Assembly: GCF_004138335.1 (NCBI RefSeq)
Contig: NZ_RYFW01000001.1
Coordinates: 3,121,244 to 3,185,243 of the forward strand
Reading direction: 5' to 3'
From: Peristeroidobacter agariperforans
GTDB lineage: Bacteria > Pseudomonadota > Gammaproteobacteria > Steroidobacterales > Steroidobacteraceae
DNA length: 64,000 nt
The notes under the pieces: model-generated
What the model was told of the DNA's origin: nothing
Database searches by the model: none
Seen by the model: only the letters and a program-made list of their open reading frames with translations
Shown here: in pieces, positions 1 to 64,000 of the stretch
Layout of the letters: each line of letters opens with the position of its first letter
Numbering within the stretch: the stretch's first letter is position 1
Program-made: the position numbers and the translations under genes

Positions 1-1014
1 CGTTGGGACGTGTTCCAGAATTTGTTCGATGAGCGCCGTGGCGAGTTGCGTACGCCGCAGTTCGTAGACCGGCGTGAAGAACACTCGATGGCCGAGCGTC
101 CAGGGAGCGACGGCGTGGATGTCTGCTGGAGTGATGTGAGTCCGGCCGGCGAGCCAGGCGACGACACGCGCGGCGCGAGTCAGAGACATCATGCCTCGCG
201 GGCTGACGCCCGCGAGAATCAGTTTGCTCATGTCGACGCCGTCCAAGCGTACGCCAAAGCGCTCCGGGGCCTGGCTCGCATCCCATAAATCCAGGACGTA
301 GCGCTCCAGCACCTCGCTCGCGTGGATACTGCGCTGGATTGCCGCGCCGATCTCATTGAGCTGCTGCCAGGGCAGAATGGCGGGCGCGACACGTTCGATC
401 AGCTGATCGACATCGTGAAAGTCAGGGTCGAACACCAGCGCCCTGCGTATTTCCGGCGCGACGGGCGTGGGCATACGCAGCTCGAACATGAAACGGTCGC
501 GCGCCGCGGAGGCGAGCTCGAACGTTTCTTCTTTCTCGACCCGGTTGCGGTCGGCGAACACGATCATGTGCGGGAACCGATACTCGCGATTGAATGCCGA
601 GACGGTGCGCTCGGCCATCGCCCGCAGCAGCAACGATTGAACCTGGGGGCGCGCGCGGTTGATCTCGTTGAAGAAGAATGTCGCGAGCCGCTCGCCGTGT
701 CGGAGCAGCGGGCCGGCCTCGATCCTCGGCTTGCCTTCGGCGTCGACGTAGGTGTGATAGATGAGGTCGCCCGGCATCAGATCGACGGTGCCCTCGACGC
801 GCTCGAAATCTCCGCCGATCGCGCGAGAAAACGCGCGCAGAATGGTCGTCTTGCCGACGCCGACATCGCCTTCGAGCAGCACGTGCCCGCGAGCGAACAG
901 CGCCACGTTGATCAGTCGGATGGTGTCGCGCTGGCCGATGATGGCCTTGCCGACTTCCTCCTCGACCTGTAACGCCCGATCCCGCCAATCCTGCAGCTGT
1001 TCGTCGGAAGCCAT
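1..1014 (-). CDS. MoxR-family AAA ATPase, 3' part cut by window edge
   Basis: The frame is open for 338 codons from an ATG at 1014 to the left edge, so the C-terminus lies outside the window. It reads as a MoxR-type AAA ATPase, a family that acts as a chaperone with von Willebrand-domain partners, often for metal or complex assembly. Walker A is GDVGVGKT at residues 49-56. The Walker B segment is FFFNEINR at about 113-120, where most MoxR proteins have Asp before the Glu; the codon here is aac (Asn). The arginine-finger region (ASAARDRFMFEL) is present near residue 170. Partner genes would be expected to the left, outside the window. Catalytic competence is uncertain because of the Asn. Confidence 0.88.
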   Translation of the reverse strand, partial: MASDEQLQDWRDRALQVEEEVGKAIIGQRDTIRLINVALFARGHVLLEGDVGVGKTTILRAFSRAIGGDFERVEGTVDLMPGDLIYHTYVDAEGKPRIEAGPLLRHGERLATFFFNEINRARPQVQSLLLRAMAERTVSAFNREYRFPHMIVFADRNRVEKEETFELASAARDRFMFELRMPTPVAPEIRRALVFDPDFHDVDQLIERVAPAILPWQQLNEIGAAIQRSIHASEVLERYVLDLWDASQAPERFGVRLDGVDMSKLILAGVSPRGMMSLTRAARVVAWLAGRTHITPADIHAVAPWTLGHRVFFTPVYELRRTQLATALIEQILEHVPT

Positions 1015-1092
1015 CGGACCGGCCCTCGCTCTACCGACCTGCGACACGTGCCACCCCAGGCACAGGGATGTGCCCGCCGCCACAGGCGGCGA

Positions 1093-1130
1093 GCGCAGGG
1101 GGAAAAGTCGCGCCTTTTTTCCCCCTGCGC
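1093..1130. promoter_or_regulatory. 14-bp perfect inverted repeat between divergent genes
   Basis: The arms GCGCAGGGGGAAAA (1093-1106) and its exact complement (1117-1130) flank a 10-nt loop. The element lies 79 nt upstream of the MoxR start and 130 nt upstream of the DUF1080 start, in a divergent intergenic region. It is therefore not at the end of any gene and an operator or leader hairpin is more likely than a terminator, although the T-run inside the right arm would also suit a leader attenuator. Confidence 0.5.
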
Positions 1131-1259
1131 CACAGCGCGAGTGGCAGGATGCCCACGTCGCTGTTTTACTAGTCTGGTGACTTTCGCGGCGATTTGCCAC
1201 CTGTGGTAAAAAACGGCAGCGGCGTCTCAGCGCCCGATCTTTTTTTCGTCGGAGGGCCG

Positions 1260-2009
1260 ATGTTTCGACCAGGACTCTTGGCATTGCTCGCGAGCTCGTT
1301 GGCACTGGGCGCACAGGCGGCGAACGCGCCTGCCGGGGACCCGAAAGCCACCGAAGTGTGGTCGCCGGTGCCGGTCAAGGTGACGCCGGGGGCGACTGTC
1401 GGCGCTCCGCCTTCGGACGCTGTCGTGTTGTTCGATGGCAAGAATCTGAATGCCTGGAAAAGCGAGAAGGATGGCGGACCGGCCAAGTGGCGCGTGGAGC
1501 AGGGCGAGCTCGTGGTCGCGCCGGGGACCGGCGACATCCAAACTCGCGCCAGCTTTGGCGACGTGCAGCTGCACGTCGAATGGTACGCGCCGCAATTGCC
1601 GGCGGACAAAGTCGATCAAGATCGCGCCAACAGCGGAGTGTTCCTGCAGGACGTGTACGAAGTACAAGTGCTCGATTCGTACCAGAACAAAACCTATGTC
1701 AATGGCCAGGCAGGCGCCATCTACAAACAACATCCGCCGCTGGTGAATGCAACCCTGCCGGCAGGTCAGTGGCAGACCTATGACATCATTTTCACGGCGC
1801 CGCGTTTTGCGCCGGACGGTGCGGTGAAGTCGCCGGCGCGCATGACGGTGCTCCACAACGGCGTGCTGATACAGAACAACGCCGTACTGAAAGGCGCTAC
1901 CGCTTACATCGGTGCGCCAATCTACAAAGCTCACGGCAACCTGCCGATCCGCCTGCAGGATCATTCGCACGAGGTCCGCTTCCGGAATATCTGGCTGCGG
2001 AAGCTGTGA
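1260..2009 (+). CDS. Secreted DUF1080 (3-keto-disaccharide hydrolase-like) protein
   Basis: A 249-aa exported protein. The ATG at 1260 is preferred over an in-frame ATG at 1194 because GGAGG lies 4 nt upstream and the N-terminus (MFRPGLLALLASSLALGAQA) is then a clean signal peptide. The body has DUF1080 features: LFDGKNLNAWK near residue 60, WRVEQGELVV, NSGVFLQ, and the C-terminal IRLQDHSHEVRFRNIWLR. This concanavalin-like fold includes enzymes that cleave 3-keto-glycosides, and a GMC oxidoreductase pair of the kind that makes such substrates lies at 11.9-14.2 kb. The link is an inference. It ends 10 nt from the convergent histidine kinase gene. Confidence 0.87.
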   Translation: MFRPGLLALLASSLALGAQAANAPAGDPKATEVWSPVPVKVTPGATVGAPPSDAVVLFDGKNLNAWKSEKDGGPAKWRVEQGELVVAPGTGDIQTRASFGDVQLHVEWYAPQLPADKVDQDRANSGVFLQDVYEVQVLDSYQNKTYVNGQAGAIYKQHPPLVNATLPAGQWQTYDIIFTAPRFAPDGAVKSPARMTVLHNGVLIQNNAVLKGATAYIGAPIYKAHGNLPIRLQDHSHEVRFRNIWLRKL

Positions 2010-2019
2010 CGTTCGTGTT

Positions 2020-4119
<2,100 letters not shown>

Positions 4120-4365
4120 GCGCTCCACCCTGCAGCGACGATCGGCGCCGTGGCGTAAGACAACGCGCCCCTGTTCTTCAGAGGACGACCATCGCAAGGT
4201 AGCGTTATCACTGTCCAGGGCCGGGCTGGCGCTTTGTGACGCGACGCAGCGCCTGTTGCCGAATGCGGAACGTGGGTCTCATTTTCCCGGAGCGGATTGT
4301 CAACGCGTAGCTGTACGAAATGTGACGGTGCGCACAAGGGGTCCCCGCTCGTGCGATCATGGCGA

Positions 4366-5616
4366 ATGACTGAATCCTCGACCTTTGTCTCGCTCGCGCT
4401 GTCTCCGCCGATCGTTCGCGCCGTCGCAGAGAGAAATTACACCGCGCCGACCCCCATCCAGGCTGCCGTGATCCCCGGCGTGCTGAGCGGTCAGGATGTC
4501 TGGGCGTGCGCTCATACGGGCTCGGGCAAAACGGCTGCGTTCGCCTTGCCACTATTGCAGCGATATTCGGAAGCCGGGCGCGAGACGCCGCGGCGAATTC
4601 GTTCGCTGATTCTCGTACCGACGCGCGAGCTTGCCGCACAGGTCGGTGCATCGATCGAAAGCTACGCGCGCTATTTGCCCGAGCCGGTCAAAGTAGCGGT
4701 GGTGTTCGGCGGCGTGTCCATCAATCCCCAGATGATGGCCTTGCGCGGCGGCGCCGACTTGGTCGTTGCGACACCCGGTCGATTGCTGGATCTGGTGGAG
4801 CACAACGCATTGAGCCTGCGGTCCGTTACGACGTTGGTGCTCGACGAGGCCGATCGCTTGCTGGACCTCGGCTTTAGCGAAGAACTTGCCAAGGTCTTGA
4901 GCTTGTTGCCCGAGCGCCGTCAGAACTTGCTGTTCTCCGCCACGTTTCCGCCCGCGGTCAACGTTCTTGCTGAGACGCTGCTGCGCGATCCGCTGCGAGT
5001 CGACGTTCCCTCCACACCCGCGACTGTGCCGGACATCGCTCAGCGCGTCATCCACGTTGATGCGCCTCGTCGCACTCAGCTGTTGCTTCGCCTGATTCGG
5101 GAGCAAGGTTGGAGTCGTGTATTGGTGTTCGTCGCGACCAAATACTCGACCGAGCACGTGGCGGAGAAGTTGCGAAGGGCAGGAATCAAGGCTGCGGCAA
5201 TTCACGGCGAGCTGAGCCAGGGAGCACGAACGCAAGCACTGGCGGATTTCAAAGCACAGCAGCTGCAGGTTCTGGTTGCAACCGACTTGGCTGCCCGCGG
5301 TATCGACATCGTGGAATTGCCTGCTGTCGTGAATTACGACCTGCCGCGGTCCACCGACGATTACATTCACCGCATCGGCCGCACCGGACGTGCCGGTCAA
5401 TCGGGTGCGGCAGTGAGCTTCGTGAGCGCCAGCACGGAGGCGCATTTCAGATTGATTGAGAAGCGGCACCGGATGACTCTGCCGCGCGAGATCGTTGCGG
5501 GATTCGAGCCAGTGGAAACAGCGGCGCCGGTCGCCTCAGGCGCCACAACCGGCGGGATCAAGGGAAAGCGCAAGAGCAAGAAAGACAAACTGCGGGAGCG
5601 CGGCGGTCTGAACTAG
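4366..5616 (+). CDS. DEAD-box RNA helicase, RhlE-like
   Basis: A 416-aa ATP-dependent RNA helicase, started at the ATG at 4366 (MTESSTFVSLAL), which begins right before the Q motif; the longer frame from 4297 is cysteine- and arginine-rich and unlike the family. Motifs are complete: PTPIQ, motif I AHTGSGKT, PTRELA, TPGR, motif II DEAD, SAT, and motif VI HRIGRTGR. The basic C-tail (GKRKSKKDKLRERGG) is typical of RhlE-type helicases used in ribosome assembly and RNA decay. It stands alone, with the converging cytochrome gene 17 nt after its stop. Confidence 0.93.
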   Translation: MTESSTFVSLALSPPIVRAVAERNYTAPTPIQAAVIPGVLSGQDVWACAHTGSGKTAAFALPLLQRYSEAGRETPRRIRSLILVPTRELAAQVGASIESYARYLPEPVKVAVVFGGVSINPQMMALRGGADLVVATPGRLLDLVEHNALSLRSVTTLVLDEADRLLDLGFSEELAKVLSLLPERRQNLLFSATFPPAVNVLAETLLRDPLRVDVPSTPATVPDIAQRVIHVDAPRRTQLLLRLIREQGWSRVLVFVATKYSTEHVAEKLRRAGIKAAAIHGELSQGARTQALADFKAQQLQVLVATDLAARGIDIVELPAVVNYDLPRSTDDYIHRIGRTGRAGQSGAAVSFVSASTEAHFRLIEKRHRMTLPREIVAGFEPVETAAPVASGATTGGIKGKRKSKKDKLRERGGLN

Positions 5617-5633
5617 CGCCGTTCGATATCAGC

Positions 5634-6038
5634 TCATGCACCGTCCGCCGACTTGCTGGAACTCCTCAAGAAATCGATGATCTGTTTACGCACGGCCGCA
5701 TCGCCGATGCCCTTGTAGGGTTTCATGTTGTTGTTCGGGATGAGCTGCTCCGGATTCTCGATGAACTTGTCGAGGGTCGCGTCGTCCCAGACGACACCCG
5801 AGCTTTTCAAGCCCTGCGAATAGGCGGCGTAGGTGGAGGACGATCCTGCTTTGGCGCCATGAATGTTGTGCAGCGAAGGGCCGAGTCGATTGTCGCCTTC
5901 CTTCACGGAGTGGCAGGTTCTGCAGTGATTGTTGAAAGCCGCCGGTGCGACCTCGGCTGCAAGGGTTGGCATCGCCATCCCAGTCGCCAGTGCAACTGTA
6001 AGCCCGCGAACAACTACGCCACGCGTGATGGAGGTCAT
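5634..6038 (-). CDS. Small periplasmic class I cytochrome c
   Basis: A 134-aa exported cytochrome. The start at 6038 has GGAG about 9 nt upstream and gives a signal peptide ending near PTLAAEV; the ORF extends further upstream to 6104 but without need. One heme site CRTCH is at 39-43 and the distal Met is in NNNMKPY. The pattern EGDNRLGPSLHNIHG after the heme site and KFIENPEQLIPNNNM fits the mitochondrial-type cytochrome c2/c550 group. It would carry electrons in the periplasm. Its partner is not evident among the neighbours. Confidence 0.9.
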   Translation of the reverse strand: MTSITRGVVVRGLTVALATGMAMPTLAAEVAPAAFNNHCRTCHSVKEGDNRLGPSLHNIHGAKAGSSSTYAAYSQGLKSSGVVWDDATLDKFIENPEQLIPNNNMKPYKGIGDAAVRKQIIDFLRSSSKSADGA

Positions 6039-6183
6039 GACAACTCCACGGATGAGTCCGCCGCCGGTACCGGAGCAACGTGGCGCTCGCTGTAGTAGTT
6101 CCAACTGCCCCCATGCCGCGCTGGCCGTCCGCCCTGGTCAGCGATACGATCTAGCTCGCACATACGCAACCGAACTTGCCGCC

Positions 6184-7560
6184 ATGGCCCGGTTCAGGAT
6201 CTTGCTTCGCGATTTCCTACTCATCACGGTGCTGATCTGCGCCGCGTCTGCGCCGACGTGGTCGAGCGAGCGAGCCACGCCGGGCGAGCTCATGGAGTAT
6301 GTCCTGCGTCCCGATGAGAGTTTCTCGCGTCGGGAAGTGATATCCGGCCGGGTCGGGAGGACGGACTACGTCGAGTATTTGCTGACCTCGCAAACCTGGC
6401 GAGGCATTCCCTGGAAACATCAACTCTTCGTGTTGCGTCCAGCGAACATGGAGCGCGACGCGAAGCACGCGCTGCTGTTCATCCATGGCGGGCGCTGGAA
6501 ACCCGAGTACGAAGGCGAACGCAAGGAAACACAGTTGCCGCGCGAAGCGGCCTTGTTCGCCCGGCTTGCCGAATCGATCCACGCGCCAGTGGCGGTGTTG
6601 CGGCAGGTGCCGTTTCAGCCGCTGTTCGATCGCAGAGAGGATGCGTTGATCGCCTACACGTTCGATCAGTATCTACGGACCGGCGAAAGCGATTGGCCCT
6701 TGCTGCTGCCGATGGTGAAGAGCGCGACTCGCGCGATGGACGCGGTTCAAGCGATCACGCAAGAGCGTTGGGGCGCGACGCTCGAATCCTTCACCGTCGC
6801 AGGAGCATCCAAACGCGGCTGGACCGCGTGGCTGACGGCGGCCGTCGACGGCCGCGTGATGGCTGTCGCACCCATGGTGATCGACGTGCTGAACATGCGC
6901 GCGCAGATGGAATATCAGCGCGCGACTTGGGGCGAGGTCTCCGAACAGATCAGCGATTATTCGTCGCTCGACTTGCCGCGTCGGCTCGAGACAGAGCGCG
7001 GCAGCCTGTTGCTGTCGATCGTCGACCCCTTCAGCTATCGCGCGCAACTGATCCAGCCGAAGTTGATCTTGCTCAGCACGAACGATCGCTACTGGCCGCT
7101 CGACGCGCTGAAGTTCTACTGGCCGGATCTGCAAGATCCCAAGCATGTGCTGTATGTGCCCAATCAAGGCCATGGCTTGCGGGACGTCAATCGCGTCATC
7201 GGTGGCCTGAGCGCGGTCCATCGCTACGCTGCGGCGGGCAGGCCCTTGCCTCGCACAGGCTGGTCGATTGCAGTTCGAGATCGGAACGTGATCGTGACCG
7301 TGAACCCGGATCGGCCGCCACGACGCGTTATCGTCTGGAGCGCACGCAGCTCCACCCGGGATTTCCGCGAGGCGCATTGGTCATCGCGCCCGTGCGAAAA
7401 AACCCGCGACGGCTATGTTTGCTCGGCACGGCGTGGAGAGCAGGGCTATTTCGCAGTCTTCGCCGAAACAGCTTTCCGTGACCCGGGCAGCCCCGTCTTT
7501 TCCACGACGACGACGGTGTGCCTGGTAGGGAGCGACGAAGATAAGACGCCGGAGTGCTGA
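6184..7560 (+). CDS. PhoPQ-activated pathogenicity-related (PqaA-type) alpha/beta hydrolase
   Basis: A 458-aa exported protein of the PqaA family. The ATG at 6184 is chosen because it gives a signal peptide (MARFRILLRDFLLITVLICAA); the frame stays open for 85 codons upstream but that part overlaps the divergent cytochrome gene. The nucleophile motif VAGASKRGW places Ser at about 209; TNDRYW and NQGHGL near the C-terminus would supply Asp and His of the triad. The family name comes from Salmonella, but such proteins are common in environmental bacteria and the substrate is unknown. It converges on the chitinase gene with a strong hairpin between them. Confidence 0.88.
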   Translation: MARFRILLRDFLLITVLICAASAPTWSSERATPGELMEYVLRPDESFSRREVISGRVGRTDYVEYLLTSQTWRGIPWKHQLFVLRPANMERDAKHALLFIHGGRWKPEYEGERKETQLPREAALFARLAESIHAPVAVLRQVPFQPLFDRREDALIAYTFDQYLRTGESDWPLLLPMVKSATRAMDAVQAITQERWGATLESFTVAGASKRGWTAWLTAAVDGRVMAVAPMVIDVLNMRAQMEYQRATWGEVSEQISDYSSLDLPRRLETERGSLLLSIVDPFSYRAQLIQPKLILLSTNDRYWPLDALKFYWPDLQDPKHVLYVPNQGHGLRDVNRVIGGLSAVHRYAAAGRPLPRTGWSIAVRDRNVIVTVNPDRPPRRVIVWSARSSTRDFREAHWSSRPCEKTRDGYVCSARRGEQGYFAVFAETAFRDPGSPVFSTTTTVCLVGSDEDKTPEC

Positions 7561-7572
7561 AATCCGCGGAAG

Positions 7573-7602
7573 GGGGCGTCGAGCCGTGAAGATCGACGCC
7601 CC
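7573..7602. terminator. Bidirectional hairpin between convergent genes
   Basis: GGGGCGTCGA (7573-7582) and TCGACGCCCC (7593-7602) form a perfect 10-bp stem with a 10-nt loop. It lies 13 nt after the PqaA-type gene stop and 23 nt from the end of the chitinase gene on the other strand. There is no long T-run, so it may act as a transcript stabiliser as well as a terminator. Confidence 0.65.
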
Positions 7603-7624
7603 TGGCGATCGTCTCAGTCGTTCG

Positions 7625-9409
7625 TCACTGGCGAACCTTCGCTGTCTCCTTCAACAAGGTCGCGTTGGCATCATCGCCATCCAGCGACCATGAGAACAAA
7701 CCGCCCAGTCCCAGATTATTGACGTACGCGGCTTTGGTTGCGATCACCGTCGCATCATCGAAGCTCCAGAACTCGGTGCCGTTGTAAGTCCACAGCTGTT
7801 TGGTCACCGGGTGATAGAACTTCGGCGCATTGCGCGGCGCGAGCACCTTGTAATCCTCGATGCCTCTTTCATACGTGCCAAACGCGGGGCCGCTCGCGGG
7901 TTGATACAAACCGTTCGTGCCGCCATTGGCAACACCGGTCCAGCCGCGACCATAGAATGGAATGCCGATCACCAACTTGCTCGCCGGCACGCCGGCGCCG
8001 AGCAACTTGTTCACGGCGGTCTCGGTGGCGTAGGTCTTCACCACGCCGGTCGCTGGATTGTTGGGATCCATGTACAGGTTCGACTGGAAGTTCGTCGGAC
8101 CCTGCGGCTCGAACCCGCCGTGATAGTCGTAGCTCATCAGATTGATCCAATCCAGGTGCTGCGAGTACGCCGCGGGCTCCGTGTTGTCGATCTTGTCCGC
8201 ACCGGCGCCGATCGCGACCGTCAGGGAGTACTGGCGTCCGGTCTGCGCGCTCAGCTGATTGAGCTGACGACGGAACTCGGCGAGCAGCAGCGTGAAATTG
8301 CTTTTGTCCGCCGGGCTCACCGTGTTGTACGGCATGCCGCCACCGCCCGGGAATTCCCAGTCGATGTCGATGCCGTCGAATACGCCCACGGCTGCGCCCG
8401 GACCTCCAGCGCCGTCCGCAACCGGCAGATTGCCTTTGAGATAAATATCGATGCAGGAGGCGACGAGGGTCTGGCGTGCCGCGTCGGTTTGCGAGAAGCG
8501 ACTGAAGTTCTTCGACCATGTCCAGCCGCCGAGCGAGATGAACATCTTGATCTGCGGATGGCGCGCCTTGAGCTTCTTCAACTGATTGAAGTTGCCTTTC
8601 AGCGGCTGGCTCCACACGTCGCCGACGCCGTCCACCGAGCCGGCGGCATCGTAGGACTTCTGGTAATCGGCATAACCATCGCCGCCATCGCCGTTGCCGG
8701 TTTCTGCCCGGGTGACGATGCCGCAGCGTCCGTCGTCATAGACGTTGCCGAATGCGTAGTTGATGAATGTCAGCCGCGATGCCGCGCCGGAGGTATCGAT
8801 GTTCTTCACATGATAGTTGCGCTGATAGATGCCCCACTGAGTGAAGTAGGCACCGACCTGCTTGCCGCCACTGCCGGGAGTCTGTGTGACAGTGATCGTG
8901 ACGTCATCGGTCGCGGTCGCGCCTTGGTTGTCGGTGACCCTGAGACGGAACGTCAACGTCGCATTCGACGACGGCGCGGTGAAGCTGGCCGTTGCCGTGC
9001 TTGCCCCATCCAGTGTGACGCCCGGTCCCGCTGTTTGTGTCCAGAGATAACCGGCGATGGAACCATCGGCATCCGTTCCGGAGCCCGCCAGTGTCGTGGC
9101 GGAGCCGGGAGTGACATTGCGATCCGCTCCGGCGTTGGCGGTCGGGGGTTGATTCGCTCCGCTGCTGCAATCGTGCAGCCTGCGCCACACTCCCCATTCG
9201 CCGGACTGGGAAGGAATTTCGTTCTGCGTCCACCATTTCGCCTCGTACGCTGCGCCTTGGTACGTTACGCGGTTGCCGTTTGTATATATGGAGCTGCCGT
9301 TCCACGCGGGATAGGGACATGGCTGCGCTTGCGCCATCGCGAGCGAACACAACAGCCATAGAAACACCGCGACGATGCCTAGGGGGACCCGTGCAATTGA
9401 TGCTGTCAC
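7625..9409 (-). CDS. Secreted chitinase: CBM5/12, PKD domain, GH18
   Basis: A 594-aa modular chitinase. The GTG at 9409 is chosen: GGAGGAA lies 8 nt upstream and a signal peptide ending AMAQA follows; the open frame to 9658 is long but unlike coding sequence at its start. A CBM5/12 chitin-binding module (31-81, with YPAWNGSSIYTNGNRVTYQG) is followed by a PKD linker domain (about 87-177) and a GH18 barrel (about 185-590). The catalytic DGIDIDWE motif is at 345-352, with Glu352 as proton donor. It should act outside the cell on chitin. The upstream region carries several ATTGGTA half-sites described separately. Confidence 0.94.
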   Translation of the reverse strand: MTASIARVPLGIVAVFLWLLCSLAMAQAQPCPYPAWNGSSIYTNGNRVTYQGAAYEAKWWTQNEIPSQSGEWGVWRRLHDCSSGANQPPTANAGADRNVTPGSATTLAGSGTDADGSIAGYLWTQTAGPGVTLDGASTATASFTAPSSNATLTFRLRVTDNQGATATDDVTITVTQTPGSGGKQVGAYFTQWGIYQRNYHVKNIDTSGAASRLTFINYAFGNVYDDGRCGIVTRAETGNGDGGDGYADYQKSYDAAGSVDGVGDVWSQPLKGNFNQLKKLKARHPQIKMFISLGGWTWSKNFSRFSQTDAARQTLVASCIDIYLKGNLPVADGAGGPGAAVGVFDGIDIDWEFPGGGGMPYNTVSPADKSNFTLLLAEFRRQLNQLSAQTGRQYSLTVAIGAGADKIDNTEPAAYSQHLDWINLMSYDYHGGFEPQGPTNFQSNLYMDPNNPATGVVKTYATETAVNKLLGAGVPASKLVIGIPFYGRGWTGVANGGTNGLYQPASGPAFGTYERGIEDYKVLAPRNAPKFYHPVTKQLWTYNGTEFWSFDDATVIATKAAYVNNLGLGGLFSWSLDGDDANATLLKETAKVRQ

Positions 9410-9489
9410 TGCAAATTCCTCCGTGATGGTCAGGAGCGCTGAGCTCCATTGTGGATTCCGTTCGCACGTGGCGCAGGCGTCGAGCCAGA

Positions 9490-9659
9490 GTGGTACCACG
9501 TAGGTCCAATATAGTACCAATGAAAAATGGAACGCAAGCGTTGGCGAAGTCGATACTGAAAGTGGATAGAACCTGAACAAAAATAACCAGATATGCGCCC
9601 TCTGTCGAGTCATCGCGGTTGACGATTGGTATTGTAAAGGTATTGTCTTGCGTACCAAT
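9490..9659 (-). promoter_or_regulatory. Operator-like cluster upstream of the chitinase gene
   Basis: The 389-nt gap between the chitinase start and the next gene holds several symmetric elements. GTGGTACCAC (9490-9499) is a perfect palindrome. ATTGGTA occurs three times: 9625-9631 on the plus strand and as TACCAAT at 9515-9521 and 9653-9659; the outer pair forms an inverted repeat. GGTATTG also repeats at 9629-9635 and 9639-9645. Palindromic TGGTAT-type sites are known for GntR-family regulators of N-acetylglucosamine genes, so a chitin-responsive repressor is plausible, but no regulator gene is adjacent and the match is only by eye. Confidence 0.4.
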
Positions 9660-9798
9660 TACACGCCAAGCGAAGTGCCGGGCCGCTGAGCAGCGGCGTG
9701 TGAGCGGCACTTCTCGATGAACGATTCGCCTTGCACGCGCTTGGGCCTTCTTGTATCGCTACATCGAACTCGCTGCTGAGGAATGCTGGAGCGCGCGC

Positions 9799-10314
9799 AT
9801 GATGGAACAGCAAATGCAGGAGACGAACTCCGTCGAGAGGTTGGCGAGCAACGATCAGCGTCTAGAGTTCATTTACAAAGAAGCGCTTCGCGGACTCGTG
9901 CAACAGCAAGGTCTGGTGGAGAACTTGAACTCCCGGTCGGGAAATTTGATCTTTGCCGCGGCATTTGTGAGCTCGATGTTCGGCAATCGGGCCTTGTCGG
10001 ACGGGCTCGGCATCTGGGACTGGCTCGCCATCGCATTGCTGTTCGGTCTCGGCGTCCTCATCGTTTTCATGCTCTGGCCGTTTCACAGATACAAGTTCCG
10101 CTTCGACCCTGCGGAGTTGCTGAGTACATACGTCGACCGGGACGCTCCCGCTAGTTTGGCGCGGATGCATCGAGAGCTCGCTCTTCGTATGGAAGCTGAC
10201 CGCGCCGACAATTGGAGGGTGATCCAGCGACTGCGAGTGGCACTGCAGATCGCCCTCATCCTGTTCCTTCTGGAGATCGCCGCGTGGCTGCTCGCAATCG
10301 CGGCCGCCGCTTGA
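9799..10314 (+). CDS. Two-helix membrane protein of unknown function
   Basis: A 171-aa protein. The ATG at 9799 follows GGAG by 8 nt; an in-frame ATG at 9751 lacks a ribosome site. The first 45 residues are amphipathic and helical, ending in NSRSGNLIFAAAFVSSMFG, then a second helix WDWLAIALLFGLGVLIVFMLWPF, a cytoplasmic helical stretch, and a third hydrophobic helix at the C-terminus (LRVALQIALILFLLEIAAWLLAI). This general plan resembles small membrane effector proteins of the SLATT/PycTM kind, but no sensor or cyclase gene is next to it. No function is assigned. Confidence 0.7.
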   Translation: MMEQQMQETNSVERLASNDQRLEFIYKEALRGLVQQQGLVENLNSRSGNLIFAAAFVSSMFGNRALSDGLGIWDWLAIALLFGLGVLIVFMLWPFHRYKFRFDPAELLSTYVDRDAPASLARMHRELALRMEADRADNWRVIQRLRVALQIALILFLLEIAAWLLAIAAAA

Positions 10315-10323
10315 TCAGTGTCA

Positions 10324-11748
10324 TCAACTCGCCACGAAAGTCGCTGACACTCGATCCGCCGCGGAGCTCACGCTGCCGAGACGCAAAGCGCCGCTGATGT
10401 TCCGCAAGTAAGTCGCCGGCGAAGCGCCGGAGGCAAAGCTGACGCCTTTCGGATCCGCGAGTCCCTGCTGCTTGACGAAGCTGCTGCGCCGAGCGAACGC
10501 GTTGCTGCCATCGTCGTGCGCCAGAGTCACGGTTGAATCGCTGCCGACGACGAGTTTGCTCGCGGGCGACTCGATGTGTACCAGCGAGATGTGATTAGGA
10601 TCCAAGCGGCTGGGCACTTGCCTGAACTGAGTCGTCTCCACCGGGCCGGTGCCGACGGTGACCCGTTCGCTGGTGACGCGTACGAACTGCTCGGGGCGGT
10701 CGAGGGGCGACCAGCGATTGGGCAACGGACCATTGCCGACTGGAATGCCGAAGTCCGGTGTGCCGTCGGCTCGGAAGTAGAGCCGCTGAATGCGGGTGTG
10801 ACGATTCGGATCGAAGAGCGGATCGCCGACGATCTTCTCGTAATCGCGTCCGTGATAAACGAGCAGGTCATGACCTTGCTCATCGACAGTGAAGCTGTTG
10901 TGGCCGGGGCCGTATACGCTGGTGGCCGAGGAGCTGACGAACACGGGCTGCTGCGATTTGGTCCACACGGTGGGGTTCATGATGTCCGCGTCATCGGGCG
11001 CGGTGAGCAGGCCCAGACAGTAACGAGCATCGGTGGCGCTCGCGGAGTAAGTCATGAACAGCCGTCCATTGCGCGCTAGAAACGCCGGACCTTCATTGAC
11101 CTTGAAGCCTTGAATTTCCCATTCGAGCGTCGGTGCGGTAAGGCGCGCCGGCGCTTTTGCGAGCGTCGTAGGAGTGGCGAGCGGCGCAAGAAAAACGTTC
11201 GTGTTGTTGCCGAAGCCTGGCTCGTGTTGCGCCCAACTGATGTACCTCACGCCGCGGTGCTCGAGGATGGTCGAGTCCAGCGTGAACGTGTCCCACGGCG
11301 TTTCGAGCTTGCCCAGCAACTCCCACTTCGACGTGATCGGGTCGGAGCCCGCAGCACGCAACACGTAAGTCCGGATGCGAAACTTGTCGTCACCATCGCC
11401 GGCCGCGAAATAGATGTGCCAGCGACCGTCGAGAAGGTGCAACTCAGGCGCCCAGATGTAACCCGCCATGCGGCCGCTTGCTGGCCGCCGCCACACCACT
11501 GCTTCGTCCGCTGTCGCCAGACCCGCGAGTGTCGATGAGCGCCGAATGATCAGGCGGTCGTACTCGGGAACGGACGCCGCCATGTAGTAGCTGCCGTCAT
11601 GACGGAAGACCTGCGCATCCGCCCGCTGCCGCACGAGCGGATTTTCGGCGGCTGCGGAAGACGCAGAAGTTGTTGATCGGGCAAGCATAGGGGACGCGGC
11701 TAGAGCTGTGGCTGCGCCAAGAAACAGGCGGCGCGAGAGGTAAGTCAT
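10324..11748 (-). CDS. Tat-exported GH43-like glycosidase with AbfB-like C-terminal domain
   Basis: A 474-aa protein beginning with a Tat signal (SRRLFLG at 5-11, then a hydrophobic stretch). The N-terminal blade ADAQVFRHDGSYYMAAS holds the likely catalytic Asp of a GH43 five-bladed propeller, WAPELHLLDGRWHIYF is the typical second blade, and NEGPAFLARNGRLFMTYS holds the likely catalytic Glu. Residues from about 375 (FRQVPSRLDPNHISLVHIES, then FVKQQGLADPKGVSF and YLRN) resemble an arabinose-binding AbfB module. An arabinofuranosidase or arabinanase is the best guess. It is divergent from the GMC oxidoreductase operon. Confidence 0.85.
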   Translation of the reverse strand: MTYLSRRLFLGAATALAASPMLARSTTSASSAAAENPLVRQRADAQVFRHDGSYYMAASVPEYDRLIIRRSSTLAGLATADEAVVWRRPASGRMAGYIWAPELHLLDGRWHIYFAAGDGDDKFRIRTYVLRAAGSDPITSKWELLGKLETPWDTFTLDSTILEHRGVRYISWAQHEPGFGNNTNVFLAPLATPTTLAKAPARLTAPTLEWEIQGFKVNEGPAFLARNGRLFMTYSASATDARYCLGLLTAPDDADIMNPTVWTKSQQPVFVSSSATSVYGPGHNSFTVDEQGHDLLVYHGRDYEKIVGDPLFDPNRHTRIQRLYFRADGTPDFGIPVGNGPLPNRWSPLDRPEQFVRVTSERVTVGTGPVETTQFRQVPSRLDPNHISLVHIESPASKLVVGSDSTVTLAHDDGSNAFARRSSFVKQQGLADPKGVSFASGASPATYLRNISGALRLGSVSSAADRVSATFVAS

Positions 11749-11885
11749 CGGGAGAGCTCATTGAATAAACTCAGACAATTGTGCCGCACTGGACGCCCCG
11801 AGTCACGGGGACCAGGAGTTTCGCCACGCACCCCAGGAGTTCTTGCTCCATCGCCCGACTTGGCTCTAGTATCCCTCCCAACCGG

Positions 11886-11899
11886 TGTTACCGGTAACA
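11886..11899. promoter_or_regulatory. LacI-family type operator TGTTACCGGTAACA
   Basis: A perfect 14-bp palindrome, TGTTACCGGTAACA, with the central CG typical of LacI/GalR-family operators (the E. coli gluconate repressor site is close to this). It lies 138 nt upstream of the GH43 start and 78 nt upstream of the Tat small subunit start, so it could control both divergent units. No LacI-type gene is present in the window. Confidence 0.65.
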
Positions 11900-11976
11900 A
11901 GCAAAAGCCGCCGGCGAGCGATTCGAGCGGCAGGTGACTGAATTGCGTGGACGCGCAGTGAGGCGGGGGAGGGTCC

Positions 11977-12519
11977 ATGATCAATCGACGCAACTTTCTG
12001 CAGGGGACATCCGTGTTGATGGCCCACGCGGGTTTTTCTCAACTCGTCGCTACTTTTCTCGCGAGTCGATCCGCCGTTGCCGCGAGTGCAGGTGATCCGA
12101 TCTTTCTGTCGGCTGCCGAGCTGGGTCGCATCGCTGTCCTCGTAGATCTCATCCTTCCAGAAACTGATTCCCCGGCCGCCACTGCCGCAGGCACGCATGA
12201 GTTCGTCGACGCGGCGCTGAGTGCGTGCGCTTCGCCGAAACAACAAGCGACATTCCGGCGGGGACTCGCGGCGCTTGCGGCGGATGGCTTCGATGCGATG
12301 AGTGGCCAGGAGCGGCTCGCCTGGTTGCAGCGACGCGCGGCGTCCGATGTGGTGCTGTCGTACGACGAGTCGTTCTTCAAAATCCTCAAGGACTACACCT
12401 TGACCGGCTACTTCCATTCCGAAATCGGCGCTACCAAAGCGCTGGCCTATGAACGCGTGCCAGGCGGATTCCAGGGCGATATTCCGCTGGCGGCCGATCA
12501 GAAGGCATGGGCGATCTGA
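11977..12519 (+). CDS. Tat-signal small subunit of a GMC dehydrogenase (gluconate 2-dehydrogenase subunit 3 family)
   Basis: A 180-aa protein with a Tat signal (INRRNFLQG at the N-terminus) and the helical subunit-3 fold: LGRIAVLVDLILPETDSPAATAAG then the FVDAALS helix, and GYFHSEIGATKALAYERVPGGF at the C-terminus. It starts at 11977 behind GGGGGAGGG. The stop is 1 nt before the GMC oxidoreductase start, so the two are translated together. In this family the small subunit carries the Tat signal and takes the signal-less catalytic subunit across the membrane (hitch-hiker export). Known relatives include gluconate 2-dehydrogenase and glucoside 3-dehydrogenase. Confidence 0.9.
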   Translation: MINRRNFLQGTSVLMAHAGFSQLVATFLASRSAVAASAGDPIFLSAAELGRIAVLVDLILPETDSPAATAAGTHEFVDAALSACASPKQQATFRRGLAALAADGFDAMSGQERLAWLQRRAASDVVLSYDESFFKILKDYTLTGYFHSEIGATKALAYERVPGGFQGDIPLAADQKAWAI

Positions 12520-12520
12520 G

Positions 12521-14200
12521 ATGGCCAAGTCGAACAGGTTCGATGCAATCGTCGTGGGCTCCGGCATGTCCGGCGGCTGGGCCGCGAAGGAGCTGAGCGA
12601 GCGCGGGCTCGAGACGCTGGTGCTGGAGCGCGGGCGCAATCTTCGTCACATCGTCGATTACCACACGGCGCTCCAGGATCCGTGGCAACTGCCTCACTAC
12701 AACCGGCCCAGTCAGCAGGATCGCGCCGCTCAACCGATCCAATCGACTTTGTATCTGTACGATCAGTCGACGAAGCAGCATTTCGTCAATGACCGGGAGC
12801 ACCCCTACGCCCAGGCGCAGCCGTTCAACTGGTACCGCGGCAGTCACGTCGGCGGTCGCTCGCTGATGTGGGCGCGCCACGTCTTTCGTTACAGCGATCT
12901 GGATTTCGAAGCGAACCTGCGCGAAGGCACCGGCGTCGACTGGCCGATTCGCTACGCTGACATCGCGCCGTGGTACGAGCACGTCGAACGATTCATCGGC
13001 GCCAGCGGCGAGAACGCGGGCTTGCCGCAACTGCCTGACCAGGTGCTGCAGCCGCCGTTCGAGATGAACGCGTTCGAGAAGCACATTCGCTCACGCTTCG
13101 CTGCGAAGTTCACCGATCGCAAGCTGATTTGCAGCGCCACCGCGGTTCTCTCGCGCGAACACAATGGTCGCGGCCCCTGTCAGGGGCGTAACCAGTGCGC
13201 GCGCGGCTGCCCCTTCAGCGCCTACTTCTCATCCAACGGCGTCACTTTGCCTGCCGCTGCGGCGACGGGGCGACTCACGTTGCAGCCCGACTCCATCGTT
13301 CATTCCCTGATCTACGATGATTCGAAACGACGCGTCACCGGTGTGCGCGTGGTCGACGCCCAATCGAAACAAACCACCGAATACTTCGCGCGAGTGGTGT
13401 TCCTGTGCGCTTCGACACTGGCCTCTACCGCCATTCTCCTGAACTCGCGCTCGTCGCGCTTTCCCCAGGGTCTCGGTAACGACAGCGGCGTGCTCGGCCA
13501 TTATTTGATGGATCATCACAACGGCGGCGGCGCTGTCGGTTCGTACTCTCGACTGGCGGATCGTTACTACCGCGGTCGTCGTTCGACGAGCATGTACATC
13601 CCGCGCTTCCGCAACGTCGCTCATCGCGAGAAGAACTTCATGCGCGGCTATGGATACGAGGTCTACACCTCACGCCAGAACTGGAGCCGCGGCCTGGAAA
13701 CCCCCGAGTTTGGCGCGGGCTTCAAGAACGAGATCACCCGGCCCGGCCAATGGCAGGTCTACATGGAAGGCTATGGCGAGACCCTCCCTTATAAAGACAA
13801 CCGGGTGTGGCTGGACCCGGATCGGCCGGATCCATGGGGAATGCCCACCATCAACGTGTCCATGAGCTACCGCGACAATGAACGCCGCATGAGCGAGCAA
13901 ATGATGGCGGATGCCGTCGAGATGCTCAAAGCCGCCGATGTCGAGAATGTCTCGGGCTTCAACCGCGAAACCATTCCCGGCAGCGTGATCCACGAAATGG
14001 GTACGGCGCGCATGGGGCGCGATCCGAAGACTTCCGTACTCAACAACTACAACCAGGTGCACGCCGTCCCCAACGTGTTCGTCACCGACGGCTCATGCAT
14101 GGTGTCGTCGCCAACTCAGAATCCGTCGCTCACTTACATGGCGCTAACCGCGCGCGCCTCGGCCTATGCGGTAGAGCGGCTTCGGAAGGGAGAGATCTAG
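12521..14200 (+). CDS. FAD-dependent GMC oxidoreductase, large subunit
   Basis: A 559-aa flavoprotein starting at 12521, directly after the small subunit stop; a longer frame from 12449 only overlaps that gene. The FAD dinucleotide motif GSGMSG is at 13-18, the middle has RCSLM-like GGRSLMWARH, a cysteine segment CQGRNQCARGCPFSAYFSS (about 211-229), and the GMC C-terminal block HEMGTARMG followed by VTDGSCMVSSPTQNPSLTYMAL with the active-site His and Asn. It has no signal peptide, consistent with export on the Tat partner. Likely a periplasmic sugar or glycoside dehydrogenase, perhaps acting at C3; the third subunit, a cytochrome c, is not adjacent. Confidence 0.92.
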   Translation: MAKSNRFDAIVVGSGMSGGWAAKELSERGLETLVLERGRNLRHIVDYHTALQDPWQLPHYNRPSQQDRAAQPIQSTLYLYDQSTKQHFVNDREHPYAQAQPFNWYRGSHVGGRSLMWARHVFRYSDLDFEANLREGTGVDWPIRYADIAPWYEHVERFIGASGENAGLPQLPDQVLQPPFEMNAFEKHIRSRFAAKFTDRKLICSATAVLSREHNGRGPCQGRNQCARGCPFSAYFSSNGVTLPAAAATGRLTLQPDSIVHSLIYDDSKRRVTGVRVVDAQSKQTTEYFARVVFLCASTLASTAILLNSRSSRFPQGLGNDSGVLGHYLMDHHNGGGAVGSYSRLADRYYRGRRSTSMYIPRFRNVAHREKNFMRGYGYEVYTSRQNWSRGLETPEFGAGFKNEITRPGQWQVYMEGYGETLPYKDNRVWLDPDRPDPWGMPTINVSMSYRDNERRMSEQMMADAVEMLKAADVENVSGFNRETIPGSVIHEMGTARMGRDPKTSVLNNYNQVHAVPNVFVTDGSCMVSSPTQNPSLTYMALTARASAYAVERLRKGEI

Positions 14201-14201
14201 A

Positions 14202-14231
14202 GCGGCAGCGGAGGCTTGCCTTCACTGCCGC
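14202..14231. terminator. Hairpin between convergent GMC and sulfatase genes
   Basis: GCGGCAG (14202-14208) pairs with CTGCCGC (14225-14231) around a 16-nt loop that itself contains GGC-TT-GCC. It begins 1 nt after the GMC stop and overlaps the last codons of the sulfatase on the other strand. No T-run is seen, so its terminator role is a guess from position. Confidence 0.4.
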
Positions 14232-16627
14232 GCCATCGCGATCCGCAGGGCTTCTTGCGGGGCTACCAAATGACCCTCTGCTTCCGCCGCTTCGGCGATC
14301 GCGATTTGTACACCTTTGACGCGTCCTGTGAACGCGTTGCCGCGCGGTCCGTAGTCTTGCGCGACCGGCGCGCCGGTGTCTCTGCCGACATCGCAACCGT
14401 CGTCCGCTGAGAACACCATCGACGCAGTGGCATCGATCTCGCCTTCGCCCGCGCGAGCGCCGTCGACGTAGAGAGAAAGTGTGCCGCCTTTGCCCAGGCC
14501 GCCGCCTTGGTATTTGAACTCCGCGCGCACTTGATGGTTGCCTTCGGCAATCGGCGCCTGCGATTCGATATAGGTGTACCGCAGGCCGAACAAGTTGTAG
14601 CAGTACTTCAGTTTGCCGTCCTTCATGTACAGCGACCAACCGCCGATATTACCGCCTTGCGCAATGATCACTCCTTGCGCACCGCCTTTCGGGACCGTGA
14701 TCTCGGCGGTGACCGAATGTGACTTGTTCTTGATGTTCACCACGGAGTTCTCGGACAACCGTCCCATCTTTCCGAACAGTATCTGCGACGTGCCGCGGAT
14801 GAGCAGCGGTCGACCGGCAAGATCCGAGTTGACTCGCTCCGTTCCTCGATCGTCCAGCGGCAACACGTTGTACCGCGCGGCTTCGAGCAGCCAGAGCCGC
14901 TGCAACTCACTTAGTTTGTCGGGCATCTGTTTCGCGAGATCGTTTGCCTGCGACCAATCCTTCGTCGTGTCGTAGAGTTCCCAGACATCCTCGTCGAACG
15001 GCGGCACATTTTCGCCCACCAGCAGCCACGGCGTCTTGTGCCGCGTCACCGCGGTCCAGCCCTTGTGATAGATGCCGCGGTTGCCGAACATCTCGAAGTA
15101 CTGCGTTTCGTGGCGCTCGGCCGCTTTTGCGTCGTCGAAAGAGTAGAGCATGCTCACGCCTTCGATCGGACGTTGCTGCACACCGTCCACGGCAAGCGGC
15201 TGCGGCAGACCTGCGGCTTCCAGGATTGTGGGCGCTACGTCGATCACATGATGGAACTGCGTGCGCACTTCGCCTTTTGGCTTGATGCCAGCGGGCCAAT
15301 GCACGATCGTGGCATTGCGCGTACCTCCCCAATGGGAAGCTACCTGTTTCGTCCACTGATAGGGTGTGTCCATCGCATGCGCCCAGCTCACCGCAAAATG
15401 GTTGTACGACTCGGGACCGCCGAGCTTGTCCATGTGCGCCAGCAGGAACTCCGGCGTTTCCAGCGCCGCTCCGCCGTTGAAGTTGATCATTTCATTGTAC
15501 GTGCCGTTGAGCGTGCCTTCGGCCGAGGCGCCGTTGTCTCCCAGGATGTAGTAGATCAGCGTGTTGTCCAGTTGGCCCAGCTTCTCGAGACTCTGGATCA
15601 GGCGTCCGACGTGGTGATCGGCGTACTCGAGAAATCCGGCGTACACCTCCATCTGCCGGGCCAGCACAGGCTGCAGCGCTGCCGGCATTTCGTCCCACGC
15701 CGGTATCTCCTTGTGCCGCGCCGTGAGTTTGCAATCCTTCGGGATGACACCGAGCTTTTTCTGGCGCGCGAACGTTTCCTCGCGCACCTTGTCCCAGCCT
15801 TGATCGAACTTCCCTTTATATTTGTCTGCCCATTCCTTCGGGACGTGGTGCGGGGCATGCGTCGCACCGGGCGCGAAGTAAACAAAGAACGGCTTGTCCG
15901 GCATCAGCGCCTTCTGCTGACCGATCCAGTCGATCGCCTTGTCGGTCATGTCCTCCATGAAGTGATAGCCCTCTTCGGGCGTGCGGTCGACTTCGATGGG
16001 CGTCGTGCCCTCGTATAACGAGGGGTACCATTGATTCGCCTCACCGCCGATGAACCCATAGAAGTATTCGAATCCGCCGCCGCCGGTAGGCCATGCATCG
16101 AACGGACCTGCGGGACTCGTCTGCCAGACGGGCACCTCGTGGCACTTGCCGAACTGGGCGGTCGAGTAGCCGTTGAGCTTCAGCGTCTTTGCAAGCGGCG
16201 CGCACGTATTCGGCAGCACCGAGCAATAACCTGGCGCACCGGTCGCAATTTCCGTGATGCCGCCCATGCCGACGGAATGGTGGTTGCGTCCGGTGAGCAG
16301 TGCTTGCCTCGTCGGCGAGCAGAGCGCCGTCGTATGGAAGCGGTTGTATGCGAGCCCTCGCGCTGCCAGTCGCTCTGCAGTTGGAGTGTTGCACGGGCCT
16401 CCAAATACGCTGGGAGCGCCAAAGCCGACATCGTCCAGCAGGATGAGCAGCACGCTCGGCGCGCCGCGCGGCGGGCGCAACTGTTTGATCGGCGCGAACT
16501 GCGTTTCCGGATCTTTCGCATCGAACGTGACCAGGCCGGTGCGGGGTTGATCGGGGATCGGCAGGATTTCGCGCGAAAAATCTTCGTGGTTGCCGGCGCG
16601 TGTTTTCTTGCGTTCAACTTTTCTCAT
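14222..16627 (-). CDS. Type I arylsulfatase
   Basis: An 801-aa sulfatase starting at 16627 behind GGGGAGAG. The formylglycine site is CSPTR with Cys103 (followed by QALLTGRN), so it needs maturation by a formylglycine-generating enzyme. Metal ligands include LLDDVGFG (Asp65-Asp66) and the DNGAS motif near 395. No signal peptide is visible, so it is either cytoplasmic like the Pseudomonas arylsulfatase or exported by an unusual route. The C-terminal 180 residues form a separate beta-rich domain (GWSLYMKDGKLKYCYN, LYVDGARAGEGEI) seen in long alkyl/aryl sulfatases. The substrate is unknown; sulfated glycans or aryl sulfates are possible. Confidence 0.92.
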   Translation of the reverse strand: MRKVERKKTRAGNHEDFSREILPIPDQPRTGLVTFDAKDPETQFAPIKQLRPPRGAPSVLLILLDDVGFGAPSVFGGPCNTPTAERLAARGLAYNRFHTTALCSPTRQALLTGRNHHSVGMGGITEIATGAPGYCSVLPNTCAPLAKTLKLNGYSTAQFGKCHEVPVWQTSPAGPFDAWPTGGGGFEYFYGFIGGEANQWYPSLYEGTTPIEVDRTPEEGYHFMEDMTDKAIDWIGQQKALMPDKPFFVYFAPGATHAPHHVPKEWADKYKGKFDQGWDKVREETFARQKKLGVIPKDCKLTARHKEIPAWDEMPAALQPVLARQMEVYAGFLEYADHHVGRLIQSLEKLGQLDNTLIYYILGDNGASAEGTLNGTYNEMINFNGGAALETPEFLLAHMDKLGGPESYNHFAVSWAHAMDTPYQWTKQVASHWGGTRNATIVHWPAGIKPKGEVRTQFHHVIDVAPTILEAAGLPQPLAVDGVQQRPIEGVSMLYSFDDAKAAERHETQYFEMFGNRGIYHKGWTAVTRHKTPWLLVGENVPPFDEDVWELYDTTKDWSQANDLAKQMPDKLSELQRLWLLEAARYNVLPLDDRGTERVNSDLAGRPLLIRGTSQILFGKMGRLSENSVVNIKNKSHSVTAEITVPKGGAQGVIIAQGGNIGGWSLYMKDGKLKYCYNLFGLRYTYIESQAPIAEGNHQVRAEFKYQGGGLGKGGTLSLYVDGARAGEGEIDATASMVFSADDGCDVGRDTGAPVAQDYGPRGNAFTGRVKGVQIAIAEAAEAEGHLVAPQEALRIAMARQ

Positions 16628-16854
16628 TGCTCTCCCCTGATATCACGCCGACTTGCCATGGTGCACAGGGTAGCTTCTTCGATTATCAGTTCAATTCGTC
16701 AAAGGGGACGTGCGCAGTGCACGGATGAAATTGCCGTACGCACAAAGTGAAAGGCGGCTGCCCGAAGCCAGCGCAGAGCATCTCGCCGAGGCACGTTGCA
16801 GGAACTAAGCGCGACTCGCTTTGTTTCTTCTCCAGTTGCCGATGGAGTGCGACG

Positions 16855-17280
16855 ATGCGATCAACTCAGACGATTCTCGTTCCCGTCGATGGCTCGGACG
16901 CGTCGACGCGCGCGCTGGAATATGCCGTGGATCGAGTGGCCATGGCGGACAAGGGCTCGCTCGTGGTCTTCAATGTGCAACTCGGGATGCCGGCGAGTCG
17001 CTACGTGTCTCGCGAGATGATTGCAGAGCATCAGCATCGGCTTGCCGGTGCGGCCCTCGAGGCAGCGCGCGCGCTGCTCAAGCGACGCAAGCTCGAAGCC
17101 GATGTCGGCGTGCTGATCGGCGATCCGGCCGCGACGATCGTCAAACTCGCGAAGCGTCGTGGGCGCAGCGAGATCGTGATGGGCAGCAGGGGCCGCGGGC
17201 GAGTGACCGGCATGCTGTTGGGCTCTGTGGCGTCGAAAGTCATCCAGCTCGCGCCGTGCCCGGTCACGATCGTCAAATAG
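16855..17280 (+). CDS. Universal stress protein, single domain
   Basis: A 141-aa UspA-type protein. The ATG at 16855 (MRSTQTILVPVDGSDAS) follows GGAG; the upstream open frame from 16747 is not conserved in character. The ATP-binding signature G-2x-G-9x-GS is present as GSRGRGRVTGMLLGS near the C-terminus. It opens a stress island that includes two more Usp genes. A partial version of the Usp-associated upstream element (CAAAGGGGACG) lies at 16700-16710, about 145 nt upstream, but is too weak to call. Confidence 0.92.
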   Translation: MRSTQTILVPVDGSDASTRALEYAVDRVAMADKGSLVVFNVQLGMPASRYVSREMIAEHQHRLAGAALEAARALLKRRKLEADVGVLIGDPAATIVKLAKRRGRSEIVMGSRGRGRVTGMLLGSVASKVIQLAPCPVTIVK

Positions 17281-17304
17281 GAATGGGCTCGGATCGGGCG
17301 CGAT

Positions 17305-17967
17305 TCAGCCTTCGCCCCACATCCGCAAAAGATTTCCAATCGACTTATCGAGCAGCAGCTGCGCCTCTCTCGAAGTCAAGTCGCGGCGGGCGCGCTCGAG
17401 GTCATATAGGAGCTCGCGTTGGTCCGCGCGGCGGATCAGGCTTTGTACCCAACCGACGCACGCCAGTCGCACGCCGCCGGTCACTGGGGTCACCTCGTGC
17501 AGCACGCCCGTTGGATAGACTACTGCCGAACCGCTTGCAGGCCTGAAAGTGTTCTCGCCGGCCGCGCCGCTGAATCTCAGCGCGCCGCCTTCGTATTCAT
17601 CCGGACTCGACAGGAACAGAGTGAAGCTCACGTCAGTGCGAAGCAGCCAGCCGTGTTCGTCGACCATGGACGCGTCATCGGTATGTAAACCATAGCGATG
17701 CCCGGTGACATAGCGAGAGAACATCAGGTTGGACCATCGAATCGGCCGGACCAGCGCAGGGAAGGTGGGGTGACGTTCGAGCGCCATCTTCACCAGGCGA
17801 GCAAGCGCGGCAGCCTCGGGATCGCCCCGGTCAGCCTGCTCATTCTGCTTGACCTCGCGGGCGGCGGGGCCAGCGCTGACTCGGCCATCCCGAAACGGCA
17901 CGTGCTTCAAGCTCTCGCGGACGCGCGCGACTTCGTCAGTGCTCAATATGTCATCAAGGACTAGCAT
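17305..17967 (-). CDS. PKHD-type Fe(II)/2-oxoglutarate hydroxylase, PiuC/YbiX-like
   Basis: A 220-aa protein of the PKHD-type hydroxylase family. The iron ligands are visible as LHTDDASM (HxD) and LHEVTPV (distal His), followed by the Arg of GGVRLACVGWVQS that binds 2-oxoglutarate. The family signature SNLMFSRY and the C-terminal LLDKSIGNLLRMWGEG also match. Such genes often sit beside TonB siderophore receptors and are iron regulated; here the neighbours are stress genes and no receptor is near, so the usual context is missing. It converges on the Usp gene with 24 nt between the stops. Confidence 0.88.
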   Translation of the reverse strand: MLVLDDILSTDEVARVRESLKHVPFRDGRVSAGPAAREVKQNEQADRGDPEAAALARLVKMALERHPTFPALVRPIRWSNLMFSRYVTGHRYGLHTDDASMVDEHGWLLRTDVSFTLFLSSPDEYEGGALRFSGAAGENTFRPASGSAVVYPTGVLHEVTPVTGGVRLACVGWVQSLIRRADQRELLYDLERARRDLTSREAQLLLDKSIGNLLRMWGEG

Positions 17968-18166
17968 CGGGTCTCACTCTGCGGCGGGCGTGCGGTGTGC
18001 GGGAATGCAGGACTTGATTTTCAATTCTTTCCTCTCATAAGGTGAGGGCGCGGACCGGGCCCCTCTGACGACGGGAGTTGACCGTCGTGATGTCGGACGC
18101 ACACTTTTCAGGCGGAGGCCCACGTTTGACGCGTTTGCGCCTCCCTATTTCGACGAGGAAAGCGCA

Positions 18167-18502
18167 ATGCCATTGCTTCTATGTCCGAACGACAACAGTT
18201 CCATGACCACGGTGACCCGCGCCGGCGTGCAGTTTGACATGTGCCCGGTCTGCCGTGGCGTCTGGCTGGACCGCGGCGAGCTCGAAAAACTCATGGCCTC
18301 GACGGCCGAAGACGCGGCTGGGGCCGATCAACATTCTGGGTCTGGCCAGCGACAACCGATGCAGCCGCCGCCTCCTCATTATTCGGACCGCGGCTACGGC
18401 GAACGCGGCGAGTATGGAGAACGCGGAGAGCGGGGCGAGCGCGGCGAGTATGGCTACGGCGGCTATAGAAAGAAGCGCTCCATCTTCGATATTTTCGATT
18501 GA
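18167..18502 (+). CDS. TFIIB-type zinc-ribbon protein with RGE repeats
   Basis: A 111-aa protein. The N-terminal half is a zf-TFIIB domain: a first knuckle CPND, a second knuckle CPVC and the signature RGVWLDRGELEKLM. The first knuckle has only one Cys, as in some relatives. After a proline-rich spacer (QPPPPHYSDRGYGE) there is a low-complexity run of ERGEYG/ERGERG units (about residues 77-98) and a short C-tail KKRSIFDIFD. The RGE-rich part is likely disordered and could bind nucleic acid or mediate oligomerisation. A GAGGAAAG ribosome site precedes the ATG. Function is unknown. Confidence 0.85.
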   Translation: MPLLLCPNDNSSMTTVTRAGVQFDMCPVCRGVWLDRGELEKLMASTAEDAAGADQHSGSGQRQPMQPPPPHYSDRGYGERGEYGERGERGERGEYGYGGYRKKRSIFDIFD

Positions 18503-18528
18503 TGGACGCGTAGCCGCCGTTCGATCAG

Positions 18529-18549
18529 TCAAGGGGGCCTTGGTCCAAC
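18529..18549 (+). promoter_or_regulatory. Usp-associated element, copy 1
   Basis: A 21-nt element whose core is GGGGGCCTTGGTCC. It matches a second copy at 25892-25912 in 20 of 21 positions and lies 75 nt upstream of the tandem Usp gene. The core is an imperfect palindrome of GGNCC arms and resembles the GGGAC-N4-GTCCC type of NarL/DevR (DosR) box that controls stress and hypoxia genes in other bacteria; the assignment to that family is inference. Confidence 0.55.
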
Positions 18550-18624
18550 ACAACGGCCCCCACCTTCGATTCGGCCACGAGCGTTGCTTCAGCACGAAGC
18601 AACTGCCGAAGCGAAGACCGCTCC

Positions 18625-19500
18625 ATGACCCCTCCTGTTCGCGCCGTCGTCGCAGCCACTGATTTTTCCTTCTCGGCCCATCGAGCGGCGAGGCGTGCTG
18701 GAGCGCTCGCCAAGGACATTGGCGCCAAGTTGGATCTCTTACACGTCGTCGATAGCTCGACGGCGCAGTTGTTGCTACGCCGGTCGCCAGCATTCGACGT
18801 GGAGCAGCCGCTGCGCCTCGAGGCCAAACGCGGTCTCGATTCGCTTGCCGAGGACATAGTCGCCGCGGGCGGCGTGGTCCATGATCGGGTGCTGCGCGAA
18901 GGTCGCGTGATGGACGAGATTCTCGCGGTCAGCGCGAGCAGTGACTTGTTGGTCTTGGGGCCGCGCGGCGTGAATCCGCTACGTGATTTCATTCTTGGCT
19001 CTACGGCAGAGCGCATCGCACGGATGGTCGAGTGCCCCATGCTGGTCGTAAAGCAGGATCCGCAGATCCCTTACGACAACGTGCTCGTGCCCGTCGACTT
19101 CTCGCGATACTCCGCGCCGTCGCTGCAGTTCGCGTCCAAGCTGGCGCCACGTGCGACGCTACACGTGTTCCATGCGCTCGACTCTTCTCTCAAGCCAAGG
19201 TTACGCAGCGCGGGCGTTACCGAGGACGGCGTCGCAGCTTACACTGACGAGTTGCAACGCGAGGCGACTGTCAGCATGGCCGAGCTCACAGCGACTCCGC
19301 TCGGTCAGCCGGTGATCAGCACCGTGCAGATGGGAGACGCACGAGTAAACATCTACGAGCGTGCGGCTGCGAGTCAGTGCACGCTGATCGTGATGGGAAA
19401 ACAAGGCCGATCCTGGCTGTCAGAGCAGGTTCTGGGCAGCGTAACGCGCCGGGTGCTGGAGCGCGCCGTTTGTGACGTTGCGGTAGTACCGCAGAGCTGA
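18625..19500 (+). CDS. Universal stress protein, tandem Usp domains
   Basis: A 291-aa protein made of two Usp domains. Domain 1 (about 5-143) begins VRAVVAATDFSFSA and carries GPRGVNPLRDFILGS; domain 2 (about 150-290) begins YDNVLVPVDFSRYS and carries GKQGRSWLSEQVLGS. Both have the G-2x-G-9x-GS nucleotide motif, so both may bind ATP. It is followed after 18 nt by the phospholipase D family gene, with which it probably forms one unit. The shared 21-nt element lies just upstream of it, suggesting joint control with the Usp gene at 25.3 kb. Confidence 0.93.
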   Translation: MTPPVRAVVAATDFSFSAHRAARRAGALAKDIGAKLDLLHVVDSSTAQLLLRRSPAFDVEQPLRLEAKRGLDSLAEDIVAAGGVVHDRVLREGRVMDEILAVSASSDLLVLGPRGVNPLRDFILGSTAERIARMVECPMLVVKQDPQIPYDNVLVPVDFSRYSAPSLQFASKLAPRATLHVFHALDSSLKPRLRSAGVTEDGVAAYTDELQREATVSMAELTATPLGQPVISTVQMGDARVNIYERAAASQCTLIVMGKQGRSWLSEQVLGSVTRRVLERAVCDVAVVPQS

Positions 19501-19518
19501 CATGAGCACGGTCGACGT

Positions 19519-20979
19519 ATGTCCTTTTCAACTGAGGGCGTGCTCTCGACGACGGGCGCGCAAGCATCTCGCCTTCACGAGGCAATCGAGCCGACGCTGC
19601 GCGCGCATCCCGGTGTGAGCGGGATCTATGCGCTGGAAAATGGCCGGGACGCATTCGCTGCGCGGGCGCTTCTCGCGGCCGCCGCAGAACGCTCGATCGA
19701 CGTCGAGTGTTACATCTGGCGCGCCGACGTGACCGGCTATCTCATGTTCGAGGCGCTCTGGAGTGCGGCGGAACGCGGCGTGCGCGTTCGCCTGCTATTG
19801 GACGACAACAACACGGCTGGCCTCGACGAGACGCTCGTCGCGCTCGATGCTCACGAGAACATCGAGGTGCGCCTGTTCAATCCGCTGCGTTATCGGCGCC
19901 TGCGCTGGATCAACTATCTGCTCGACTTTCGCCGTGTGAACCGTCGCATGCACAACAAGTCGTTCACCGTCGATCATGAAGTCAGTGTGCTCGGCGGGCG
20001 CAACGTCGGCGATGAATATTTCGACGCCGGCAGCGCGATGAATTTTGCCGACCTCGACGTGCTGGCCGTCGGCCCGATCGCGACCGAGGTGTCGAGCAAC
20101 TTCGATCTGTACTTCAACAGCGAGTCGGCGCACCCGGCCCGAAGACTGCTGGGCAAGGCGTCGATCCAGGCGATGCATAACCTGAAGGCCGCCTTCGCAG
20201 CAGTGCACGCGAAACCAGGCTCGAGGCAGTACCTTGAAGCGCTGGACGAAAAGGGATTCGTGACACAGCTGGAGGAGGGGCAGCTGGCGATGGAGTGGGT
20301 CGGCGCGCGCCTCGTTTCGGACGATCCGGCGAAAGTGTTGCACGCAGAGCCGCCAAAGGAGTTGCTCATGTTGCCGCGGCTGTTGCAGCTGACAGGCCAG
20401 GCCCGTGTGCAGTTCGATCTGGTGTCGCCTTATTTCGTGCCTGCGATCACGGGTACGAAGGACCTCGTCCAGCTCGCGAAGCAGGGCGTCAGGGTGCGCG
20501 TGCTCACCAATTCGCTCGCTTCAACGGACGTCGCCGCCGTGCACGCCGGCTATGCCAAGCGTCGCAAAGCGTTGCTACGGGCCGGCCTGGAGATCTACGA
20601 GGTCAAGCGCGTCGAGCCAACCTCAACATCCCTGACTCGGGGCAGCTCCGCGGCGAGCCTGCACGCCAAGACCTTCGAGATCGACGGCCGTTACGTATAC
20701 GTCGGCTCGTTCAACTTCGATCCGCGTTCCGCGTATCTCAACACAGAGATGGGTTTGCTACTCGACAGCCCGCAGCTCGCGCGCCGGCTCAACCATTTCT
20801 TTGCAACGCAGGTGCCGGCGCACTCGTATCGAGTACGGCTGGATGAGCACGATGACCTTGAATGGGTCGAAACGACTCCGGCGGGAGAGAAGACGTATCG
20901 GATCGAGCCGCACACGAATGCTTTCCAGCGGATGATGCTCGCCTTGGTTGCCACCTTGCCGATCGATTGGCTGCTGTGA
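19519..20979 (+). CDS. Phospholipase D family protein, cardiolipin synthase (ClsC)-like
   Basis: A 486-aa protein with two HKD motifs: MHNKSFTVDHEVSVLGGRNVGDEYF (first His near 151; described here as H-N-K then Asp) and SLHAKTFEIDGRYVYVGSFNFDPRS near 385. The N-terminal GIYALENGRDAFAARALLAAAAERSIDVECY matches soluble PLD-type cardiolipin synthases rather than the membrane-anchored ClsA type, as there is no N-terminal membrane helix. It probably remodels membrane phospholipid under stress. It follows the tandem Usp gene and precedes the adhP remnant in a converging arrangement. Confidence 0.88.
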   Translation: MSFSTEGVLSTTGAQASRLHEAIEPTLRAHPGVSGIYALENGRDAFAARALLAAAAERSIDVECYIWRADVTGYLMFEALWSAAERGVRVRLLLDDNNTAGLDETLVALDAHENIEVRLFNPLRYRRLRWINYLLDFRRVNRRMHNKSFTVDHEVSVLGGRNVGDEYFDAGSAMNFADLDVLAVGPIATEVSSNFDLYFNSESAHPARRLLGKASIQAMHNLKAAFAAVHAKPGSRQYLEALDEKGFVTQLEEGQLAMEWVGARLVSDDPAKVLHAEPPKELLMLPRLLQLTGQARVQFDLVSPYFVPAITGTKDLVQLAKQGVRVRVLTNSLASTDVAAVHAGYAKRRKALLRAGLEIYEVKRVEPTSTSLTRGSSAASLHAKTFEIDGRYVYVGSFNFDPRSAYLNTEMGLLLDSPQLARRLNHFFATQVPAHSYRVRLDEHDDLEWVETTPAGEKTYRIEPHTNAFQRMMLALVATLPIDWLL

Positions 20980-20991
20980 TCGGCGGCGCCG

Positions 20992-21663
20992 TCATGCCGC
21001 CAGGTCGAGCACGATGCGGCCATCGACGGTGCCCGCCTTCAGGTCCGCCAGGACGCGATTGATGTCGCCGAGCGAGCGTCGATGGATATGAGAGTGCACC
21101 TTGCCGTCACCTGCGAATGCGAGCGACTCGGCCAGGTCGTGACGCGTGCCGACGATCGAGCCGCGAATCGTGATGCGCTTGAGCACGACGTCGAAGATTG
21201 GCGTATCGAAGTGGCCGGGGGCAGGCCGACCAGGCTGATCGTCCCCTTGCGTCGAACGAGATCGAGAGCCTGATTGAAAGCGCCTCGTGAAACTGCCGTG
21301 ACCAGTACGCCGTGCGCGCCGCCGCCCGTTTGTTTGATGACCTGAGCGGCTGCATCCGGCGCCCTTGCATCGACGGTAACGTCCGCGCCCAATGTTTTGG
21401 CGAGCGCGAGCTTGTCGTCCGCTACATCCAATGCCACGACATACGGTGCCTTCGTGACCGGGTATGAAAGGCGGCGAGGGCTTGACCGGCCAGTCGCCCT
21501 CGGCTGCGTGCAAGTCCGTGTGACACACGCCACTGGCCTTGACCTTGACGAGTACCTCGCCGGGTCCAGGCGTCGGGATCGCGACTTCGTCGATGCTGAG
21601 TGGTTGTCCCAACGCGTGCACGACCGCTGCTTGCATCGTCTTCGCCATTGCTGTTTTCCTCAT
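20992..21663 (-). pseudogene. adhP: Zinc alcohol dehydrogenase (AdhP-type) remnant
   Basis: The N-terminus is a good AdhP sequence ([13 protein letters not shown] to [16 protein letters not shown] and PFIPGHEG, ending near 21455). The next recognisable AdhP residues are [21 protein letters not shown] in another frame (about 21440 down), so roughly 130 residues, including the structural zinc lobe and the GxGxxG of the NAD fold, are deleted. After GLPP near 21235 the frame shifts back, consistent with loss of one base in a run of C, and the true C-terminus follows ([28 protein letters not shown]). Its ATG overlaps the GH15 stop (ATGA), so it was the last gene of that operon. Confidence 0.88.
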
Positions 21664-23483
21664 GCACCGACCTGGCCGGGCTCGCTATCGGTGCGTTGAG
21701 TCACGGTCCCGATGGCGCGGCTCAGATTGACTGCGGAGTTGACCAGTCCGATATGTGAGAACGCCTGGGGAAAGTTACCGAGTTGCCGGCGAGCAGCGGG
21801 GTCATATTCCTCCGCGAGCAGGCCGAGATCGCTGCGCAGGCTCAACAAACGCTCGAACAGGCGCTGAGCGTCGTCGCGCCGGCCCAGCATGATCAGGCAA
21901 TCGACCAGCCAGAAGCTGCAGAGAATGAATGTTCCTTCATGGCCGGCCAGGCCGTCCTCGGATTTCTCCAGGTCATAGCGCAGCACCAACCCATCGACCG
22001 TCAGTTTGCGTTCGATCGCCTCGATGGTAGCGACCACTCGCGGATCGGCGGCCGGCAGGAAACCGAGCAGCGGGATGAGCAGCAGGCTCGCATCCAGTGC
22101 AGTCGATCCATAGCTTTGAACGAACGTGCCCACGCTGGCATTGAAGCCGTGCTCACAAACATGTGCGTGGATCTCCGCGCGCAAAGCACGCCAGCGATCG
22201 AGTGGGCCTGGCAGGTTGAACTGCTCGAAATCCTTGATCGCGCGATCGACCGCCACCCACGCCATGACTTTCGAATGAGTGAACTGCTGCCGCCCGCTGC
22301 GCACTTCCCAGATGCCTTCATCGGGCTCCATCCAGATCTCCTCGAGGTGCTCGATCCACTCCCTTTCGAGCGCGGCACTTTGTTCGGGGTCGCGCATACC
22401 CATCTTCCTCGCTTGATGTAGTGCATCGGCCACTTCGCCGTAGACATCGAGCTGGAGCTGGCTGACCGCGGCGTTGCCGACGCGCACCGGTCTGGAGCCC
22501 TCGTAGCCAGACAACCACGCGACTTCCCACTCGGGCAAGCGGCGTTCGCCGGCGATGCCGTACATGATCTGGTCCTGCGCGGCCTCGCCGGCAACGGCTC
22601 GCATCAACCAGTCGCGCCACGCTACGGCCTCGGCCCGATAGCCCGCGTTCATGAAGGCGAGCAGAGTGAAGGTCGCATCCCGCAACCAGCAGTAACGGTA
22701 ATCCCAGTTGCGCTCGCCACCGATTTCCTCCGGCAGGGAGGTCGTCGGCGCCGCGACGATGCCGCCGGTCGATGCGTAAGTCAGCGCCTTGAGAACGATG
22801 AGCGAGCGCTCGACCGCATCTGCTGCCGGCCCGCGGTATTCGCACTGACTCACCCAGTCGAGCCAGAACCGTTCCGTTTGCGCCAGCGCGGCGCTGGCGC
22901 TGATGGGCCAGGGCGCCGGCAGGTGCGAAGGGCCGTGCATGATCACGAATGGCACGGTCTCGCCGGCGCGAATCGTGAAGTCAGTCGTCACAGTACCGTC
23001 GGACTGAGTGCAAGGATGGCCGCCGTTGATGACGATGAGATCCGGTCCGACGATAGCCTGCAGCAGGGATTCGCCGATCGAGGTGAGCCAAGGCACGGAC
23101 AGGCCGTAGTCGAAACGAAGCTTCAGGTCCATTTGCATATGAACCTGACCGCTGTCGCCGCGCACGATGCGAACCAGTTCCGAGTGACCGCTGCGCGGCG
23201 GCATGAAATCGATGACGGTTACCGCACCGTCCGCTGTTTCGAAGCGTGTTTCCAGGATGAGCGTGTGAGCTCGATACTTTCGACTCGTGCTCTTGATCGC
23301 TGCAGCAGGCGCGAGCAACCATCGTCCGTTCGCCGGCGTCCCCAGCAGCGCGGCAAAGCAGGCGGCCGAGTCGAAACGAGGCCAGCAGAGCCAGTCGATG
23401 GAGCCGTCGCGGCCCACCAGCGCGACGCTCTCACAATCGCCGATCATGCCGTAATCTTCGATGGCAGCGCCCATGTGCTTCAC
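21660..23483 (-). CDS. GH15 family glucoamylase/trehalase-like enzyme
   Basis: A 607-aa cytoplasmic GH15 enzyme. The N-terminal beta domain starts [32 protein letters not shown], and the (alpha/alpha)6 barrel carries [20 protein letters not shown]. The two catalytic acids lie in DEGIWEVR and LLAEEYDP. Bacterial members of this shape include GH15 trehalases and glucodextranases, so trehalose hydrolysis is possible. The frame begins with a GTG at 23483, 7 nt after the upstream dehydrogenase stop; an ATG at 23474 is an equal alternative. It is in one operon with the MDR dehydrogenase and the adhP remnant. Confidence 0.91.
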
Positions 23484-23489
23484 GCTCGC

Positions 23490-24578
23490 TCAGGGTCGAT
23501 CGAGCTGCACGACGCTCTTGATGCCGCCTGTGTGCAGCAACGTTGCGGCTGCCTCAGTGAGTGGCACGCGTTCGGTGATGAGCTTGCGGACGCTCTGCGG
23601 GAACAAAGTCATGAAGCGTTCGAGCTGATCGATCGCATACATATAATCCTGGCGCGCGGCGTTGACGGTGCCGAACATCACCTGGTTCTTCAGGACCAGG
23701 TCGCGCAGCAGACGACCGACATCCATCTCTACGGTTGCGCCTTCCGCGGGAATGCCGGTGAGGATGGCGACACCGTTTGCTTGCAGAACGCGCGGCGCAG
23801 CCATCATGACCGACGCCACCCCGACGGCTTCCAGAATCAGCTTGAACTCGCCGGTGCGATCGGCCAATGACTCGAGCGGCTGCTCATCGGCGGAGACGAA
23901 AGAGGCGCCGAACGAACGCACCAGGTCCGCGCGCTCGCCGTTTTCCGGTCCCCTTGAATAGACAACTGTTTCCAATCCATCGGCGGTCGAAGCCATCGCG
24001 CCGAGCAGACCGATCGGTCCCGCGCCGAGAATGAGCCCACGCCGAGGTCCGCCCTCATAGGGCAGCCTGTCGAAGATCGCGTGCGATTGGGCGAATCCCT
24101 TGGCGATGACGGTGAGCGGTTCGATCAACACGGCGACTTCGGCGAGAGCCTTCGGCACCCGCACCAGAAAGCGCACGTCGTCGACGGCGTATTCGGTGAG
24201 GAAGCCATGCGCCTCTTTGATGCCGCGCTCGGTGTAGTCGCCGGTGTGGCAGAAGTCCGAGCGATCCGCGCGGCAAGGCAGGCACTCGGCGTGCGGGCAG
24301 GGACGACGAACCAGAGCCACGACGAGATCGCCCGGTTTAAAGCTGCGCACCGCCGAGCCGACTTCCACCACCTCGGCCAGAGATTCGTGTCCGAGCACGA
24401 GATAACGATCGCCGGCGGGCGGCTCGCCGTATTCGAATGAGCTGATCTCTCGGTCAGTGCCGCAAAGACCGACCTCGCGCACTTTCAACAAAACCTCGGT
24501 TGCCGCCCGCGGGCTCGGTCTGGGAACGTCGATCAGTTCGAGCTTGCGCTCTTCAGGAAGGACTGCGAGAGCTTGCAT
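23490..24578 (-). CDS. Glucose 1-dehydrogenase-like MDR dehydrogenase
   Basis: A 362-aa medium-chain dehydrogenase. Zinc ligands are seen in GLCGTDREI and GHESLAEV; the structural lobe has CPHAECLPCRADRSDFC; the Rossmann motif is GAGPIGLLGA. The pattern ICGTDR-E-I with YTERGIKEAHGF and the C-terminal layout match the Sulfolobus/Thermoplasma-type glucose dehydrogenase group rather than AdhP. With the GH15 enzyme downstream it could oxidise the glucose released. GGAG lies 8 nt before the ATG. It is the first gene of the three-gene minus-strand operon. Confidence 0.87.
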   Translation of the reverse strand: MQALAVLPEERKLELIDVPRPSPRAATEVLLKVREVGLCGTDREISSFEYGEPPAGDRYLVLGHESLAEVVEVGSAVRSFKPGDLVVALVRRPCPHAECLPCRADRSDFCHTGDYTERGIKEAHGFLTEYAVDDVRFLVRVPKALAEVAVLIEPLTVIAKGFAQSHAIFDRLPYEGGPRRGLILGAGPIGLLGAMASTADGLETVVYSRGPENGERADLVRSFGASFVSADEQPLESLADRTGEFKLILEAVGVASVMMAAPRVLQANGVAILTGIPAEGATVEMDVGRLLRDLVLKNQVMFGTVNAARQDYMYAIDQLERFMTLFPQSVRKLITERVPLTEAAATLLHTGGIKSVVQLDRP

Positions 24579-24758
24579 CCTCTGGTCTCCGCACCGGCAG
24601 CGAGTGAATGCTCGGTGGCAGGCTACGCAGGATCGTCGTTGACCGCACCATCACCGATTACCTAGGCCCAGGGGGCAACTAGGCAGTGCGTGGCGCTCAG
24701 AGCAACATCCAGACATGCGTAGTCTGCGCGGTCTTGCCTTCGAACTCCCCGTCTATCA

Positions 24759-25328
24759 ATGACAGCGAAGGGCGGACGCCCGACGGCCGCGATAGCTCGC
24801 GGGATTGCCGAGCGCGCGCGGGCGTTCGGCGTCGAGATCTGGGCGCACGATCCGTTCATCGAAGCCGCTTCGATTCGCGAGCAAGGGGCGCAGCCCGTCT
24901 CATTCGATTCGTTGCTCGAGGGCAGCGATTATCTGATCGTCTAGGCGCCGCTCACGGCCGAGACTCATCATCTTTTGAATGAGCAGAGCCTGCGTCGCAT
25001 GAAGAAGAGCGCCGTGCTCATCGACACTGCCCGGGGTCCGATCGTCGAAGACGCGGCCCTGCACACGGCGCTATCGGAAGGTTGGACCGCAGGCGCTGCG
25101 TTGGACGATATCGAGGAAGAGCCGGCCAAGCAGCAGGAATTCCGTTCGAGCAACCCGCTCTTTCAGTTGCCCAACGTGATCATTGCCCCGCACGCGGCCT
25201 ATTACTCCGAAGAGTCGATCGAGTACGTCCGGCGGACTGCTGCGGAGGAGGCCGCGCGCGTCCTGGGTGGCCATGCACCTCGCTACGCGGTCAATGCCGT
25301 CGTGATGGACGCACCCATGCCACACTGA
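24759..25328 (+). pseudogene. D-2-hydroxyacid dehydrogenase remnant (5' truncated, in-frame TAG)
   Basis: The frame encodes the C-terminal two thirds of a phosphoglycerate dehydrogenase-like protein. It starts within the nucleotide-binding domain (AIARGIAERARAFGVEIWAHDPF); the GxGxxG loop is degraded and the N-terminal catalytic lobe, about 130 residues, is absent. A TAG at 24942-24944 interrupts SDYLIV-APLTAETHHLL, where relatives have Gln or a similar residue. After it the frame continues intact with the catalytic Arg (IDTARGPIVE), the acidic residue (LDDIEEEP) and the His (IIAPHAAYYSEES). The 180 nt before it hold nothing recognisable. Confidence 0.85.
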
Positions 25329-25345
25329 TGCGCCCATCGATGTAG

Positions 25346-25813
25346 CTAGGCTTCTTTGCTTGCTGCTGTCTCTTTGCTACGTACCAGAAGCACTGGAGCA
25401 GGAGCGCGTCGCACGATGTATTCCGCGTCGCTGCCCATCAACATTCGGCGCATGCCGCGACGCCCGTGAGTGCCGCAAACGATGAGGTCGGCATCGACTT
25501 CTTCGGCTTGCTTCACGATATATTCGCCGACCGAGCCGCCGGGCGTCTCGATCAACTCCACCTCGGCCTCGACACCGGCATTCTTCGCCTTGTTCTCGCT
25601 CTCTTGCAGCAGCGTGATGCCGGTCTCGCGCCTGCTTTGTGCAATCTGGTGAACGGTGATCGGCATGGTCTCGAGCGTCACCGTGACGTAGGGCTCTACG
25701 ACGTGCACGAGCCGCAACCGCGCCAGCAAATGACGTGCAAGATCGATGGCCTCATCGAGACCCTGAGTGGACGCCTCGCTGCCATCGACCGGAACGAGAA
25801 TTCGTGAGTACAT
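25346..25813 (-). CDS. Universal stress protein
   Basis: A 155-aa Usp started at 25813 (MYSRILVPVDGSEAS), where GGGAG lies about 10 nt upstream; the open frame to 25861 adds 16 residues of no family likeness. The ATP motif GTHGRRGMRRMLMGS is complete. A copy of the 21-nt Usp-associated element lies 79 nt upstream of the start, in the same position relative to the gene as in the tandem Usp gene. It is divergent from the response regulator gene. Confidence 0.92.
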   Translation of the reverse strand: MYSRILVPVDGSEASTQGLDEAIDLARHLLARLRLVHVVEPYVTVTLETMPITVHQIAQSRRETGITLLQESENKAKNAGVEAEVELIETPGGSVGEYIVKQAEEVDADLIVCGTHGRRGMRRMLMGSDAEYIVRRAPAPVLLVRSKETAASKEA

Positions 25814-25891
25814 GATGCAGTCTCCCGTTGCCGGCGTCGGCGCATTCATGACGTATGACACACCGAACGGTGAGCGCAGCTCAGCGAGGGA

Positions 25892-25912
25892 TCAAGGGGG
25901 CTTTGGTCCAAC
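25892..25912 (-). promoter_or_regulatory. Usp-associated element, copy 2
   Basis: The core GGGGGCTTTGGTCC, 20 of 21 positions identical to the copy at 18529-18549, in the divergent region between the Usp gene and the OmpR-type regulator. It is 79 nt from the Usp start and 177 nt from the regulator start. Position and conservation in otherwise unlike intergenic DNA favour a transcription factor site. Confidence 0.55.
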
Positions 25913-26088
25913 TAAACATTTTCGCTCGGCGCGCCTTGTAGGACAGAGCTGCAGAACGTCAGCTCTCGCCCATATCAAATCCCGCCGCAGAGTGAAAGCT
26001 CGAACTTCATCCGAAGGGGAGCAGTCGCTCGACCCGTCGCGCCAACGTAGACTGTCCGGCTCCTCATCTCAGTGTCGGCCTCCGGATC

Positions 26089-26754
26089 ATGCGTCTGCTC
26101 GTCGTGGAAGATTCCGCTCCGCTTAGCGCGGCGTTGCTCAAGAGCCTGAAGGGCGAAGGCTACATCTGCGATCACGCCGGCGACGGCAGGGCGGCGCTGC
26201 GCTTCGTCGAGGGCTACGAATACGACCTGGTGGTGCTGGATCTGATGCTGCCGGAACTGGACGGATTCGCGGTCCTGCGCGCGATCCGGCAGCGGAGCTA
26301 TCCGACCTGGGTGCTGGTGTTGTCTGCTCGGGATCGAGTGGCCGACCGGGTCGCGGCGCTGGATTCGGGAGCGAACGACTATCTGGTCAAACCGTTCGCG
26401 CTGGACGAGTTGCTGGCCAGACTGCGCGCGTTGAGTCGTCGGCCGACCGATGATCCGCGGCCGGTGCTCATGCACGGCGAGCTGCACCTCGAAATTCTTT
26501 CGCGTGTCGCTCGCTGGCACGGCGAAGATTTGCAACTAACTCCCAAAGAGTTCGCGCTATTGGAATTATTGTTGCGCTCACGCGGGCGGGTCATGTCGCG
26601 TACGCAGATTTTTGAGAAGCTGTATGCCAGCGAGAGCAACTCTTCCGACAAAGCCGTGGAAGTCATCATGAGCACACTGCGCGCCAAGCTGGCCAGGGCG
26701 GGCGCGGGCGATCCTGTGCAAACCCGCCGTGGATTTGGGTATGTCGTCGGCTGA
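26089..26754 (+). CDS. OmpR/PhoB-family response regulator
   Basis: A 221-aa regulator with a receiver domain (MRLLVVEDSAPLS, phospho-Asp near 51 in LVVLDLMLPELDG, Lys in YLVKPFA) and a winged-helix DNA-binding domain (LTPKEFALLELLLRSRGRVMSR to RRGFGYVVG). The 3' end overlaps the kinase gene, so the two are translated together. The downstream heavy-metal RND operon begins 75 nt after the kinase and is the likely target, by analogy with CusR/CzcR. Confidence 0.93.
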   Translation: MRLLVVEDSAPLSAALLKSLKGEGYICDHAGDGRAALRFVEGYEYDLVVLDLMLPELDGFAVLRAIRQRSYPTWVLVLSARDRVADRVAALDSGANDYLVKPFALDELLARLRALSRRPTDDPRPVLMHGELHLEILSRVARWHGEDLQLTPKEFALLELLLRSRGRVMSRTQIFEKLYASESNSSDKAVEVIMSTLRAKLARAGAGDPVQTRRGFGYVVG

Positions 26755-28129
26755 AGCGAATCTCTGGTCCATCCGGCGCCGCCTCACGGTGCGTGTGACG
26801 CTGGCGCTCGGGGCAGTGCTGGCGCTGCTGTTCGTATCGATGGACCACTGGATCGACGCCGGCGCCCATGATCATCTGGATTCGGTACTGTCGAATCAGG
26901 CTCGCAGTCTGGCCTACGCGCTCAATCACAGCGATCCGGAAACACTCGGCCGGCTACTGCCTTATTACGACATCCCCGGGCACACCGAATTTTTCACAGT
27001 CTACGGTGCAGATGCCCGGATGGTGCTTGGTTCGAGCAACAGTCACGGCGTCGCCGTGGCTGCGCCCGGGCACGATCTCCCGCTTCCCGCTTACTACGAT
27101 GTGCTCACGCCGGATGGTCACAAGGGCCGTGCGTTGGCAGTGGCGTTGGAGAATCACGAGAGCGGTCGCCTGCTGGTCGTAGCCACCGAACGAGAAGCCT
27201 GGAACAACGCCGAAGGCGGAATTCACTCCGTGCTATTCGGCGGGATCGCGGTCACGATCGTCGTGGTCCTGGTGCTAGTGCAATGGATGGTGCGGAGTGC
27301 TCTTGCGCCGCTGCTGGAGCAAGGCGCGCGCATCGCGACGATGGACGCCGAAAAGCCGCCCGGGCGCGTTGGCGAGCATTTGCCCGCGGAGCTCGCGCCA
27401 TTCGCAGCTGCGTTCAACGTCGGCATCGACCGGCTCTACGGTGCGATTCAACGCGAACGCCGCTTTTCGCGTGACATTGCTCATGAGCTACGCACGCCCC
27501 TGGCTGAAACGCGCCTGACTGCAGAGGTGGCGTTGCACGATGGCGATAGCGCGGCCCTGCGCAACGGTCTGGTCACCGCCATCGCGGCGACCGAACGCAT
27601 GCAGCGAAGCGTGGACACACTGCTGGCGCTCGCGAGATTCGAATCCGGTCAGGAAGCGCCGGCGCTGGATCCGCTGGATCTGACCCGACTTGCCGCGATT
27701 CAGATCGAAACGATGCGTCGTTCGGCCGCCGCCAACCGGATCGCGCTGACTCTGCGCGCTCCGGCGGAGGTCTGGGTGCACAGTGATGTCGGCATCCTCG
27801 AGCGCATTCTCACCAACCTGCTGCAGAATGCTGTCGACTATGCGCCCGTCGGCGGCGACGTGAACTGCTCGATCACCCAGACCCGGCACGACAAACACCC
27901 TGCATATTTCATTTGTATCGACAATCAGGCGCCGCAGCTGGCGCAAGAAGACCTGGTGCACCTGGGCACGCGCTTCTGGCGCAAGCCGCACGAGGGCGGA
28001 ACGGCACAGCACGCCGGCCTGGGCCTCGCACTAGCCTTCGCGCTCGCCCGGTCGCTCGAGTTGCAACTGAAGTTCGAGCTGCGCGCTGCGCGTTTGTACG
28101 TCACGCTCGGTCCGTTCCCCGCACTGTGA
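26741..28129 (+). CDS. Sensor histidine kinase, QseC/TctE-like
   Basis: A 462-aa kinase. The ATG at 26741 is used (a GTG at 26729 is an alternative) and overlaps the regulator by 14 nt. Two membrane helices (about 18-38 and 165-185) bracket a periplasmic domain of about 125 residues; HAMP follows, then HisKA with DIAHELRTPLAETR and HATPase with NLLQNAVDYAP. The G1 box reads DNQAPQL instead of DNGPGI, and FWRKPHEGGTAQHAGLGLALA forms the F and G2 boxes; this variant is usual in a TctE-like subfamily and probably still binds ATP. It likely senses a periplasmic metal for the RND operon. Confidence 0.9.
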   Translation: MSSAEANLWSIRRRLTVRVTLALGAVLALLFVSMDHWIDAGAHDHLDSVLSNQARSLAYALNHSDPETLGRLLPYYDIPGHTEFFTVYGADARMVLGSSNSHGVAVAAPGHDLPLPAYYDVLTPDGHKGRALAVALENHESGRLLVVATEREAWNNAEGGIHSVLFGGIAVTIVVVLVLVQWMVRSALAPLLEQGARIATMDAEKPPGRVGEHLPAELAPFAAAFNVGIDRLYGAIQRERRFSRDIAHELRTPLAETRLTAEVALHDGDSAALRNGLVTAIAATERMQRSVDTLLALARFESGQEAPALDPLDLTRLAAIQIETMRRSAAANRIALTLRAPAEVWVHSDVGILERILTNLLQNAVDYAPVGGDVNCSITQTRHDKHPAYFICIDNQAPQLAQEDLVHLGTRFWRKPHEGGTAQHAGLGLALAFALARSLELQLKFELRAARLYVTLGPFPAL

Positions 28130-28203
28130 ATCCGTTCATCCACGCCGCGTCCAAAGCTTGAGCAAAGCTTCGTCGGGCATGCTGCCGGCATTCGCCTGGA
28201 TTC

Positions 28204-29340
28204 ATGGATTGCTCGCCGATGCTCCGTCTATCGTCTCGGCCCGCGCGGTCGATCATTGTCATTGCGATCGTTGCTCTGGGCGGCTGGTTTCTGTTCGATC
28301 GCGAGCACGCGCCACAGGCCACGACGGCATCCGAAGCTGCCGTCGATGAAAATGGCGGTGTGACGCTGGATTCGGTGCAGACGGGCGCGCTCGGCTTGCA
28401 AACCGAAGCGGCGGTGGCCGCGACCACCATGCCTATCAGCGGCTTGCCGGCCGAAGTCGCACCTCCCTTGGATTCCAGCGCGCGGATTGCGGCGCCCTAT
28501 GCCGGCGTCGTGACACGCATTCTGCGCGATGAAGGCGATGTCGTAGCAAAAGGCGATGCGCTGGTGCGCATTCAAAGTCGCGAGTTGCTGAGCGCACAGG
28601 CCGAATTGGTTCGGGCGCGCAGTGACGCGATTGCAGTCCTGCAGCAGGCGGAACGTAACGAACTGCTGCTGAAAGAAGGGATCATCGCCGCCTCGCGCAA
28701 TGAAGAGAGCCGCGCCCGCGCGGCAGCGGCGGAAGCTGCTCTCCAGCAGGCCGAAGGAGCATTGTCAGGCCTACGCACCGTAGCCGGCGGCGTGCCTGGT
28801 GAATACGAGTTGCTGGCGCCGATCGCAGGCCAGGTGCTACGTCGCAGGGTCGTTCCCGGACAGGCGGTGGCCGCGCTCGAAGAAACATATGCGGTGGCGG
28901 CGCCGGGCAGCCTGGATCTCATGTTCAGCGTACCCGTCAGCTCGCGGTCGCGTGTCGCACCAGGAATGCAGGTGCGCCTGCCGGATGGAAGCTCTGGCAG
29001 CGTCGTCGCTGTCGGCGCCGATACAGATCGCGCCAGCCAGCGGTTGCGTGTGCGAGCCCGCGCCGAGGACGATCGCGGGCTGGTGGCTGGTCAACATATC
29101 GAGTTGACCTTATTGGCCCCGGCGCCGACCGATTCGATTGGCGTGCCCACGGCGGCGTTGATCACCGAGGGCGACGGGCACGTGCTCTACGTGCTCGCAG
29201 GAAAAACCTACCGCGCGGTGCGTGTCGAGCGCTTGGGTGGAGACCGGCAACAAGCCATCGTTCGTGGTGACGTTCGAGCCGGCGATCAAGTCGTGGTCCA
29301 AGGTGCGAGCGCGCTGAAGCCACTGCTTGCGGCGGAGTGA
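28204..29340 (+). CDS. RND efflux periplasmic adaptor (CzcB/HlyD-like)
   Basis: A 378-aa membrane fusion protein with an N-terminal anchor helix (SIIVIAIVALGGWFLF). The lipoyl halves IAAPYAGVVTRILRDEGDVVAKGDALVRIQS and YELLAPIAGQVLRRRVVPGQAV flank an alpha-hairpin (about 125-195). The C-terminal part VPTAALITEGDGHVLYVL and VVVQGASALKPLLAAE is the membrane-proximal domain. No His-rich or Met-rich metal-binding tail is seen. It links the pump to the outer-membrane channel. It is the first gene of the five-gene operon; the next gene begins 8 nt after its stop. Confidence 0.9.
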   Translation: MDCSPMLRLSSRPARSIIVIAIVALGGWFLFDREHAPQATTASEAAVDENGGVTLDSVQTGALGLQTEAAVAATTMPISGLPAEVAPPLDSSARIAAPYAGVVTRILRDEGDVVAKGDALVRIQSRELLSAQAELVRARSDAIAVLQQAERNELLLKEGIIAASRNEESRARAAAAEAALQQAEGALSGLRTVAGGVPGEYELLAPIAGQVLRRRVVPGQAVAALEETYAVAAPGSLDLMFSVPVSSRSRVAPGMQVRLPDGSSGSVVAVGADTDRASQRLRVRARAEDDRGLVAGQHIELTLLAPAPTDSIGVPTAALITEGDGHVLYVLAGKTYRAVRVERLGGDRQQAIVRGDVRAGDQVVVQGASALKPLLAAE

Positions 29341-29347
29341 GCGCATC

Positions 29348-32300
29348 ATGCTCGCACGTTTGATCGAGTTCTCGCTGCGTCAGCGCGTGCTGGTGTTGCT
29401 CGCGGCCGTGGGCATCGCCGCTGCCGGCATCATGGCTTTCCTGCGGCTGCCCATCGATGCGTACCCGGATATTTCTCCGACACAGGTCAAATTGATCCTG
29501 AAGGCGCCGGGCATGACGCCGGAGGAGATCGAGACGCGAGTCGTGGCGCCGTTGGAGATGGAGCTACTGGGAGTGCCGCGAGGCGTGATGTTGCGCTCGA
29601 TGGCCAAATACGCCATCGCCGACCTCACGCTCGATTTCGAAGAAGGCACCGATATCTATTGGGCGCGCCAGCAGGTCGCGGAGCGGTTCGCCAACGCTGC
29701 CGACAGCTTGCCGAGCGATGTGAGCGGCGGTCTTGCGCCGATCTCCACACCGCTCTCCGATGTGTTCATGTTCACCGTGGAGGGCGAGGGGTTGTCGCTG
29801 ACCGAGCGGCGCACCCTGCTCGATTGGACGCTGCGGCCGGCGCTGCGCACCTTGCCCGGAGTGGCCGACGTGAATGTGCTCGGCGGTCACGTGGGCAGCT
29901 TCGTCGTCGTGCCCGATCGCGCACGCCTGAACGACAATAACGTGCTGTTCAGCGACCTGGTCGAAGCGGTCACTCGCAACAATCGCAACGACGGCGCGGG
30001 CCGCATCGGCGCGGGCGAAGAAACATTGATCGTGCGGGCCGAGGGTGCGATCCGCTCACTGGAGGATCTGAAGGCCATCGTCATTCGCTCCGGAGTCGCG
30101 CCGGTACGGATCGGCGACGTGGCCGAAGTTCGCGTCGACTCGCTTACTCGTTACGGCGCGGTCACTCAAGACGGAACAGGGGAGGCGGTGCAAGGCATCG
30201 TGGTCGCCCTGCGCGGCGCCGATGCATCTCAGCTCGTGAAGGGCATTCGCGCCAGGCTCGATGAGCTCGCGCCCACGTTGCCGCCCGGCGTGAAGATTTC
30301 GACGTTCTACGATCGCAGCTCATTGATCCAGCGTGCGGTGGGGACGGTGCAAAGCGCGTTGCTCGAAGCCACTGTGCTAGTCGTGGTGCTGCTGTTGTTG
30401 TTCCTCGGTGAGTTGCGTGCGGCGATGGTGGTCGCGTTGATGCTGCCGTTCGCGGCGCTGAGCACATTCCTGTTGATGCACGTCACCGGGCAAAGCGCCA
30501 ATCTCATGAGCCTCGGTGGACTCGCCATCGCGGTAGGCATGCTGGTCGACGCCGCGGTCGTCGTCGTCGAGAATACGGTGAGCCGCCTCGATCCCAATGC
30601 CCCCGGCTCTCATCTGCCGCGACTGCACCGAGTGTTCGCGGCGGCCCGTGAGGTCGCAACGCCGGTCGCATCCGGCATTCTCATCATCTGCCTCACGTTC
30701 CTGCCGCTGCTGACGCTGGAAGGATTGGAAGGAAAGCTGTTCGCGCCGGTCGCGCTCACGATCGTCTTCGCGCTCGGCGCATCGCTGCTGTTGTCGCTGA
30801 CGCTGGTGCCCGTGTTGTCGTCGATGTTGCTCAAGGAGCACGCACATCGAGATCCGTTCGTCATGCGCCATTTGTCGCGGCTGTATGCGCCGTTGCTGGA
30901 TCGAGCGCTCGACAACCCCACGCGCGTGTTCGTGGGTGCGGGCATCACGTTGGTGCTCGGAATCGTGGCATACCTGGCGACCGGCAAGACTTTCATGCCG
31001 ACGATGGACGAGGGCGACCTGCTGATTCAGACGCAGAAGGCGCCCACCATCAACTTGCAGCGATCGCTCGATATGGACGTGAGCATGGAGCAGGCCATCC
31101 TGCAGCAGGTGCCGGAGGTCCGGCGCCTGGTAGCGCGCACCGGCTCGGATGAGCTCGGCCTGGACCCCATGGGCCTCAACGAAACCGATCTTTTCATGGT
31201 GCTCGCGCCGAAGAGCGAATGGCGCGTGCCGGACAAGGAGTGGTTGGCGGAGCAGTTGCGCGCCGTGATGTCGCAATTCCCGGGCGTCGATTTCGGCTTT
31301 ACCCAGCCCATCGAAATGCGCATCTCCGAGATGCTCACCGGCAGCCGCGGCGATCTCGCGATCAAGATTTTCGGTCCGGATCTGGATCAGTTGGGTCAGC
31401 TGGCGCAACGCATTTCCAACGCGCTCGCCAAAGTGGACGGCGCGCAGGACATTCTCACGCAGACGACGGATGGCGTTGCCTATCTGCGCGTGGTCATCAA
31501 TCCACAAGCGGCCGGTCGCGCCGGCCTGGCCGTCGCGGACGTGCAAGATGAATTGCGTGCGCAGATCGAGGGTGTCCCGGCCGGCACCGTGATCCAGCCC
31601 GATCGACGCATTCCGATCCTGGTGCGCGGTGGCGACGGCGTGCGCGATTCGGTGCAACGCTTCAACGACCTGAGACTGGCTCGCGGCGATGACGGTGAAG
31701 TGCCGCTGGCTTCGCTTGCAAACATCGAAGCCGCGTCCGGTCCGGTGAGAGTGAACCGCGAGAACGGCTCGCGCTTCGCGGTCGTGCAAGCAAACGTCGG
31801 CGGGCGCGATCTGGTTGGCTTCGTCGAAGAGGCGCGGGCAGCGATCGCGCGTGACGTGCCCATGCCGGCGTCCTATCGGTTGGAATGGGGCGGTCAATTC
31901 GAAAACCAGCAGCGCGCGGCCGCGCGGCTCGGACTGGTCGTGCCAGTGGCGATCGGACTGATTTTCGTCGTGCTGTTCACAACGTTCGGCTCGGCGCGCC
32001 AGGCATTGCTGATCCTGGGCAATGTTCCTTTCGCGCTGGTCGGCGGCATCGTCGCGTTGTGGTTGTCAGGCGAGTATCTGTCGGTGCCGGCCGCGGTGGG
32101 CTTCATCGCCTTGCTTGGCATCGCCGTGCTCAACGGGCTCGTGCTGGTGTCTCATTTCAATCATCTGCACGACGTCGGCGAGAGCATCGACAAAGTCGTG
32201 CGTGAAGGCGCGCAGCGCCGCTTGCGGCCTGTGTTGATGACCGCAACCATCGCCGCGCTCGGCCTGGTGCCCCTGCTGCTCGCCTCCGGCCCCGGCTCGG

Positions 32301-32434
32301 AGATTCAACGACCGCTGGCGATCGTCGTTATCGGTGGGCTGGTGAGCTCTACCGCGCTCACGCTGTTGCTGTTGCCTGTCCTGTATCGGCGCTTCGGCCT
32401 GGCGCGCCCCTCTGCTGTGGAATCGGCTGCATGA
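29348..32434 (+). CDS. Heavy-metal type RND pump (CzcA/CusA family)
   Basis: A 1028-aa inner-membrane pump. The ATG at 29348 is used instead of an in-frame TTG at 29327. The N-terminus RLIEFSLRQRVLVLLAAVGIAAAG and PIDAYPDISPTQVKL are characteristic. The fourth-helix signature is GLAIAVGMLVDAAVVVVEN: it lacks the DFG Asp of Zn/Co/Cd pumps and is closer to the monovalent-metal (CusA) and HME5-like types, so the substrate should not be assumed to be zinc or cobalt. The C-terminal LLGIAVLNGLVLVSHFNHL and VLMTATIAALGLVPLLLA match the tenth and eleventh helices. The last four bases overlap the DUF3240 start (ATGA). Confidence 0.93.
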   Translation: MLARLIEFSLRQRVLVLLAAVGIAAAGIMAFLRLPIDAYPDISPTQVKLILKAPGMTPEEIETRVVAPLEMELLGVPRGVMLRSMAKYAIADLTLDFEEGTDIYWARQQVAERFANAADSLPSDVSGGLAPISTPLSDVFMFTVEGEGLSLTERRTLLDWTLRPALRTLPGVADVNVLGGHVGSFVVVPDRARLNDNNVLFSDLVEAVTRNNRNDGAGRIGAGEETLIVRAEGAIRSLEDLKAIVIRSGVAPVRIGDVAEVRVDSLTRYGAVTQDGTGEAVQGIVVALRGADASQLVKGIRARLDELAPTLPPGVKISTFYDRSSLIQRAVGTVQSALLEATVLVVVLLLLFLGELRAAMVVALMLPFAALSTFLLMHVTGQSANLMSLGGLAIAVGMLVDAAVVVVENTVSRLDPNAPGSHLPRLHRVFAAAREVATPVASGILIICLTFLPLLTLEGLEGKLFAPVALTIVFALGASLLLSLTLVPVLSSMLLKEHAHRDPFVMRHLSRLYAPLLDRALDNPTRVFVGAGITLVLGIVAYLATGKTFMPTMDEGDLLIQTQKAPTINLQRSLDMDVSMEQAILQQVPEVRRLVARTGSDELGLDPMGLNETDLFMVLAPKSEWRVPDKEWLAEQLRAVMSQFPGVDFGFTQPIEMRISEMLTGSRGDLAIKIFGPDLDQLGQLAQRISNALAKVDGAQDILTQTTDGVAYLRVVINPQAAGRAGLAVADVQDELRAQIEGVPAGTVIQPDRRIPILVRGGDGVRDSVQRFNDLRLARGDDGEVPLASLANIEAASGPVRVNRENGSRFAVVQANVGGRDLVGFVEEARAAIARDVPMPASYRLEWGGQFENQQRAAARLGLVVPVAIGLIFVVLFTTFGSARQALLILGNVPFALVGGIVALWLSGEYLSVPAAVGFIALLGIAVLNGLVLVSHFNHLHDVGESIDKVVREGAQRRLRPVLMTATIAALGLVPLLLASGPGSEIQRPLAIVVIGGLVSSTALTLLLLPVLYRRFGLARPSAVESAA

Positions 32435-32736
32435 CCGCGTTCGTTCGACTGACTCTGGTGTTTCCTCCCGCCATCGAGGCGGCGCTGATAGAAACATTGA
32501 TCACCGCGCCGCAAGCGCCGGCCTTTACTTTGGTGCACGCGCAGGGGCACGGCAACGATTTCCCACACGCCTCCACGGCCGAGCAGGTTCGTGGCAGCGT
32601 CGATCGTCGCATCGTCTGGATCGTGCTCGAGTCCGTAGCTTTGCAGCCATTGATCGAGTCGATTCGCGCGCGGGTGCGTTCGCACGACGTCGTGTGGTGG
32701 TCCGAGCCTGTGCTGGAACTCGGGAGGCTCGCGTAA
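32431..32736 (+). CDS. DUF3240-like small protein of the RND operon
   Basis: A 101-aa cytoplasmic protein of the PII-like ferredoxin fold type: LTLVFPPAIEAALIETLI, a middle VHAQGHGNDF segment, and RIVWIVLESVALQPLIESIRARV. DUF3240 proteins are found inside Czc/Cus operons and are thought to have a regulatory or metal-sensing role. It starts in an ATGA overlap with the pump and its stop overlaps the next start (taATG), so its translation is tied to both neighbours. Confidence 0.8.
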   Translation: MTAFVRLTLVFPPAIEAALIETLITAPQAPAFTLVHAQGHGNDFPHASTAEQVRGSVDRRIVWIVLESVALQPLIESIRARVRSHDVVWWSEPVLELGRLA

Positions 32737-33980
32737 TGCCGCGGCTCAGGCTTTCGATGCTCTGCTTGTTGGGAGTGTCGCAGACGATCGCGGCGCAGAG
32801 TTACCTGCCGCCGTTCGAAGTGGCGATGGATGCGATAGCCCAGCAGGCCGAAGTGCTCGCCGCAGATGAGCGTGCCGCTGCGGTTGACGCAGAGGCTCGA
32901 GCGATCGCCATTGGCAGTCACGAGTTCGAAGCGAGTGTGATTCCGCAGCGTCGGCGCACCAACGCAGGCGAGTCGTTGGATGAGTTCGAAGCTCAGGTGG
33001 GTCGCGCCTTCCGCTTGCCTGGCAAAGCGCCGCTCGACCGGGAAATCGGCGCTCGCTCGCGTGCAATCGCTGCGCTCGAACGCGGCGAAACTGCACATGA
33101 AGCGGCGCTTCGACTGCTGGAGCTATGGATGCAATGGCTGCGCGCCACCTCGACTGATGACGAGGCGCGAGCGCAACTGCAATCGCTGCAAACGGAACAC
33201 GCTTCGTTGATGCGCCGAGTCGAGATTGGTGACGCCGCACAGCTGGATCTGGATTTGATCACCGCAGAGCTTGCGCAGGCCCGAGCCGCGGCGGTGACGA
33301 CTGCGACGCTGCTGGCCGCGGCGAGACATGCGCTCAACACTGATTTTCCTCAAATCACGTTGCCGGCCCGGGCGCCGTCGTTGCCCGAGCCCGAAGCACT
33401 GCCCGGCACCGGGGATGAGTGGCAGGCACGGATCGTCAACGACAGCTACGAGCTGACGACGGCCGAGCAGGAGGCGGCGCGTCAGGATGCCACGGCCAAG
33501 CGCGCCTGGGCGGATCGCATTCCCGACCCGACCCTCGGCGTTCGTTTCTTCAACGAACGAGATGGCCAGGAACGTGCCGTTGGTCTCGTGTTCACCATGC
33601 CTCTGACAGGACGCTACCGACGCGAGCTGGCCAACGCGGAGCGCGCAGAAGCGCGTGCCCGCCTGCGCGATGTCGACGTGATCCGGCGCGTGCTCGCAAA
33701 GGATGCGCATCTGAAAGTCGCGCTCGCAGCCGATGCTTTGGGTCAGTGGCGTGCGCTGCGCGAGGCGCATGAAGCAATGAGAGCCGCCGCGAACCGGACC
33801 CACCGCGCCTGGGAACTGGGTGAAACCGGACTGGCGGAACGCTTGTTGGCTGCCCGACGCGCTCGGGAGATGGCCTATCAAGAACTGGGCGCTCGCGTCG
33901 CCGCTCATGAAGCACAACTGCGCGTGCGCATCGACAGTCACGATCTGTGGCATCCGGAACATGGTCGGGATGAAGAATGA
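32736..33980 (+). CDS. Outer-membrane efflux channel (CzcC/TolC family)
   Basis: A 414-aa protein with a signal peptide (MPRLRLSMLCLLGVSQTIAAQ). GGGAGG precedes the ATG at 32736, which overlaps the DUF3240 stop by 1 nt. Two long helical repeats typical of outer-membrane efflux proteins are visible: RAFRLPGKAPLDREIGAR and LVFTMPLTGRYRRELANAERAEARARL, each after a beta hairpin. It completes the tripartite RND system. There is no lipobox Cys, unlike many OprM-type channels. Confidence 0.88.
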   Translation: MPRLRLSMLCLLGVSQTIAAQSYLPPFEVAMDAIAQQAEVLAADERAAAVDAEARAIAIGSHEFEASVIPQRRRTNAGESLDEFEAQVGRAFRLPGKAPLDREIGARSRAIAALERGETAHEAALRLLELWMQWLRATSTDDEARAQLQSLQTEHASLMRRVEIGDAAQLDLDLITAELAQARAAAVTTATLLAAARHALNTDFPQITLPARAPSLPEPEALPGTGDEWQARIVNDSYELTTAEQEAARQDATAKRAWADRIPDPTLGVRFFNERDGQERAVGLVFTMPLTGRYRRELANAERAEARARLRDVDVIRRVLAKDAHLKVALAADALGQWRALREAHEAMRAAANRTHRAWELGETGLAERLLAARRAREMAYQELGARVAAHEAQLRVRIDSHDLWHPEHGRDEE

Positions 33981-34267
33981 TGTCTGACGAGCTGCTGCGT
34001 GTAGTGCGCGCCTGCGCGCTGGCGGCAATCTTTGCGGTCAGCGGCTGCTCGTCCAGCGCCGTGGCGGTGTCGGATCGACGGAACGTGGACACCAACCAGA
34101 GTTTCGAAGCCACGCTGCGTAAATGCAGACGGCTTCAGCCCGGTCGACTCAATCAGCGCATGAACCTGCCGCCGACCAGCCTGCGTGTCTCACGCTGCTT
34201 GCGCAAACTCGGCTGGCAACCCGACGGCAGCCGCTATGAGCCGGATCTGCGCAATCTACGAACCTGA
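33977..34267 (+). CDS. Small lipoprotein at the end of the RND operon
   Basis: A 96-aa predicted lipoprotein with lipobox AVSGC (Cys at 24) followed by SSSAVAVSDRR. The rest is basic (RKCRRLQPGRLNQRMNLPP, LRVSRCLRKLGWQPDGSRYEPDLR). ATG at 33977 overlaps the channel stop. The 3' end overlaps the convergent small membrane protein gene by 34 nt. It could be an envelope factor for the efflux complex; no family is recognised. Confidence 0.72.
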   Translation: MMSDELLRVVRACALAAIFAVSGCSSSAVAVSDRRNVDTNQSFEATLRKCRRLQPGRLNQRMNLPPTSLRVSRCLRKLGWQPDGSRYEPDLRNLRT

Positions 34268-34503
34268 CGCCCAAGCCAGGCGCCTATCCTTCGGCCACGT
34301 TCGCCACGGTAGTCATCGTTCACGGAGGTGACGCGCGAAGCTTCGAGCTGGTCCGATTTGCAGATCGGACAACGTAGCGAATAGAACGGAATCGCGAACA
34401 GCCAGAGCCCACCTGTGATCAGGACCAGGATGACGGTGCCTGCGCCGATCTGCCTGCTCGCTTCGACGCTCCGGTTGCAAAGGACGCAATGTTCGATCGT
34501 CAC
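34234..34503 (-). CDS. Small CxxC membrane protein
   Basis: An 89-aa protein starting with the GTG at 34503, which overlaps the stop of the upstream gene (GTGA). It has CVLC near residue 6, one or two hydrophobic helices (AGTVILVLITGGLWLFAIPFYSL), and CPIC near 52, then a basic tail. The two CxxC pairs look like a split zinc ribbon around a membrane helix. A longer start at 34548 is possible. No function is assigned. Confidence 0.6.
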   Translation of the reverse strand: MTIEHCVLCNRSVEASRQIGAGTVILVLITGGLWLFAIPFYSLRCPICKSDQLEASRVTSVNDDYRGERGRRIGAWLGRQVRRLRRSGS

Positions 34504-35054
34504 TGGGAACCATCTTTGTGCAAGCTCGCATTCACACTCGAAGCCCACCCGGTGGCGCCGAGCTCCTTCGCTAGCCAGTGAAGGAGCTGCGTTTCGGCGT
34601 CCGCTGTGTCGATGCGAGCGAAGCTGCCTTTGTCCTGCCGGAACAGACCGCCCTTTTCCAGCGTGAGCTTATAGCTGCCGGCGTAGGTGACGCGGCCGGG
34701 TTCGACTTGCAGAGTGTTGGCTTTCAGGCTTTTCTCCAGCGCGAAGAACTTGTTGCCCGAGAAGAAGCCCATCACGGCGTAGACGCCCGGCGAGAGGTTG
34801 GGCGAGAAAAATTCGCCGTTGGTATAGGTCACCGTAGCCTTCTCTCCAGAGGAGCCCATATACATTTTTGTGGGCTTGATGCGCATGAGGACCACATGCG
34901 TGACCGCGAGATCGGATTCGGTGATATCGAACGCGCCGAACGCGAGACCAGTGCCTGGCTCGGCCTCGAGCGTCTGGTCCGCTGAAGAGGGAGGCACGGC
35001 AAGAGCCAGCAGGACGGTGGCCAGAAAGATCACGCAACTACGCACTGATTTCAC
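34500..35054 (-). CDS. Exported protein of unknown function
   Basis: A 184-aa protein with a signal peptide (VRSCVIFLATVLLALAVPPSSADQ) and GTG start at 35054, with AGGAGAGG upstream. The mature part is beta-rich (GLAFGAFDITESDLAVTHVVLMRI, VTYTNGEFFSPNLSPGVYAVMGFFSG, VTYAGSYKLTLEKGGLFRQ) and resembles the small beta-sandwich periplasmic proteins of unknown role. A CRP-consensus site lies about 98 nt upstream. It is translationally coupled to the small CxxC membrane protein. Confidence 0.75.
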   Translation of the reverse strand: MKSVRSCVIFLATVLLALAVPPSSADQTLEAEPGTGLAFGAFDITESDLAVTHVVLMRIKPTKMYMGSSGEKATVTYTNGEFFSPNLSPGVYAVMGFFSGNKFFALEKSLKANTLQVEPGRVTYAGSYKLTLEKGGLFRQDKGSFARIDTADAETQLLHWLAKELGATGWASSVNASLHKDGSQ

Positions 35055-35144
35055 GGGGCGCCTCTCCTTGTCGGCACGGCACGATGCTAGCCATGCACGC
35101 TCGCATGTAGCGGCGCGAAGTTACAAATGCGGTTGCCGGCGGCC

Positions 35145-35160
35145 TGTGATGCACATCACA
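35145..35160. promoter_or_regulatory. CRP/Clp-type site TGTGATGCACATCACA
   Basis: Both half-sites match the CRP consensus exactly (TGTGA-N6-TCACA) with only the central bases asymmetric. It lies 91-106 nt upstream of the GTG at 35054 and 48 nt after the end of the GH9 gene, which is read toward it, so the exported protein gene is the likely target. Confidence 0.7.
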
Positions 35161-35207
35161 TTCCGTCGTTTTGAAATACGATTGCGCCTGGGGCGCGTCC
35201 TCTTCCG

Positions 35208-38214
<3,007 letters not shown>

Positions 38215-38271
38215 TGCCGAATTTCGGGCAAACGGCGACGGCTCGCAGGTGGAGGCTAAAAACTTCATCGG

Positions 38272-38622
38272 TCAGCGCGGCTCATTTGAGCCCTGGCGAT
38301 CCAGTCCTCTTGTAAACACGATGCCGCGATGGTGTGCGACGAACAGCACGGCGTCCTCGAGCGCCAGTGCTTCGTGCTCATCGTCACCGTCGACCTGCAG
38401 CACGTCGCCGGTGCGTAACTCTGTGTCGTTGAAGAGCACCGCTCCGCTCAGGACCACGATTTGTTCCCAACCCTGGTGCCGACCCCTCGGGAAGCGTGCA
38501 CCCGCCGCGAGCTTCGCCAGGTAGCCGCCATCGCCGTCGTTGCCGGTCCAGATCGCACAACTCACGATGCCGTCAAGTCCGGTCTCCGACCAGGTACGCG
38601 TGGCATTTCGATTCAAAATCAT
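38272..38622 (-). CDS. Cupin-domain protein, ChrR-like
   Basis: A 116-aa single-domain cupin: FPRGRHQGWEQIVVLSGAVLFND and TELRTGDVLQVDGDDEHEALALEDAVLFVAHH form the two cupin motifs, with His and Glu in motif 1 and His in motif 2 as possible metal ligands. CGGAG lies 6 nt before the ATG. Such small cupins resemble the anti-sigma ChrR C-terminal domain or transport-linked cupins. It may belong with the barrel protein upstream, 63 nt away. Confidence 0.8.
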   Translation of the reverse strand: MILNRNATRTWSETGLDGIVSCAIWTGNDGDGGYLAKLAAGARFPRGRHQGWEQIVVLSGAVLFNDTELRTGDVLQVDGDDEHEALALEDAVLFVAHHRGIVFTRGLDRQGSNEPR

Positions 38623-38684
38623 GGTCGACTCCGGCGTTTGCTCAATGGGGCGTGGGCATGGTCACCACGGGATCTTCGATGGGA

Positions 38685-39911
38685 TTAGAAGCCGCGGCGT
38701 AGTTCGACATAGCCGGCGCAGTTCTTCTGTAACGCGCCGAAGGCGGAGCGATTGCTGCCGCCGAAGATCTCGGCGCCGGCGGCGATCGACCAGTTGTCCC
38801 GAAACCGATATCTGACGACAGGCCTGAGCAGGTGGCCGCTGCGGGTGAGGGAGGCGACAGCGCTGATGCTGACTTCAAGCGTCTCGTGCAGCCACTGATT
38901 GCTGATTCTGAAGCTGAGCCCGAAATCGGAAGAATTGAACTGCTGCGTGGCTATTGCCAGCGCACGTGACACAGCCAGTTGTGACGGATCCGAGCTCGCA
39001 GTCAGGGCGGAGGCGGTGACGTTTCGATAGTACGTCTGCAGGTTTACATTCAAGTACTCGCCAAACGTGCGATCGCCGCCAGCAACCACGTACCATTGAG
39101 GTTGCCTCGCGAAAATCGCGCCGACTTTGGCGTCAACCGGCGAAGAGTACGCTGCTTCGGCGCGTACGCCGAATCGGCCGATCGTTTTGGCGAAGTCGAG
39201 TCCGGCGATGCGCACCCGTTCGTGCAGGAGATTGATGATCGGCAGCGGGCTGGCCGCGGGCAGTGCCTGCGAAGGAAGAACGTCGTAGCCGTTGAACCAG
39301 GAGAGGCTGCCCTCGAACTCGCCTCCCACATACTCCAATCGTGCAGCCCACTGGTGCGATTCGTTCTCGGGCTCCTGCGTCGTGAAGGGTGCGCCGGGCG
39401 GCAGCGGCAACTCGCTCGGTTCGAAGCCCGCAAGCCAGATGATGCTGGCCGACGTCGACTCCGAGTACCACGACATTCGCAACGCTGGGACTCCGAATCG
39501 CTGGTCCTCCGGTTCCCGCGTCAGCAACGTCAGCTGACGCGGCGCCAGGTTGTCTGTCGGGTTGATGGCATCCGCGCGTCCCCATGCAATGATCTGTATG
39601 CCGGCACGGATTTCCAGCGTGTCGGTGCTCAGTTGCCCGTAGGCTTCGCGTACACGGCCGTCCCAATGACTATCGTCGTGCGCGCCGCGCGCCTCCAATT
39701 CCGCCCAGCCTTCCGTGTAGAAGCGCAGCGTGACTGTTTCGGTCGGCACCGATTGATCGGCACGCAGCCACACTTGGAGCGGAGCCAGTAGGGATTCATC
39801 GTCCAGCGCACGCGACGACGACCATGTCGATGCGCGCACGCTGCTCTCGATCTCGCCGGCATTCACATCGCTTGCAAAGTAGACCGACAATGCCAACACC
39901 AGAGCCCGCAT
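38685..39911 (-). CDS. Outer-membrane beta-barrel protein, DUF1302-like
   Basis: A 408-aa protein. The ATG at 39911 (a GTG at 39917 overlapping the previous stop is an alternative) gives MRALVLALSVYFASDVNAGE as signal peptide. The body is strand-rich with alternating hydrophobics (IIAWGRADAINPTDNLAPRQL near 115, QWAARLEYVGGEFEGSLSWFNG, VVRYRFRDNWSIAAGAE) and ends in FAGYVELRRGF-type aromatic, typical of barrel insertion. DUF1302-type proteins are common beside MMPL transporters, as here, and may form the outer-membrane part of a lipid or hydrophobic substrate path. Confidence 0.75.
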   Translation of the reverse strand: MRALVLALSVYFASDVNAGEIESSVRASTWSSSRALDDESLLAPLQVWLRADQSVPTETVTLRFYTEGWAELEARGAHDDSHWDGRVREAYGQLSTDTLEIRAGIQIIAWGRADAINPTDNLAPRQLTLLTREPEDQRFGVPALRMSWYSESTSASIIWLAGFEPSELPLPPGAPFTTQEPENESHQWAARLEYVGGEFEGSLSWFNGYDVLPSQALPAASPLPIINLLHERVRIAGLDFAKTIGRFGVRAEAAYSSPVDAKVGAIFARQPQWYVVAGGDRTFGEYLNVNLQTYYRNVTASALTASSDPSQLAVSRALAIATQQFNSSDFGLSFRISNQWLHETLEVSISAVASLTRSGHLLRPVVRYRFRDNWSIAAGAEIFGGSNRSAFGALQKNCAGYVELRRGF

Positions 39912-39913
39912 CT

Positions 39914-42900
39914 TCACCGTGCAAACTCGAGCGCCCGCGTCGTGAACATGTTGGTGGGGATAGCTGCATCGAGTCGATAGTCCTCGAAGCTCACCTCGGT
40001 GCTGTGTCCGGTCTGCAGGTTGCGCGCGGTGGCGCGCATCGCCCACCATTTGTCCGCCTTGGGATCGACATGCACGAAGCCGCGGTGCTCGGTCTCCTTG
40101 AGCTTTTCTCCTTCCGTGTCCCATATTTCCGTTCGCAGCGTCGTGAAGCGCTCCGTGCTGATGCAACTCACGCGGCTTGAATAGCCGGAATTGTCCTTCG
40201 CCGCGGCGGTCGCCGGCCGCGACTCGATCATGAAGCACGGCTCCCCTTCGAATGCGCCATCCGGCAGGCGTGTATGGGTCCATTCCTCGACCGGATAACC
40301 GATGATGTCGCCGTAGCTGAAGTCGGTGCCGGCGAAACTGTCCTTCTTGTTGGAGGCGACCAACCGCCGCACTTTTTTCAGCGCCGGCAGATAGATCCAG
40401 ATGTCATCGTCGCCTTGCGAGTGCTCGTTGATGAGGATGCCGGTGCCTTTGACATCGGCGGGCGCCTGAAAGCGCACGAGGCGTTGATTGTCCCGGCCGT
40501 TCTCCTGCAGGCGCGTGACAGTATCGGACTCGCGCACACGTTGTTCGCCGCGCTGATTGCGCAAACGCAGGATTGCCCTCGATTGCGAGCCCGCAACTTT
40601 ATCGACAGCGTAATTGCGCTGCATGATGTCGACAGCCGACATTGGCTCCCCGGCGCGCGCATGCGGGATCTGCACGAGTGCCGCGCCAATCACCAGAAGC
40701 CACGCGGCAATCGCTGGCTGAGGCTGGGCCTTGGCGCGCCGTCCGTAGATAAACGCCGGGCGCAGTCGGTGCACGAGCATAGGCACCAGCGTCAACGCAG
40801 CGAGCGCACTCGTCAGCATGGCGGTGCTGATCAGGATGCCCATCCAGATGTGATTCCAGAAGCCGGGTGAGAGGATCAACACGCTGTAGCCTGCGGCAAT
40901 GGCGACCGCCACGAACACAATCGCCGAACCCGCGCCGAGCAGGGTGCGTCGCATGGCTTCGCTCGCCGAGCCGTCTTTCGCGAATTCTTCGCGGAGACGA
41001 AACAGCATGTAGACCACGTAGTCGGCGCCGATGCCGACCGCCATCGCGGCGGTGATGGAGTTGTTGGTGGTGTAGGGAATGCCGGTCCAGCCCATCAGGC
41101 CGAGATTGAAACCGACGGTGATGGCCAGCGGCACCAGCACCAGCAGGCCAGCCATCAACGAGCGGAACGCCAGCGAGGCAAGCACGAAGAACACGGCCGC
41201 CACCTGGAGCATGTTCAGGATCTTGGCCCGGCTGACAATTTCATGGATGGCCGTGCCTTGCGCGACGCTGCCGCCGAAACTGACCTTGATGTCCTTCGGA
41301 AACCGACTCGCGGTGAACGCTGTTAGATCTTTGACCAACGCTTGCAGCTTCTCGGTGTCGTGCTCTTTGAGGAATGCCCGGATGCTGGCATGGCGATAGT
41401 CGTAATCGACATAGGTGTCGAAGTCGCCCGGGTCGCCGGAGTTGGCGTAAAGAAACAAATATTGAGCGGCGAGCCCGGGATCGGTCGGGATCGCGTCATG
41501 AGCGGGATCGTCGCCGTGCATGGCCTGGTTCATCCGGCGCACGAAATCGGCGATCGACAGCGAGCGTCCGACGTTCGCATCCTGCTGCAAGCGACGCTGC
41601 GTCTCATCGATCGCGAGCAGCACATCCGGATCTTTCATGCGGTCCGGGGTGGCGGATTCGACCAGCACGTACAGGCTGTTGGTGCCGGCGAATGCCCGAT
41701 TCAGATGATTGTCGTCCTGGATCACCGGCAGGTGGGAAGCAAATGAGACTTTGATGCTGTCGGCGTTGCGAACGCGAGCGATACCGAAGGCCGACAGTGC
41801 CACGACGACGAGCGCGACTATCGTTACCGCGGTCGCGCGGTCAGTGACGATTTGCGTCAGCCGCGTCATCGCGCGCTCCATGCCCGAAGGTTTGGTCGAA
41901 GAGGGGACGGCCGGCGACGTGCGAACACGCGGCGCACGCATCACCGAACGCATGGCCGGAATCAATGTCAGCTCCAGCACCAACGAGCTGAGAATGCCGC
42001 AAGCGGCCATCAGTCCGAACGTGCGCACGCTCGAGATTTCGAAGATCAGTAGCGACAGGAATCCCAGTGCAGCGATCACTCCGGCGATCAGCATCACCGG
42101 GCCGACATGGCTGAGCGATTCGATGACAGCGCGCCGATTTGCTAGAGGCAGATGCTCGGGCGTCAATGCTGCTTGCCTGGCGTACTCTTCGTAGTACCTC
42201 CGCAGAATCTGTACCGCGTGCCCGGCGGCGACTGCGAGGATCAGCACCGGCGTGGTGGCATTGAAGACGTCCAATGGCACACGCAGCAGACTCATGATGC
42301 CCAGTGACCACAGCACCGCAAGCGTAGCGGTCAGCATCGGCAGGGCCAGACCCTGGATGCTGCGAAACGCAAACCACAGCACGATGGCAATCAGCATCAT
42401 GGCGAGCGGCAACAGGTATCCCATGCGCTGCGAGAAGGTCTCCATGGCTCCGAGCAGCACCGGCAGCCCGCCCATCGCGATCTTCACGCTCGCATCGCGT
42501 TCGGCATCAACGATCGGGTTGATCTGATCGAGGATGGCCTGAAATCCCTTCGGGTTGTCCTTGAACTCGGCTAGCACCGCCACCGAGCGGTCGTCCTTTG
42601 AAACGAGCACGTCGAGATAGGCCGGATTACTGGCGACACGCTTGCGGAGCGCGGCCAGCGCTGCGGGTGTGGCCGGGACTTCGCTCATCAGCGGTTGGAC
42701 TTCCATGCCGTCCTCGCTGCCGGCAATGCTCTTGGCCTTGTGCGCCGAGAAGCTCAGGATGTTGTTCTTCACGACCCCGGGAACTTCCCGCAGCCCGCGC
42801 GTGATGCGCTCGACCTTGCCCAGTACTTCGGGAGTGTAGACATCTCCTTGCTCGGGAGTGATGCCGATCACCAGCACATATCTCGATCCGAACAGATCCT

Positions 42901-43069
42901 CGACGCGATCGGAGGTCACGACGTATGGATGGGATTGCGGCAGGAAACGGGCAGGGTCGATTTCGATTCTGAGCTGACCGATGCGACTGGCCAGCAATCC
43001 TGCCACCAGCACGGTCAAAGCCAGCACCAGCCAGCGGCAGCGGACAATCCATTCTAGATAGGCGCGCAT
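39914..43069 (-). CDS. MMPL/RND lipid transporter fused to a LolA-like lipoprotein-sorting domain
   Basis: A 1051-aa fusion. Residues 1-about 785 are an MMPL-type RND transporter with two halves of the SSD-like fold: helix 1 RWLVLALTVLVAGLLASRI, helices after 215 (LLPLAMMLIAIVLWFAFR), and repeated in the second half (after 395 ATAVTIVALVVVALSAFGIARV and 615-790). After a last hydrophobic stretch ending PHARAGEP (a former signal peptide in shape) follows a domain of about 250 residues (MSAVDIMQRNYAVDKVAGSQ, DDDIWIYLPALKKVRRL, GTDFSYGDIIG) that is normally a separate outer-membrane lipoprotein-sorting protein (PF17131 type). GGAGAC precedes the ATG. It overlaps the downstream barrel gene by GTGA. 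Confidence 0.9.
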   Translation of the reverse strand: MRAYLEWIVRCRWLVLALTVLVAGLLASRIGQLRIEIDPARFLPQSHPYVVTSDRVEDLFGSRYVLVIGITPEQGDVYTPEVLGKVERITRGLREVPGVVKNNILSFSAHKAKSIAGSEDGMEVQPLMSEVPATPAALAALRKRVASNPAYLDVLVSKDDRSVAVLAEFKDNPKGFQAILDQINPIVDAERDASVKIAMGGLPVLLGAMETFSQRMGYLLPLAMMLIAIVLWFAFRSIQGLALPMLTATLAVLWSLGIMSLLRVPLDVFNATTPVLILAVAAGHAVQILRRYYEEYARQAALTPEHLPLANRRAVIESLSHVGPVMLIAGVIAALGFLSLLIFEISSVRTFGLMAACGILSSLVLELTLIPAMRSVMRAPRVRTSPAVPSSTKPSGMERAMTRLTQIVTDRATAVTIVALVVVALSAFGIARVRNADSIKVSFASHLPVIQDDNHLNRAFAGTNSLYVLVESATPDRMKDPDVLLAIDETQRRLQQDANVGRSLSIADFVRRMNQAMHGDDPAHDAIPTDPGLAAQYLFLYANSGDPGDFDTYVDYDYRHASIRAFLKEHDTEKLQALVKDLTAFTASRFPKDIKVSFGGSVAQGTAIHEIVSRAKILNMLQVAAVFFVLASLAFRSLMAGLLVLVPLAITVGFNLGLMGWTGIPYTTNNSITAAMAVGIGADYVVYMLFRLREEFAKDGSASEAMRRTLLGAGSAIVFVAVAIAAGYSVLILSPGFWNHIWMGILISTAMLTSALAALTLVPMLVHRLRPAFIYGRRAKAQPQPAIAAWLLVIGAALVQIPHARAGEPMSAVDIMQRNYAVDKVAGSQSRAILRLRNQRGEQRVRESDTVTRLQENGRDNQRLVRFQAPADVKGTGILINEHSQGDDDIWIYLPALKKVRRLVASNKKDSFAGTDFSYGDIIGYPVEEWTHTRLPDGAFEGEPCFMIESRPATAAAKDNSGYSSRVSCISTERFTTLRTEIWDTEGEKLKETEHRGFVHVDPKADKWWAMRATARNLQTGHSTEVSFEDYRLDAAIPTNMFTTRALEFAR

Positions 43070-43299
43070 CGAGTCTCCGGCGTCTTTGAACGAACGAGAT
43101 CCAAGGGCGGCAATGGCCAGCCCTTTGGCAAAGACGATCCAGGCGCTCAGAAGGGGTCGACGCGGGAATCAGAAGTCAGGCAGCGAAATGAAAAAGCCAC
43201 CCGGATCTCCGCCGCGTGGGTCTGCAAGCACTCGATGCTCGCTCGTTATGGCGCGAGAGGTGGGATCACCGCAATTTTCCTCAACATAGTGACGGCGGG

Positions 43300-43806
43300 T
43301 CACCGAAGCATGAGCGCCCAACGCGTAACCCGCTCGCCGTCTGTATCCACCAGCGAGCCTGCCTGCGAGAATCCCAGGCGAGCGACCAACCTGGAGGACG
43401 CGACGTTGCGCGGAAGTATGTGAGCAACGACTTGCTCGACCAGATCACTGGATGCAGCCAGTCGCAAGAGCTGCCCGATAGCTATGGTTGCGGCTCCGCG
43501 GCCTCGCTCTGCGCGCGCAATGCCATAGCTGATCTCCACAGTACCGTTGACGGGCGCAGTTTTGAACCCGCACGCCCCAAGCAGTGTTGAGCGCGATGTG
43601 GAAACAATCAGGAACGGAACGCACCAGAAAGCTGACGTGCCGCTGTCCAGCTGCTTCACAGCGCGGGCGACGGTCTTTGCGGGGGGGAGTGCCCCCTCGG
43701 GAATTTTCAATCCCTGGAGCTCGACGGGCTCAGAAGCTGCGAGCCGACGCAGGTCGGGCACGCTGAGCTGGATGAGTTGAATCGACTCTGACTCTACCTG
43801 CGGCAT
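43300..43806 (-). CDS. GNAT-family N-acetyltransferase
   Basis: A 168-aa protein with the ATG at 43806 (MPQVESESIQL); the longer frame to 43893 is not similar. The acetyl-CoA motif is EISYGIARAERGRGAATIAI, followed by VVAHILPRNVASSRLVARLGFSQAG, typical of RimJ/RimL-type GNAT enzymes. The acceptor is unknown. It is separate from the MMPL gene by 230 nt that hold a weak stem and nothing else recognisable. Confidence 0.85.
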   Translation of the reverse strand: MPQVESESIQLIQLSVPDLRRLAASEPVELQGLKIPEGALPPAKTVARAVKQLDSGTSAFWCVPFLIVSTSRSTLLGACGFKTAPVNGTVEISYGIARAERGRGAATIAIGQLLRLAASSDLVEQVVAHILPRNVASSRLVARLGFSQAGSLVDTDGERVTRWALMLR

Positions 43807-44306
43807 GGCTCTGGGCCACCTGAGATTTGACGGCGAATATATATGTCGGCCATTGGCGATGAGGCAATCACATTCAGGCTTTACACCGCGCAATCTTCTC
43901 CAAGACGATGACTCCTGCGGCGGCCGACAATCAACGGCGTCACAGGAACGTTCGGTTCACCCAAGAGCATGGCGCTCGATCTCGTCCGTCGGCGCCTGCT
44001 CGTATCGGATGCCGTCGGCGCAACATTGGCTTGGACGAGGGGGGCAGTGAGCGCATTGCCATCGACGTAGGCCCCAGCATCGGATTGGCCCCGATCGCCG
44101 TCGACCTGCGCACCGGCAATCGCCAGGTTATTGCGAAGGAGCGGCGCATTTTTATTGCGCGTGACGGGCGCTTTGCGCCGTCAGACTTGCAATTGTGTGC
44201 CGGCTTGCGAGCGCTTTGTCGCGTGAGCATGGGACGGTGGCACAATCGAATCGTATCGATGGCACTACACAAGCTCACAAATCGGCATCCTCTGCGAGGC
44301 ATAACC
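43807..44306. other. 500-nt gap without a recognisable gene
   Basis: Between the divergent GNAT and amidohydrolase genes. The amidohydrolase frame is open here from 43908, but its translation (cysteine- and arginine-rich, no hydrophobic pattern) does not resemble any domain, and an exported start with a ribosome site exists at 44307. No stable hairpin, palindrome or repeat was found. Nothing else is called. Confidence 0.5.
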
Positions 44307-45629
44307 ATGACAATAACTACGGCGGTACGCCGTCTCTTGGGAATCAGTTTGCTCGGAATGGGCATGAGCGCCCCGGCCTGGGCGCCAAGCGCGGTCGCGG
44401 CCGAGCAGGGCAAGCAGGTGTTCGTGCAGGCCGGCCGTCTGCTGGCCGATCCCGGCAATGGCCGGGTGGAGCAGGAACGCACTTTGGTGATTGCCAACGG
44501 CAAGATCGTGGAAGTGCGCAATGGCTATCACAGCGCGCCCGAGGGCGGGGACACCATCGATCTGCGCGACAGTTTCGTGCTGCCGGGCCTGATCGACAGC
44601 CACGTGCACATCACCTCCGAAGGCGGCCCGACCTCCGAGGTGGATGCAGTGAAGAAGACCTCCGCCGATCGCACGCTGGATGGTTTGATGTACGCGCAGC
44701 GAACCATGCGCGCAGGCTTCACCACGTTGGCAGATCTGGGTGGCGACCCTGACGCCGTCATCGCTCTGCGTGATGCCATTCAGTCTGGTCGCGCCTTCGG
44801 CCCTCGCATCATTGCCGCAGGCGGCGTGGGTGCGCACGGCGGCCATGGCGACGTGCACGGCTATCGTCCCGACATCACCGATCTGTTTGCTCGTCCGGGT
44901 CGTTGCTCTGGTGCCGACGACTGCCGTCGCGCCGTACGGCAGGCCGTGCAACGTGGCGCCGATGTAATCAAGATCGCGTCCACGGGCGGTGTGCTGTCGA
45001 ACACTGCTGCTGGGCTGAGCCAACAAATGCAGGACGATGAGCTGCAGGCCATCGTCACGACCGCCCATGCGTTGGGTCGTCGTGTGGTGTGCCACGCGCA
45101 CGGCACGGACGGTGTCAACGCGGCGCTGCGCGCTGGCGTGGACTCCATCGAGCACGGCACTTATCTGGACGCCGATTCCATCAAGATGATGAAGGCCAAC
45201 AAGACCTATCTCGTGCCGACGCTGCTGGCCGGCGCTACCGTGGCCGAGCGTGCTCGTACTGCCAGCTGGATGCCGGCGCCGGTGCGCGAGAAGGCGCAGG
45301 AAGTCGGTCCGAAGATGGTGGACATGGCGCGTCGTGCTCATCAGGGCGGCGTGCAGTTCGCATTCGGTACGGACTCGGGCGTGTCAGCTCACGGGGACAA
45401 CGCAAAGGAGTTCGCACTGATGGTGTCCGCTGGCCTCTCGCCGCTGGATGCGATCCGTTCCGCCACGGTTTGGGGCGCCAAACACAACCGGATCGATAGC
45501 GAGGTGGGCGCGCTGACCACCGGCAAGCTGGCAGACCTGATTGCCGTGAAGGGCGATCCGCTGCAGGACGTGACCGAGCTGGAGCGTGTGAGCTTCGTGA
45601 TGAAGAGCGGCAAGGTGGCCACGCTCTAA
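44307..45629 (+). CDS. Exported metal-dependent amidohydrolase (imidazolonepropionase-like)
   Basis: A 440-aa protein with a signal peptide ending around APSAVAAEQ. Metal ligands of the amidohydrolase barrel are HVHITSEGG, the Lys in VIKIASTGG, the two His in CHAHG and SIEHGT, and the Asp in FGTDSGV. The ends VFVQAGRLLADPGNG and KLADLIAVKGDPLQDV form the beta-sandwich. Members of this group include dipeptidases such as the carboxypeptidase-like Sgx9260 proteins that act on arginine or lysine dipeptides; the substrate here is not set. A terminator hairpin follows. Confidence 0.9.
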   Translation: MTITTAVRRLLGISLLGMGMSAPAWAPSAVAAEQGKQVFVQAGRLLADPGNGRVEQERTLVIANGKIVEVRNGYHSAPEGGDTIDLRDSFVLPGLIDSHVHITSEGGPTSEVDAVKKTSADRTLDGLMYAQRTMRAGFTTLADLGGDPDAVIALRDAIQSGRAFGPRIIAAGGVGAHGGHGDVHGYRPDITDLFARPGRCSGADDCRRAVRQAVQRGADVIKIASTGGVLSNTAAGLSQQMQDDELQAIVTTAHALGRRVVCHAHGTDGVNAALRAGVDSIEHGTYLDADSIKMMKANKTYLVPTLLAGATVAERARTASWMPAPVREKAQEVGPKMVDMARRAHQGGVQFAFGTDSGVSAHGDNAKEFALMVSAGLSPLDAIRSATVWGAKHNRIDSEVGALTTGKLADLIAVKGDPLQDVTELERVSFVMKSGKVATL

Positions 45630-45638
45630 GATGTACAG

Positions 45639-45665
45639 CCGGGCGGTGGCTGAGCCATCGCCCGG
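45639..45665 (+). terminator. Terminator-like hairpin after the amidohydrolase gene
   Basis: CCGGGCGGTGGC and GCCATCGCCCGG pair over 12 positions with one G-U and a TGA loop. It begins 9 nt after the stop. No T-run follows. The rest of the 180-nt gap to the convergent LprI-domain gene holds nothing recognised. Confidence 0.65.
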
Positions 45666-45809
45666 TATGGCGTCGCGCAGCCGCTCTTGCTCTTGCGAAA
45701 GAGAAAAGTTCATCGGCAGATGGATCCACGAGCGATGTTCCGGGGATCGTGGAGCTGATGAAACTCAGTTGCCTAACCTGCCTATCAATGTTGATTGGTC
45801 CATTCGGGT

Positions 45810-46529
45810 TTAGCGTTGAGCCGGCGGCAGTCGGTAAATGTAAGCGCACTGGCTTACGGCGAAAGAGGCTGACTGTTCGCCTGTCTCGAGGAATCCTCGC
45901 ACGATATACGTCGATTCCTGGTCCCGGATGGCTGACGCAAGCAGATTGGCGTCCTCCGGCTCGATGAACATGAGCGGCCGTAGCAAATAACTCTTGCCGC
46001 GCCCGTCGCGCAGTACGAACCCATCGCCTGTCTCGACTTCATCGACGATCCGCCCGCTGATCTCCACCGGAGCGGACTCAGATGTACGTGGCGCGGCCAG
46101 TTGATCCTCCGCAGCGGGCAGAATTCCTAGCATCCGCGCGCCCTGCGGCAAATCGATCCCCTGGATCGCAGTCGCTCCCGGCTGCAAGCCATCGAGCTCC
46201 GCCAGTCGCGCAAGGTAGACGCGCCGCAGGCAGTCCCGCTCAGTGCAGCGGCCGCGCACATTCGCGATCCACTGGCGCTGCTCTGTCTTCAGACACTCGC
46301 CGCCCCGTCCGAGGACAACGCGTGCGGCTCGATAGTAGCGGGCGAGATGATCATCGAGCGCGGACACTTCCTCATCCTGGCAAATAAGTTGCTCGACCCG
46401 GCTGTTCGCCTTTGAGCAATCGAAACTGGCAGCACGCACTTCAGTTGCGTTTGGCAGCGCGCAGAGCGCGATGAGAGGGACTGCGACCAGAGGGATTCGA
46501 GGCTGCCACATGGTTCGGGTGGTTCTCAT
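45810..46529 (-). CDS. Periplasmic LprI-domain protein
   Basis: A 239-aa exported protein (signal peptide IPLVAVPLIALCALPNATEVRAA). After it comes an LprI-like domain: FDCSKANSRVEQLICQDEEVSALDDHLARYYR with paired Cys and CLKTEQRQWIANVRGRCTERDCLRRVY. LprI-type domains inhibit lysozyme in some bacteria; others have no known role. The C-terminal 110 residues are a separate beta domain (VEISGRIVDEVETGDGFVLRDGRGKSYLL). Two starts (46529 and 46511) are possible. The promoter region overlaps the upstream end of the desaturase reading frame. Confidence 0.8.
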   Translation of the reverse strand: MRTTRTMWQPRIPLVAVPLIALCALPNATEVRAASFDCSKANSRVEQLICQDEEVSALDDHLARYYRAARVVLGRGGECLKTEQRQWIANVRGRCTERDCLRRVYLARLAELDGLQPGATAIQGIDLPQGARMLGILPAAEDQLAAPRTSESAPVEISGRIVDEVETGDGFVLRDGRGKSYLLRPLMFIEPEDANLLASAIRDQESTYIVRGFLETGEQSASFAVSQCAYIYRLPPAQR

Positions 46530-46818
46530 CCTTGAGCTACGGGCCCGTATGATTGCACGAAGCAGTGGCCTGGGGAGTAGGCGCCTTGCTCGGCCCGGGA
46601 CTCACTGGCCTCGCGATGGAGGCGACGAGCCATGGCCTGCCGATCTTTGCCGCCTTGGTGTGCCCGGCGTTCGCAACGCTGCCTGGCGTAAGCGGGGCAC
46701 AGCGAATAGGGTGACTTCGATCTCGACAAAGAAGGCCGTCCGCGTCACCAACAAATGTTTGGTGATGCTCCGGGCCGGAGTACACTGGCGATGTCTGGTG
46801 AGCGGATCGAAATATCAC

Positions 46819-47781
46819 ATGACGTTCCCGCGGCGCGCGATGATTTCAGATGTTTCTCAGGATCTCGAAATCCGAGAACCTCGCGAAATTCCGAAACCGG
46901 CCAGTGACGATTTCGTGCTGAAGCCCGAGTGGCTCGAACCCTCTGACACCTACGGCTGGCGCGCGATCGCACGCAATCTAATGCCTCTCTTGGCGCTCCT
47001 GGGAATAGCGCCGGCGCTCGTTCGCATCAATGCCTTCGTGCCCTGGCTCCTCACTCCTGCGATCGGCTTGTTTCTTTATCGAATCACCGTGGTGATGCAC
47101 GACTGCACTCATCACACGCTGTTTGTCAGTCGCGCGACGAACGCGAAGGTCGGGCTGCTGCTGGGCGCGTTGAGCGGCGTCGACTTCCACCGGTTTTGCG
47201 TCCAGCATTGGCGGCATCATCGCCTGTATGGGCGAGCTGGCGATCCGCAGGGATTCCACTATCTCGATCTTGCCAGGACGACGCCCGGGGGTCTGCTCCG
47301 GCACCTGGTCGAGCCACTGTTCGGTTTGAAACTGCGTCACGTGATCGGCGAGAGCCTGCTGGCGCCAAGCAATCTCGCAAGGTCAGTGCGGACTGGCGAG
47401 ATCGTGATCGTTGCGCTAGTGCAAAGCGTCGTGCTGGCGCTCGTCACGGGGTTCGGCCGATATCCGATTCTGGCCATCCTGCCATTTGTGTCGGGGGCTA
47501 CGTTCGGGCTGTTCTTCAGCCAGCTGCGCGGAATCGCCGAACATGGAGAGCTCGGTGCGGGCGGCGGGCCGGTGGTGCGTTCTCATCGGCCGAGCTGGCT
47601 GGACCGTGTTTTGTTGTACGACCTGAACTTCAACTGTCACGCCGAGCACCACGAGCATCCGCAGGTGCCGAGTTGCCACCTGATGTCCCTGCAGCGGGCG
47701 AGCGGTGCGCCCGCGACGCCGCAGTGTATGTTCGCCACCCTGCATGACATCTATGAGGTCAGGAAGGCTCCGCGTGTCTAA
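46819..47781 (+). CDS. Membrane fatty acid desaturase
   Basis: A 320-aa desaturase. The ATG at 46819 (MTFPRRAMISDVSQ) is chosen; an ATG at 46840 is also possible, and the frame is open upstream to 46471 without any domain, over about 290 nt that hold nothing else. The three His boxes are present: HDCTHH near 94, HWRHH near 132 and HAEHHEHP near 276, which bind the di-iron centre. Four membrane helices are spread between them. It probably desaturates an acyl lipid; substrate class is unknown. The last 8 nt overlap the DCC-family gene. Confidence 0.86.
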   Translation: MTFPRRAMISDVSQDLEIREPREIPKPASDDFVLKPEWLEPSDTYGWRAIARNLMPLLALLGIAPALVRINAFVPWLLTPAIGLFLYRITVVMHDCTHHTLFVSRATNAKVGLLLGALSGVDFHRFCVQHWRHHRLYGRAGDPQGFHYLDLARTTPGGLLRHLVEPLFGLKLRHVIGESLLAPSNLARSVRTGEIVIVALVQSVVLALVTGFGRYPILAILPFVSGATFGLFFSQLRGIAEHGELGAGGGPVVRSHRPSWLDRVLLYDLNFNCHAEHHEHPQVPSCHLMSLQRASGAPATPQCMFATLHDIYEVRKAPRV

Positions 47782-48142
47782 GGTGAAGGTCTATTACAAC
47801 AGCGCGTGCCCGGTCTGCGATGCCGGCATCAAGGACCAGCGGCAACGCATGGAGTCCTGCGGCACGCAGGTCGAGTGGATCGACATTCACAGGGACGCCG
47901 ACGCCGTTTGTGAGATTGGCGCCGAACGCGAGTTCGTCAGGGAGCGCTTGCACGTAGTCGACGAGCAGGGCGAGCTCAAGGTCGGCGCCGATGCGTTTGA
48001 GGTTCTCTGGCGGCATACGCCGGGACAGACCCGTTGGGCCCGGCTCATACGGCTGCCAGTCCTGCACGTTCTCTCGAGATGGCTATACAATGCTTTCGCG
48101 GCGGGCTTATATGCATTGAATCGCGCCCGCCGGCGCTGGTGA
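47774..48142 (+). CDS. DCC-family thiol-disulfide oxidoreductase-like protein (DUF393)
   Basis: A 122-aa protein starting with GTG at 47774, inside the end of the desaturase gene. The DUF393 signature is VYYNSACPVCDAGI with its CxxC, followed by QVEWIDIHRDADAV, FVRERLHVVDEQGEL and the WRHTPGQTRWARLIRLPVLHVLSRWLYNAFAAGLY tail. Proteins of this family often lie next to membrane desaturases or similar oxygenases. AGGAAGG lies just upstream. Its role may be to reduce a disulfide or supply electrons; that is inference. Confidence 0.85.
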   Translation: MSKVKVYYNSACPVCDAGIKDQRQRMESCGTQVEWIDIHRDADAVCEIGAEREFVRERLHVVDEQGELKVGADAFEVLWRHTPGQTRWARLIRLPVLHVLSRWLYNAFAAGLYALNRARRRW

Positions 48143-48170
48143 GCCAACTCGAGTCCCGATTCCGAACAAC

Positions 48171-49397
48171 ATGCAGATCAACCACCGTGTGCGCCGGGCC
48201 GCCCAGCGATCGCCCAAACACAGCAGCCTCGCCGGGACCAACCTGGAGCGCGCGGCGGACTACAACCAGCGAGTGACGCTGCAGGCGATCCGCGTGAATG
48301 GCGAGATCACCCGCCAGGATCTGGCCCGCATCACGGGGTTGACCCCGCCCTCGATCGCCAATATCACCAATCGTTTGCTGCAAGAGGACCTGATCGTCGA
48401 GCTCGGCCGGCTGCGTGGCAAGCGCGGGCAGCCCGCGAAGCGCCTGGCCATCAATCCGGACGGTGCTTTCTCCATCGGCTTGAATATCGATCGCGACCAC
48501 GTCACGGCCGTGGCGCTGGACGTTACGGGAAACGTCCGGGCGCGCATCACCGACGAGATCGATTTCGCGCTGCCAAACGCCGTGGTCAGCTTTGCCCGAA
48601 CGGCGATGGAAGAGATGTTACGTGCGCGCCAGTTCGCGAAGAGCAAGATCATCGGAACGGGCGTAGCCTTGCCCGACGATCTGGGACAGATCGACCTGCC
48701 GCACCGTCCTTCCAGCTACGGCGTCTGGAACACCGTCGATGTGAACAAGATGCTGGCCAACGTGTTGCCCGAACCCATACTGGTCGAGAACGATGCGGCC
48801 GCAGCCGCCATCGGCGAGCTCCAGTTCGGACACGGCCTGCGCAGCCCGACATTTTTCTATCTGCTGATCAGCGCATCTTTGGGCGGCGGTCTGGTCATCG
48901 ACGGCAGTTACTTCCGTGGCGCGGACGGTCGTAGTGGAGAGATCGGCTTCCTGCCGCTGCGCTCGCGTCGTACCAAGGCGCATTCGTTGCAAGCAGCGGT
49001 CTCGTTGTCCGCGCTGTATGAGTTGTTGGCCGAGAAAAATCGCACTGTAGCGCGGCCCGAGGACCTGCTGTCCCTCGACGCCAAGGGCAAAGAGGTCGTC
49101 GCAGATTGGATTGCCGACTCGGCGGACTTCTTGACGGACCCGCTGCTCGCGGTCAGCTGTCTGGTCAATCCCAAGGCCGTGTTCATCGGCGGCCGGTTGC
49201 CCGGTGGGCTGGTTGATGAGCTCGCGGAGCGGCTCAATCAACGTCTGCGCAGCAGGGCAGGCGATGTTCCAAAGATCGCGCCGGTCATGCGCGCTGCCAT
49301 GGCCACCGACGCTCCAGCAATCGGGGCGGCCATTCTTCCATTCCAGGAACGACTGCTGCCGTCTCGCTCGGCGCTGATGAAGGTCTCCGCAGACTGA
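48171..49397 (+). CDS. ROK-family transcriptional regulator
   Basis: A 408-aa NagC/Mlc-type protein: a winged HTH (about 35-85, NQRVTLQAIRVNGEITRQDLARITGLTPPSIANITNRLL) then the ROK domain (FSIGLNIDRDHVTAVALDVTG, VENDAAAAAIGELQFG, GGGLVIDG). The Cys-rich zinc site of ROK kinases (CxCGxxGCxE) is absent, which is common in ROK regulators. It is the first gene of a sugar locus and likely represses it; AT-rich TTAAATAAA boxes stand before the kinase and the receptor genes. The stop is followed by a TGAGCCA/TGGCTCA inverted repeat. Confidence 0.92.
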   Translation: MQINHRVRRAAQRSPKHSSLAGTNLERAADYNQRVTLQAIRVNGEITRQDLARITGLTPPSIANITNRLLQEDLIVELGRLRGKRGQPAKRLAINPDGAFSIGLNIDRDHVTAVALDVTGNVRARITDEIDFALPNAVVSFARTAMEEMLRARQFAKSKIIGTGVALPDDLGQIDLPHRPSSYGVWNTVDVNKMLANVLPEPILVENDAAAAAIGELQFGHGLRSPTFFYLLISASLGGGLVIDGSYFRGADGRSGEIGFLPLRSRRTKAHSLQAAVSLSALYELLAEKNRTVARPEDLLSLDAKGKEVVADWIADSADFLTDPLLAVSCLVNPKAVFIGGRLPGGLVDELAERLNQRLRSRAGDVPKIAPVMRAAMATDAPAIGAAILPFQERLLPSRSALMKVSAD

Positions 49398-49439
49398 GCC
49401 ATTCTGCCGCTGCCTTCGGGCTGTCCTGCGATTGGCTCA

Positions 49440-49461
49440 TTAAATAAATTTACTTTTTTAA
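49440..49461. promoter_or_regulatory. AT-rich ROK-type operator, copy 1
   Basis: TTAAATAAA (49440-49448) followed by TTTACTTTTTTAATT, an AT island in high-GC DNA directly upstream of the ROK kinase. NagC/Mlc sites are AT-rich in the same way. The 9-mer repeats at 51676-51684 before the TonB receptor. Confidence 0.45.
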
Positions 49462-49521
49462 TTCGCCAAAGTACGCTCTTCGCGTGGGCAGGGGGAACCG
49501 CGTCAGCGGCGGGGGCGAGCT

Positions 49522-50424
49522 TTGATTCAAATCGGCGTGGACTTCGGAGGCACCAAAATCGAAGCAGCTGCCATCGACGGTGACGGCGAATTCCGTGCTC
49601 GCATTCGCGCGGCGACGCCGGGGAACTACGAGGCAGCGATCAAAACGGTTTGCGAGCTCGTGCAGGGCGCCGAGCAACAAGCTGGAACAAACAATTGCAC
49701 CGTCGGGATCGGTACGCCCGGATCTGTTTCTCCGCGTACCGGCGCGATGCGTAACGCCAACGCGATCTGGTTGAACGGACGCAGATTTCTCGAGGACATG
49801 AGCTCCGCACTGGGCCGCCCGGTGCGGATCGCTAACGATGCAAATTGTCTGGCGCTTTCCGAGGTGATCGACGGCGCGGCCGTCGGGTCGAAGATTGCCT
49901 TCGCCGTCATCTTGGGAACGGGGTGCGGTGGCGGGCTCATCGTCCATGGACAACTCGTCGAAGGCGCTCACGGTGTCGGCGGCGAATGGGGGCACATCTC
50001 CTTGCCCTGGCCTTCGCACGAAGAGGTCGAGGGGCCCAGCTGTTGGTGCGGTCAGCGCGGCTGTCTGGAAACTTGGGTGTCTGGCAGCGGCTTGCAGCGA
50101 GATTACGTCGCGCACACGAATATCCAAAGGTGCGCCGAAGAGATCATCGAGCTGTCCCGAGCAGGCGAAGATGCGGCGCAGAGCGCGGTGCACCGATACA
50201 TTCACCGTCTGGGGCGGGCGCTCGCGGTCATCGCCAATATCGTCGATCCGGACACGATCGTGCTTGGCGGCGGCATGTCGAACGTTCGTGAGCTCTATGA
50301 AAAGCTGCCGGCAGTGGTGCGCTCGTATGTGTTCGCCGATAGCTGGGAGCCGCGCATCGTGCAGGCACACTGGGGAGATTCCTCCGGTGTCAGAGGCGCG
50401 GCGCGACTATGGCCGCTGAAGTGA
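49522..50424 (+). CDS. ROK-family sugar kinase, fructokinase-like
   Basis: A 300-aa kinase with a TTG start at 49522 preceded by GGGGGCGAG. The phosphate-binding motif DFGGTKIEAAAID is near residue 7-19; the zinc site CWCGQRGCLE is complete (about 174-183); GGEWGHISLPWP and EDGAHGVGGEWGH supply catalytic His and Glu. The short ROK fold of 300 residues matches manno(fructo)kinase (Mak). The following gene is an AGE-family isomerase; together they could turn mannose into fructose and then fructose-6-phosphate. Confidence 0.88.
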   Translation: MIQIGVDFGGTKIEAAAIDGDGEFRARIRAATPGNYEAAIKTVCELVQGAEQQAGTNNCTVGIGTPGSVSPRTGAMRNANAIWLNGRRFLEDMSSALGRPVRIANDANCLALSEVIDGAAVGSKIAFAVILGTGCGGGLIVHGQLVEGAHGVGGEWGHISLPWPSHEEVEGPSCWCGQRGCLETWVSGSGLQRDYVAHTNIQRCAEEIIELSRAGEDAAQSAVHRYIHRLGRALAVIANIVDPDTIVLGGGMSNVRELYEKLPAVVRSYVFADSWEPRIVQAHWGDSSGVRGAARLWPLK

Positions 50425-51644
50425 GCGCGATGGAGAGGGAGGTCTCCATCGTTGTGTCGACGGAGGCGGTGCCGCTGAGATTGCTCGATGCGAGCAGGGC
50501 GCGCTTGATGCGCTGGCTCCTCGAAGATGCCTATCCGCTTTGGTGGTCTCGTGGCGTAGATCGTCAACACGGCGGTTTTCACGAGCGTCTCGAACAGGAT
50601 AGCCAGCCTGTCAATGAACCGCGCCGTGCGCGACTACACCCGCGGCAGATGTTTGCCTTCAGCCTGGCGGACGACCTGGGCCACGACGGAATGACGGAGC
50701 CGGCGGTTGCACACGCGCTTGAATATTTCCTGCGCCATTATGTGCGAGCCGATGGGCTCATCCGCATGAGCGTCGCACCCGACGGCAACTGCGTCGACGA
50801 TTCCGTACTGCTCTACGATCAAGCGTTCGCATTGCTCGGCTATGCGACTGCCTACGATGTGTTGAACGACCCATCGCTGCGTCAGCGCGCCCATGCATTG
50901 CTCGCAGCGACGCAAGGCTGTCTCACGAATCCGGCGGGCGGATTCTTCGAAACGCCCGATCGACCGCTCACGGCCACGAGCAACTCTCATATGCATCTGC
51001 TGGAGGCGGCGCTGGCGTGGCAGGTGATAGACCACGACGTACGGTGGCGTCGCCTGGCTGCGGACATCGTTGAGCTCGCGTTTACCAAGCTCATCGACGC
51101 GTCGAGCTCGCAGATCCGAGAGTTCTACACCGATGACTGGCAACCCGCGCAAGGCGATGCGGGTTCGATCGTGGAGCCAGGGCATCAGTTCGAGTGGGCC
51201 TGGCTACTGCTGCGTTGGTATTCGAGTACAGGAGAGGCACGAGCTTTGAAGCTCGCGACGAATCTCATCGACGCGGCGGAAAGCCACGGCGTGGATCGGT
51301 CAAGAGACGTAGCCGTCAACTCGACCTGGCTCGACGGCAAAGCCCGCGATCGGCGGGCCAGGCTGTGGCCGCAGACCGAAAGATTGAAGGCCGCTTGCGT
51401 CGCTTGGGAGTTGACGCGCGCGCCACGCTATCTGGATATGGCCCAACGCTCCGCGGCTGCGCTCGAACGGTATCTGCAGACCGAGACGGTGGGGTTGTGG
51501 CGCGATCAGATGTCCGAGCAAGGCGAATTCATTGAGGAGCCCGCGCCCGCCAGCTCTTTTTATCACCTGGTGGCGGCGATCGCGGACCTCAATGCCACGT
51601 TGAACCGGGTAGGGCGCCCGTCATTGCGTCTCGCTAAAGAATGA
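50409..51644 (+). CDS. AGE-family isomerase/epimerase (mannose isomerase-like)
   Basis: A 411-aa (alpha/alpha)6-barrel protein. The start at 50409 overlaps the kinase by 16 nt; an ATG at 50430 is an alternative. The catalytic His lie in SNSHMHLLEAALAW and EPGHQFEWAWLLLRW, and RLWPQTERLKA with PASSFYHLVAAI complete the site. The set resembles mannose isomerase and N-acylglucosamine 2-epimerase. The neighbours (ROK kinase, ROK regulator, TonB receptor) favour D-mannose to D-fructose. No NanA/NanK sialic genes are nearby, arguing against the N-acylglucosamine role. Confidence 0.88.
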   Translation: MAAEVSAMEREVSIVVSTEAVPLRLLDASRARLMRWLLEDAYPLWWSRGVDRQHGGFHERLEQDSQPVNEPRRARLHPRQMFAFSLADDLGHDGMTEPAVAHALEYFLRHYVRADGLIRMSVAPDGNCVDDSVLLYDQAFALLGYATAYDVLNDPSLRQRAHALLAATQGCLTNPAGGFFETPDRPLTATSNSHMHLLEAALAWQVIDHDVRWRRLAADIVELAFTKLIDASSSQIREFYTDDWQPAQGDAGSIVEPGHQFEWAWLLLRWYSSTGEARALKLATNLIDAAESHGVDRSRDVAVNSTWLDGKARDRRARLWPQTERLKAACVAWELTRAPRYLDMAQRSAAALERYLQTETVGLWRDQMSEQGEFIEEPAPASSFYHLVAAIADLNATLNRVGRPSLRLAKE

Positions 51645-51675
51645 ATTCACGCGAGCAAACATTACCGCCGGGCAT

Positions 51676-51731
51676 TTAAATAAAACAAATATAAGAATCT
51701 ATTGACAAGGCCAAAACGGCCGCAGCAGAAT
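51676..51731 (+). promoter_or_regulatory. Operator copy 2 and promoter before the TonB receptor
   Basis: TTAAATAAA (51676-51684) lies in an AT-rich run. Downstream is a TTGACA (51702-51707) with CAGAAT (51726-51731) at a spacing of 18, a possible sigma-70 promoter for the receptor, 110 nt before the ATG at 51841. Confidence 0.4.
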
Positions 51732-51840
51732 CACGCTCAATGGCCTCGTGCGCGATTCACGCGGGCTCGGGACGGGCGCAAGCGTCGATCAGCCGAAGGC
51801 CGGCAAAGAACGGTTCGGTAGTCAAACAGGGGGATGAGAG

Positions 51841-54759
51841 ATGCCTACACGCAGTGTGCGATGGCGACGGGGTTCGTGGCTCGCGGCCTCGAGCGTAGCG
51901 CTGTTCGCTAATACCGGCCTTGCCCAGAATCAGAGCGCGGGCGAGCTGGAGGAAGTGGTGGTCACCGGCGTGCGCGCCGCTCAGCAGGCTGCCATCGATA
52001 TCAAGCGCGACTCGCTGCAGATCGTCGATGCAATTTCCGCTGAAGACATCGGCAAATTGCCCGACGTCACCATCTCCGATTCCCTGCAACGCATCCCCGG
52101 CATCCAGATTCGCCGCGACGCCGGCGAAGGCAGTCAGATTGCGGTGCGCGGCTTGCCGCAAGTGTCCACGTTGCTCAACGGCGAGCAGTTTCTCGGCGCC
52201 AACTCCATCACCACCGTACAACCTAACTTCACCGACGTACCCTCGCAGCTGTTTGCGGGGGCGAATGTATATAAGACCGCCACGTCCGGCTTGCTCAACA
52301 GTGGCTTGACCGGCACCGTCGATCTACGCACCCGCCGCCCCTTCGATCTGCCGCAAGGCCTCACCGCGTCGGCTGCGGTTGAAGGCACGTACGGCGACGG
52401 CGCCGAAGAGCTCGATCCGCAGGGCAATCTGCTGGTCGCCTGGAACAACGATCGTTTCGGCGCGCTGGTCTCGGTGGCGTATTCCAACGTCAACCTGGCG
52501 AATTACTACAGCGGCATGCAAGGCGATCAAGGCTGGAGCGGACGCCCCAGTGAGGGCGGCAATTGGCCCGGCGACGTGAATGGCGATGTGAACGGCGACG
52601 GCGATACCGACGACATGATCGTTTCCTATCAGGGGCACACGGCGTTCAATCGTTTCACCGAGCGCGACCGCATCGGCCTGAACGCCTCCTTCCAGGCGCG
52701 CATCACGGATGCCGTGCAGCTGACGGCCGATGCCTTCTACACCGATCAGGAACAGTATGTTCGCACTGCCGGCATGGCCGCCGAAGACAAGTGGCAGCGA
52801 TGGGAATGGTTCACGCCATTGTCTTCGCGAGGCAGCGGCGCGATGATCGACGATCGCGAGCTCATCCTGGTCGATCAGTTCCTGCTGGACACGAGGCGCC
52901 TGAAGTCGTTCTCGCAGGTCGCGCGTACCGATGCGAAATCGCAGAACTTCAACCTGGAGCTGAGCTTCGACAACGGCGGAAAGTTCACCGGCAGCGCGCG
53001 CGCCATCCTGGCGGACGCCGAGCAGAACATCGTCAACAGCTACGCGGACATCGATCTTTCCAACGGCAGCCAGTGGGGTATTCAGAACAACTATTATCCT
53101 GGCGGCACGCAGAATCCTTATCCGAATGGCTACGCCGGCTTCCCGCAGATCACCGTGGACTATCGCGGCGAGCACGTGCGCTTCTCGGGCATTCCGGACA
53201 TCGTCAACAACCTCGATGCCTACTCGATCGGCGCTCTGTCCTCTGAGAACAATTTCGACCGCGATGCCGACATGACTGCATTCCGGCTGGACGGCAGTTA
53301 CGAGTTCACGGACAAGTTCGCGCTCGACGCCGGTGTTCGCTACAGCGAGCGGGAAACCAACCAGCTCGGCTACGACTATCTCGCGCCGTTCTACGGTAGT
53401 GCTGCCTCGAACGGCAGCGGATGTTTGGTGAAATGGAAGGCCACCGACGTCGTGCTGGGCGGCGGCGGCATAAACGGCGCGTGCACCGCGGGTGATGCGG
53501 GTGGCTTCTACACGGCGCTGGGCCGCATGCCGCTGTCCTCGTTTGGAAACAACGTGATCCGGGTGACCGACTATGGCGACGCGCAGGGTGTGCCGCCCGT
53601 GTACGTGCTGGACCCCGAAGCGATGGACGACCCGCTCGCGTTCCACAACGGCCTGTTCCCCGGCAACGTAAAAGTGATGAATCCCGGCAACTCTTTCGGC
53701 GTGGACGTGGATCAAACGACCGCCTATCTGCAGGGAAGGTTGAACGGCGGCGACGACGTGCCGTACTCGGCGAACATCGGCCTGCGCATGGTCAAGACCA
53801 GGCTGAACGTGGTCCAGAACAATGTCGGCGCGCCGCAGCCGTACGGTGCGGCAAATATGGATGCCGGCGATGTGGTTACCGATCGCGAGTTCAACGACTA
53901 CCTGCCGTCGCTGAATTTCACGTTCGATCTGAGCGACTCCGTCAAGTTGCGCATGGGCTATTCGAAGACCATGACGCTGCTGGATCTGGAGCAGTGGGGC
54001 GGTGCGTTGACGCCTTCTTATGCGATCTCGAACGCCGAGGGTGGACGCTTCGTGATCGTTGGCGCCAACTCCAACGGCAATCCGGAGCTCGATCCGTGGC
54101 GCTCGAAGAACTTCGACGGCTCGATCGAATGGTATTTGAACGACCAGACGATGCTGGCCGCGGCGTTGTTCCACATCGAGGTCGACAGTTTCATCGAGCG
54201 TGGCACGGTGCCGATGGCGTTGCCCGATCAGGACGGCGTCGTGCGGCGTACGGTCAACGTGCTGACGAACGTTCAGGGCGAGGGCGGCACGCTGGAGGGC
54301 GTGGAGCTCTCGGCGAAACACGCGTTCTCGGAGCTGCCGGGCATCTGGAGTAACTTCGGTGTGGACGCCAACTACACCTACTCGCCTAGCGATTCCGGGC
54401 GTACCGACATTGCCGGCCAAAAGCTGCCGTTCCCGAGCAATTCCAAGCACCAGACCAATTTCGTGTTGTGGTTCGAGAGCGACCGCTTGCAAGCGCGTAT
54501 CGCTCACAACTACCGCAGCAAGCGAGCCGAGGCGTTCAATCAGATCTGGGGCGCCGAAGGACTCACGGTGTACCAGTCGTCCACGAGCTATATCGACGCC
54601 TCAGTGAGCTATGACGTCACGCCGAGCTTCACGGCGTATCTGCAGGGGCTCAATCTGACCAACGAATACGAGAACTATTATTTTCAGTGGGAAAGTCAGA
54701 AGGCGTACCAGTTCGGATATGAGCGACGGTTCATTGCCGGCCTCCGCGGCAAGTTCTGA
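51841..54759 (+). CDS. TonB-dependent receptor
   Basis: A 972-aa outer-membrane receptor with a signal peptide ending TGLAQ. A TonB-box-like ELEEVVVTG lies at about 36-44, the plug is VDAISAEDIGKLPDVTISDSLQRIPGIQIRRD and VRGLPQVSTLLNG, and the barrel ends in GLRGKF. The length and plug type fit carbohydrate receptors of Xanthomonas/Caulobacter. No anti-sigma signalling domain is present. As part of the ROK locus it probably imports manno-oligosaccharides or a mannose-containing glycan. A strong hairpin follows. Confidence 0.95.
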   Translation: MPTRSVRWRRGSWLAASSVALFANTGLAQNQSAGELEEVVVTGVRAAQQAAIDIKRDSLQIVDAISAEDIGKLPDVTISDSLQRIPGIQIRRDAGEGSQIAVRGLPQVSTLLNGEQFLGANSITTVQPNFTDVPSQLFAGANVYKTATSGLLNSGLTGTVDLRTRRPFDLPQGLTASAAVEGTYGDGAEELDPQGNLLVAWNNDRFGALVSVAYSNVNLANYYSGMQGDQGWSGRPSEGGNWPGDVNGDVNGDGDTDDMIVSYQGHTAFNRFTERDRIGLNASFQARITDAVQLTADAFYTDQEQYVRTAGMAAEDKWQRWEWFTPLSSRGSGAMIDDRELILVDQFLLDTRRLKSFSQVARTDAKSQNFNLELSFDNGGKFTGSARAILADAEQNIVNSYADIDLSNGSQWGIQNNYYPGGTQNPYPNGYAGFPQITVDYRGEHVRFSGIPDIVNNLDAYSIGALSSENNFDRDADMTAFRLDGSYEFTDKFALDAGVRYSERETNQLGYDYLAPFYGSAASNGSGCLVKWKATDVVLGGGGINGACTAGDAGGFYTALGRMPLSSFGNNVIRVTDYGDAQGVPPVYVLDPEAMDDPLAFHNGLFPGNVKVMNPGNSFGVDVDQTTAYLQGRLNGGDDVPYSANIGLRMVKTRLNVVQNNVGAPQPYGAANMDAGDVVTDREFNDYLPSLNFTFDLSDSVKLRMGYSKTMTLLDLEQWGGALTPSYAISNAEGGRFVIVGANSNGNPELDPWRSKNFDGSIEWYLNDQTMLAAALFHIEVDSFIERGTVPMALPDQDGVVRRTVNVLTNVQGEGGTLEGVELSAKHAFSELPGIWSNFGVDANYTYSPSDSGRTDIAGQKLPFPSNSKHQTNFVLWFESDRLQARIAHNYRSKRAEAFNQIWGAEGLTVYQSSTSYIDASVSYDVTPSFTAYLQGLNLTNEYENYYFQWESQKAYQFGYERRFIAGLRGKF

Positions 54760-54773
54760 TCGGTAGCGATGCG

Positions 54774-54813
54774 CCGACGTGCGGTGCCCGGATCGGCGGG
54801 CATCGCACGTCGG
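54774..54813 (+). terminator. Strong hairpin after the TonB receptor
   Basis: CCGACGTGCGGTGCCC and GGGCATCGCACGTCGG pair over 16 positions with one G-U and an 8-nt loop, 15 nt after the stop. A short TTCCATT follows instead of a T-run. Confidence 0.75.
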
Positions 54814-54929
54814 TTCCATTCAAGCTTGGTCGATCCGGGTCCGACTATGTACCATGGGGCCGGGGTTCGAGCGAGCTGGCCTCGGCGGCGCGCAGCCCGT
54901 ACTCATTCATAAAGATTACGGAAAATCAC

Positions 54930-57359
54930 ATGCGCCAGTCCGTCTCAGCGGTCTGTCTTCTCGTGCTGCTTAGTTCCTGCGGTGGGGGCGGCGGCGGTGG
55001 CGGTAGCCCGGCCCCCTCACCCCCGCCTTCGTCACCACAGCCGCCGGGTCCTCCGCCGACCACGTTCGTGGTCACGCTTACGCCGAGCACCACGATTGCG
55101 TCCTATGGCGAGGCGATCTCGCTCTTTTACTCATCCAATGATGCCACTTCCTGCGAGCTCCGCAGCGACGATCCGGACGACAGTAATCCGCTGCATGCTC
55201 CATTCGTGAGCTCGACGCTGAACCGACGGATCTATCGCACTACGACGTTCACCTACCGTTGCACCGATAGAAATAGCGCTGCCACCCTCACGCGTACAGC
55301 GACGATAGCGGTGAGCACGCCGGCGCTGCGCTTCGCCGCTTCCGACATCGGCGTCAACGACGTTGCCTGGGATCGCAATCACCAGGTGATGTATCTCGCA
55401 CTCGGCGCCAGATCGTCCGTTGCGCCCAACTCCATCGTCGCTTTCGACCCGGTGACCGGCGCCTTGTCTGGCTCGGCGTTTGCCGGCAGCGAGCCGAACA
55501 CGATTGCCGTGTCGGACGATGGTTCGAAGCTTTATGTCGGCTTCCGCAGCTCGAACACGGTCAGCCGCTTCTCGGTGCCAGCACTGACGCGTGACTTCAC
55601 GGCGCCGATTCCGATGAACTCCGCTGGCACCAACTCGGGACATCCGCAGTTCGCGCTGGACATCGCAGCCGCACCCGGCGCGCCCGGCAAATTCGCCGTC
55701 TCCCTGCAGACCTTCGCGCGGATGATCGTTTACGACGGCCAGAGTCCGATGCTCGCTCCCCCCGGCCAGCTGGGCCCGGAGATCCGCCAGCCGGGCGAAG
55801 TACTGGCGTGGGCGGACTCGAACACGGTGCTGGCGCTATATGATTTTGGTTGGGGAGCGACGCTCGCGCGTTACGACACCGGCAGCGTCACAGTGACTCC
55901 GCAGGGCTCGACTACGGTCAACAATCGCGTCTTCGGAATGCTGGCCAGCGACGCCGGTCGAATCTATACGAACTGCGGCCACGTGATCGATGCAACGACC
56001 CTGCAGGCATTGCCGTCATTCGCACGTTCCTGTCCAGAAACGTCGCCATACACGAACGCCCAGGTCGCGACCGATTCGGCCAACAATCGGGTCTTCTTTG
56101 CCGAGCGGCTGGAAGAAGCGGTCGATGCCAGCATCCTCTATAAGATCGATGTCTATCGCGAGGACACGCGCGAGCTGCTGCACACTGCGCGCCTTCCTTT
56201 GTCTCTCGCTCGGATTCCACTGGGCAGCAAGATCACCAACATGATCCGCTTTGGCGCCGACGGCCTGGCGATGACCACCTCGGACGGGCAGTTGCTCATC
56301 GTCTATGGAGAGTTCGTGGCAGCCGGCGGTACAAACCTCGTGCGCGTCGTGCCTGGCGAACCAACGGGCGGGTACTACCGGGCCGATCTCGTTCAATTCA
56401 CGTCGGTGCTGCCACGCGCCGTGGACCTCGCGTGGGATGCACAACGCTCGCAGCTGTACGTTGCCGTTGCACAGGACGCTGCTGCTCACGCCGGGCAGAT
56501 CGCGATATTCGATCCTCAGCGCCTGGACACACCGAGCTATGTCGCGCGGCCCACTCCTGTGCACGCAATCGAGGTGACCGATGACGGTCAGTTCCTGTAC
56601 GTGACGGGCACGGATTCGTTCGAGCGTCTGCGGCTGCCGACGTTTGCGTCCGAAGCGCTTGTGAGCGGTGTGGGCGGTGCGTGGCCGGCTGGTTTCCTGC
56701 GCGCCGCACCCGGCAGGCCTCTGACCGTGGCAGTGGGACCGGTGATCTACGACGACATCACGCCTCGCGGCGTGCTGTCCGGCGGGTCCATGCAGCCCGC
56801 CTGGGGTGAGAGCGCCGATCGGTTCTACGTGTTTGATTCGGAGGGCAGTGGCTTCTGGATCGATAGCGCCGATACCAGCAATGGCGGCATTACACCGCTA
56901 TGGCACTACGACAACATTTTCAGCAGTGTGCATCCATTTCCGTTCCATACCGGATTCACACAGTCAGGAAGTTTGCTCTACAGCGACACGGGCGTGGTGT
57001 TCGATCCCGAGGCCGGCATCGTAACGGGGATATTCGCGCTCGGACCGCTCAGCGGCCACGGTGTCGTGAGCGTGCCGTACTCGATGGCCTTTGCTACGCC
57101 TGCATGGGGGCCCGTCGCCATCGACGCTGCACGCAATCGCGCCTATGTGGCGAGCTGCGTTGGCTATACGAATCAAGATGATTGCGGTCTCAATTTTCTG
57201 CAGGTCTTCGACACACGCACGTATGCGCCACTCATGATCTCTCCACTGGATGTTACCGGGCGGGTACGCAAGTTGATTCGCGTGAATGAGGTGGATCTCG
57301 CCGCCATCGCATTCGATGGACGCGTCATCTACATGCCCAATCCGGATTCGGTCGACTAG
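54930..57359 (+). CDS. Large lipoprotein, beta-propeller-like, unknown function
   Basis: An 809-aa lipoprotein: lipobox LSSC at residues 15-18, then an eight-glycine run and a proline linker (SPAPSPPPSSPQPPG). An Ig-like domain follows (TTFVVTLTPSTTIASYGEAISLFY, with a Cys pair). The rest is a YVTN/WD-type propeller (about 135-805) with repeats such as TIAVSDDGSKLYVGFRSSNTVSRF and AIEVTDDGQFLYVTGTDS, ending VIYMPNPDSVD. It is 170 nt downstream of the TonB receptor and could help bind glycan at the surface, or be separate after the hairpin. Confidence 0.8.
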   Translation: MRQSVSAVCLLVLLSSCGGGGGGGGSPAPSPPPSSPQPPGPPPTTFVVTLTPSTTIASYGEAISLFYSSNDATSCELRSDDPDDSNPLHAPFVSSTLNRRIYRTTTFTYRCTDRNSAATLTRTATIAVSTPALRFAASDIGVNDVAWDRNHQVMYLALGARSSVAPNSIVAFDPVTGALSGSAFAGSEPNTIAVSDDGSKLYVGFRSSNTVSRFSVPALTRDFTAPIPMNSAGTNSGHPQFALDIAAAPGAPGKFAVSLQTFARMIVYDGQSPMLAPPGQLGPEIRQPGEVLAWADSNTVLALYDFGWGATLARYDTGSVTVTPQGSTTVNNRVFGMLASDAGRIYTNCGHVIDATTLQALPSFARSCPETSPYTNAQVATDSANNRVFFAERLEEAVDASILYKIDVYREDTRELLHTARLPLSLARIPLGSKITNMIRFGADGLAMTTSDGQLLIVYGEFVAAGGTNLVRVVPGEPTGGYYRADLVQFTSVLPRAVDLAWDAQRSQLYVAVAQDAAAHAGQIAIFDPQRLDTPSYVARPTPVHAIEVTDDGQFLYVTGTDSFERLRLPTFASEALVSGVGGAWPAGFLRAAPGRPLTVAVGPVIYDDITPRGVLSGGSMQPAWGESADRFYVFDSEGSGFWIDSADTSNGGITPLWHYDNIFSSVHPFPFHTGFTQSGSLLYSDTGVVFDPEAGIVTGIFALGPLSGHGVVSVPYSMAFATPAWGPVAIDAARNRAYVASCVGYTNQDDCGLNFLQVFDTRTYAPLMISPLDVTGRVRKLIRVNEVDLAAIAFDGRVIYMPNPDSVD

Positions 57360-57487
57360 CGCAGATCGGGTAGTTTTTGGCCTGCTGCGGATCGATCTTT
57401 CATCGGCTCGGCGGCACCAGGTGACCTCTTCGGGACTGCCGGCGCCGGTCTCGTGCGCTAAACCGGTCGACGCATAGGCCGCTTTCC

Positions 57488-57525
57488 GCCGATGGGATTG
57501 CGCGGATCGGCAAGATTCTGCCGAT
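57488..57525. promoter_or_regulatory. Composite sigma-54 activator site, copy 1 (before kgtP-like gene)
   Basis: GCCGAT (57488-57493), a 12-nt spacer, then ATCGGCA-AGATTC-TGCCGAT (57506-57525), a perfect 7-bp inverted repeat. The centre is about 107 nt before the -12 GC of the sigma-54 promoter, a usual place for an activator site. The same arrangement recurs at 62382-62420. The likely binder is the NtrC-type regulator at 60987-62366. Confidence 0.65.
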
Positions 57526-57554
57526 TGCTCTGCAAGTTGCCCCGCCGCTGCAGT

Positions 57555-57576
57555 GTGAGTATTCGAAAATACTCAC
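57555..57576. promoter_or_regulatory. 22-bp palindrome before the kgtP-like gene
   Basis: Arms GTGAGTATT and AATACTCAC flank CGAA, 9 bp perfect each. It lies between the activator site and the sigma-54 promoter, centred about 57 nt before the -12. It has no counterpart before the DUF1592 gene. It could be a second regulator's site or a repressor operator. Confidence 0.5.
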
Positions 57577-57608
57577 GTCCCGACTGCGACGTCTGGCCTT
57601 TAGATGCG

Positions 57609-57624
57609 TGGCATGGGGATTGCA
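57609..57624 (+). promoter_or_regulatory. Sigma-54 promoter for the kgtP-like gene
   Basis: TGGCATGGGGATTGCA, with GG and GC separated by 10 nt as needed for RpoN; one mismatch from TGGCAC. It lies 45 nt before the ATG at 57669. Confidence 0.75.
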
Positions 57625-57668
57625 ACCTTGCTGGCACAGACGACGTAATCAGCGCGGTATCACAAAAA

Positions 57669-59015
57669 ATGGGACAAATTGAGCTGGCGGTCGATGCCGA
57701 CATTGCGAAAGCGGTGAAAGTTGCGCCCCTCGACGCTGCGGACATGCGTCGGCGTATCAAGGCGATCTTCATCGGATCGGTAGGCAACCTGGTCGAGTGG
57801 TACGACTTCTACGCCTATGCGGCCTTCGCGCTGTACTTCGCGCACCTGTTCTTCCCGGGCGAGAACGTCGTCGTTCAGCAGCTGAGCGCTGCGCTGCTGT
57901 TCGCGTTCGGCTTCATCGTCCGTCCGCTCGGCGGCATGCTGTTCGGACATCTGGCCGACCACTATGGCAGGCGCACGGCGCTCACGCTGTCGGTGCTGCT
58001 GATGTGTTTCGGCTCGCTGATGATCGCCGTGACGCCGACCTATGCCTCGATCGGCATCGTCGCGCCGGTGATGCTGTTCGTTGCACGCCTGATCCAGGGG
58101 CTGAGCCTCGGCGGTGAGTACGGCACCAGCGCCACCTATCTGAGCGAGATCGCGCACGAGAATCATCGCGGCTTCTTCGCCAGTTTCCAGTATGTGACGC
58201 TCATCGGCGGCCAGTTGCTGGCCATCCTGGTGCTGCTGCTGTTACAGAAGGTGTTCCTGACTCACGAACAGTTGATGGATTGGGGCTGGCGAATTCCATT
58301 CGCGATCGGCGCCTGTCTGGCGATCGTTGCGGCCGTCATGCGCCGTGACTTGCACGAGACCGATGCGTTCGTCGAAGCGAGGAAAGCCGCTCCGCGTGAA
58401 AGCTCGACCAAGGCGCTGATGAAATATCCGCGCGAGGTGATGCTCGTCGTCGGCCTGACCATGGGCGGCACGGCGGCGTTCTACACGTACACCACTTATA
58501 TGCAGAAGTTCCTGAAGCTCTCGGTCAATCTCACTGATGACCAGACGACCATGGTGACGGCCGGATCGTTGCTGTTCGCCATGCTGCTGCAACCGATCTA
58601 TGGGGCGATTTCCGACAAGATCGGCCGCAAGTGGCTGCTGATCGGCTTCGGCGTGGCCGGTACGCTGTTTACCATTCCACTGCTGACAGCATTGCAGGCG
58701 GCCCGGGATCCACTTCAGGCGTTCTTCCTGATTGCCCTCGCATGGATAATTGTGTCAGGTTACACATCGATAAATGCAGTGGTGAAAGCGGAGCTATTCC
58801 CCACGCGGGTCCGTGCAACTGGCGTCGGACTTCCCTATGCAATCACAGTGTCCATCTTCGGCGGCACCGCCGAGTCCATCGGGCTGTGGTTCAAATCGAT
58901 CGGTCGCGAGCACTGGTTCTACTATTACTTGACCGGCTGTATCGCTACGTCGCTCGTGGTGTACCTGCTCATGCGCGACACCAAGAAGACCTCCGCGATG
59001 AACCGGCACGACTGA
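57669..59015 (+). CDS. kgtP: MHS-family transporter, alpha-ketoglutarate permease (KgtP)-like
   Basis: A 448-aa inner-membrane H+ symporter. The ATG at 57669 (MGQIELAVDADIAKAV) lies downstream of the sigma-54 promoter; the frame is open upstream but contains that promoter. KgtP features are strong: VGNLVEWYDFYAYAAFALYF, RPLGGMLFGHLADHYGRR, LIQGLSLGGEYGTSATYLSEIA, SFQYVTLIGGQLLAILV, GWRIPFAIGA, FYTYTTYMQKFLK and VKAELFPTRVRATGVGLPYA. It should take up 2-oxoglutarate or a related dicarboxylate. The two genes downstream encode the MifSR/DctBD-like pair that probably controls it. Confidence 0.9.
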   Translation: MGQIELAVDADIAKAVKVAPLDAADMRRRIKAIFIGSVGNLVEWYDFYAYAAFALYFAHLFFPGENVVVQQLSAALLFAFGFIVRPLGGMLFGHLADHYGRRTALTLSVLLMCFGSLMIAVTPTYASIGIVAPVMLFVARLIQGLSLGGEYGTSATYLSEIAHENHRGFFASFQYVTLIGGQLLAILVLLLLQKVFLTHEQLMDWGWRIPFAIGACLAIVAAVMRRDLHETDAFVEARKAAPRESSTKALMKYPREVMLVVGLTMGGTAAFYTYTTYMQKFLKLSVNLTDDQTTMVTAGSLLFAMLLQPIYGAISDKIGRKWLLIGFGVAGTLFTIPLLTALQAARDPLQAFFLIALAWIIVSGYTSINAVVKAELFPTRVRATGVGLPYAITVSIFGGTAESIGLWFKSIGREHWFYYYLTGCIATSLVVYLLMRDTKKTSAMNRHD

Positions 59016-59115
59016 CAGACGCATCCGCACATTGCTGCTAACATCGCCAAGAGGTCCGACGCACGTATCACGTTGGGTAAACAACTAGCCGAGAAAATCC
59101 GCACGACCCTCGCTC

Positions 59116-60990
59116 ATGAAGTCCGCGGCCAAGACCTGGCAGTCTCTTCGCGTGCGCCGCGCAGCGGTGGTCATGCTCATCGCGGCGATGATCGCCGGAT
59201 CCGGATGGCTTGCTTATGAGCTGGCGCTGCAGTCCGGCTTCGGCAGCTTGCAGCGTACGGCGAACGATCGGCTGTCGCTGCTTCAGCTCACGCTCGACGC
59301 CACGATCGAGCGATTCCGCTATCTGCCGACTGCGCTCGCCCAGGCGGCGCCGATCGCGGCCGTCTATGAGCATCCCGAGTCGCCGCAGGCCAGAGAGGCC
59401 GCGAATAAATATCTGAAATCGTTGAACGAGGCAGCCGGCTCGTCCGACATCTATGTGCTCGATCACAGCGGCGTCGCGCTGGCGGCGAGCAACTATCTCG
59501 ATAAACATAATTTCATCGGCAGGAACTACGCGTTCCGCCCGTACTTCACCGAAGCGCTCAACAACGACGAAGGCCGTTACTACGCTGTCGGTGCAACCAC
59601 CGGAAAGCCCGGCTATTTTCTCTGGCATTCGGCCAACGAGAACGCCGCCCACACGGGAGTAGGCGTCGCGGTCGTGAAAGTGGACCTGCACCCGTTGCAG
59701 AACGAATGGAAGAGCACCGGCGCGCTGGTCGCCATGCTCGATCCGAACGGCGTGATCTTCCTGACGAGCCGCCCGACCTGGCAGTACCGGCCGATCTCAC
59801 ACCTGTCGGAATCACAGTTGCGGCTGCTGCGTGATACGCGTCAATACGGTCGTGACATCGACGATCTGAATCCTCTATTCGTTGGCGAGCGGACCGATCA
59901 CGGCCAGAAGGTGGTGCGCATCAACGAACCCAAGGAGCACACCAGCCATGAGTACGTCGTGTTCAGTCAGCCCGTGCCGAAGCACGGTTGGAACATGGTG
60001 GTCCTGTTTCCTTTGCGAGCCGTGCAGGAGCAGGCTGCGGTGGTTGCCGCCGCTGTGATGCTGGCAGTGCTCGCCGCCTTGCTGATCTACCTCGTCACGC
60101 ATCAGCGCCGGCATATCGTGCGCGCCAAACTCAACGCGCATCACATCCTGGAACAGCGGGTGACCGAGCGCACGGCTGAGCTGGCTGCGACGAATTCGCT
60201 GCTGTCGGCGCAGATCAATGAACGAATCAGGACCGAGCGGGACCTGCGTCGAGCGCAGGACAACCTCGTGCACGCAACCAAGATGGCAAGCCTCGGGCAG
60301 GCACTGGCGGGCGTTGCCCACGAGATCAACCAGTCGCTCGCCGCGATGACGACCTACATTGCCGGGGCGCGCGTGCTACTCGATAGAAACGACAAGGACT
60401 CGGCCCTGTCGAATCTGAAACTCGTCTCGGCAATCGTCACCCGCATGGGGGCGCTGACCCAGCACCTGAAGACGTTTGCGCGCAAGGACACTGAATCCAA
60501 GCAGGCGACGGACATCACTGCCGCCATTCGCTACGCACTCAGCCTCGTCGACTATCGCGTCGGAGAGCAGGACGTGACCTTGCACCTCTCGGTTCCCGAG
60601 CAGCCGGTGTACGTGATCGGCAACGCCGTTCGCCTGGAACAGGTCATCGTCAACCTGATCTCGAATGCGCTCGACGCCATGCGCGAGCGGCCGCAGCGGC
60701 AGCTGACGATCGAGCTGGAGCGCGAAGAACGGCGCGCGAGCCTCAAGGTCTCCGACACCGGTCGGGGCATCGCTCGGGAACACCTCAGCAGCGTGTTCGA
60801 TCCTTTCTACACCACCAAGGATGTTGGCCAGGGGCTCGGCCTCGGGCTGTCGATCTCCTACGGAATCATCCAGGACATGGGCGGCGAGATTTCTGTCGAG
60901 AGCACCTTGGATCGAGGCACGACGTTTCGTATTGTCGTGCCGCTCGCCGGCATCCTGGCCCCTCACACCGCTGTTGCAATTCAGACATGA
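59116..60990 (+). CDS. DctB/MifS-type sensor histidine kinase
   Basis: A 624-aa kinase. Helix 1 (16-36) and helix 2 (about 313-333, VVAAAVMLAVLAALLIYLV) bracket a double-PDC (Cache) periplasmic domain of about 275 residues (DIYVLDHSGVALAASNY, GRNYAFRPYFTEAL, GYFLWHSANENAAHTGVGVAVVKVDL). A coiled coil precedes HisKA with VAHEINQSLAAMTTY, then HATPase with NLISNALDAM, DTGRGI and GLGLGLSISYGI. The usual Pro after NQ is Ser here. Such kinases sense C4-dicarboxylates or 2-oxoglutarate. The stop overlaps the regulator start (ATGA). Confidence 0.9.
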   Translation: MKSAAKTWQSLRVRRAAVVMLIAAMIAGSGWLAYELALQSGFGSLQRTANDRLSLLQLTLDATIERFRYLPTALAQAAPIAAVYEHPESPQAREAANKYLKSLNEAAGSSDIYVLDHSGVALAASNYLDKHNFIGRNYAFRPYFTEALNNDEGRYYAVGATTGKPGYFLWHSANENAAHTGVGVAVVKVDLHPLQNEWKSTGALVAMLDPNGVIFLTSRPTWQYRPISHLSESQLRLLRDTRQYGRDIDDLNPLFVGERTDHGQKVVRINEPKEHTSHEYVVFSQPVPKHGWNMVVLFPLRAVQEQAAVVAAAVMLAVLAALLIYLVTHQRRHIVRAKLNAHHILEQRVTERTAELAATNSLLSAQINERIRTERDLRRAQDNLVHATKMASLGQALAGVAHEINQSLAAMTTYIAGARVLLDRNDKDSALSNLKLVSAIVTRMGALTQHLKTFARKDTESKQATDITAAIRYALSLVDYRVGEQDVTLHLSVPEQPVYVIGNAVRLEQVIVNLISNALDAMRERPQRQLTIELEREERRASLKVSDTGRGIAREHLSSVFDPFYTTKDVGQGLGLGLSISYGIIQDMGGEISVESTLDRGTTFRIVVPLAGILAPHTAVAIQT

Positions 60991-62366
60991 ATCCCACAGT
61001 CCTCGTTGTCGATGATGAAGAGCAGGTACGCCACTCGATCGCGCAATGGCTGGAGCTCGGCGGTCACACTGTCGAGACGGCGGCAGATGCGGATGCCGCG
61101 CTGGCTGCGATCCGGCGCAGGGCGCCCAAGGTTGTACTGACGGATTTCAAGATGCCGCGCAAATCAGGCATGGACCTGATGCGAGAACTGCAGCGTTTCG
61201 AGCCCGATATTCCTGTCGTTCTGCTCACCGCACATGGCGACGTGCCACTCGCGGTCGCGGCGATGCGCGAGGGCGCCTACGATTTTCTACAGAAGCCGTA
61301 TGTGCCTGAGCATCTATCGGCAGTCGTTGCGCGAGCGATCGAACAACGTCGCTTGAAACACGAACTGCAGCAGCTGTCCGGACGCGTTGCCGCCCACGAA
61401 GGATTGCAGGCTCACATCGTCGGCGCTTCGGCGGCGATCGCTCGGGTTCGCGACATGGTGGCGGAACTGTGCCACCACGATCCCAACGTGATCATTACCG
61501 GACAGACCGGCACGGGCAAGGAAGTGGTTGCCCGCGCCTTACACGACTTCGGACCGCGTGCGAAGTCGCCCTTCGTCGCCATCAATTGCGCGGCCCTGCC
61601 CGAAGAGTTGTTCGAAAGCGAATTGTTCGGCCACGAGGCGGGCGCATTCACCGGGGCGCGCACCGCGCGGGTCGGGAAGTTCGAGTTCGCGCACGGCGGT
61701 ACGCTGCTGCTCGATGAAATCGAGAGCATGCCGCTGTCGTTACAGGCGAAGTTGTTGCGCGTCCTGCAGGAAAGGGTGGTCGAACGCGTCGGCTCGAACA
61801 AGAGCGTGGCGGTCAACGTGCGGGTCATCGCTGCAACCAAATACGATCTCGAGGAACAGGGCCGGCTCGGCCGGTTCCGTCCCGATCTTTACTATCGACT
61901 GTCAGGCGCGGAAATTCCGTTGCCCCCGCTCAAGGCGCGCGACGGAGACATTCTGTTGTTGTTCGAACACTTTGCGACCTGCGCAGCTTCGATTGCAGGA
62001 CAGCCGCACCGCTCGTTGTCCTCATCCGACGTCGAGGCATTGCTCACCCACAGCTGGCCCGGCAACGTGCGGGAATTGAAAAGCGTTGCCGAGCGTTATG
62101 CGCTGGGATTGAAATCGATGGGCCGAACGGTGCCGGAGATCCTGGGCAAGGCGACGCAGAGCCCGACGGTCGTCGGCTCGGCGCTGGCGGATCGGGTAGC
62201 CGCTTACGAGCGGCAACTGATCGAGTCCGCCCTGAAGGATCATGGCGGTTCGATCAGCACCGTCATCGAGGTGCTGGGGATTCCACGGCGTACGTTGAAT
62301 GAAAAGATGGTCAAGTACGGATTGATCAGGCCAGGGCGCGATGCCGGTGCGCACGGCCACGGCTGA
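60987..62366 (+). CDS. NtrC-family sigma-54 response regulator (DctD/MifR-type)
   Basis: A 459-aa activator: receiver (VLVVDDEEQVRHS, Asp in VLTDFKMPRKSG, Lys in DFLQKPYVPE), AAA+ domain with Walker A GQTGTGKE, the GAFTGA loop intact for sigma-54 contact, Walker B GGTLLLDEIE, and a Fis-type HTH at the C-terminus (GSISTVIEVLGIPRRTLNEKMVKYGL). It is joined to the kinase by a 4-nt overlap. The two sigma-54 promoters on either side of the pair, each with the same upstream composite site, are the natural targets. Confidence 0.94.
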   Translation: MNPTVLVVDDEEQVRHSIAQWLELGGHTVETAADADAALAAIRRRAPKVVLTDFKMPRKSGMDLMRELQRFEPDIPVVLLTAHGDVPLAVAAMREGAYDFLQKPYVPEHLSAVVARAIEQRRLKHELQQLSGRVAAHEGLQAHIVGASAAIARVRDMVAELCHHDPNVIITGQTGTGKEVVARALHDFGPRAKSPFVAINCAALPEELFESELFGHEAGAFTGARTARVGKFEFAHGGTLLLDEIESMPLSLQAKLLRVLQERVVERVGSNKSVAVNVRVIAATKYDLEEQGRLGRFRPDLYYRLSGAEIPLPPLKARDGDILLLFEHFATCAASIAGQPHRSLSSSDVEALLTHSWPGNVRELKSVAERYALGLKSMGRTVPEILGKATQSPTVVGSALADRVAAYERQLIESALKDHGGSISTVIEVLGIPRRTLNEKMVKYGLIRPGRDAGAHGHG

Positions 62367-62381
62367 CATGGGCGGTTTTTG

Positions 62382-62420
62382 GCCGATGCTCAAATTATGA
62401 ATCGGCAGATTTCCGCTGAT
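62382..62420. promoter_or_regulatory. Composite sigma-54 activator site, copy 2 (before DUF1592 gene)
   Basis: GCCGAT (62382-62387), a 13-nt spacer, then ATCGGCA-GATTTC-CGCTGAT (62401-62420), 15 of 20 identical to the dyad in copy 1. A further ATCGGC overlaps its end (62419-62424). It lies about 139 nt before the -12 of the downstream sigma-54 promoter. Confidence 0.65.
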
Positions 62421-62535
62421 CGGCGCCGCTAGCGCGCCACGAGTCGTCAGTACCTCCCAAAAACAGCCTCCACGACGCCAAGAAAAACCCTCTACAACAA
62501 GGTATTTACGTAGCACGCGGCGTGCAACGGAAAAG

Positions 62536-62551
62536 TGGCACGTCGATTGCT
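62536..62551 (+). promoter_or_regulatory. Consensus sigma-54 promoter for the DUF1592 gene
   Basis: TGGCACGTCGATTGCT matches TGGCACG-N4-TTGCW with no mismatch. It is 47 nt before the ATG at 62598. A GCACGC-G-GCGTGC dyad sits just upstream (62513-62525). Confidence 0.85.
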
Positions 62552-62597
62552 GTATCTGCTGAAAGAAGCAGGTTCGTAGGCTTGAGGAGGGGGTTAC

Positions 62598-64000
62598 ATG
62601 CGTTTGATGTTGAGTGGATCTGCAGCGGGATTGCTAGCCACCATCGCATTAGCGAGTTATTCCGGAACATCAACTGCCTCGCAAAGTGCAGCGACTTCCG
62701 ACCAGGCTCAAGAAACAAAAGCGCCCCTGCAGGAGCCGCAGGACACGGCGTCTCTGAGCCGGCTGCGATTGCTCAGCGAGGATCAGTACCTCAACAGCGT
62801 CCGTTATGTTTTCGGGCCCGACGTCGCGCCCGAGCCTCATTTTCCTCCGGCGCAGCGTCGCGACGGTCTGCTGGCGCTCGGCTCTTCGATTACAGGCGTG
62901 ACCACGGCCCAGCTGGAGCTGTATCAAAAATCTGCGGTGACGATTGCCAACACGGTGATCGATCCGAAATATCGTGCATTTCTGATCACCTGCAAGCCGA
63001 AGAACGAGAAGAAGGCGGACAAGGCCTGCGCCACCCAGTTCCTGAAGGAGAAAGGACGGCTGCTGCACCGTCGGCCGATGACGCAGGAAGAGCTCGACGT
63101 GTTCGTCACCCAGGCCAACAAGTCGGCGAACGATCTGAAAGATTTCTACACGGGCATCGGCGTTGCGCTCGAAGCCATGCTGGTCAGCCCCAACGTGTTG
63201 TTTGTCGCTGAGACGACGGAGCCGGATCCCGAACGTCCGGGGCGCCAGCGTCTCGATGCTTTTTCTCTCGCCACACGCATGTCGCTATTCCTGTGGGATG
63301 CAGTGCCTGACGACAACCTGCTGAAGGCAGCCGAGAGCGGCGAGATACAGACGCCCGAGGGCCGCGCACGCGTCGTCGATATGATGCTTTCCAGCCGTCG
63401 CCTCGACGCCGGCGTACGCGCCTTCTTCGACGACATGTTCGGATTCGACGATTTCAATTCGCTCTCCAAGGACCCGGCGACTTATCCGCAGTTCACGGGC
63501 CAGGTGGCGCAGGATGCGCGCGAGCAGACGTTGCGAACCATCGTCGATCATCTGGTCAACAAGCGCGGCGACTACCGCGATCTCTTTACAACTCGCGAAA
63601 CGTTTATTTCGCCGGCACTCGCCATGCTCTACGGCGAGCCCGCGCCAGCCGGTTGGACGCCCTACACCGAAGCGCCCGATAGTCCCCGCGCCGGCCTGTT
63701 GAGCCAGGTCAGCTTTCTTGCACTCCACTCGCACCCCACGCGCTCTTCTCCGACGTTGCGCGGCAAAGCGCTGCGCGAGACCTTGTTGTGCCAGCGCGTG
63801 CCGCCGCCGCCGCCCAATGTCGATTTTTCGGCGGTCGACAATCCGGACTCGCCGTTCGCGACCCAGCGTGAGCGCGTCGCGTTCCATCTGAAGAACCCGG
63901 TCTGCGCCGGCTGCCACAAGATCACCGACCCGATGGGACTTGCGCTGGAAAACTTCGACAGCAGCGGTCGCTTTCGCGAGGAAGAGCGGGGCACCAAGAT
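62598..64000 (+). CDS. Secreted DUF1592/DUF1588-type protein with CxxCH, cut by right edge
   Basis: The frame is open for 467 codons to the window end, so the C-terminus is missing. GAGGAGGGGG precedes the ATG; a signal peptide (MRLMLSGSAAGLLATIALASYSG) follows. The body shows the DUF1592 group: LRLLSEDQYLNSVRYVFG (DUF1587-like), GIGVALEAMLVSPNVLFVAE, LDAFSLATRMSLFLWDAVPDD, VRAFFDDMFGFDDF, PRAGLLSQVSFLALHSHPTRSSPTLRGKALRETLLC and the DUF1588 segment with VCAGCHKITDPMG, a heme-type CxxCH. These domains are known from planctomycetes and some proteobacteria; no enzyme role is set. A DUF1552 partner would be expected to the right. Confidence 0.9.
   Translation, partial: MRLMLSGSAAGLLATIALASYSGTSTASQSAATSDQAQETKAPLQEPQDTASLSRLRLLSEDQYLNSVRYVFGPDVAPEPHFPPAQRRDGLLALGSSITGVTTAQLELYQKSAVTIANTVIDPKYRAFLITCKPKNEKKADKACATQFLKEKGRLLHRRPMTQEELDVFVTQANKSANDLKDFYTGIGVALEAMLVSPNVLFVAETTEPDPERPGRQRLDAFSLATRMSLFLWDAVPDDNLLKAAESGEIQTPEGRARVVDMMLSSRRLDAGVRAFFDDMFGFDDFNSLSKDPATYPQFTGQVAQDAREQTLRTIVDHLVNKRGDYRDLFTTRETFISPALAMLYGEPAPAGWTPYTEAPDSPRAGLLSQVSFLALHSHPTRSSPTLRGKALRETLLCQRVPPPPPNVDFSAVDNPDSPFATQRERVAFHLKNPVCAGCHKITDPMGLALENFDSSGRFREEERGTK

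Follow-up and report, generated by a model that had tools for sequence, protein, structure and literature searches.

A MifS/MifR-type regulon predicted to join a kgtP-like carrier gene, TonB receptor genes, and a DUF1592 gene run under paired-dyad operators and sigma-54 promoters in Peristeroidobacter agariperforans

RESULTS

Genes at the locus

Analysis of a 64,000-nucleotide stretch of P. agariperforans DNA (here called the window) revealed a kinase and a regulator gene standing between a kgtP-like carrier gene and a DUF1592-family gene (Table 1). The kinase is a DctB-like periplasmic sensor kinase adjoining an NtrC-family regulator, and the two genes overlap by 4 nt. The sensor region of the kinase matched the DctB structures 3by9, 2zbb, and 3e4o by sequence, and its segment FRPYF...GRYYAVGATTG..GYF aligns with DctB structures. 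The best match of the carrier was PRK10406 (2-oxoglutarate permease KgtP), with scores below the NCBIfam cut-offs. The carrier is 60 to 62% identical to carriers in nine genomes, five of which are adjoined by a like kinase. A forward terminator-like hairpin was sought between the kgtP and kinase genes, and none was found.

TABLE 1 Operator, promoter, and gene features of the locus (window positions)
Feature	Position	Strand	Remarks
Promoter-distal 20-bp dyad, kgtP-like gene, ATAGGCCGCTTTCCGCCGAT	57474..57493	+	Contains GCCGAT (57488-57493) as right arm
Promoter-proximal 20-bp dyad, kgtP-like gene, ATCGGCAAGATTCTGCCGAT	57506..57525	+	12 nt past GCCGAT
Additional palindrome, GTGAGTATTCGAAAATACTCAC	57555..57576	+	Begins 54 nt ahead of the kgtP-side sigma-54 core
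kgtP-side sigma-54 -24/-12 core, TGGCATGGGGATTGCA	57609..57624	+	
kgtP-like MFS carrier, 447 aa	57672..59015	+	PRK10406, 489 bits (cut-off 550); TIGR00883, 407 bits (cut-off 443)
MifS/DctB-like sensor kinase, 624 aa	59116..60990	+	HATPase_c; dCache_1, 29.8 bits (cut-off 45)
MifR-like NtrC-family response regulator, 459 aa	60987..62366	+	Receiver, sigma-54 AAA+, Fis-type HTH
Promoter-distal 20-bp dyad, DUF1592 gene, ATGGGCGGTTTTTGGCCGAT	62368..62387	+	GCCGAT (62382-62387) is the right arm
Promoter-proximal 20-bp dyad, DUF1592 gene, ATCGGCAGATTTCCGCTGAT	62401..62420	+	13 nt past GCCGAT
DUF1592-side sigma-54 -24/-12 core, TGGCACGTCGATTGCT	62536..62551	+	
DUF1592-family gene	62598..64000, cut by window end	+	DUF1587/1595/1592/1588/1585; CxxCH (by eye)

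The entire DUF1592 protein has 567 aa (contig 3183841-3185544) and a DUF1592 Pfam score of 104 bits against a gathering threshold of 23.3. Its gene heads a same-strand, putatively cotranscribed run that continues with genes for a DUF1552 protein (159 bits against 30), a secreted-repeat lipoprotein, a 371-aa protein of unknown type, two cytochromes c', and a c-type cytochrome. Cytochrome-like proteins of the DUF1587-1595 kind were found in 10 of 14 same-genus genomes and also occur in other phyla; in the available part of a study of such proteins, nothing is said to be known of their functions (PMC5615132). Comparison with solved structures by sequence yielded one match for the DUF1592 protein (E 0.71) and none for DUF1552, and comparison of the DUF1592 protein with viral contigs gave nothing useful. 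Literature searches joining DUF1592 with DUF1552, or planctomycete-specific cytochromes with TonB and sigma-54, found nothing.

Paired dyads and sigma-54 cores

The sigma-54 promoters that had been predicted before the kgtP-like and DUF1592 genes are represented by near-perfect putative cores, which differ from TGGCACG-N4-TTGCW by 1 and 0 mismatches. Upstream of each, the original prediction placed a composite operator of GCCGAT, 12 to 13 nt, and ATCGGCA-N6-YGCYGAT, 107 or 139 nt before the -12 element. Both sites were found as described, with 106.5 nt (kgtP side) and 138.5 nt (DUF1592 side) from the center of the proximal dyad to the -12 GC. GCCGAT did not hold up as a separate element: it forms the right arm of another 20-bp dyad, and its reading as a lone half-site was dropped. 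Each window promoter carries two 20-bp dyads at an offset of 32 or 33 bp, and a single base separates the regulator stop codon from the promoter-distal DUF1592 dyad. In a weight matrix scan of the window, the four dyads, which belonged to the training set of the matrix, scored 22.5 to 27.2, and the next site scored 13.0.

The count of two sigma-54 units under one operator fell short, as four were found. Past the window end, at distances of 8.7 and 14.1 kb from the DUF1592 operator, lie two further operators (contig positions 3192316/3192348 and 3197702 [degenerate]/3197735), each ahead of a TonB receptor gene. Three of these four promoters have two strong dyads, and all four match TGGCAYR-N4-TTGCW with 0 mismatches. 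The kgtP promoter and the two TonB promoters can be aligned throughout, from dyads to core; the DUF1592 promoter has mainly the dyads and the core in common with them, and its dyad-to-core spacing is greater than at the other three. Degenerate copies of the palindrome GTGAGTATTCGAAAATACTCAC stand ahead of the TonB receptor genes, and no copy was found at the DUF1592 promoter. The TonB receptors share 77% identity with each other.

To gauge chance expectation, both strands of a 20-Mb first-order random sequence were scanned. ATCGGCA-N6-YGCYGAT occurred twice there, and the composite operator did not occur, whereas the 64-kb window contains two composites. For TGGCAY-N5-TTGCW, the random sequence gave 47 matches and the window two, both of them at these promoters. 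In the real genome, a single dyad alone is unspecific: with 0 mismatches it is present at 12 places, 4 in this cluster and 8 elsewhere without the promoter arrangement, and with up to 2 mismatches it has 20 matches in the window. Pairing and the sigma-54 core set the promoters apart. A search of the whole 7.65-Mb genome for an exact dyad followed by TGGC-N7-TTGC at a spacing of 50 to 140 nt revealed only these four promoters of the cluster.

Conservation in close relatives

A kinase matching at E 1e-60 was found in 2 of 150 family genomes. Conservation of the dyads in orthologous intergenic regions, on which the original prediction depended, was examined in Steroidobacter agaridevorans and a Gammaproteobacteria metagenome-assembled genome (MAG), the two further genomes in which a close kinase was found. 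In both, paired dyads precede kgtP, DUF1592, and a TonB receptor gene; these are near relatives with kinases 90 to 93% identical, and the conservation spans a short divergence. The proximal kgtP dyad ATCGGCAAGATTCTGCCGAT is identical in both, the distal kgtP dyad ATAGGCCGCTTTCCGCCGAT is near-identical, and at the MAG DUF1592 promoter the distal dyad is the stronger of the pair (ATCGGCAGTTTTTGGCCGAT). The DUF1592 promoter is thus kept in three genomes, and the regulators of all three have the helix PRRTLNEKM. S. agaridevorans has kept one such promoter without its receptor gene. Among 14 same-genus genomes, the paired pattern is present in exactly the 2 that have the kinase; the remaining 12 have neither.

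The operator is not a general property of DUF1592 genes. DUF1592 had 33 matches, spread over 10 of the 14 same-genus genomes. Loci for 30 of the matches were scanned over 1,500 bases on each side of the domain match, a range that may not reach the promoters belonging to the longest proteins. A dyad with a sigma-54 core was present only at the copy studied here and that of S. agaridevorans. A second DUF1592/DUF1552 set of the same genome (contig 3205355-3211768) has no such operator.

Recognition helix and operator class

The recognition helix of the regulator, PRRTLNEKM, belongs to a class (PRRT-N.K) that was defined in this analysis after the first examples and not from print. Regulators beside kgtP have PRRTFNEKM or PRRTLNEKM. 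DctD-type loci (PRKT-Y) carry TGTGCGG-N4-CCGCACA; neither this operator nor that helix was found here, and a DctD assignment was rejected for the differing operator arms and helix. We take the names DctD and AauR to apply to other helix classes. The predicted MifSR-like nature of the pair is supported by its helix, which is that of regulators beside kgtP genes with like dyads, and by its neighbor, a kgtP-type carrier gene with a sigma-54 core and a like dyad.

Matrix scans of the kgtP orthologues (60 to 62% identity) revealed, at six of nine promoters, a best site scoring 12.5 to 25.4 with a second site of 1.4 to 13.6 at 31 to 33 bp; the second dyad is weak at P. aeruginosa-type kgtP promoters. 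Nine kgtP paralogues (about 50%) had best scores of at most 8.2. The genomes of family f162 that carry kgtP orthologues are, at a guess from gene order and the printed motif, Pseudomonas-like.

Helix and operator were compared at loci taken from the top kinase matches (12 regions from a 21-row list, 40 from a longer list, and 4 named), which are not a random sample and, being partly of one genus or family, are not independent. A partner dyad at 28 to 46 bp, the rule of the script, was present at 12 of 21 PRRT-N loci versus 3 of 35 others (Fisher test, 1.3e-4), the three partners being weak (5.3 to 6.3). With the spacing restricted to 31 to 34 or 43 to 44 bp, a restriction set afterwards and read off the score table, the counts were 12 of 21, with partners at 32 to 33 or 43 bp, and 0 of 35. 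In the remaining nine PRRT-N loci, the DNA scanned contained no partner dyad. Best scores alone discriminated less well than pairing: scores of at least 15 occurred at 13 of 21 PRRT-N loci and, as single sites, at 7 of 35 other loci (Mann-Whitney p 0.0014), and a locus with the helix PRRTLGDKL, classed as other, had a single site at 21.5. All 13 sites followed at other PRRT-N loci stand ahead of a carrier or solute-binding gene, the solute-binding targets being NMT1_3 (six) and DctP (two); TonB receptors and DUF1592 are therefore unusual targets.

DISCUSSION

The locus very probably encodes a carboxylate-sensing MifS/MifR-type regulon of four clustered sigma-54 units. The predicted membership of the kgtP-like and DUF1592 genes in one regulon gains support from the kept paired dyads, the confinement of dyad plus core to the cluster, and the co-occurrence with the kinase. 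The MifS/MifR-type system would sense a small periplasmic carboxylate, the likeliest class being dicarboxylates such as 2-oxoglutarate. The phosphorylated regulator would then bind two 20-bp dyads separated by about three turns of DNA, some 80 to 150 nt upstream of the sigma-54 promoters. RpoN-dependent transcription would follow for kgtP, for the DUF1592-DUF1552-lipoprotein-cytochrome run, and for the two TonB receptor genes. If transcription of kgtP continues through the downstream kinase/regulator pair, as it may, positive feedback would result. A substrate could cross the outer membrane and be processed by the secreted redox proteins, with the acid product imported by the kgtP-like carrier.

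The operators could also be real and sigma-54 dependent with a signal other than 2-oxoglutarate, the sensor having drifted to an acid from the substrate of the TonB, DUF1592, and DUF1552 proteins and the carrier importing that acid. The carrier lies under the curated cut-offs, no match listed by the class and phylum searches exceeds 41% identity to the kinase, and the NMT1_3 and DctP targets indicate that the regulator class is not bound to one carrier type. These points are countered by the identity of the carrier to kgtP-like genes, of which five adjoin a like kinase, and by the alignment of the sensor segment with DctB structures; such a change of acid seems to us quite possible, if somewhat short of probable.

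Binding of the regulator to the dyads is predicted from sequence, and the kinase query returned 125 candidate places in the genome, which is thus rich in two-component genes. Another NtrC-family activator might bind the dyads, the adjacent pair standing between two targets by chance. The helix/operator association, the joint presence of kinase and operator in 2 of 14 same-genus genomes, and the position of the first DUF1592 dyad one base after the regulator stop codon make this improbable. Even less credit is given to the view that a single promoter was duplicated along with a neighboring gene, giving rise to the repeated sites, not all of which need be functional. The alignment of the kgtP and TonB promoters, the similarity of the receptors, and the promoter retained by S. 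agaridevorans without its receptor gene would fit duplication; the DUF1592 promoter, sharing mainly dyads and core and kept in three genomes, and the absence of composites from the random sequence speak against it.

Under the preferred reading of a MifS/MifR-type regulon, a two-protein sensor that usually serves an organic-acid importer appears to control outer-membrane receptors and a secreted heme-protein system as well, which is a clue to their function. The operator common to a carboxylate carrier and two TonB receptors offers a handle on DUF1592-type proteins. We are doubtful, while thinking it conceivable, that the carboxylate-sensing MifSR system is the master switch of a path from outer membrane to cytoplasm, with TonB uptake, periplasmic oxidation by DUF1592, DUF1552, and cytochromes, and a C4-C5 acid that acts as inducer of the regulon besides entering via the kgtP-like carrier. 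If true, this would give the PSD/DUF1592 set a physiological role. The helix-to-operator association could help to predict regulons of NtrC-family regulators.

Comparison with known systems places the pair closest to MifS-MifR. In P. aeruginosa, PA5530 requires MifSR and RpoN: mutation of mifSR lowers its expression, and PA5530 driven from another promoter rescues an rpoN mutant (PMC4482717). As here, the kinase and NtrC-family regulator genes overlap in one operon, and a kgtP-type target has a -24/-12 promoter (PMC4482717). The PA5530 promoter has GATCGGCGGATTTCC, which corresponds to the left-hand portion of the dyad at kgtP orthologues and resembles the dyads described here; GATCGGCGGATt/gTCC is common to the PA5530 and mifS promoters, and the role of these motifs is described as still to be elucidated (PMC4482717). 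The operator that we propose for MifR-class regulators would include a role for this motif. Unlike that system, kgtP directly precedes the pair here, three of the four promoters carry a strong pair of dyads, and the DUF1592/DUF1552/cytochrome run and two TonB genes are added, targets that are not named in the available text of PMC4482717. A MifSR-type system beside such genes appears to be new. DctB-DctD is similar in its sensor region (2zbb and 3e4o) and in the logic of upstream dyads with a sigma-54 core, and it differs in helix (PRKT-YDK rather than PRRTLNEKM) and dyad arms (TGTGCGG rather than ATCGGC). In the literature on planctomycete-type PSD/PSCyt sets (DUF1587/1588/1592/1595), as far as its text was available, no account of regulation was met. 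Those sets share the domain content of the DUF1592 protein and its DUF1552 neighbor; unlike them, the set described here stands under a predicted sigma-54 operator with TonB receptors adjoining.

Results

Paired dyads in the window and beyond it. Analysis of the intergenic regions upstream of the kgtP-like MFS carrier gene (kgtP) and the DUF1592-family gene, which flank the genes of the MifS/DctB-like kinase and the MifR-like regulator, revealed a composite operator and a sigma-54 core before both, as the original prediction had proposed. The proximal dyads had been described completely; the distal ones had been noted as a right arm alone, but each is a full 20-bp dyad. The dyad-to-dyad spacing is 32 bp and 33 bp at the two promoters, about three helical turns. 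The composite occurs twice in the window, whereas first-order random sequence, 20 Mb in all, yielded 0 copies. A single dyad by itself is not rare in the source genome: without mismatch it was present at 12 places, 8 of them outside the cluster.

Operators and neighboring features (C9, contig NZ_RYFW01000001.1)
Feature	Sequence or content	Position	Length
kgtP distal dyad	ATAGGCCGCTTTCCGCCGAT	window 57474-57493	20 bp
kgtP proximal dyad	ATCGGCAAGATTCTGCCGAT	window 57506-57525	20 bp
kgtP sigma-54 core	TGGCATGGGGATTGCA	window 57609-57624	
DUF1592 distal dyad	ATGGGCGGTTTTTGGCCGAT	window 62368-62387	20 bp
DUF1592 proximal dyad	ATCGGCAGATTTCCGCTGAT	window 62401-62420	20 bp
DUF1592 sigma-54 core	TGGCACGTCGATTGCT	window 62536-62551	
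First TonB receptor operator	two dyads; core	C9 3192316 and 3192348; 3192452-3192467	
Second TonB receptor operator	two dyads, the first degenerate; core	C9 3197702 and 3197735; 3197837-3197852	
Paralogous set (L008)	PaaX-family regulator, third TonB receptor, DUF1592, DUF1552, lipoprotein, 357-aa unknown, creatininase-family protein	C9 3201014-3211768	
Region directly upstream of kgtP	TonB receptor (TIGR01782), 809-aa protein	window 51841-57359	
Additional palindrome	GTGAGTATTCGAAAATACTCAC	window 57555-57576	
DctP-type promoters (other PRRT-N loci, not on C9)	dyads, inner arms GGCC or GCC	L046 10897-10959; L140 8234	

The source genome (7.65 Mb; window at C9:3121244-3185243) was searched for the exact pattern ATMGGC-N8-GCYGAT followed by TGGC-N7-TTGC at 50-80, 80-110, or 110-140 nt. 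Only four promoters matched, those of kgtP, DUF1592, and two TonB receptor genes, and reversed-pattern controls gave 0 matches. A stricter paired pattern matched only three of these promoters in this genome. With the DNA past the window end, the DUF1592 protein comprises 567 aa. Downstream of its gene, in the same orientation, lie genes encoding DUF1552, a secreted-repeat lipoprotein, a 371-aa unknown protein, two cytochromes c', and a c-type cytochrome, a run that may form a single transcript. The two TonB receptor genes, with one operator apiece, lie downstream of the cytochrome genes.

The paralogous set adjoins the regulon without an operator. Directly upstream of kgtP lie another TonB receptor gene and a gene for a protein with a lipoprotein-like start; both seem to be outside the regulon because the matrix scan found no site above 10.7 there.

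The additional palindrome begins 54 to 55 nt upstream of the sigma-54 core. A pattern test detected it in five of nine promoters (kgtP and the first TonB gene of the source genome and of Steroidobacter agaridevorans, and kgtP of a Gammaproteobacteria metagenome-assembled genome [MAG]), and related letters occur at the second TonB gene of the source genome and the MAG TonB gene. Among the promoters tested by pattern, it was not found before DUF1592. It may be the site of a second regulator that splits the regulon.

Conservation in relatives. At E 1e-60, 2 of 150 family genomes (the source genome and the same-genus genome G115) had the kinase; a scan of named contigs revealed it in S. agaridevorans (93% identity) and the MAG (90%) and gave two distant matches besides. 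Both dyads and the core are present at the kgtP, DUF1592, and TonB promoters of S. agaridevorans, and the MAG also has the operator before kgtP, DUF1592, and one TonB receptor gene. The search of related genomes found the dyads conserved, although this says little about the age of the operator because these are close relatives. The paired pattern was not found in the remaining 12 of 14 same-genus genomes. A fourth S. agaridevorans promoter (joined loci L012-L014, around position 33066) has an intact-looking proximal dyad and a sigma-54 core but no receptor gene. Since its 3' DNA matches the 3' flank of the second TonB gene of the source genome, the receptor gene appears to have been lost, and the promoter may be a relic.

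Regulator class and operator type. The regulator belongs to the NtrC family and has the recognition helix PRRTLNEKM (class PRRT-N). Kinase homologues were searched in 369 class and 398 phylum genomes, regions were taken from the highest-ranking matches, and 56 loci were scored with a matrix built solely from sites of the source genome, S. agaridevorans, and the MAG. At 12 of 21 PRRT-N loci the best site had a partner at 32 to 33 or 43 bp, a limit fixed after the fact, versus 0 of 35 loci with other helices (Fisher, 5e-7); under the wider 28- to 46-bp rule, the counts were 12/21 versus 3/35 (Fisher, 1.3e-4). Nine PRRT-N loci had no partner dyad within the fetched regions; three genomes among them (G629, G633, and G712) carry a similar dyad near a kgtP gene in another part of the genome. 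Other helix classes have different dyads close to sigma-54 cores, e.g., TGTGCGGATTTCCGCACA and TCGTTCGGATTTCCGAACGA.

At two DctP-type promoters (helices PRRTMNNKM in L046 and PRRTLNNKM in L140), the dyads are spaced by 43 bp (four turns), not 32 to 33 bp, and perhaps represent a sub-class.

Targets were compared at 13 PRRT-N sites (the 12 partnered ones and L155; L045 was left out). Five lie upstream of kgtP-like genes (L120, L124, L126, L132, and L134), six upstream of genes for NMT1_3 solute-binding proteins, which we take to be of the TAXI kind, and two upstream of DctP solute-binding protein genes. L122, with a DctM carrier gene nearby, carries ATCGGCAATTTATTGCCGAT and ATCGGCACAAACTTGCCGAT, 33 bp apart, resembling the source operator. 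A TonB receptor or DUF1592 gene directly followed 0 of the 13 sites.

The kgtP-like protein of the source genome scores below curated cut-offs for the carrier. Among 18 genomes searched with it, nine have an orthologue (60 to 62% identity), by coordinates close to the kinase in five. Six of the nine orthologue promoters were scanned; the best sites scored 12.5 to 25.4 and second sites, 31 to 33 bp off, 1.4 to 13.6, with a matrix that included some of these genomes' sites and excluded the L160-L162 sites and second dyads. Promoters of nine paralogues (about 50% identity) scored at most 8.2.

Discussion

The operators, cores, gene order, and conservation can be read directly from the DNA. In this family, a DctB-like sensor signals to the receiver of an AAA+ activator, which acts on RpoN polymerase. 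The paired dyads would seed oligomer assembly. Transcription from kgtP may continue into the kinase and regulator genes; the gap between kgtP and the kinase gene is 100 nt, and no forward terminator-like hairpin was found in it. As a guess, material imported by the TonB receptors might be oxidized by the DUF1592, DUF1552, and cytochrome proteins, giving the inducing acid. According to one paper, nothing is known of the functions of these DUF1592-set domain families (PMC5615132).

It is already known that MifSR controls a kgtP-type gene. No report of DUF1592 or TonB receptor genes under such a system was found in a search with most subscription papers and bioRxiv outside its reach, nor any overlap between the literature on the DUF1592 protein set and that on MifR. 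The MifSR system of Pseudomonas aeruginosa is alike in its kgtP-type target, PA5530. According to its published description, PA5530 expression in 2-oxoglutarate depends on MifS and MifR, and an rpoN mutant regained growth when PA5530 was driven by another promoter (PMC4482717). The same study reports GATCGGCGGATt/gTCC, of unknown role, as common to the mifS and PA5530 promoters (PMC4482717); this GATCGGCGGATt motif forms the left portion of the dyad upstream of the carrier genes at L160 and L162.
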